Source: a virus. Taken from it: a stretch of 24,576 nt of DNA. Position 1 is the first letter of the stretch. Every line of letters begins with the position of its first letter. Of the stretch, positions 1-24,576 are shown piece after piece. Position numbers and translations under genes: made by a program. The DNA lies in IMG/VR virus record IMGVR_UViG_3300044641_000775, positions 1 to 24,576 of that record; one strand, given 5' to 3'. The notes beneath the pieces were generated by a model. It saw only the letters and a list, made by a program, of their open reading frames with translations, ran no database searches and was not told where the DNA came from.

Positions 1-1
1 T

Positions 2-544
2 CACGGCCAGCGGCCAGTCGTCGCCGCAGCACTCGTCGCCGACCCGTTCGAGCCAGGCGCCAAACTCGCCGTCGTGCGAAACATGCGCGAACACCCGCTC
101 CACATCCTCGCCAATTCCGGACGCATCACCGAAGCCCAAAAACTCGCCGGAGAACGCTTCCGAGCAAAATGGGAAATCGCCGCCATCGGTGGGCAAACAA
201 CCGTCGACCCCGGCAAACTGCGCGTCGATGGGGGAAGGTCGTCACCGGGGTCGCTTTCAGACGGGGCAGCGGAGGCCATGGAGTGGCTTAACCGCATCGC
301 CGCTGGCAGAGTGGGTCTAATCGGTTTCTCGCTACTGGTGGCCGTTTGTGGCGAGGGGAGAGGCATCGGAGAGACAGCCAGACAGTGGCGCAGAGCCGGG
401 TCGCAGTTCGTCGCAGCCGGACGCCCCGGCGACGGCTACATCCTCGGCCGCCTGGTCGAAGCGCTAGACGCCCTGCTGGACGCAGAGGGCATGACCGCCA
501 TCGGGCAGACCCATCGCCACCCAAATGGGCGGCAGGGGGCTTGA
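2..544 (+). CDS. Hypothetical regulator-like phage protein (DUF6456-like), 5' partial
   Basis: The frame is open from the window edge to the TGA at 542-544, so the gene probably begins upstream; GTG 74 and ATG 83 are internal possibilities. The visible part runs VADPFEPG..., then a VVRNMREHPL segment, then a helical stretch with EAQKLAGERFRAKWE, a glycine/aspartate-rich middle and a C-terminal helix containing LVEALDALLDAEGM. This order resembles small proteins of alphaproteobacterial prophages related to DUF6456, which often sit just before terminase genes and are assumed to be regulatory. No helix-turn-helix can be assigned with confidence. I recognise the family only by general resemblance. 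The next start lies 3 nt downstream, which suggests one operon with the packaging genes. Confidence 0.55.
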   Translation, partial: HGQRPVVAAALVADPFEPGAKLAVVRNMREHPLHILANSGRITEAQKLAGERFRAKWEIAAIGGQTTVDPGKLRVDGGRSSPGSLSDGAAEAMEWLNRIAAGRVGLIGFSLLVAVCGEGRGIGETARQWRRAGSQFVAAGRPGDGYILGRLVEALDALLDAEGMTAIGQTHRHPNGRQGA

Positions 545-546
545 CA

Positions 547-900
547 GTGGCCACGACTTATGGCCCTTTCTGGCAACCGCCGGAATCCGGCAAAAAATCC
601 CATCAACGTCGCGCGCTGATAACCAGGCCAAAAAGCCTGGCGATTTCGCGCGCCTATGGCGACACCATGCTCGACAAGCTGCTCGCAAAACTCCCGATCC
701 GTAAACCCGCCAAACCGGCGCTGCACACGGAACGCGAAATCGAATTGATCGCTGAACTCGAAGACCAAGCCAAAGACTTGTTCGAGGCCAGACGAGAAAT
801 CGAACTCTTGCACAAACAGCTAGACGCCAAACTAATCACGCCAATCGCTGATTTGGGCGGATGCGTCGGTCATGCAATCGTCGGTGAAAAGGCCGAGTAA
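547..900 (+). CDS. Small coiled-coil hypothetical protein
   Basis: About 117 residues if translation starts at GTG 547, which is preceded by a purine-rich AGGGGG stretch and lies 3 nt after the previous stop. ATG 667 is an alternative giving 77 residues, but its upstream sequence is a poor ribosome site. The N-terminal 40 residues are basic and low in motifs. The C-terminal half, from MLDKLLAKLPIRKP onward, contains a charged heptad-like helix (EIELIAELEDQAKDLFEARR) that should form a coiled coil. I do not recognise a family. It ends in a TAA directly followed by the ATG of the small terminase candidate, so it is probably cotranscribed and translationally coupled with packaging genes. A DNA-binding or terminase-accessory role is possible but unsupported. 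Confidence 0.5.
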   Translation: MATTYGPFWQPPESGKKSHQRRALITRPKSLAISRAYGDTMLDKLLAKLPIRKPAKPALHTEREIELIAELEDQAKDLFEARREIELLHKQLDAKLITPIADLGGCVGHAIVGEKAE

Positions 901-1278
901 ATGGACGCCTCTGAACCTACAGAGGTTAAACACAAGAACCTCATTCCGTTCAAACCGGGCCAGTCTGGAAACCCAAACGGCCGGCCCAAAGGATCGCGCA
1001 ATAAACTCGGAGAGGCGTTCCTGGACGACCTCTATGCCGACTGGAAAGAAAACGGCGCACAGGCTCTCAAAGACTGCCGCGCCGATAATCCCGCCGCTTA
1101 CGTCAAAGTCGTCGCGTCCATTCTCCCGAAACAGGTTGAGGTCAAAACCGACGGCATTTCGGAAATGAGCGATGACGAACTTGAACGCCTTATCAATATC
1201 GTCAGAACAGCGGACAGCGCTGCTGTCGCGCCTGGAAAACGAGAAGAGAAGGCGAGCAGCCAGAACGTCATTCACTGA
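901..1278 (+). CDS. Terminase small subunit candidate (DUF5681 family)
   Basis: A 125-residue protein with the signature IPFKPGQSGNPNGRPKGSRNK at about residues 15-35, diagnostic of DUF5681. That family is very often encoded directly before the large terminase in phages of Proteobacteria and is taken to be the DNA-recognition subunit. After the signature come a helical segment (AFLDDLYADWKENGAQAL), a motif around YVKVVASILPKQVEV, and a conserved-looking acidic tail with MSDDELERLINIVR. The ATG follows the previous TAA with no gap, with a purine-rich GAAAAGG upstream. Its last 107 nt overlap the start of the large terminase in another frame, an unusually deep overlap that would tie the two subunits together. 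The family assignment is firm; the small-terminase role rests on position and family habit. Confidence 0.8.
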   Translation: MDASEPTEVKHKNLIPFKPGQSGNPNGRPKGSRNKLGEAFLDDLYADWKENGAQALKDCRADNPAAYVKVVASILPKQVEVKTDGISEMSDDELERLINIVRTADSAAVAPGKREEKASSQNVIH

Positions 1279-2650
1279 ATTTTGCCGAGTCTGCGGTTAC
1301 GAGCCGGCAGAGCATCACAAGCTAATCATCCGGGAACTGGAAAACGTAGCATGTGGCAAGGTGAAGCGATTGGCGTTGTTCTTGCCGCCTGGCTCGGCAA
1401 AATCAACCTACGCATCCGTGCTGTTCCCCGCATGGTTCTTTGGGCAACACCCAAAGGCCAGCGTCATCGCAGCGTCGCACACGGCGGAATTGGCGGAACG
1501 GTTTGGTCGCAAAGTGCGCGGCCTCGTCGCAGAGCATTCTAAGGTCATCGGCGTCGGACTGTCCGGCGAGAGTATGGCCGCAGGACGATGGGACACCGCC
1601 GCTGGCGGCGAATATTACGCAGCCGGCGTCGGCGGGTCTGTCACTGGTCGACGCGCTGACCTCGCTATCATCGACGACCCCGTGCGCTCGCGTGAAGACG
1701 CCGACAGCTTGCTCATTCGTGACAAACAGCACGAATGGTTCAAATTCGATTTGTCCACACGCTTAAAGCCTGGCGCCGCTGTGATTCTTATCATGACGCG
1801 CTGGCACGCCGATGACCTCGCCGCTCGCCTTCTAGAAGAAGAGGGCGACCAGTGGAAAGTCATCAGCCTGCCAATGGAAGCGACCGAACTCGACGACCCG
1901 CTCGGCCGTCGCATCGGTGAACCGCTCTGGCCAGACTGGTTCACAGACGACATGCGGCGCGACGCAAAGCGCGACCCTCGCGTGTGGTCTGCGCTCTATC
2001 AACAGACGCCAACGCTTGAAGATGGCAACCTGTTCAAGCGTGAATGGATTCACGAGGTCGACCATCTCCCGCCAGTCGAGTCCATGCGCTTCTATGGCGG
2101 CGCCGATTACGCCGTCACATCAAACGGCGGCGACTACACAGCCATCGCAATCGTCGGCCTCGACCCGGATGGCAACCTCTACCTGGTCGACCTCTGGCGA
2201 GAGCAAGCGTCATCCGACAAGTGGGTTGACGCTTATTGCGACCTGGTTATCCGCTGGCGCCCGATGGGCTTCGCCGAGGAAACTGGCCAGATCCGTTCAG
2301 GCGTTGGCCCGTTCCTGGAAAGGCGAGCCCAGGAGCGCCGTGCGTATTGTGTGCGTGAGCAGTTCCCAACGCGCGGCGATAAAGCTGTCAGGGCGCAATC
2401 TATTCGTGCACGTATCGCCATGCAGGGCTTGCGCATACTCAAATCAGCGCCATGGAAAACCGACCTCATGAACGAAATGGTTTCGTTCCCGGTCGGCAAG
2501 CATGACGACATGGTCGACGCGCTCGGCCTGGTCGGACAGTTGCTCGACAAGATGCTTCCTGGCTTGACGCCAGAGGGAACACCGGCGCCGCGTGTCCGCG
2601 ACTATGGCGACCGCGACGACGACCAAGACGACAATTGGAAGGTTGTGTAA
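1172..2650 (+). CDS. Terminase large subunit (packaging ATPase and nuclease)
   Basis: 492 residues, usual for TerL. It powers translocation of DNA into the prohead and cuts the concatemer. The ATPase domain shows a Walker A-like LPPGSAKST at about residues 71-79, a Walker B LAIIDD at 164-169, and the coupling segment MTRWHADD near 208-215. The RNase H-like nuclease domain begins near residue 305. It shows GADYA with an Asp at about 312, a second acidic pair in FAEETG near 367-372, and the terminal KHDDMVDA at 443-450. All expected metal-binding acids are present. The start ATG lies inside the small terminase gene; no convincing ribosome site precedes it, so translational coupling is likely. 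TTG 1181 is a weaker alternative. The stop overlaps the next start as TAATG. Confidence 0.96.
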   Translation: MTNLNALSISSEQRTALLSRLENEKRRRAARTSFTEFCRVCGYEPAEHHKLIIRELENVACGKVKRLALFLPPGSAKSTYASVLFPAWFFGQHPKASVIAASHTAELAERFGRKVRGLVAEHSKVIGVGLSGESMAAGRWDTAAGGEYYAAGVGGSVTGRRADLAIIDDPVRSREDADSLLIRDKQHEWFKFDLSTRLKPGAAVILIMTRWHADDLAARLLEEEGDQWKVISLPMEATELDDPLGRRIGEPLWPDWFTDDMRRDAKRDPRVWSALYQQTPTLEDGNLFKREWIHEVDHLPPVESMRFYGGADYAVTSNGGDYTAIAIVGLDPDGNLYLVDLWREQASSDKWVDAYCDLVIRWRPMGFAEETGQIRSGVGPFLERRAQERRAYCVREQFPTRGDKAVRAQSIRARIAMQGLRILKSAPWKTDLMNEMVSFPVGKHDDMVDALGLVGQLLDKMLPGLTPEGTPAPRVRDYGDRDDDQDDNWKVV

Positions 2651-3288
2651 TGGGTGACGATTTCTTCTCTAGCCTCATGGGCATGTTCGGCGGTGGCCAG
2701 GGCGGTTTTGGCGGTGGCCAGGGTTGGGACGCGCTCATGGGGCCGACGCAACAGCCTGGACAGCCGCAGGCTCAACAGCCCGGCCAGGATATGGATTTCA
2801 TGACTGCTCTCGCTAGCCTGTTTGGCGGCGAGCAGAACCAGGCGCCGGCAGAGGCGCCAGCGGCCGCTCCCGCTTCTGCGCCTGCTATGGCCAATCCCTC
2901 ACCCGCCGCCGCTCCCGCTCCGATGGCCCCGCAGCACGCTATGGCGAGCGCCGCGCCGGCAGCTATTCCTATGCCGCCGCGCCATCGTCCCAAAACCTTT
3001 GCGTCGGCGGCCGCAGCTACCCCGCGCAATCAGTGGGCCGACGCAGGCGCGCTGGAAAACAAGCGCAACGAGTGGCGCGCTCCGATGGCTGGCGGCCCCG
3101 CCTTTCAGCCGCCGACGATTGCCGCGCCTGCTGGCCCGATGAAAGTGGCGCCGACGGCGCAGCCGCGTCCTGGCTGGAAAGACCCAGGCGCCATGGAGAA
3201 CGCCGCGCGCTCGCAGGGCGTGTCGATTGCCGACATCCTCGCTGCTTCCCGCGCCGGTCGCCACGCCATGACGGGCGGAAGGTTCTAA
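2650..3288 (+). CDS. Ala/Pro-rich hypothetical protein between terminase and portal
   Basis: 212 residues from ATG 2650, which overlaps the terminase TAA and has a GGAAGG ribosome site at 2637-2642; an in-frame ATG at 2635 lacks such a site. The N-terminus has an amphipathic stretch (DDFFSSLMGMFGGG) followed by a Gly/Gln-rich repeat FGGGQG. The middle is a long alanine/proline linker. The C-terminal third carries a duplicated motif, QWADAGALENKRNEW and GWKDPGAMENAARSQ, about 50 residues apart, then a short helix SIADILAASRAGRH. I do not recognise a family. The low-complexity linker with small end motifs suggests a flexible virion or assembly protein, and its position suggests work with the portal or terminase, but that is inference. 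Confidence 0.75.
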   Translation: MGDDFFSSLMGMFGGGQGGFGGGQGWDALMGPTQQPGQPQAQQPGQDMDFMTALASLFGGEQNQAPAEAPAAAPASAPAMANPSPAAAPAPMAPQHAMASAAPAAIPMPPRHRPKTFASAAAATPRNQWADAGALENKRNEWRAPMAGGPAFQPPTIAAPAGPMKVAPTAQPRPGWKDPGAMENAARSQGVSIADILAASRAGRHAMTGGRF

Positions 3289-3291
3289 CGA

Positions 3292-5319
3292 ATGGCCACG
3301 GCGGCGCTAGAGGTAAATGACCTCGTTTCGATGTTCGAAGCGAGCGAAGACGCCAGCTATGACGCGCGCCTAGAGAGCCAACGCGACCGCGACTACGTCG
3401 ACAACATTCAGCTTACAGCCGAGGAAATCGCCGCATACAAAAAGCGGCGCCAACCGCCAATCGTCGTCAACCGCATCAAGCGCAAGGTCGACTTTCTAAA
3501 AGGCTATGAGCAGGCCCAGCGCGTTCAGCCGCGCGTTCTGCCCAGGACGCCGGCGCACGAACAGGACGCCGAGGGTTGCGAGCAGGCTTTGCGCTACGTC
3601 TCCGACAACCAGCGGTTTGATCATAAGCGTTCGCGCGTTTGGGATAATCTTCTGGTCGAGGGCATGGCCGGCTACCGCGTCGCCATCAAGCAGAACCGCA
3701 AGGGCGAGGTCGATGTCGTTCTCGACGTTGTCCCCTGGGATCGCATGTTCTTTGATCCGCACTCGTCGGCGCCTGATTTCTCCGATGCTGGTTATCTCGG
3801 CGTCGTTAAGTGGATGGATTACGACGAGGCAGTCGCGCAGTATCCGGACGGCGTCGAGGCGCTGGAAAGCACGCTCGCCTCTGTATCAAATAGCGATACA
3901 TTCGACGACAAGCCGAAATATTCGCTCTGGGCTGACAAGAAACGCAAGCGCGTTCGTATCTGCCAGATTTGGGTGAAGAAGCACGACGAGTGGCAATTCG
4001 CCGAGTTCACGAAGGGCGGCATTCTGAAAGCTGGCCGCTCGCCGTATCAGACGGACAGCGGCGAGAGCGATTGTGAGTTGGTTTTCGGCTCTGCATACGT
4101 CAACCGCGAAAACGACCGCTACGGCCTCGTGCGCGAAATGATTGGCCCGCAGGATGAGATTAACAAGCGCCGTTCTAAGGCTCTGCATCTTCTCAATACA
4201 AATCAGGTTGTTGCAGAAGAAGGCGCTGTGCGCGATGTCGAGAAGGCCAGACGCGAAATGGCGCGGCCTGATGGATGGGTGACGATTTCCCCAGGCTACA
4301 CCGACAAGGTGAAGATCGAAACGCGCCTCGACCTGGCGACGGGCCATTTGCAAATGCTGCAAGAGGCCAAGAACGAAATCGACCTTATGGCCGGCAATAT
4401 CGGCTTGCAGGGCGGTCACACGCAGAGCAAAGACGCAGCGAGCGGCAAGGCTATTCTGGCGTCGCAGCAGAGCGCGATGATGGAGGTCGCGCCTCTTATG
4501 GACGCTCTGCGCGATCTGGATTTGCGCGTCTTCCGCGCGGTGTGGAACCGCATCCGGCAGTTCTGGCGTGAACAGAAATGGGTCCGCGTTACCGACGACG
4601 AGAAGAATATTAAGTGGGTTGGCCTAAACGTGGACCCGATGCAAGTGCAAATGCTGGCGATAAATAACCCAGAGGCCGCGCAGAAGGTCGCCGGCTCTGT
4701 CGCCAACCTGGCCGAGATGGACTGCGACATCATCATTGATGATGCGCCGGACGGCATTACCTCGCAAATGGAGCAGTTCCAGGCGCTAGTGTCGTTGAAA
4801 CAGTTCGACGCCAATGGCGAAATCCCCATGAAGGCGCTTATCGCCGCCATGCCGAACCTGCACAACAAAGAACAGGTCATGGCGCAGATGGAAGCTGGAA
4901 AGCAGCCGGAAGACCCGCAGCAGGCGATGTTGCAGCAGACGCAGATCCAGATGGAAATGCAAAACGCGCAGTTCAAGATTCAGGAGCAGGCGGCCAAGGC
5001 CGAGAAGACCGCCGCCGAGGCGCAGAAGGTCAAAGTCGAAACCGCTCTACTGCCGCAAAAGATGATGGCCGACATTTACGCGCCCATTCACGCACAGCAG
5101 ACGCAGACGGACGACAACGAACGCCAGCGCCAGCACGAAGCCGGTATGTCAGAGCGGCAGAGGCAGCATGAAGATTATTCGGGCGAGCGCGACCGTCAGT
5201 CGCAATTCGAACAAAGCGAGCGCGACAAAGAGTTTGCGCGTGAAAATAGCGCCCGCGATCAAGAACACGACGCGCGCATGGCGCAGCAACAAGCGCAGAT
5301 GAGGCAGCCAGCCCGTTAA
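3292..5319 (+). CDS. Portal protein, P22-like
   Basis: 675 residues, close to P22-type portals. The protein should form the dodecameric ring at the capsid vertex through which DNA is packaged and ejected, and which docks terminase and then the neck proteins. Family-like segments include RQPPIVVNRIKRKVDFLKGYE near 53-73, DVVPWDRMFFDPHS at 145-158, and MIGPQDEINKRRSKALHLLN at 283-302. From about residue 540 the chain turns into Gln/Glu/Arg-rich helices (QTQIQMEMQNAQFKIQEQ, then repeated ERQRQHE at 610-626). This matches the alpha-helical barrel that projects into the P22 head and can sense packing density. The start follows the upstream stop by 3 nt with GGAAGG at 3277-3282. A 111-nt gap with an inverted repeat follows. 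Confidence 0.93.
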   Translation: MATAALEVNDLVSMFEASEDASYDARLESQRDRDYVDNIQLTAEEIAAYKKRRQPPIVVNRIKRKVDFLKGYEQAQRVQPRVLPRTPAHEQDAEGCEQALRYVSDNQRFDHKRSRVWDNLLVEGMAGYRVAIKQNRKGEVDVVLDVVPWDRMFFDPHSSAPDFSDAGYLGVVKWMDYDEAVAQYPDGVEALESTLASVSNSDTFDDKPKYSLWADKKRKRVRICQIWVKKHDEWQFAEFTKGGILKAGRSPYQTDSGESDCELVFGSAYVNRENDRYGLVREMIGPQDEINKRRSKALHLLNTNQVVAEEGAVRDVEKARREMARPDGWVTISPGYTDKVKIETRLDLATGHLQMLQEAKNEIDLMAGNIGLQGGHTQSKDAASGKAILASQQSAMMEVAPLMDALRDLDLRVFRAVWNRIRQFWREQKWVRVTDDEKNIKWVGLNVDPMQVQMLAINNPEAAQKVAGSVANLAEMDCDIIIDDAPDGITSQMEQFQALVSLKQFDANGEIPMKALIAAMPNLHNKEQVMAQMEAGKQPEDPQQAMLQQTQIQMEMQNAQFKIQEQAAKAEKTAAEAQKVKVETALLPQKMMADIYAPIHAQQTQTDDNERQRQHEAGMSERQRQHEDYSGERDRQSQFEQSERDKEFARENSARDQEHDARMAQQQAQMRQPAR

Positions 5320-5430
5320 GCGCAAGTCCCGTCGCCGGGGTTACGGGCGGTTCGGGTTGTTCCCGTAAAAAACAGTCGTCGCCGGACAGCGGGCGTCATC
5401 GTCGCCTCGACGTAAACAGGAAAAGCCAAA
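5320..5430 (+). other. Intergenic gap with inverted repeat between portal and scaffold
   Basis: This is the largest gap between predicted genes in the window. It holds a perfect 7-bp inverted repeat, TTACGGG at 5341-5347 and CCCGTAA at 5362-5368, separated by 14 nt. It is followed by an A-run rather than a T-run, so it is not a classical intrinsic terminator on either strand. The segment CGTCGCC recurs several times in the gap. An AGGAAAAG ribosome site for the scaffold gene lies near the 3' end. No ORF of useful length is seen. It may be an RNA structure controlling scaffold dosage or an mRNA processing site; this is inference. Confidence 0.5.
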
Positions 5431-6225
5431 ATGAGTGGTCTCGAAGAGATACTCGACGGCGGCAATGCGCCCGCAGTCGAGAAGGAAGAATTGCAACCTG
5501 AAAGTCAGGCGGCCCCGGAACAGCACGAAGAAGGCGAACAGCCGGAAGCGGGCGGCGACGGACAGCCGATGGCCCCTGTAACCGCGCTTACAGCAGAGCG
5601 TCGGAAATACAAGGAAAATCTTGCAGCAGTTGAGCGCAAGCTAGAACAGCAAAACGCCCAGATGCAGCAGTTGCAGCAGATCATGCTTGCCCAACGGCAG
5701 GCGGAACTGACGGCGACACAGCAAAAGCAAGAGCCAGAACCGGATTTTTGGGAAGACCCGGCGGGGTTTGTCCAGAGACGTGAAGAGCGGTTGCGCCAGG
5801 AGTTCGCCAAGCAGCGAATTGCCGAGCGTGACCAACAGTCGCGCTACATGGCCGAACAGGCGCACGGGAAAGAGGTTGTCGCAGAGGCGCTTAACGCCAT
5901 CGGCGGTTTGCAGAAGCAAAACCCGCAGGCGGCTAACGCACTTTTGCAGCATTTCAACAATTCTCCGCATCCCTACGGGACGATGCTCGAATGGCATCAG
6001 CGGGCGCGGGCGATGGCCGAAATCGGCACAGACCCGAACGCTTACCGCGAAAAACTCAAAGCCGAGTTGATGGCCGAATTGCAACAGCAGCAACCGTCGC
6101 AGGGCCAAGGTCAGGCGATGGATAACATGCCGAGCAATTTCATAGGCGGTCGAAACGTCGGCGCTCGCAGCGGCCCCGAATACGGCGGGCCGCAATCCCT
6201 CACGGACATCTTCGGCCGCCGGTAA
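5431..6225 (+). CDS. Capsid scaffolding protein
   Basis: 264 residues, acidic, Gln/Glu-rich and lacking an obvious enzyme fold, placed between portal and coat gene exactly where tailed phages encode the internal scaffold. A disordered acidic N-terminus (1-50) is followed by a coiled coil at about 53-95 (AERRKYKENLAAVERKLEQ). Then come an EPDFWEDPAGFVQRREERL segment at 101-121, a helical middle with the NPQAANALLQHF and WHQRARAMAEIG motifs, a Gln-rich stretch, and a conserved-looking tail SLTDIFGRR that could bind coat protein. The scaffold should drive prohead assembly and then leave or be degraded; no protease gene is visible. The AGGAAAAG ribosome site sits just before ATG 5431. Its stop codon lies in the loop of a terminator hairpin. 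Confidence 0.85.
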   Translation: MSGLEEILDGGNAPAVEKEELQPESQAAPEQHEEGEQPEAGGDGQPMAPVTALTAERRKYKENLAAVERKLEQQNAQMQQLQQIMLAQRQAELTATQQKQEPEPDFWEDPAGFVQRREERLRQEFAKQRIAERDQQSRYMAEQAHGKEVVAEALNAIGGLQKQNPQAANALLQHFNNSPHPYGTMLEWHQRARAMAEIGTDPNAYREKLKAELMAELQQQQPSQGQGQAMDNMPSNFIGGRNVGARSGPEYGGPQSLTDIFGRR

Positions 6226-6238
6226 GGCGGCCTTTTTA
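6214..6238 (+). terminator. Intrinsic terminator between scaffold and capsid genes
   Basis: A perfect 7-bp stem GGCCGCC (6214-6220) and GGCGGCC (6226-6232) encloses the loop GGTAA, followed at once by TTTTT at 6233-6237. The loop contains the scaffold stop codon (TAA 6223-6225), so terminating ribosomes would cover the hairpin. Only about 15 nt remain before the capsid start, too little for a new promoter. The signal may be leaky or may set an mRNA end. Confidence 0.85.
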
Positions 6239-6253
6239 TTAGGAGCCTGAACA

Positions 6254-7381
6254 ATGGCTTTCCCTGAAACCCAGAATAGCCGCGCTGTAAAGGGGCTTAC
6301 GCCTACACAGTGGGATGACGACTTCTTCCGCGAATACCTCACCGAGAACCGTTTCTCGGAGAGCATGGGTACGAACGAAACCTCGATCATTCAGGTTCGT
6401 GAAGACCTGTCGAAGAAGAAGGGCGACCGTCTTGTGTTCGCTCTGGTCAACCGTCTGAAAAAGGCGGCCGTGACCGGCTCGAACGTGATGATGGGCAACG
6501 AGGAAGACCTCTATTCCCGTTCGCACTACATCCTGGTCGACAAATACCGTAACGCCGTGCGCGTCCCGGAAATTGAAGAGCAGTATTCGGCCATCGGCCT
6601 GCGTGACGCGGCTCGCGCCGTGTTGCAGGACTGGTCGAAGAAGCACACGGAAGAGTTCATCATCAAGTCGATTTCTTCGATTAATGGTGTTCAGATCACC
6701 GCCGCTTCGGGTGCGGCCTCAACCGAATGGATGACCAACAATGCTGACCGCATCCTGTTTGGCGCTGCTCGCTCTAACGCTTCGTCCAATGTCCTCGCGA
6801 CTGCGGCCGGCACTCTCGACACGACGAACGACCTTCTGACGGCTCGCGCCGTTAGCAACATGAAGCGCATCGCTGAAACGGTTGCTGACCCGCTTATCCG
6901 CCCGATCCGTTCTGTCGCGAACAAGGGCCGCCGCTATTACATCCTCTACGCTCACCCGGCCGCCTTCAATGATTTGAAGAACGACCCGGCGATTGTCGAG
7001 GCGCAGCGCGAAACCATTCAGACGATGGAAAACGAGCGCCTGTTTGAAGGCGGCGACCTCCTTTGGGATGGCGTCATCATTAAGCAGATTGAGCAGGCGA
7101 ATAGCATTTGGAATTTCGGCAAGGTTGGCGCTGCTGGCGCGAACGTGGCCGGCGCGTTCCTGTGCGGCGCCCAGGCTCTTGGCGTTGCTTATGCTCGCCG
7201 CTGGAAGACGACCACGGAAGACTTCGACTACGGCGACAAGAAGGGCGTCGAGGTTTCGTCTATCTATGGCGTTGACAAGCTGGTTTTCGGTTCGGACGCG
7301 ATTGCTTCCGACCGCGACGACCGCAAGAAGCTGAAAGACAACGGCATGGTGTCGGGCTTCTTCGCCACGACCGAGTTCTAA
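6254..7381 (+). CDS. Major capsid protein, N4-gp56 (DUF4043) family
   Basis: 375 residues, typical for this HK97-fold coat family. It forms the icosahedral shell. Features match the family: an N-terminal arm with TQWDDDFFREYLTENRFSE (18-36), then IIQVREDLSKKKGDRLVFAL (45-64), an E-loop-like segment with VTGSNVMMGNEEDLYSRSHYI (73-93), DAARAVLQDW near 118-127, and the YYILYAHPAAFNDLKNDP core motif near 228-245. The C-terminus continues with GALFLCGAQAL-like residues and the VDKLVFGSDAI segment. The start has an ideal AGGAG (6241-6245) eight nt upstream. The gene is flanked by two intrinsic terminators, so its mRNA level is probably set separately from its neighbours. Confidence 0.92.
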   Translation: MAFPETQNSRAVKGLTPTQWDDDFFREYLTENRFSESMGTNETSIIQVREDLSKKKGDRLVFALVNRLKKAAVTGSNVMMGNEEDLYSRSHYILVDKYRNAVRVPEIEEQYSAIGLRDAARAVLQDWSKKHTEEFIIKSISSINGVQITAASGAASTEWMTNNADRILFGAARSNASSNVLATAAGTLDTTNDLLTARAVSNMKRIAETVADPLIRPIRSVANKGRRYYILYAHPAAFNDLKNDPAIVEAQRETIQTMENERLFEGGDLLWDGVIIKQIEQANSIWNFGKVGAAGANVAGAFLCGAQALGVAYARRWKTTTEDFDYGDKKGVEVSSIYGVDKLVFGSDAIASDRDDRKKLKDNGMVSGFFATTEF

Positions 7382-7388
7382 TCACAAG

Positions 7389-7413
7389 GGCGGGGGCTTC
7401 GGCTCCCGCCTTT
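7389..7413 (+). terminator. Intrinsic terminator after capsid gene, UUCG tetraloop
   Basis: A nine-pair stem GGCGGGGGC (7389-7397) and GCTCCCGCC (7402-7410), with one G-T wobble, closes a TTCG loop. This is the very stable C(UUCG)G tetraloop. TTTCTC follows. It lies 8 nt after the capsid stop, and the next gene starts at 7430 with no space for a promoter, so downstream neck genes need readthrough. Confidence 0.9.
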
Positions 7414-7429
7414 CTCATTGGGGGCTAGA

Positions 7430-7630
7430 ATGCCGGCATTTATCTACACCTACGAAAACGGCCCAGAGGTCGTGAATATGTGGGGCGTCGAATACAACAA
7501 GACGACGCCGACGGAAGCGCCGGAGAACCGCGTCGAGGATTTGCGGATTCACCCGCATTTCGAAGAGGTCGTTGCGGCTGTGCCGACGGTCGCCACCAGG
7601 ACGGCGACGACGACCAAGAAAAAGGTCTAA
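7430..7630 (+). CDS. Small hypothetical virion-module protein
   Basis: 66 residues from ATG 7430, preceded by a GGGGG stretch at 7420-7424; an in-frame TTG at 7418 falls closer to the terminator and is less likely. The sequence begins MPAFIYTYENGPEVVNMWGVEY, has an acidic middle with RVEDLRIHPHFEEV, and ends in a Thr/Lys tail TRTATTTKKKV. I recognise no family. Small proteins directly after the coat gene in phages of this kind may be decoration, head-completion or unknown structural proteins. The gene lies between the capsid terminator and the gp4-like gene, 3 nt from the next start, so it probably belongs to the neck operon. Confidence 0.75.
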   Translation: MPAFIYTYENGPEVVNMWGVEYNKTTPTEAPENRVEDLRIHPHFEEVVAAVPTVATRTATTTKKKV

Positions 7631-7633
7631 GCA

Positions 7634-7987
7634 ATGAAGACGGCCAACGAGGTCTATGCGAAGGCGTTGAGTTTCCTGGGCGCTTATGGCGCGGGGCAGA
7701 CTCCGTCGGCGGAAGACATGGCCGTGGCAGACGCCGCCTTTCGCCCGCTAATGGACGAACTGGCGTCGTTGCAGCTTTGCTTCATTCCCTATGACCCTGA
7801 CGAGAACGATGTCCCGTGTGTGCAGGACGAGTTCTTTGTCACCATCGCCAAAATCCTGGCGAATGAGATTGCGCCGGAGTTCGGACAGCCGAGCGACGAG
7901 GGCGGCCGGCAGATATTAGAGCGCCGCCTGCGGTTGCTCACCTCGACCGGATCTTATGGCCAGGTTCAACAGGCTGAATATTTCTAA
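7634..7987 (+). CDS. Head-completion / neck protein, P22 gp4-like
   Basis: 117 residues, almost all helical, with KTANEVYAKALSFLGAYGAGQTPS at the N-terminus and the FRPLMDELASLQLCFIPYD core, then EFFVTIAKILANEIAPEFGQPSDEG and a basic helix RQILERRLRLLT. This matches the general layout of gp4-type packaged-DNA stabilisation proteins (about 120-170 residues). These bind the underside of the portal after packaging and create the docking site for gp10. The AAAAAGG purine run precedes ATG 7634. Its TAA overlaps the ATG of the gp10-like gene, as expected for partners made in equal amounts. Identity rests on fold pattern, length and position rather than a signature motif. Confidence 0.68.
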   Translation: MKTANEVYAKALSFLGAYGAGQTPSAEDMAVADAAFRPLMDELASLQLCFIPYDPDENDVPCVQDEFFVTIAKILANEIAPEFGQPSDEGGRQILERRLRLLTSTGSYGQVQQAEYF

Positions 7988-9393
7988 TGGCGGCCGTTGA
8001 AATACCTTTCCCGAAATCCTCGCAGCCAGGCCAAGAGGCCGGCGAGGGCTACGGCAGACTGCTTAACGCTTGGTGCGACGTTGACGCCGGGACGCTGACA
8101 TGGCGCCCGGTTCCCGGCTCCAAGATGTTCGTCGAACTGGAAAAGGACACGCATCGCGGCATGATTGTCGTCGATGGCGTTCTCCGCACCTTGCAGGACG
8201 ACCGTTTCTACAACGTCACCCGCACCGGCTCGATTGACCGGGTTATCGGCAGCATTGGCGGCGACGGCCCGATTACGTTGGCGCAGAACAACGCCAAGCC
8301 GATCAGGGGTATTGTCGGGGTTTCGACGGCTGGCGCGTTCTCAGTCACGGCCACGGCGGTCTTTGACCTCGACACAAGCAACCTGCCGGCACCCAACAGC
8401 GTTTGCTCGCTAGACGGATATTTTCTTTATACCTGCGCCGACGGCCGGGTATTTGCGTCTGACCTGAACACGCCGAACATTAACGCGCTTTCCTTCACGG
8501 CGGCGAATGCCGACCCCGATGGCCTTGTTCGCGGCACGTCGCATGGCGGGCAGTTCTTCGCCTGGGGCCAGACCTCGACCGAGGTTTACCAGAACGTCGG
8601 AACGCAGCCGTTCCCGCTTCAACGGGTGACGGTCATTCCTGTTGGCTTGATTGGCCCCTGGGCGATTGCCGGCTTTGAAGAGGGCTTCAACGGCGACCAG
8701 GTATTTGTCGCATCCGACGGCACTGTGCGCCGGATGAACGGCTATGACCCTGTGCGCGTCTCAACCCGCGATGTCGAGCGGGCGATTAATTCGGTCAAGG
8801 TAAAATCGCAGATACAGGCCACGGCCTATGTCTTCGACGGCAATCAGATTATCTCGTTTTCCGTACCCGGCGGAACATGGGAATACAACCTCCGCACCGG
8901 CTTCTGGCATGAGCGCCGGACGCAAGAGCAAAAGCGGTGGTTTGGCTGCAATGCTGTGCTGTTTAACGAGCGTTGGGTTGTCGCCCGCTACGACAACAGC
9001 CACCTCGTTTATATCGACAGCCGAGAATACAAGGACGATTTGACCGACATTTCGATGTTGGTTGAAAGCGCGCCATTGAAAGATTTTCCGATGCGTTCGG
9101 TCGTGTCGGCCGCGTTCTTTGACTGGACGGTCGGGCAGGGGTCACTCTCTGGCGAGATTATCCAGGTCGAGCCGACGGTCGCCATCTCCTGGTCGCGCGA
9201 TGGCGGCGAAATATTCGGCAACGAAATTCTCTGCCGGCTCGGCACGGAAGGCGAATATTCGAAAACTGTTCGGGTCAACCGCCTCGGCATGGCGAGCCAG
9301 CACGGTATGCGGATTCGCTTGATGACCAGTTCGCCGGTTCACCGCGTCCTGCGCGGCGGCAAGGTTGAGTTTACAGCGAGAGGGCCGGCCTAA
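7987..9393 (+). CDS. Packaged DNA stabilisation / tail hub protein, P22 gp10-like
   Basis: 468 residues, close to the 472 of P22 gp10. The N-terminus has IPFPKSSQPGQEAGEGYGRLLNAW, typical of this family, where a Q-or-R-rich start leads into the first blade. The rest is beta-rich with blade-like units such as VCSLDGYFLYTCADGRVFASDL, GGQFFAWGQTSTEVYQNVG and DGTVRRMNGYDPVRVSTRDVE, then WEYNLRTGFWHERRT, which suggests a beta-propeller. The C-terminal segment (about 350-468) is a separate beta domain including ISWSRDGGEIF and RLGMASQHGMRIRLM. In P22 this protein seals the neck with gp4 and carries the tailspikes and needle; here it is the likely attachment point for ejection-channel and fiber proteins. 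It overlaps the next small gene by one base. Confidence 0.85.
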   Translation: MAAVEIPFPKSSQPGQEAGEGYGRLLNAWCDVDAGTLTWRPVPGSKMFVELEKDTHRGMIVVDGVLRTLQDDRFYNVTRTGSIDRVIGSIGGDGPITLAQNNAKPIRGIVGVSTAGAFSVTATAVFDLDTSNLPAPNSVCSLDGYFLYTCADGRVFASDLNTPNINALSFTAANADPDGLVRGTSHGGQFFAWGQTSTEVYQNVGTQPFPLQRVTVIPVGLIGPWAIAGFEEGFNGDQVFVASDGTVRRMNGYDPVRVSTRDVERAINSVKVKSQIQATAYVFDGNQIISFSVPGGTWEYNLRTGFWHERRTQEQKRWFGCNAVLFNERWVVARYDNSHLVYIDSREYKDDLTDISMLVESAPLKDFPMRSVVSAAFFDWTVGQGSLSGEIIQVEPTVAISWSRDGGEIFGNEILCRLGTEGEYSKTVRVNRLGMASQHGMRIRLMTSSPVHRVLRGGKVEFTARGPA

Positions 9394-9542
9394 TGCCTCT
9401 CAATCAAAACCCTCCACCGCCGCCGCCACCGAATGTCGCCCGCGTTGACGCGCAGGGCAGGCCGACAAAGGCTGTCGTGGAATACGAAACGGCGCTGACT
9501 GAATACCTGAAACTGCTGTCAGCAGCGGTTCGAAAGGCTTAA
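9393..9542 (+). CDS. Short proline-rich protein at the needle-gene position
   Basis: A 49-residue frame starts at the ATG that overlaps the gp10-like stop (TAATG) and ends 3 nt before the next gene. It begins MPLNQN followed by seven consecutive prolines, then NVARVDAQGRPTKAVVEYETAL and a C-terminal amphipathic helix TEYLKLLSAAVRKA. Exact tiling between its neighbours, absence of other sequence, and typical codon choice support it as real despite its size. I know no homologue. In P22 the genes between gp10 and the ejection proteins encode the needle and a small assembly protein. This gene occupies the same position, and a short adaptor or plug role is possible but only inferred. Confidence 0.72.
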   Translation: MPLNQNPPPPPPPNVARVDAQGRPTKAVVEYETALTEYLKLLSAAVRKA

Positions 9543-9545
9543 CGC

Positions 9546-11255
9546 ATGTCGAATGACGCAATCTTTTATTTGATGGCGATGCAGCAAATGCAGCAAGCCA
9601 CGGATAAGGCGAATGCGCGCCTGGACAAGTCCGAAGGCAAGTCGCAGGGCGTTCTCGACAAGGGTTACAACACCTCCGTTGACTCGCTCGCCAAATACCT
9701 TGGCATGTCTACGGACTCGCTGTTGAACGGCGTCAAGGAAGCCAGCGGCTATTATAAGGACGCGCTTAACCAGTCTGGCGAAGCTATCAATACGGGTTTC
9801 GACAACGCCTTTAATTATTTGAACAAGGGAACGAGCGAGGCGGCCGGGTCGCTGAATTTTGGCGCCGACACGGCTCTGAATGAATTGCAGTCGGGTTTCG
9901 CCGGCGCGAAAGACAGCCTTGGCATTGGCTACAATACGGCGACGGACTATCTCAAAAACGGCCTCGCCACATCGTCTAGCGCCATTGATAGCGCCTCGGC
10001 CGAGGCATTAAAGGCGCTTGGCGGTAGTCGGGACAGTTCAATCGCCGCGCTGCAATCTGGCTACGGCGACACGCTCAATTTCCTTGACCAAGGGCTCGCG
10101 TCGTCAACCGGCGCCTTGCAGAGCAATTACGATGTCGCCCGCAATGACCTGACATCGGGTTACAACACGGCGCGCGGCGACCTCGAAAAAGGCATCGCCG
10201 GTTATCAGAACTGGTATGACCAGGGCGTCAACGCCTCAAACATGGTCAACAACGCGCTCGGCCTGAATGGCGCCGGCGGCAACACAGACGCGCGGTCGGC
10301 TTTCCAGGCTGGCCCCGGTTATCAGTGGATGCTCGAACAGGGAACCGACGCGCTCGCCCGCAAGGCGAATGCGATGGGGATGCTGACGAGCGGCAACACC
10401 GCGCAGGCTGTACAGAAATACGGCTCCGACCTGGCCAACCAGGAATGGGGAAGCTGGCTGAACAATGTGAAGGGCGTTTCGGCGCAGGGTCAGGCGGCGG
10501 CCGATAGCATGATGGCCGGCCGGACGGCGCAGGCTAATCTCGCCAACCAATACGGCCAGAACACCGCGAGCCTTGCGACCGACCTCGGCAAAGGTCTGGC
10601 GGGCCTTTACGACACCGACGCCGGACGCAGGGCGCAGGCCGCCACGGGCCTGTCAACGAACATCTCGAATGTTTATGGCCAGTATGGTCAGAACAGCGCC
10701 AATGTTCTCACGAACAAGGGCAATCAGCTTGCCGACCTGAACAAGACGTTTTCGCTCTCCGGCTCGCAGCTTGCATCCGACTACGGCGGCAATCTCGCCA
10801 ACCTTTACACCGGCCTCGGCACGAACCGCGCCAATATCCAGAGCAATCTCGGAAACAACCTTGCGGCGCTATACGGCGAGCAGGGCAAGGCGCAGGCGAA
10901 CCTTGCATCGACCAAGGGCGCGAACCTCGCCAACCTTTACACTGATTATGGTTCGTCAATGGCCGACCTGAAAACCGGCCTCGGCTCCGGCCTTGCCGGG
11001 ATCTATCAAGCGCACGGCGGCAACCTCGCCGGTCTTGCGACGGGTTACGGTCAGGATCAGGCGAGCCTCTATACGACTATCGCCAGCGGCCAGGCGCAGA
11101 ACGACATGTTCGCCGGAAAATACATGGCCGATGCGTGGATGGGTTACGGCAAGCAACGTGCAGCCCAGGAAGACGCCGGCAAAAACCGCAAGCAAGCGAT
11201 GATTGGCGGCCTGATTAACGCCGGCTCCGGCCTGCTTGGCGGCCTCTTTAAGTAG
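9546..11255 (+). CDS. Putative DNA ejection protein with two arrays of 11-residue repeats
   Basis: 569 residues with three parts. Residues 21-229 form 19 gap-free units of exactly 11 residues, typical unit TALNELQSGFA, with Leu at position 6 and Gly at 9. Residues about 245-310 form a non-repeat centre with PGYQWMLEQGTDALARKANA and GMLTSGN, a segment common in phage internal and DNA-transfer proteins. Residues 327-546 form 20 further 11-residue units, typical GNLANLYTGLG, with hydrophobic positions 3, 6 and 10. The end is a small glycine-rich hydrophobic tail (GGLINAGSGLLGGLFK) that could insert in a membrane. Position after the neck genes, like P22 gp7, suggests an ejected protein helping DNA cross the envelope. 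The role is inferred; repeat structure is directly visible. Confidence 0.8.
   Translation: MSNDAIFYLMAMQQMQQATDKANARLDKSEGKSQGVLDKGYNTSVDSLAKYLGMSTDSLLNGVKEASGYYKDALNQSGEAINTGFDNAFNYLNKGTSEAAGSLNFGADTALNELQSGFAGAKDSLGIGYNTATDYLKNGLATSSSAIDSASAEALKALGGSRDSSIAALQSGYGDTLNFLDQGLASSTGALQSNYDVARNDLTSGYNTARGDLEKGIAGYQNWYDQGVNASNMVNNALGLNGAGGNTDARSAFQAGPGYQWMLEQGTDALARKANAMGMLTSGNTAQAVQKYGSDLANQEWGSWLNNVKGVSAQGQAAADSMMAGRTAQANLANQYGQNTASLATDLGKGLAGLYDTDAGRRAQAATGLSTNISNVYGQYGQNSANVLTNKGNQLADLNKTFSLSGSQLASDYGGNLANLYTGLGTNRANIQSNLGNNLAALYGEQGKAQANLASTKGANLANLYTDYGSSMADLKTGLGSGLAGIYQAHGGNLAGLATGYGQDQASLYTTIASGQAQNDMFAGKYMADAWMGYGKQRAAQEDAGKNRKQAMIGGLINAGSGLLGGLFK
9606..10232 (+). repeat. Protein-level hendecad array 1 (19 x 33 bp)
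   Basis: This DNA encodes residues 21-229 of the first ejection protein. Every successive 11 residues align without any gap, for example EAAGSLNFGAD, TALNELQSGFA and GAKDSLGIGYN. Leu, Ile or Tyr is favoured at position 6, Gly at 9 and an aromatic at 10. Nucleotide copies have diverged, so this is an old protein repeat under selection for phase, not a recent tandem duplication. Confidence 0.9.
10524..11183 (+). repeat. Protein-level hendecad array 2 (20 x 33 bp)
   Basis: This DNA encodes residues 327-546 of the same protein. Twenty successive 11-residue units, such as TNRANIQSNLG, NNLAALYGEQG and KAQANLASTKG, keep phase without insertion or deletion. Hydrophobic residues sit at 3, 6 and 10 (spacing 3-4-4), Ala is common at 4 and Gly at 11. 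The consensus differs from array 1 in register and residue choice, and the two may be separate expansions. Confidence 0.9.
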
Positions 11256-11263
11256 GAACAGAT

Positions 11264-13117
11264 ATGGCCCTGCAACTCGGACAGTATCAGCTTCCCGGCG
11301 CTATATCGGCGGAATTGGTCAAGCCATTCCTCGACTATAAGACCGACGGCGCAATGGCGATGGCCAACGCGCTCGGCAATGCAGGCAACAATCTTGGCAA
11401 CGCCGTCGGCGGCATGATGGCGCGCAACCGCGAGGAAGAGAAAGCGCAAAGCCTGGCCGGTCTTGGCGGTATGCTTTCAAATGGCGATTTTGCTGGCGCG
11501 GCGAATGCAGCGGCGCAGGCAGGAAATCCCGAACTCGCGATGAAACTCGGCCTGGCCGGGTATGAGCATAAGCAGCAGTCCGATAGCCTCGCGGCATTGG
11601 GCGGCATGCTTGGCGACAGCGGCGGCGGCGGGCTTGGTTTCGGTGGCGCGGCGGGCTCTACGCCTCCTGGCGGCAACGCTTCCTATGCTTACAAGAAATT
11701 GCAGGAAATGGGCTATTCGCCCGTCGCTGCGGCCGGCATTGTCGGCAACCTTGTGCAAGAGAGCGGTGTGCGTCCTGTCGGCGCTTCTGGCGACGGCGGC
11801 ACGGCTCACGGCCTCGCGCAATGGCGCGGCGACCGCTGGACAGGCTTGCAGAATTTCGCCCGTCAGAACGGCCTCGACCCGAACAGTATGGACGCGCAGC
11901 TTGGCTGGCTCGACCGTGAATTGAAGACGGGCTATCGCGGCGCCTATGACCGGATTATGGGCGCGAAGAATCCGGCGGAAGCAGCCGGCGCGTTCGGCCT
12001 TCTATATGAACGCCCGAAAGGCGCCGAAACCGGCGTCGCCGCCAATATTGACGGCTACGGCAACCGCGTTCGTCAGGCGATGGCGTTGTTTGGCTCTGGC
12101 TCGGCGCATGAAGCTGGCCCGCAGGCTCCGGATCCGACAATGGCCGGCGCTGGCGCGGCTCCTATGGGCGCGCAGGCGAACAGCGGCGAGGTCAATGGCC
12201 TCATGAAGCAATGGGATCAGATTAACCGCGCGATGATGTCGCCTGCGTTCGCCAATGCCGGGGAGGCGGGCCAGAATGCGCTGAAACAGCGCGCGGAAAT
12301 GATTAAGACCCGCCTGGGTATGCTTGGCAAAACGGAAGGCTTGCCGGCTGATTACCGCGAATATCAGCTTGCGAGCAGCGACCCGAACTTTGCAAAATAT
12401 ATGCAGGACAAGCGCGGCGCTTCGGCGCAGGGCGAAGGCGCCAAGATTACCGAGGTCGCCAACGCGCGCCGCCAGCTTATCATCGACCAGGGCGGCAATC
12501 CTGACGACCCGCAGAGCAAGCAGTTTATTCTTTCCGGCAAGTTCCCGCGCGAAGATCAGACGCCTCTAACTGCTACGGATAAGAAAGCCATTCTGGAAGC
12601 TGATGATTCCGTCGCTTCCACGCAGTCCTACATCAAGGCGCTGCAAGAGGCGCAGAAGCTATCGCATAGCGCAATGGGCTTTCCTGGCGCGGGCGCGGTG
12701 GCGAAGGTGGGCTCGGTTCTCGGAAACCAGACCTCGATCAATACGTCTGAACTCGACGCCCTGGTCACGCAGAACGCGCTCAATCAGCTTAAATCAACCT
12801 TTGGCGCTGCGCCGACCGAAGGTGAACGCCAGATTCTTATGCAGATGCAGGGAGGCGCAAGCCTTCCCGACGCTGTTCGCCAGCGCATGTATGGCCGCGC
12901 GCTAGAGTTCGCGCAGGAGCGCCTGACGAAAAACCAGGCCCGCGCCGACGAATTGCGTGGCGGTGAATTTTACAAAACCGGCGGCGGCAACTCGACAAAG
13001 CCGGCAGGACAGCCGCAGGGCCAGTCGCAGGCTCACCCGATGGAAGGCCGCACGGCGACCAACCCGCAGACCGGCGAGCGCATGATTTTCCGTAACGGGA
13101 ATTGGGCGAAATACTAA
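11264..13117 (+). CDS. Putative ejection protein with tail-lysozyme domain
   Basis: 617 residues. The N-terminal 135 are Ala/Gly-rich, with short repeated helices (LAGLGGML at 64-71, LAALGGML at 109-116) and a glycine linker. Residues about 138-280 match a phage tail lysozyme (Phage_lysozyme2 type): YAYKKLQEMGYSPVAAAGIV, then GNLVQESG with a probable catalytic Glu166, AHGLAQWRGDRWTGLQNFAR and GAFGLLYERPKG. It should cut peptidoglycan locally during DNA entry. The C-terminal half (about 310-580) is a helical domain with LTATDKKAILEADDSVAS and INTSELDALVTQNALNQLKSTFGAAPTEGERQ, often seen in internal virion proteins. The end MIFRNGNWAKY resembles a short capping motif. AGGA at 11254-11257 precedes ATG 11264. 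It overlaps the next gene as TAATG. Confidence 0.85.
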   Translation: MALQLGQYQLPGAISAELVKPFLDYKTDGAMAMANALGNAGNNLGNAVGGMMARNREEEKAQSLAGLGGMLSNGDFAGAANAAAQAGNPELAMKLGLAGYEHKQQSDSLAALGGMLGDSGGGGLGFGGAAGSTPPGGNASYAYKKLQEMGYSPVAAAGIVGNLVQESGVRPVGASGDGGTAHGLAQWRGDRWTGLQNFARQNGLDPNSMDAQLGWLDRELKTGYRGAYDRIMGAKNPAEAAGAFGLLYERPKGAETGVAANIDGYGNRVRQAMALFGSGSAHEAGPQAPDPTMAGAGAAPMGAQANSGEVNGLMKQWDQINRAMMSPAFANAGEAGQNALKQRAEMIKTRLGMLGKTEGLPADYREYQLASSDPNFAKYMQDKRGASAQGEGAKITEVANARRQLIIDQGGNPDDPQSKQFILSGKFPREDQTPLTATDKKAILEADDSVASTQSYIKALQEAQKLSHSAMGFPGAGAVAKVGSVLGNQTSINTSELDALVTQNALNQLKSTFGAAPTEGERQILMQMQGGASLPDAVRQRMYGRALEFAQERLTKNQARADELRGGEFYKTGGGNSTKPAGQPQGQSQAHPMEGRTATNPQTGERMIFRNGNWAKY

Positions 13118-15117
13118 TGAACCTACCGCCCGGCTTCGTCCTAGACGATGAACCAAAAAAACAGCCCGCCGAGCATGGTCTGCCGGCGGGTTTTGTTTTG
13201 GATGAACACCCAGACGCGAAGGCGCAGGCGCCAGAACCGCAGGCCGAGCAGCCGTCGCCCTACGCAGGGGCTCTAGGCGGCGTTCTCGCGGGCCTGGATA
13301 GCGCCGGCAACACGCTGGCCTTCAATGTGCCTCGGAACCTCGCGGCGGGCCTGCGCAGCCTTAAAAACGGCTCCAGCTTCGACCAGGAATACGACTATCT
13401 GAAAAAGGTCGGTGAAGAAGCGGCTGCGGCTCACCCGGTAATTTCCGGCCTCGGCACGGCGGCTGGCGCGCTTGGCTCTCTCGCGGTCATGCCGGAAGCG
13501 GCGCCGACGATGATGGGCCGCGCGGCGCAGGCGGCTAAGTGGGGCGCGGGCATGGCCGGCGCTTCCGAATTGGCCGACAGCAAAGACCTCGGCAAAGCGG
13601 TGACGGCTGCGGCCATTGGCGGCGTCCTGGGCGGCGCTGCTGGCCCGGTTGTCGAAGGCGCGGCGCAAGTTGTGGGCAAGGTCGCGCAGCCGGTCATGGG
13701 TTATGCGCGCGGCGCGATCAATGCCGACGACGAGGCGGCCCGTCGCGTTGCGGCGGCCATTGCGCGCGATCAGGAAATCGGCGGCGCCGGCTTCACGCCT
13801 GACCAACTGCGCGGCGCGCTGGACAAGAATAATCCTGCGATCCTTGGCGACATGGGCGGCGAGACGACGCGCGCCCTGGCCAGAGACGCGGCGAACACAT
13901 CGCCGGAAGGCCGGTTCGCACTCAACGAGGCAATCAGCCCGCGTTACGATACGCAGGCCGAGCGCCTGGCGCAGACCGCCGACGAAATGTCGTCTGGCGT
14001 CTCAAACTTTGAAAAGCGCCAGCAGCTAGAGGCGCTGGCCAGAGAACAGAATAACGCGAATTATGGTCGCTTCCGCGCCATGACGCAGGGCGGCGTATGG
14101 ACGCCGGATCTAGAGCAGGCCACGGCCTCGCCGGCAGTTCAGGACGCCATTCGCAAGACGCTGGAAACGTCCCGCGAGGCGGCGGTCGCGCGCGGTCAGA
14201 AGGTTGCGGAGTCGCCGTTCGTACGCGGCGCCGACGGAACCTACACCATCGCCCGCCGCGCTGACGGAACCGAGATTAAGCCGACCGGCGAATTTTGGGA
14301 TCATGTTCAGCGCAACATGAGTTCGGCGGCGAACAAGGCCGCCAGCTATGGCGAGGGCGACAAGTTCGGCGCCGGCCTTATCAATGAGACGCGAAAGAAG
14401 ATAACCGGCCACCTGGACGAACTCACGACCGTCAACGGCGAGAGCGTCTACAACACGGCCCGCACTGGCGCGGCGAAAGCATTCGGCGCTGGCGACGCGA
14501 TTGAGGCCGGAGAAAAATATTTCTCACACAAAGGCACGGCGCAGGAACTCTCTAACGCGGTCGGCAAATTCAAGGGCGCCGAAAAGGAACTCTTTCACGA
14601 CAGCGTGGCGCAGGCGGTGGCGAAGAAACTGCGCGTCGATGTCGCAGACCGGCAGAACGCCATCAATGCGCTGTTCAAGAATGAAGAGGGCCGGAAGAAG
14701 CTGCTAATCGGCCTGGGCTCGAAAGAGCGCATGGATAAGCTGGAAGCCCAATTGCACATCGAGCGGGTCATGGACGCCATGCGGCCGGCGGTGCAGGGCA
14801 ATTCGACGACGGCTCGCCAGCTTGCGGAAATGGGCCTTGCCGGCGGCATTGGCGGCAGCGGCTACGTCACCGGCAGCGACACGGCCACGATGGGCGGAAT
14901 TGGATTATTCGCCGCCAGTCTCGCCAAACACAGGATCGACGCGAACCTTGCGCGGAAGGTTGGCGAACTCATCGCATCTCGCGACCCGGCCAACATCGCC
15001 AAGGTCGAAAAGATGCTGGTCAAGAATCCGCGCATGATGGACGCATTTCGTAAAGTCGAACCGCAGGGCGGCGCTATCGTCGGCCGTGGCCTTGGCGACG
15101 CTCTAGGGGGCAATTAA
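13117..15117 (+). CDS. Third putative ejection protein with duplicated LPxGFVLD motif
   Basis: 666 residues from ATG 13117, which overlaps the previous TAA; an in-frame TTG at 13102 is less likely. It opens with NLPPGFVLDDEP and repeats GLPAGFVLDEHP at 21-32, a motif seen at the N-terminus of many phage internal proteins. A Gly/Ala-rich, mildly hydrophobic helical region follows at about 45-190 (AAIGGVLGGAAGPVVEGAAQVV), suited to membrane contact. The middle (200-540) is long helices with DPL-free, charged sequence such as RRVAAAIARDQEIGG and FALNEAISPRYDTQAERLAQ. A second glycine-rich patch (MGLAGGIGGSGYVTGSD) lies near 570-590. Position and pattern fit a P22 gp20/gp16-type ejection protein. 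A terminator-like hairpin sits inside its first 30 codons. Confidence 0.78.
   Translation: MNLPPGFVLDDEPKKQPAEHGLPAGFVLDEHPDAKAQAPEPQAEQPSPYAGALGGVLAGLDSAGNTLAFNVPRNLAAGLRSLKNGSSFDQEYDYLKKVGEEAAAAHPVISGLGTAAGALGSLAVMPEAAPTMMGRAAQAAKWGAGMAGASELADSKDLGKAVTAAAIGGVLGGAAGPVVEGAAQVVGKVAQPVMGYARGAINADDEAARRVAAAIARDQEIGGAGFTPDQLRGALDKNNPAILGDMGGETTRALARDAANTSPEGRFALNEAISPRYDTQAERLAQTADEMSSGVSNFEKRQQLEALAREQNNANYGRFRAMTQGGVWTPDLEQATASPAVQDAIRKTLETSREAAVARGQKVAESPFVRGADGTYTIARRADGTEIKPTGEFWDHVQRNMSSAANKAASYGEGDKFGAGLINETRKKITGHLDELTTVNGESVYNTARTGAAKAFGAGDAIEAGEKYFSHKGTAQELSNAVGKFKGAEKELFHDSVAQAVAKKLRVDVADRQNAINALFKNEEGRKKLLIGLGSKERMDKLEAQLHIERVMDAMRPAVQGNSTTARQLAEMGLAGGIGGSGYVTGSDTATMGGIGLFAASLAKHRIDANLARKVGELIASRDPANIAKVEKMLVKNPRMMDAFRKVEPQGGAIVGRGLGDALGGN
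13165..13199 (+). terminator. Terminator-like hairpin inside the start of the third ejection gene
   Basis: A perfect stem CCCGCCG (13165-13171) and CGGCGGG (13184-13190) extends inward by GCA/TGC after a bulged A, with loop TGGTC. TTTTGTTTT follows at 13191-13199, and AAAAAAA precedes the stem, so it could act on both strands. It lies 48 nt after the start codon in sequence that is clearly coding. Either it ends a fraction of transcripts or active translation masks it. Confidence 0.6.
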
Positions 15118-16604
15118 TGGCCGCTGCATTTTCTCCGCTATCGACGCAGCCGGTTTTCTACAACGGGCAGTATATCGTCGGCGCCAAGATTTACGTTTTC
15201 TACGCCGGCACAAATACGCCTTGCACGGCCTATGCCGATGGCGCTTCGAACGCCGAACGCACGCACCCATTCCTGACCGACGGAAATGGCTGTATTCCGC
15301 CATTCTGGGTGCCGAGCCGCGACTATAAGGTCGTCATCACGACGACGACGGGCCGGGTTATTCGTACAATCGACAACCTGCCGGCGACGAGCAGTTCGTC
15401 TGGCGGTGGCGGTGGCGGCGTATTGCCGGACACGGGGACGAAAATCCCGGCTGGCTTCCTTATGCCTGCTCATTCGACCGGCTCAAAAGACGGTTGGGTG
15501 CGCGCCAACGGTCGGTCAATCGGCAATGAACTTTCCGGCGCGACGGAACGCGCCAACGAAGATACGGCCGAACTGTTCTACGCGCTCTGGACGGACGACC
15601 CCAAACTCCCGGTCACAGGCGGTCGTGGCAACAGCCCAGAGGACGACTTTGCGGTCGGCAAGCAAATCACGCTTCCTGACTATCGCGGTCGCGTTCCCGT
15701 CGGCTTGGCCGATATGGGCTACCTCGACAGCGGCCGTCTCAACGGCGTTAATTTCACCGACGGCACGAATAAGACTCTTGGCGCTTCGACCGGCGCATCA
15801 ACTGTTGCGCTGACGATTGCTCAACTGGCGCAGCATAATCACAGCGGATCTTCGGTTCTAAGCGGCTCGCATAATCACCTTGGCGTAACGGTTGCCGACG
15901 GCATTCACACGCATGGCGCAACGTCTGCCGATGCTGGCGCTCATACCCATGATGGCACAACGGCCGGCGGCGGGGGGCATGCCCATAGCGGAACGGCTAC
16001 AACTGGCGGAACGCATACGCACGGCGCATCAACTGATACGACCGGGACGCACGTTCATGGCATTGCAGATGGCGGCTATCACGACCACGCTCTAGGAGGC
16101 GGTGGCGGCCATACACACGGCGTCAATGACCCTGGCCATCAGCACAACTACCAAACGAGACTTGGCCCTTCTACCGCATCCGGAGGCCCGTCTCCAGCCA
16201 ACATTGCAGAAATAACCAACGCAACTGCAATGGCCGGAACGAATATCAGCATTGCTCCGATCGGAGATCACACCCACCTTGTCGGCGGAAACGGAACGCA
16301 CACGCATAGTGTCGTTGCGGCTGGCGGCCACGCTCACATTGTTGCAATCGCTGATGGCGGCTCACACACTCACGCCCTCGCTGTCAATGCCGTTGCTGAC
16401 CACGCACACACGTTCGGAACAAGCACGAGCGGAAGCCATTCACACACGCTGACGGTCGCCAATTCTGCGGCTCATACACACGCATTCCAGACAGCGGACA
16501 GCGGCTCGCACACGCACGAAATCGTCATCAATCAGACCGGCAGCGGTGAAGCGCATCCTAACATGCAGCCGTCGATCCTCTGCACCTGGTATATCAAACT
16601 TTAA
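15117..16604 (+). CDS. Tail fiber with head-binding-like start, collar domain and 18 HxH motifs
   Basis: 495 residues. Residues 1-90 (QPVFYNGQYIVGAKIYVFYA, then a PFLTDGNGCIPPFWV motif) resemble N-terminal attachment domains of podovirus tail fibers and spikes, which dock onto the tail hub. After a Ser/Gly linker, residues about 108-200 form a phage tail collar domain: KIPAGFLMPAHS, DGWVRANGRSIGNEL and ITLPDYRGRVPVGLADM. Residues 240-467 carry 18 HxH motifs, mostly spaced exactly 12 residues. In T4 gp37 such motifs bind iron ions along a trimeric needle. A break at about 344-384 separates ten motifs from eight. The C-terminus HPNMQPSILCTWYIKL is a usual end of collar-type fibers. It overlaps the previous gene as TAATG. 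Fiber role firm; metal binding inferred. Confidence 0.88.
   Translation: MAAAFSPLSTQPVFYNGQYIVGAKIYVFYAGTNTPCTAYADGASNAERTHPFLTDGNGCIPPFWVPSRDYKVVITTTTGRVIRTIDNLPATSSSSGGGGGGVLPDTGTKIPAGFLMPAHSTGSKDGWVRANGRSIGNELSGATERANEDTAELFYALWTDDPKLPVTGGRGNSPEDDFAVGKQITLPDYRGRVPVGLADMGYLDSGRLNGVNFTDGTNKTLGASTGASTVALTIAQLAQHNHSGSSVLSGSHNHLGVTVADGIHTHGATSADAGAHTHDGTTAGGGGHAHSGTATTGGTHTHGASTDTTGTHVHGIADGGYHDHALGGGGGHTHGVNDPGHQHNYQTRLGPSTASGGPSPANIAEITNATAMAGTNISIAPIGDHTHLVGGNGTHTHSVVAAGGHAHIVAIADGGSHTHALAVNAVADHAHTFGTSTSGSHSHTLTVANSAAHTHAFQTADSGSHTHEIVINQTGSGEAHPNMQPSILCTWYIKL
15834..16517 (+). repeat. HxH-encoding repeat region (18 motifs, mainly 36-bp period)
   Basis: Histidine pairs begin at residues 240, 252, 264, 276, 288, 300, 312, 322, 332, 341, then 385, 395, 405, 417, 429, 441, 453 and 465. 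Seven motifs at the front and six at the end are spaced exactly 12 residues, with units like GSHTHALAVNAV. Spacing shortens to 9-10 around the central break. Confidence 0.92.
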
Positions 16605-16614
16605 CGAGGCCAGC

Positions 16615-16971
16615 ATGTATCAGGCCAGGCTCGACCCGCTCGCCATCGGGTCGGATTGGAATGTCGCGATTGAATTAATGGACGCCGACACGGGCGACCC
16701 ATTGGATTTAACCGACATGCAATTCACCGTGACGATGCAGCCCATTCGCGGCGGCTACATGCCGGTCATCGGGACGACCTCAAACGGTCATGTGACGACG
16801 CCGGATGATGGCGTTGTGTTTATCAATTTCATGGCCGCAGACATGCGCGGGTTGAGCGTCGGTGACTACGCCGTGAGCCTAAAGGCGGAACGGGACGGTT
16901 TTACCGAACACCTTGTCATCGGCACGCTTCCTGTTGTGGACGGAGTTAATCGTAATGGGTTTTATCTCTAA
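16615..16971 (+). CDS. Small beta-sandwich tail protein (BppU N-domain-like)
   Basis: 118 residues from ATG 16615, with GAGG at 16606-16609 a few bases upstream; an in-frame ATG at 16546 lies deep in the fiber gene and is rejected. The sequence alternates hydrophobic beta strands: DWNVAIELMDADTGDPLDLT, then MQFTVTMQPIRGG, a loop with GHVTTPDDGVVFINF, and GDYAVSLKAERDGFTEHLVIG. The D-DG-PLDLT pattern followed by a second sheet resembles the N-terminal Ig-like domain of BppU-type baseplate proteins, which mediate assembly of receptor-binding parts. Here it would bridge the collar fiber and the next long fiber. The last 17 nt overlap that gene. The fold call is moderate; function is inferred from position. 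Confidence 0.72.
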   Translation: MYQARLDPLAIGSDWNVAIELMDADTGDPLDLTDMQFTVTMQPIRGGYMPVIGTTSNGHVTTPDDGVVFINFMAADMRGLSVGDYAVSLKAERDGFTEHLVIGTLPVVDGVNRNGFYL

Positions 16972-19099
16972 CACCCGCCCGCGCATTATCATCAAGTCGC
17001 TCACGCGGTTTCCGGCGAAGGTTTACGCCGAGAATGGCGTCGGCGTTCATAGCAGCAATGGCGCTTATACGTTCGGCCTCGACTATCCGAACCTGATTGA
17101 CAGCCGTGGCATTGAGGACGCCAACAAGGCGTCGATTGCCGTCTATCGCTATGATTTGCAGCGTTACGAGGAATTGCCGTTAAGCCTGCTCGGCGGCCTT
17201 GGCGGCGGTGGCGGCCTTGGCAGAATTGAAACCGAGCGGTGGTTATTCGACGGCGTTGCGACGCAGTTCAAAATCTATGTCGATGGCGACCTATTCGAGC
17301 CGCAGCAAGCCGCGTCGGTGCTGGTCAGCATCGAAGGCGTCATGCAAGAGGCGCTGGTCGATTTCAACGTCACCAAATCCACAATCATCTTCACCAAGGC
17401 GCCGCCGGTCGATGCGACAACCTGGGCGGTTGTCAGCGGCGGCTTCGGTGGAAGCATTGGCGGCAGCGGCGGAACAGGAACAGGCTACGTTCTCCCGCCG
17501 CCCACCAACACGACACTTGGCGGCGTCTACTCCGACACGGCGCCGGCTGGATTTGTCCAGGTCGGCATTGACCCCGTTGGCCGGGCGATCTTCCGCCAGC
17601 TTGACGGGCTGCACGTTCCGGCCCCGACGCTCTCGACGCTCGGTGGCGTCTACCAGGAGCAGGCGCCAGCAAACTTTGTCCAGGTCGGCGTAGATTCCGC
17701 TGGTCGGGCTATTTATCAAGCCCTGTCTTCCGTCCTGCCGCTCCCAAAGCTGACGACGCTTGGCGGCGTCTATGAAAGCCATGCGCCGGCCGGAATGGTG
17801 CAGGTTGGTATCGGCCCCGATGGCGTTGGCGTTTATCAGACGCTTGCACAGGCTGGCGTCACTCTGCCCAACCCGACCGGCACAACCCTTGGCGGCGTCT
17901 ATTCGGAGGTGGCTCCCCCGAACTATGCGTCAATCGGAATTAACAGCTTCGGCCATAACGTCTTCGAGCATATTTCGAAACTCTTGCTCCCGCCGGAACC
18001 GACCAAACTCGGCGGCGTCTATTCTTCGACGGCTCCGGCTGGCCAGGTGCAGGTCGGTATCGGCACGGACGGAAAGGCGATCTACAAAGCCCTGACCGTC
18101 ACCGACCTTCCGACGCACCCCATTCCGGCGCCGACCCCGACCGCGCTCGGTGGCGTCTACGCTGAAACTGCCCCGTCGAATTGGGTGCAAATCGGAACGG
18201 ACACGACCGGCCACGCGAAATTTCGCCAGCTTACATCGGCCGACCTTCCGCTTCCTTATCCGTTGCCGAACGCCATTGGCGGTGTCTTTGCGTCGAATGC
18301 GCCGGCGCATCAATTCATGGTCGGCATTGGCCAGGACGGCTTTCCGAAATATCGCGTTATCGACCCGACCGACCTAGTTCTGCCGGCTCCGAAATTCACC
18401 GCGCTTGGCGGCGTCTACGCTGAACAGGCGCCGGCCAATCATGTCATGGTCGGCATTGATGACAGCGGCCACGGGATCTATCTCGACATTTCCGGCCTTG
18501 GCGGCACGGGCGGCGGAACGACCGTCGCCATGTCGGGCGAGTATTACTACACGGCGACGCAGGGCCAGGCCATATTCGGTGACGCCGACCAGTTCGGCAA
18601 ACTCCCGACGGGTTGGGCCAGCGCAAGCAATATCCTGGTCGTGTTCCTGAATGGCGTTCGTCTCGTCAAGCAAGAAAACTGGATCATCCTCGACGACACG
18701 CACATCCAGCTTTCGCGCGGCGTTACGGCTGGCTCGCAGGTAACGGTCGAGGTTTACGGAATTGGAACCGGCGCCGGCGGCTCTGGCTCCGGCGTTAATT
18801 CATTCCTGCGGTGCGTCTACATCACCTCGACGGAAGGCCAAACGGCATATTCCGGCGTCGATAAATACGGCCACACGCTTGTCGGCATGACCGGGGCAGG
18901 GGCCGTCGTTTCCGTACATGTCAACGGCGTTCTCTTGGAAGATGACCAGTGGCGCAAATCCAGCGACGGAACGCTGACACTGGTTCGCGCGCCGGCTGTC
19001 GGTTCGAGCGTCACGGTCGATGTCTTCACGGTCGATATTTCTGGCGGCGGCACCGTCACTGTTCCTGAACATAACCACGATGCGGGGGTCTTCGGATAA
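16955..19099 (+). CDS. Long repeat-rich tail fiber with eight LGGVY repeats
   Basis: 714 residues from ATG 16955, with GGAG near 16942 in the end of the preceding gene. An N-terminal domain (1-85) ends in a glycine linker. A beta domain at about 90-160 contains FKIYVDGDLFEP and VSIEGVMQEALVDFNV. Residues 186-514 hold eight repeats of 40-46 residues with LGGVY, an APA element, VQVGID and a G-AIY element. Two further beta domains follow at about 528-603 (ILVVFLNGVRLVKQENWIIL) and 619-693 (VSVHVNGVLLEDDQW), with the VFLNGV/D-W pattern common in phage appendages. The end TVPEHNHDAGVFG has one HNH tripeptide. Likely a trimeric fiber or its shaft. It overlaps the next gene as TAATG, and the same repeat type continues there. 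Confidence 0.82.
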   Translation: MGFISNTRPRIIIKSLTRFPAKVYAENGVGVHSSNGAYTFGLDYPNLIDSRGIEDANKASIAVYRYDLQRYEELPLSLLGGLGGGGGLGRIETERWLFDGVATQFKIYVDGDLFEPQQAASVLVSIEGVMQEALVDFNVTKSTIIFTKAPPVDATTWAVVSGGFGGSIGGSGGTGTGYVLPPPTNTTLGGVYSDTAPAGFVQVGIDPVGRAIFRQLDGLHVPAPTLSTLGGVYQEQAPANFVQVGVDSAGRAIYQALSSVLPLPKLTTLGGVYESHAPAGMVQVGIGPDGVGVYQTLAQAGVTLPNPTGTTLGGVYSEVAPPNYASIGINSFGHNVFEHISKLLLPPEPTKLGGVYSSTAPAGQVQVGIGTDGKAIYKALTVTDLPTHPIPAPTPTALGGVYAETAPSNWVQIGTDTTGHAKFRQLTSADLPLPYPLPNAIGGVFASNAPAHQFMVGIGQDGFPKYRVIDPTDLVLPAPKFTALGGVYAEQAPANHVMVGIDDSGHGIYLDISGLGGTGGGTTVAMSGEYYYTATQGQAIFGDADQFGKLPTGWASASNILVVFLNGVRLVKQENWIILDDTHIQLSRGVTAGSQVTVEVYGIGTGAGGSGSGVNSFLRCVYITSTEGQTAYSGVDKYGHTLVGMTGAGAVVSVHVNGVLLEDDQWRKSSDGTLTLVRAPAVGSSVTVDVFTVDISGGGTVTVPEHNHDAGVFG
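17510..18496 (+). repeat. Eight-copy LGGVY protein repeat
   Basis: The repeats begin with LGG or IGG at residues 188, 229, 269, 312, 352, 398, 441 and 484 of the long fiber. Each contains LGGV-Y, AP-A, a V-VGI strand, a D-G turn and an aromatic strand, separated by proline-rich linkers such as PAPTL or PLPKL. Copies differ in sequence and linker length, so they are old and selected. Confidence 0.88.
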
Positions 19100-20721
19100 T
19101 GGTCGAAATTCTCATTAAGCGCAGCACGGTCGCTGGCAAGGCTCCGACTGCACTCCGCACGGGCGAATTAGCGGTCAACATCCCCGACAAGAAAATCTGG
19201 ATTGGTGACGCCGCTGGCGACGCCGCGTTGCTCCTGAACGCGGCGGCATATCTCCCCCTGGCCGGCGGAACCATGACAGGGACAATCAATGTCCCGAACG
19301 GCATCAACGCCTTTAATACGGCCTCCGGTTTCAACATCATCGGCTCTGCCGCTGGCCTGACGGTTCGCTTCAATACGACGAACTTGCTGGCGTATGGCGT
19401 CAACCAGATCGACGCCTATAAGCCGATTGGCCTGCCTGCCGACCCCATCAACCCATTGCAGGCGGCAACCAAGCAATATGTCGATAACAAGCTATCGACT
19501 GCCCTGTTGCCGACGCCGACGCCGACGCGCCTTGGCGGTGTGTTCTCTGGTGAAGCGACGCCCGGCAATGTCATGTATGGCATCGACACTGCTGGGGCGC
19601 CGATCTTCAAGCAGATCGCCGTGCCGTATCCGAGCGCGACGACGCTTGGCGGCGTTAAGTCTGCCGGGCCGAACGCCAATCAGTATGTGAGCGGCGTCGA
19701 TACGTTTGGCGCCCTGACGTTTGGCGATTTACCTGCCGGCGCGGAGCCGTATGTTTTGCCGCCGGCGAAGTCCAGCGTCCTTGGCGGCATCTACGCGAAT
19801 GTGCCGGCAGTCAACACCGACAATGAGTTTGTCAGGGGTGTCGATGAGAGCGGGCAACTCCTTTTCGGCAATGTGGTCTTCCCGCCCGCAGCCGAGCCGT
19901 ATGTTTTGCCGACTGCGAGCGCGACTGTTCTCGGCGGCGTGAAGATCGGTGCGAACCTTTCGATTGACGCTAGTGGTGTTTTATCAGCGAGCGGTGGAAC
20001 TACCTACACTCTGCCGACTGCATCTGCGACGGTTCTTGGCGGCATTAAGATCGGCACGGGTTTGACAGTCTCGGCTGACGGCACTGTGACCGCAACGCTT
20101 GCCGGAAATTATGTGAATAAAGCTGGCGACGTGATGAACGGCATGTTGCGCTTCGCGGCTACGACGGCAGCCAATGGCTTTAACGGCGCTGACGTCTATC
20201 TGTATTACGACGGAACTTATTATCGCTGTGTCATGCCGGGCGGTGGGCAGTCAATGCTGATCGAGGCGGAGACCGGCAACGTGACGTTCCCGAATGCGGT
20301 GTCGATCACCAAGACGCTGACGATGGGCAACACGATTAAGTTACCGACGACAGTTGCTGGTCTGACTTTTGGCACATCTGGTTACAATGTTTTTGGTGCG
20401 AGCGGTGGCATTGCTGTCCGAAGCAACAATACAAACATTTCCAATTTTACAGGCGCGAATATCACCAACTTCGTGCCGCTAGTTACGCCCGGATCGGGCA
20501 ACGGCATTCAATTTGGTTCTGGCGGTGCAGCCTTTTCTCGCGGTTCTGCGGCGACGAAGATTGCAGCCTCTGGTGCGATTGAACTGCCGACGACTGCACC
20601 GGCTGCGGGTGAGGCGGTTCGCAAGGACTACGTTGATGGTCGTGTGATTGCGCAGGCGGCAGGTGGCGCAGCTCCATCAACAACTGGTCTTTCGGCTGGC
20701 ACTTTGTGGATTGAATACTGA
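19099..20721 (+). CDS. Tail fiber with Mtd-like N-terminus and LGGV repeats
   Basis: 540 residues. Residues 1-37 (ILIKRSTVAGKAPTALRTGEL, then a KKIWIGD strand) match the N-terminal pattern of major tropism determinant and other phage fibers, which anchors the protein to the tail. YLPLAGGTMTGTI at 51-63 and AATKQYVDNKL at 122-132 are frequent shaft elements in tail fibers. Five LGGV/LGGI units start at 145, 183, 228, 278 and 313. The first resembles those of the upstream fiber; the last two have the KIG-L-I-A-G form common in fiber shafts. The C-terminal part (350-540) is Gly/Thr/Asn-rich beta structure with a second RKDYVDG motif and a final STTGLSAGTLWIEY. Receptor contact is probable. It overlaps the following gene as TGATG. 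Confidence 0.83.
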   Translation: MVEILIKRSTVAGKAPTALRTGELAVNIPDKKIWIGDAAGDAALLLNAAAYLPLAGGTMTGTINVPNGINAFNTASGFNIIGSAAGLTVRFNTTNLLAYGVNQIDAYKPIGLPADPINPLQAATKQYVDNKLSTALLPTPTPTRLGGVFSGEATPGNVMYGIDTAGAPIFKQIAVPYPSATTLGGVKSAGPNANQYVSGVDTFGALTFGDLPAGAEPYVLPPAKSSVLGGIYANVPAVNTDNEFVRGVDESGQLLFGNVVFPPAAEPYVLPTASATVLGGVKIGANLSIDASGVLSASGGTTYTLPTASATVLGGIKIGTGLTVSADGTVTATLAGNYVNKAGDVMNGMLRFAATTAANGFNGADVYLYYDGTYYRCVMPGGGQSMLIEAETGNVTFPNAVSITKTLTMGNTIKLPTTVAGLTFGTSGYNVFGASGGIAVRSNNTNISNFTGANITNFVPLVTPGSGNGIQFGSGGAAFSRGSAATKIAASGAIELPTTAPAAGEAVRKDYVDGRVIAQAAGGAAPSTTGLSAGTLWIEY

Positions 20722-21134
20722 TGACAATGAAAATCCTCAACGCCAATACATGGAAAAACGCAAGCCCAAAAGGCGTGCTTGTCGGGACGACGTGGAAGAC
20801 GCCGACGAAGATCAGCGTCCTAGAGAACGGCGTGTGGAAGCAGGTTTGGCCTGATGCTGCGCCTCCGTATCTCTACGACTGCACGAGCGTCGCGAGCGCC
20901 GGATATGTGGTCGATTTTACAGTTCTCGATGGCTGGCCCGAAGGCGACGTCAACGAAGTATATATGTTTCGCTGTTCGACGATGACGGGTTACAACGGTT
21001 ACGTTGGCCGTAATTTCCAAAAGACATTCCGCGCGAGCGGTTATGGTTCTTACGATTGCGAGTTGGAAGATCTGTCGAGCATTCCAGGTAAGACGCGGCA
21101 AACGATTTCCTTCAACGTAACAGTGAGGCCCTAA
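20721..21134 (+). CDS. Small tail-associated protein with WK motifs, unknown
   Basis: 137 residues from the ATG that overlaps the previous TGA; ATG 20727 is a second possible start. The N-terminal 45 residues include NTWKNASPKGVLVGTTWKTP and SVLENGVWKQVWPD. This tryptophan-rich pattern, of the type x-NG-W-xxV, recurs in phage tail and baseplate proteins of unknown function. The C-terminal 90 residues look like a beta-sandwich (YVVDFTVLDGWPEGDVNEVYMF, ending TISFNVTVRP) with three cysteines. No enzyme motif is visible. Its place between two fiber genes suggests an accessory fiber tip, cap or chaperone. I cannot choose among these from sequence alone. Confidence 0.7.
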   Translation: MTMKILNANTWKNASPKGVLVGTTWKTPTKISVLENGVWKQVWPDAAPPYLYDCTSVASAGYVVDFTVLDGWPEGDVNEVYMFRCSTMTGYNGYVGRNFQKTFRASGYGSYDCELEDLSSIPGKTRQTISFNVTVRP

Positions 21135-21136
21135 AA

Positions 21137-21406
21137 ATGTCACGCGCTCTTGAACGTGCATATGACGTGATGCTCCGTGGCGACGAGGTGCTGTCGCTGG
21201 ATTCAATAACGCAGCTTCGCGCAGAAAATAGCAAACAAGCAAACATGACAATCGCAACGGATGGAACCGGCGGATTTGTCATGGTCGCTCTCGGTAGCCT
21301 TGGCGGCGGTTTACCCGAACCGCCTCTCGGCACAAGCGACGCGCTAACAGTAGACCCCGCCGGCGTTGTCCGTTGGGGAGGCGTCGTCTCTGGCGGCGAA
21401 TTTTAG
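21137..21406 (+). CDS. Small hypothetical protein between fiber genes
   Basis: 89 residues, ATG 21137 with GAGG close upstream and 2 nt after the previous stop. The N-terminal half is helical (SRALERAYDVMLRGDEVLSL, then SITQLRAENSKQA). The second half is glycine-rich with FVMVALGSLGGGLPEPPLG and ends DPAGVVRWGGVVSGGEF. The final GGEF resembles the AGEF end of the next fiber protein, possibly a shared terminal element. No family is recognised. It may be an assembly factor or minor part of the same appendage, but that is only positional. Confidence 0.65.
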   Translation: MSRALERAYDVMLRGDEVLSLDSITQLRAENSKQANMTIATDGTGGFVMVALGSLGGGLPEPPLGTSDALTVDPAGVVRWGGVVSGGEF

Positions 21407-21413
21407 GAACTCG

Positions 21414-21450
21414 ACGGCTTAACAGCCGTGGGTAGTTGGTCAACTAGGAG
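21414..21450 (+). promoter_or_regulatory. Two hairpins and an AGGAG ribosome site before fiber gene
   Basis: ACGGCT (21414-21419) pairs with AGCCGT (21424-21429) around loop TAAC. Just after it, TAGTTG (21433-21438) pairs with CAACTA (21441-21446). The AGGAG at 21446-21450 begins at the base of the second stem. No T-run follows, so this is not an intrinsic terminator. The second hairpin could limit access to the ribosome site. Confidence 0.5.
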
Positions 21451-21458
21451 TAATGCAC

Positions 21459-22454
21459 TTGACGACGCTTATTCAGATTAAACGCAACCTTGGTAATACC
21501 CCCGTCGCTACGCCGACGCTGCTCGACGGCGAGTTGGCGTTTGCGAAAGCGGGTTTTCTGCCGAATGGCGGTGCGAATGAACTCGTCATCGGTGATGGCG
21601 CGTCGGGTGCGGTTCTTATCAGCAACACCCGCCAGCTCGAACTGACGGGCAACCAGACGATTGCCTCCGGCACGAAAACCTTCGCTGCTGGTGCAAAGCT
21701 CGCGATTGAGGTTGCTGACCTTAACGTCAAGGGTGGTGCGGCTGGTGATGTTATCATCACCGACGGCGCGGGCAACCTGTTCTTCGGCGCGGCGGCTTCG
21801 TCTGTCACGGGTGACGGCACGACCATCGTCGATGACGGCGACGGCATCCTGTCGGTCAATACTGCTGGCATCGCCGACGGCATCACCGTTATCGACAACG
21901 CTGGCAAGCTGTCGGTTAGCAAAGCCGTCACGGCTGACGTTGAAGCCGGCACTGCTGACGCCTTTGTCGATACCGCCGTCCTGAAGACGGACGTTCTCGG
22001 CGCTGGCCTGTCCACGCTGACGACGACCGCGAAGACGGTTGTGCCGGCCATCAACGAGTTGAAGGTTGAGATTGCCACTCTTACGGGCGTGATGATCTTC
22101 GCCGGCACCTTGGACGCTTCGACGGGTGACATCACTGCCGCGTCTGGCGTTCCGAACGTCCCGGCGAACATTGCCGATGTCGATCCGGCTCTGACGAAGA
22201 ACTACGTCTGGATTGTCACGGTCGCCGGTTCGGACGTCGGCACTGGCAACACCAAACCGGCTGCGAAGCAGGATTGGGTCGCCTCTGACGGCGTGAAGCT
22301 GGTGACGCTGAACTACGGTTTGCAGGCTGTCGTTGCTGCGAACGTCGAATATACGCCGGGCACGAACGTCTACGCTGTTTCGAACAATGTTCAGGCGGCG
22401 ATTGACGAACTTGATGTCGCGCTGCGCGGTCCGATTGACGCCGGCGAGTTCTAA
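21459..22454 (+). CDS. Tail fiber with Mtd-like N-terminus
   Basis: 331 residues if TTG 21459 is used. That codon sits 8 nt after the strong AGGAG, whereas the in-frame ATG 21453 is only 2 nt away and would add two residues. The N-terminus (TTLIQIKRNLGNTPVATPTL, then LDGELAFAK and a NELVIGDG strand) is the same adaptor pattern as in the 19099 gene. The middle has beta repeats (TGNQTIASGTKTF, TIVDDGDGILSVNTAGI). A helical segment VVPAINELKVEIATL and a repeated one VSNNVQAAIDELDVAL near the C-terminus could drive trimerisation. It ends GPIDAGEF. The gene is followed by a strong terminator, closing this transcription unit. Fiber role is likely; the start is uncertain by two codons. Confidence 0.8.
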   Translation: MTTLIQIKRNLGNTPVATPTLLDGELAFAKAGFLPNGGANELVIGDGASGAVLISNTRQLELTGNQTIASGTKTFAAGAKLAIEVADLNVKGGAAGDVIITDGAGNLFFGAAASSVTGDGTTIVDDGDGILSVNTAGIADGITVIDNAGKLSVSKAVTADVEAGTADAFVDTAVLKTDVLGAGLSTLTTTAKTVVPAINELKVEIATLTGVMIFAGTLDASTGDITAASGVPNVPANIADVDPALTKNYVWIVTVAGSDVGTGNTKPAAKQDWVASDGVKLVTLNYGLQAVVAANVEYTPGTNVYAVSNNVQAAIDELDVALRGPIDAGEF

Positions 22455-22478
22455 GCACTCAAAATCAACTGTTGAAAG

Positions 22479-22513
22479 AGGCGCGCAGGTTCAGGCTTGC
22501 GCGCCTTTTCTTT
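22479..22513 (+). terminator. Intrinsic terminator after fiber gene
   Basis: A perfect nine-base stem AGGCGCGCA (22479-22487) and TGCGCGCCT (22498-22506) with a 10-nt loop is followed by TTTCTTT. It lies 24 nt after the stop. The 40 nt between it and the next start contain TAAAAT at 22526-22531, but no convincing -35 box at proper spacing, so a promoter there is possible but not shown. Confidence 0.92.
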
Positions 22514-22553
22514 GGCCAAATGCGCTAAAATCCAGACCTAGATAGGATTTGTA

Positions 22554-24539
22554 ATGACACAAGTTCAGACGTTACGAAGCAGCGTCGCGGGCGCGCGTCC
22601 CGCCAATGGTTCTCAACCCGCTGGCGTTCTCTACACGAATTTCGCTGACAAGCAGCTTGGCGTGATGCTCCCCGACGGGACTCCGCAAGACCTCATTCCA
22701 AAGACCGCCGCTGACCTTGGCGCGGCTCCTTCCGACCACACGCATGATTTCCCAGTTGACAGCGTCAACGGCATGACCGGCGATGTTGTTATCCCGGCCT
22801 ATGCCCCGCCGACCTACACACCCAAGTCAGTCCTGTTCGCGGGGGCCGCCGGCGCTCCTACGGAAGACAACCCGAACCTGCACTTTGACGACGCGAAGGA
22901 CATGCTGTCCGTTGCTGGCGTTGGCGTTGGTCGCGGCGGCGGGAATATTGCGACGAACACTGTCGTCGGCGCTGGCGCTTTGGCGGTTAATACGGCTGGG
23001 ACGAATAACGTCGCTGTTGGCGATAGTTCGTTGGCGGCGAATACGGCTGGGTTTAATACCGCTGTCGGCTCAAGTGCTTTAGCATCTAACACTGGAGGCG
23101 GAAGCAATTCCGCATTTGGAAATGAGGCTTTAAAACTTAATACATCTGGTGTTTTGAACGCAGCATTTGGCAATGGTGCCCTTAAAAATAACAGCACTGC
23201 TAATGCCAATACCGCATTTGGCGCTAGTGCGCTTAATGCTAATACAACAGGAACGCCAAACACAGCCGTTGGGTTTAACGCACTTTTGAACAACGTCTCC
23301 GGCACCAACAACGTCGCCGTTGGCGATAGTGCTTTGGCGGCGAATACGGCTGGGTTTAATACTGCCGTCGGTTCTTTATCTCTCACAGCTAACACGTCAG
23401 GCACATTTAATACCGCTATTGGTGTAGGTGCAGTAAGGTCAAATACATCCGGCGCAAATAATACAGGAATAGGCGCATCCGCGCTTGCTCTTAATACAAC
23501 AGGGTCTCCGAACACCGCCGTTGGTTATCAGGCTCTCTATGCCAATCTCTCCGGCACCAACAACGTCGCCGTTGGCGATAGTGCGCTGGCGGCGAATACG
23601 GCGTCTGCAAATGCTGCTGTCGGTTCTCAAGCTCTAGCCTCTAATGTAGGCGGATTGAACAATGCCGCTTTTGGAGCGTTTTCTCTCAATTCGAATACAT
23701 CGGGCTCCTACAACACAGCACTTGGTCAGGCTGCGCTATACTTAAACACTGTGGGTCAGAATAACTCCGCCGTAGGAAATTATGCTCTTCACAATAATAC
23801 GGCGAGCAATAATACGGCTGTGGGAAATGGAGCTCTCCAGAACAACACTTCTGGAACGCCGAACACCGCTGTCGGTGCTAATGCCCTTGTCAACAATCTC
23901 ATCGGCACCAACAACGTCGCCGTTGGCGATAATGCGCTGGTGGCGAATACGGGGAACCTCAATACGGCTGTCGGATCGGGCGCGGGTAGTTCTTTAACGA
24001 GTGCGGACGGCAATACGTTCCTCGGTGTTGCAGCCGGTAACCTTACAACGACAGGTCGCAATAACACTTATATTGGTCGAAGCGCTAACGGTTCCGCGCC
24101 AACCAACACTTTTGAAATAGTTATATGCGCCAATGATACCGGAGCATACGGCAAGGGCTCAAGCACATCGTTCATCCAGAACCCGTGCTATCAGGGCAAC
24201 AATCAGCCGTCATGGTCCGTCGTCTCCGACCAGCGCATTAAGCGTAACATCGCCACCATCGCCAGCGGCCTCGATGTCATCAACGCCCTGCGCCCTGTGA
24301 CTTTCGACTACGCGCTCGCCAAAGAGATGAAACTGACGCAGCCAAGCGACGCCGGCTTCGTCGTGCAGGAATACCAGAAGGTTCTGCCAGAGCAGTGCGG
24401 AGAGGTTGCAGCAAGCCCATTGGAGCAGAAGCTAACCGGCTCCGAGACGTTGTTGAGCATGACCCCGAACCTCAACCCCTATCTCGTCGCGGCTATTCAG
24501 GAACTCACCGCCCGTGTCGCGCAACTGGAAGGCAAATAA
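22554..24539 (+). CDS. Tail fiber with NTAVG repeats and self-cleaving S74 chaperone domain
   Basis: 661 residues. The N-terminus (TLRSSVAGARPANGSQPAGV, then LYTNFADKQLGVML) is a third Mtd-like adaptor. Residues about 135-518 form 23 repeats of 16-17 residues of the kind NTAVG-x-x-AL-x-x-NTxG, which should fold as a trimeric beta-roll shaft akin to YadA-type heads. The end is a Peptidase S74 intramolecular chaperone. Ser558 and Lys563 of SDQRIKRNI form the expected catalytic pair, followed by ALRPVTFDY, AGFVVQEYQKVLPE and the final coiled coil NPYLVAAIQELTARVAQLEGK. Cleavage before Ser558 would release about 104 residues after trimer folding. TAGGAT near 22543 is a modest ribosome site. Codon use is more AT-rich than in the head genes, suggesting separate origin. 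Confidence 0.92.
   Translation: MTQVQTLRSSVAGARPANGSQPAGVLYTNFADKQLGVMLPDGTPQDLIPKTAADLGAAPSDHTHDFPVDSVNGMTGDVVIPAYAPPTYTPKSVLFAGAAGAPTEDNPNLHFDDAKDMLSVAGVGVGRGGGNIATNTVVGAGALAVNTAGTNNVAVGDSSLAANTAGFNTAVGSSALASNTGGGSNSAFGNEALKLNTSGVLNAAFGNGALKNNSTANANTAFGASALNANTTGTPNTAVGFNALLNNVSGTNNVAVGDSALAANTAGFNTAVGSLSLTANTSGTFNTAIGVGAVRSNTSGANNTGIGASALALNTTGSPNTAVGYQALYANLSGTNNVAVGDSALAANTASANAAVGSQALASNVGGLNNAAFGAFSLNSNTSGSYNTALGQAALYLNTVGQNNSAVGNYALHNNTASNNTAVGNGALQNNTSGTPNTAVGANALVNNLIGTNNVAVGDNALVANTGNLNTAVGSGAGSSLTSADGNTFLGVAAGNLTTTGRNNTYIGRSANGSAPTNTFEIVICANDTGAYGKGSSTSFIQNPCYQGNNQPSWSVVSDQRIKRNIATIASGLDVINALRPVTFDYALAKEMKLTQPSDAGFVVQEYQKVLPEQCGEVAASPLEQKLTGSETLLSMTPNLNPYLVAAIQELTARVAQLEGK
22956..24107 (+). 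repeat. 23-unit NTAVG repeat region with four near-identical DNA blocks
   Basis: Most units are 17 residues; five are 16. At DNA level, four blocks of about 55-60 bp encoding GTNNVAVGD and the residues after it are almost the same: 22998-23057, 23301-23360, about 23553-23605 and about 23904-23955. The other units differ much more. The blocks therefore look like recent duplication or gene conversion, and exchange between them would add or remove 84-117 codons in frame. Confidence 0.88.
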
Positions 24540-24541
24540 TC

Positions 24542-24576
24542 ATGGCTACCATTATCCCGAACGCTAAGACGCTCAA
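24542..24576 (+). CDS. Start of next tail fiber gene, 3' partial
   Basis: Only the first 11 codons, MATIIPNAKTL, lie in the window. ATG 24542 follows the previous stop by 2 nt and has GGAAGG at 24527-24532. A beginning like MAT-IPNAKT is common in phage tail-fiber proteins whose first domain attaches to the tail, much as the collar fiber at 15117 starts. The rest is outside the window, so the call is tentative. Confidence 0.5.
   Translation, partial: MATIIPNAKTL

Follow-up and report, generated by a model that had tools for sequence, protein, structure and literature searches.

The 24.6-kb virus fragment analysed here (the window) has the gene order of a P22-type phage, and one of its ejection genes encodes a protein that carries two long arrays of 11-residue units (hendecads). 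What kind of ejection protein is this, what fold do such arrays take, and what might their length serve?

The ejection gene and its neighbours

The genes of the window run from terminase, portal and scaffold through the major head protein and the Hc3/gp10 gene to a 49-aa ORF, the ejection gene, a tail-lysozyme protein, a third large protein and the tail fibre/spike genes (Table 1). The scaffold gene (5431-6225) is a probable assignment, made by position. No tail tube gene was recognised in the window, where the neighbours are P22-type portal, Hc3, ejection and tail fibre/spike genes. The C-terminal part of the lysozyme-bearing product is 52% identical in Pam5_12 of Pseudanabaena phage Pam5, the nearest cultured relative found, and a BLAST search of the third large protein for similarity to P22 gp16 or Pam5_13 found none. 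An excess of identity at a lag of 11 residues is absent from both of these ejection-type proteins. The ejection gene itself is present at equal length on two other metagenomic contigs, with 0 and 6 base differences.

Table 1. Coordinates of the ejection gene, its parts and the adjacent genes in the window
Feature	Position	Strand	Basis
Hc3 / P22 gp10-type head closure gene, upstream of ejection gene	7987..9393	+	phrog_578, E 4e-68
Ejection protein gene	9546..11255	+	ATG ORF, 569 aa, P22 gp7 / PHROG 598 type
N-terminal leader, residues 1-20, ahead of array 1	9546..9605	+	sequence; phase scan weak there
Array 1 (N arm), 19 hendecads, residues 21-229	9606..10232	+	lag identity, phase scan, moment, PSSM
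Core, conserved, residues 230-326 (HMM match 230-310)	10233..10523	+	core HMM; AF2
Array 2 (C arm), 20 hendecads, residues 327-546	10524..11183	+	lag identity, phase scan, moment, PSSM
C-terminal tail, hydrophobic and glycine-rich (NRKQAMIGGLINAGSGLLGGLFK)	11184..11252	+	sequence
Second ejection-type gene, phage tail lysozyme domain	11264..13117	+	PF18013, 99.6 bits
Third ejection-type gene, at P22 gene 16 position	13102..15117	+	position only; phrog_5880

Three other features of the neighbourhood deserve mention. The 49-aa ORF (9393-9542, +) is proline-rich and overlaps the Hc3 stop codon, and a similar 48-aa ORF lies at the equivalent place in Pam5. The last 70 codons of the portal gene (3292-5319, +) encode a long charged tail in which Glu, Arg and Gln abound and ERQRQHE-like words recur. 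A 249-aa ATG ORF antisense to the probable scaffold gene (5641-6390, -) is probably spurious.

An enlarged member of the P22 gp7 family

Residues 230-385 of the window protein match phrog_598 (E 4e-8), the same profile that P22 gp7 matches with 320 bits and the nearest relative, L065, with E 2e-12. The core scores 112 bits against a core HMM, a model trained with the window's own family. These matches support the view that the protein is an ejection protein, as the preliminary description had called it, and more precisely an enlarged one of P22 gp7 / PHROG 598 type.

Homologous loci were gathered mainly via the portal and Hc3 genes rather than via the repeats, and therefore the family sample was not picked for periodicity. 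With the core HMM, 88 ORFs were recovered from the fetched loci, and about 60 of these are distinct. With close relatives still in the sets, lag-11 identity exceeded a z of 2 in 40 of 67 C-terminal arms and 34 of 69 N-terminal arms. Long forms occur outside the window phage as well, since BFVD contains family members of 503 and 571 aa. Scanning twice more for relatives with long arms returned just short-armed ones or truncated contigs, and one scan of genome contigs, for hosts, found no relative.

Six homologues (L005, L121, L129, L131, L132 and L138) carry an S74-type intramolecular chaperone domain, with an S-D-x-R-x-K motif, after the C arm; in L121, L129 and L131 the call is a motif cut alone. 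Such a domain is unusual for an internal ejection protein, and BFVD relatives carry a like annotation.

Two gap-free arrays of 11-residue units

The self-identity of the window protein peaks solely at lags of 11, 22, 33 and 44 residues (z 6-12; best other lag 3.2). Period-11 column information reaches 277 bits in array 1, compared with 135 +- 10 after shuffling (z 14), and 303 bits in array 2, compared with 128 +- 10 (z 17). A sliding phase scan holds a single phase across residues 1-220 and another single phase across 309-546, and because one phase persists through each array we regard the arrays as gap-free. The earlier division into 19 and 20 uninterrupted units, which is exact over the two arrays, is thereby confirmed.

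The consensus of each array can also be sharpened. In array 1, position 6 is hydrophobic in every one of the 19 units, and the preferences previously described for Leu at 6 (15 of 19) and Gly at 9 (13 of 19) hold; position 2 favours Ala or Ser. The aromatic preference described at position 10 does not hold as such, since that position is hydrophobic in 14 units but aromatic in only seven. In array 2, the hydrophobic positions 3, 6 and 10 (10, 16 and 13 of 20, with Leu at 6 and Tyr or Leu at 10) and Gly at 11 (15 of 20) were rightly identified, but the strongest position of all, Ala at 4 in 18 of 20 units, had been missed. Gly and Ala together make up about 26-31% of the arrays, glycine 13-15%, and the net charge is -8 for array 1 and 0 for array 2.

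Recent DNA duplication was ruled out as the cause of this regularity: TRF finds only one 9-base repeat, and the units share about 40% identity at the DNA level. The absence of a tandem repeat in the DNA indicates that the period is kept at the protein level and has not been freshly copied. In array 2, lag 44 gives more identity (z 12.3) than lag 11 does (z 7.6), which hints at an older four-unit duplication; a 44-residue block has been described in some tape measure proteins (PMC3271669).

Helical period of the arrays

In both arrays the hydrophobic moment is at its maximum at 98.2 degrees per residue, equivalent to three turns per 11 residues, and is nearly nil at 100 and 102.9 degrees. The 3/11 harmonic (0.33 in array 1, 0.25 in array 2) is stronger than every other harmonic of 11, including the beta-like 5/11 (0.18 and 0.15). 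The same peak, at 98.5 degrees in both arms, is obtained from 56-57 homologues with the window protein left out. At the level of sequence, then, the arrays show the period of straight amphipathic helices. A stripe of small residues adjoins the hydrophobic stripe (positions 2, 5 and 9 in array 1; 4, 8 and 11 in array 2), and this arrangement would suit tight helix-helix packing and may be the reason why Gly and Ala are so abundant.

AlphaFold2 predicts an all-helical window protein, with pLDDT of 73-94 over residues 171-370 and about 81-94 over residues 221-330, the core region; pLDDT falls below 50 at residues 467-516 of array 2, and pTM is 0.33 (0.33-0.36 across the models), a moderate level of confidence overall. 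The long amphipathic helices proposed in the preliminary description agree with both the moment and the models.

That description had also offered a repeated solenoid as the alternative. A beta-solenoid is rejected by the harmonic analysis together with the all-helical models. In a broader form, the arrays could be a glycine-rich repeated solenoid or a flexible low-complexity spacer with no helical order, an idea to which the Gly and Ala content and the low pLDDT at residues 467-516 lend some weight. We consider it very unlikely, given that the 3/11 moment tops 5/11 and all other harmonics, that its peak recurs in the homologues, and that the models of the window protein and of L065 are both helical.

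Register and unit number across the family

Relative to the core, the N arm lies in phase 10 in 18 and in phase 3 in 12 of the 39 scored, and the C arm in phase 8 in 21 and in phase 4 in 18 of 47. The units of L065, Pam5, L014, L128 and L067 line up with those of the window protein. A PSSM built from homologues only chooses the window's register in array 1 with 116 bits (next best 6) and in array 2 with 143 bits (next best -46). The family's sequences show arrays flanking one conserved core, in a register that is largely fixed to that core. Both arms are shifted by four residues relative to the core in another register class (N phase 3, C phase 8), which includes L118, L116, L122, L115, L134, L133 and others.

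Free insertions inside the arrays of homologues, which had been named beforehand as evidence that would speak against a strict repeat, were looked for and not seen in the main groups. Because register falls into few classes, length must change mostly in whole units. By register, most homologues have about 4+5 units and several have 6-10 per arm; the window protein, with 18+20 by register count and 19+20 by division, has the highest number in the set.

Arms that lengthen together

If the two arms pair with one another, they must grow together. Across 54 sequences, C-arm length equals 0.96 times N-arm length plus 39 (slope 0.96 +- 0.09, rho 0.76), and the intercept fits the C-terminal tail. Independent contrasts on the core tree, from which L139 and L135 were also omitted, give r 0.84 and a slope of 1.04. 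This fit treats apart the S74-type tails, the over-long start of L067 and five non-periodic N-terminal extensions; raw arm lengths give a rho of 0.41. As these exclusions were chosen after a first look at the data, the unfiltered register counts of units (rho 0.51, p 4e-5, n=59) are the more cautious figure. The five extensions (L006, L051, L058, L059 and L143) have N regions of 125-232 aa ahead of the core, in which an 11-residue period is slight or absent, and are outliers to the arm rule.

The model of L065 has the same layout as that of the window protein, with helices at residues 3-106 and 170-317 around three short core helices. VIA structural matches over residues 103-400 of the window protein are the antiparallel hairpins of a chemoreceptor, SMC and RipA; because Z values of 8-10 are common for any long helices, these matches describe the model and prove no kinship. 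Foldseek against the PDB gave no significant fold match (E over 0.06). A PDB sequence search with the window protein (E up to 1) and with a six-member family profile likewise returned no match, so that no structure of P22 gp7 type was found.

Co-variation and models together support a single long helical hairpin in which the arms run antiparallel as its two limbs and the core forms short helices at the predicted tip. The co-variation further supports a scheme in which both limbs gain or lose whole 11-residue units together in the course of evolution.

Comparison with known systems

P22 gp7 resembles the window protein in its core domain, its position after gp10, its hydrophobic Gly-rich C-terminus (a type of tail also present in many homologues) and its arm-core-arm layout, which by the core HMM match comprises about 62 + 83 + 84 residues. 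It also has a 20-aa leader, cleaved according to the annotation of the P22 record, where the window protein has a 20-aa stretch before array 1. However, P22 gp7 has 229 aa, compared with 569 aa and 19+20 hendecads here, and genes 26 and 14, which in P22 separate the ejection gene from gp10, are absent from that place in the window. Pam5 stands closer. Its portal and Hc3 proteins are 61% and 46% identical to those of the window, and its gene order is the same (gp10-type, ejection protein, lysozyme protein, third protein), as it broadly is in P22. Syntenic with the window gene is Pam5 gp11, a hypothetical protein of 307 aa not annotated as an ejection protein, which has hendecad arrays on both sides of the core in the window's register, with about 6-8 units per arm.

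Among other ejection systems, T7 gp14 leaves the virion early and then folds as two antiparallel helices, and six copies of this hairpin extend the tail channel in the outer membrane (PMC11784390); the protein has 196 aa, and a hairpin in the window protein is predicted from co-variation and models. In phiX174 H, hendecads occur in an alpha-helical DNA-conducting tube (PMC7354561, Table 1). That protein has three hendecads, a transition and eleven heptads and forms a decamer, whereas the window arrays have 19 and 20 hendecads, and the PDB search (E up to 1) gave no sequence match between it and the window protein or the six-member profile. Tape measure proteins contain variable numbers of 11-residue repeats that change by whole units (PMC3271669). 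The unit number of the window family is also variable (about 4+5 to 19+20), but its module is of the P22 short-tail type, and its arrays sit on either side of a core and vary in length symmetrically. In the cytoplasmic hairpins of chemoreceptors, heptads are inserted or deleted symmetrically as the length changes (PMC5907407); these hairpins too are antiparallel with a conserved tip and symmetric whole-repeat changes, although their unit is 7 rather than 11 and they are unrelated in protein and function.

These comparisons temper the initial impression that so regular a hendecad design was without precedent. Hendecads in phiX174 H (PMC7354561) and variable 11-residue repeats in tape measure proteins (PMC3271669) were already known, and most homologues in the protein's own family have shorter hendecad arrays. 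Searches of the open-access literature found neither hendecads nor symmetric arm growth described for proteins of P22 gp7 type.

Proposed role in DNA entry

In P22, potassium release and DNA entry depend on each of gp7, gp16 and gp20, and one proposal makes gp7 the virion-proximal part of the conduit (PMC10883804); a review groups T7 gp14 with P22 gp7 (PMC8954989). Because of the precedents of P22 gp7, T7 gp14 and phiX174 H, we consider the most likely role of the arms to be as the helical wall of a tube by which the short tail is extended, and by this analogy the lining of a channel or tube by hendecad arms is plausible. We propose, with a probability of about 60% for the explanation as a whole, that the window protein is an enlarged P22 gp7-type protein whose hendecad hairpin helps to build the DNA entry tube. 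On this view, the arms were extended from the modal 4+5 units to 19+20. The protein would be packaged in the head and leave early via the portal and tail in an extended form. The hairpins would then join side by side via two stripes, Leu/Tyr and Ala/Gly, and the resulting helical tube would carry the short tail onward across the outer membrane into the periplasm, while the Gly-rich hydrophobic C-terminus may seat in a membrane and the lysozyme-bearing neighbour may clear peptidoglycan. At 0.15 nm per residue each arm, if fully helical, would reach about 31-33 nm, compared with 7-8 nm in a 4+5 member. Several points count against a hairpin tube, among them the low pTM, the poor pLDDT at residues 467-516 and the weaker co-variation of raw arm lengths; in addition, an 11-residue sequence period was sought in P22 gp7 and not found, and a glycine content of 13-15% is high for a stable isolated helix.

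The arms might instead be amphipathic helices like those of apolipoproteins or synuclein, resting flat against a membrane, either the outer one at its inner leaflet or the inner one, and stabilising a pore without forming a tube wall. The 11-residue amphipathic period with its straight stripe would suit such helices, and there is a Pfam match to Apolipoprotein (PF01442, A1/A4/E), but at 14.5 bits (E 0.03) it is weak and far under the curated cut-off of 90, and this sub-threshold match is all that became of the apolipoprotein link drawn in the preliminary description. We judge this alternative improbable, as the Ala/Gly stripe beside the hydrophobic stripe favours helix-helix packing, the 1:1 co-variation points to pairing of the arms, and neither array has a positive net charge. 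About equally doubtful, in our estimate, is that the arms serve inside the virion, as a helical bundle that surrounds the portal barrel or lies within the head's ejection core, their length being a matter of packing and not of a trans-envelope tube. Before ejection, the helices of T7 gp14 do wrap the portal barrel and form a bridge to gp15 (PMC11784390), and ejection proteins must refold on exit in any case; yet a packing role does not readily account for both arms having lengthened two- to four-fold. Both states, in the virion and after ejection, may use the arms.

A bolder version of the entry-tube hypothesis holds that oligomers of the window protein alone form a helical tube of about 30 nm across the whole envelope, and that the number of hendecads, symmetric in both arms, is tuned to the envelope thickness of the host. 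We regard this as possible but tentative, somewhat ahead of the two alternatives just discussed; if true, it would provide an analogue of the tape measure in short-tailed phages.

Implications

Paired growth of the arms by 11-residue units leads to a direct, testable model of the fold, the antiparallel hendecad hairpin, and the strict periodicity makes regular, modular units available to work on helical pores. With members running from about 4+5 to 19+20 units, the family is a natural series of lengths. Should tube length be set by arm length, conduits in cryo-tomography ought to have lengths predictable from unit number, and how short-tailed phages bridge envelopes of differing thickness would become a matter of measurement.
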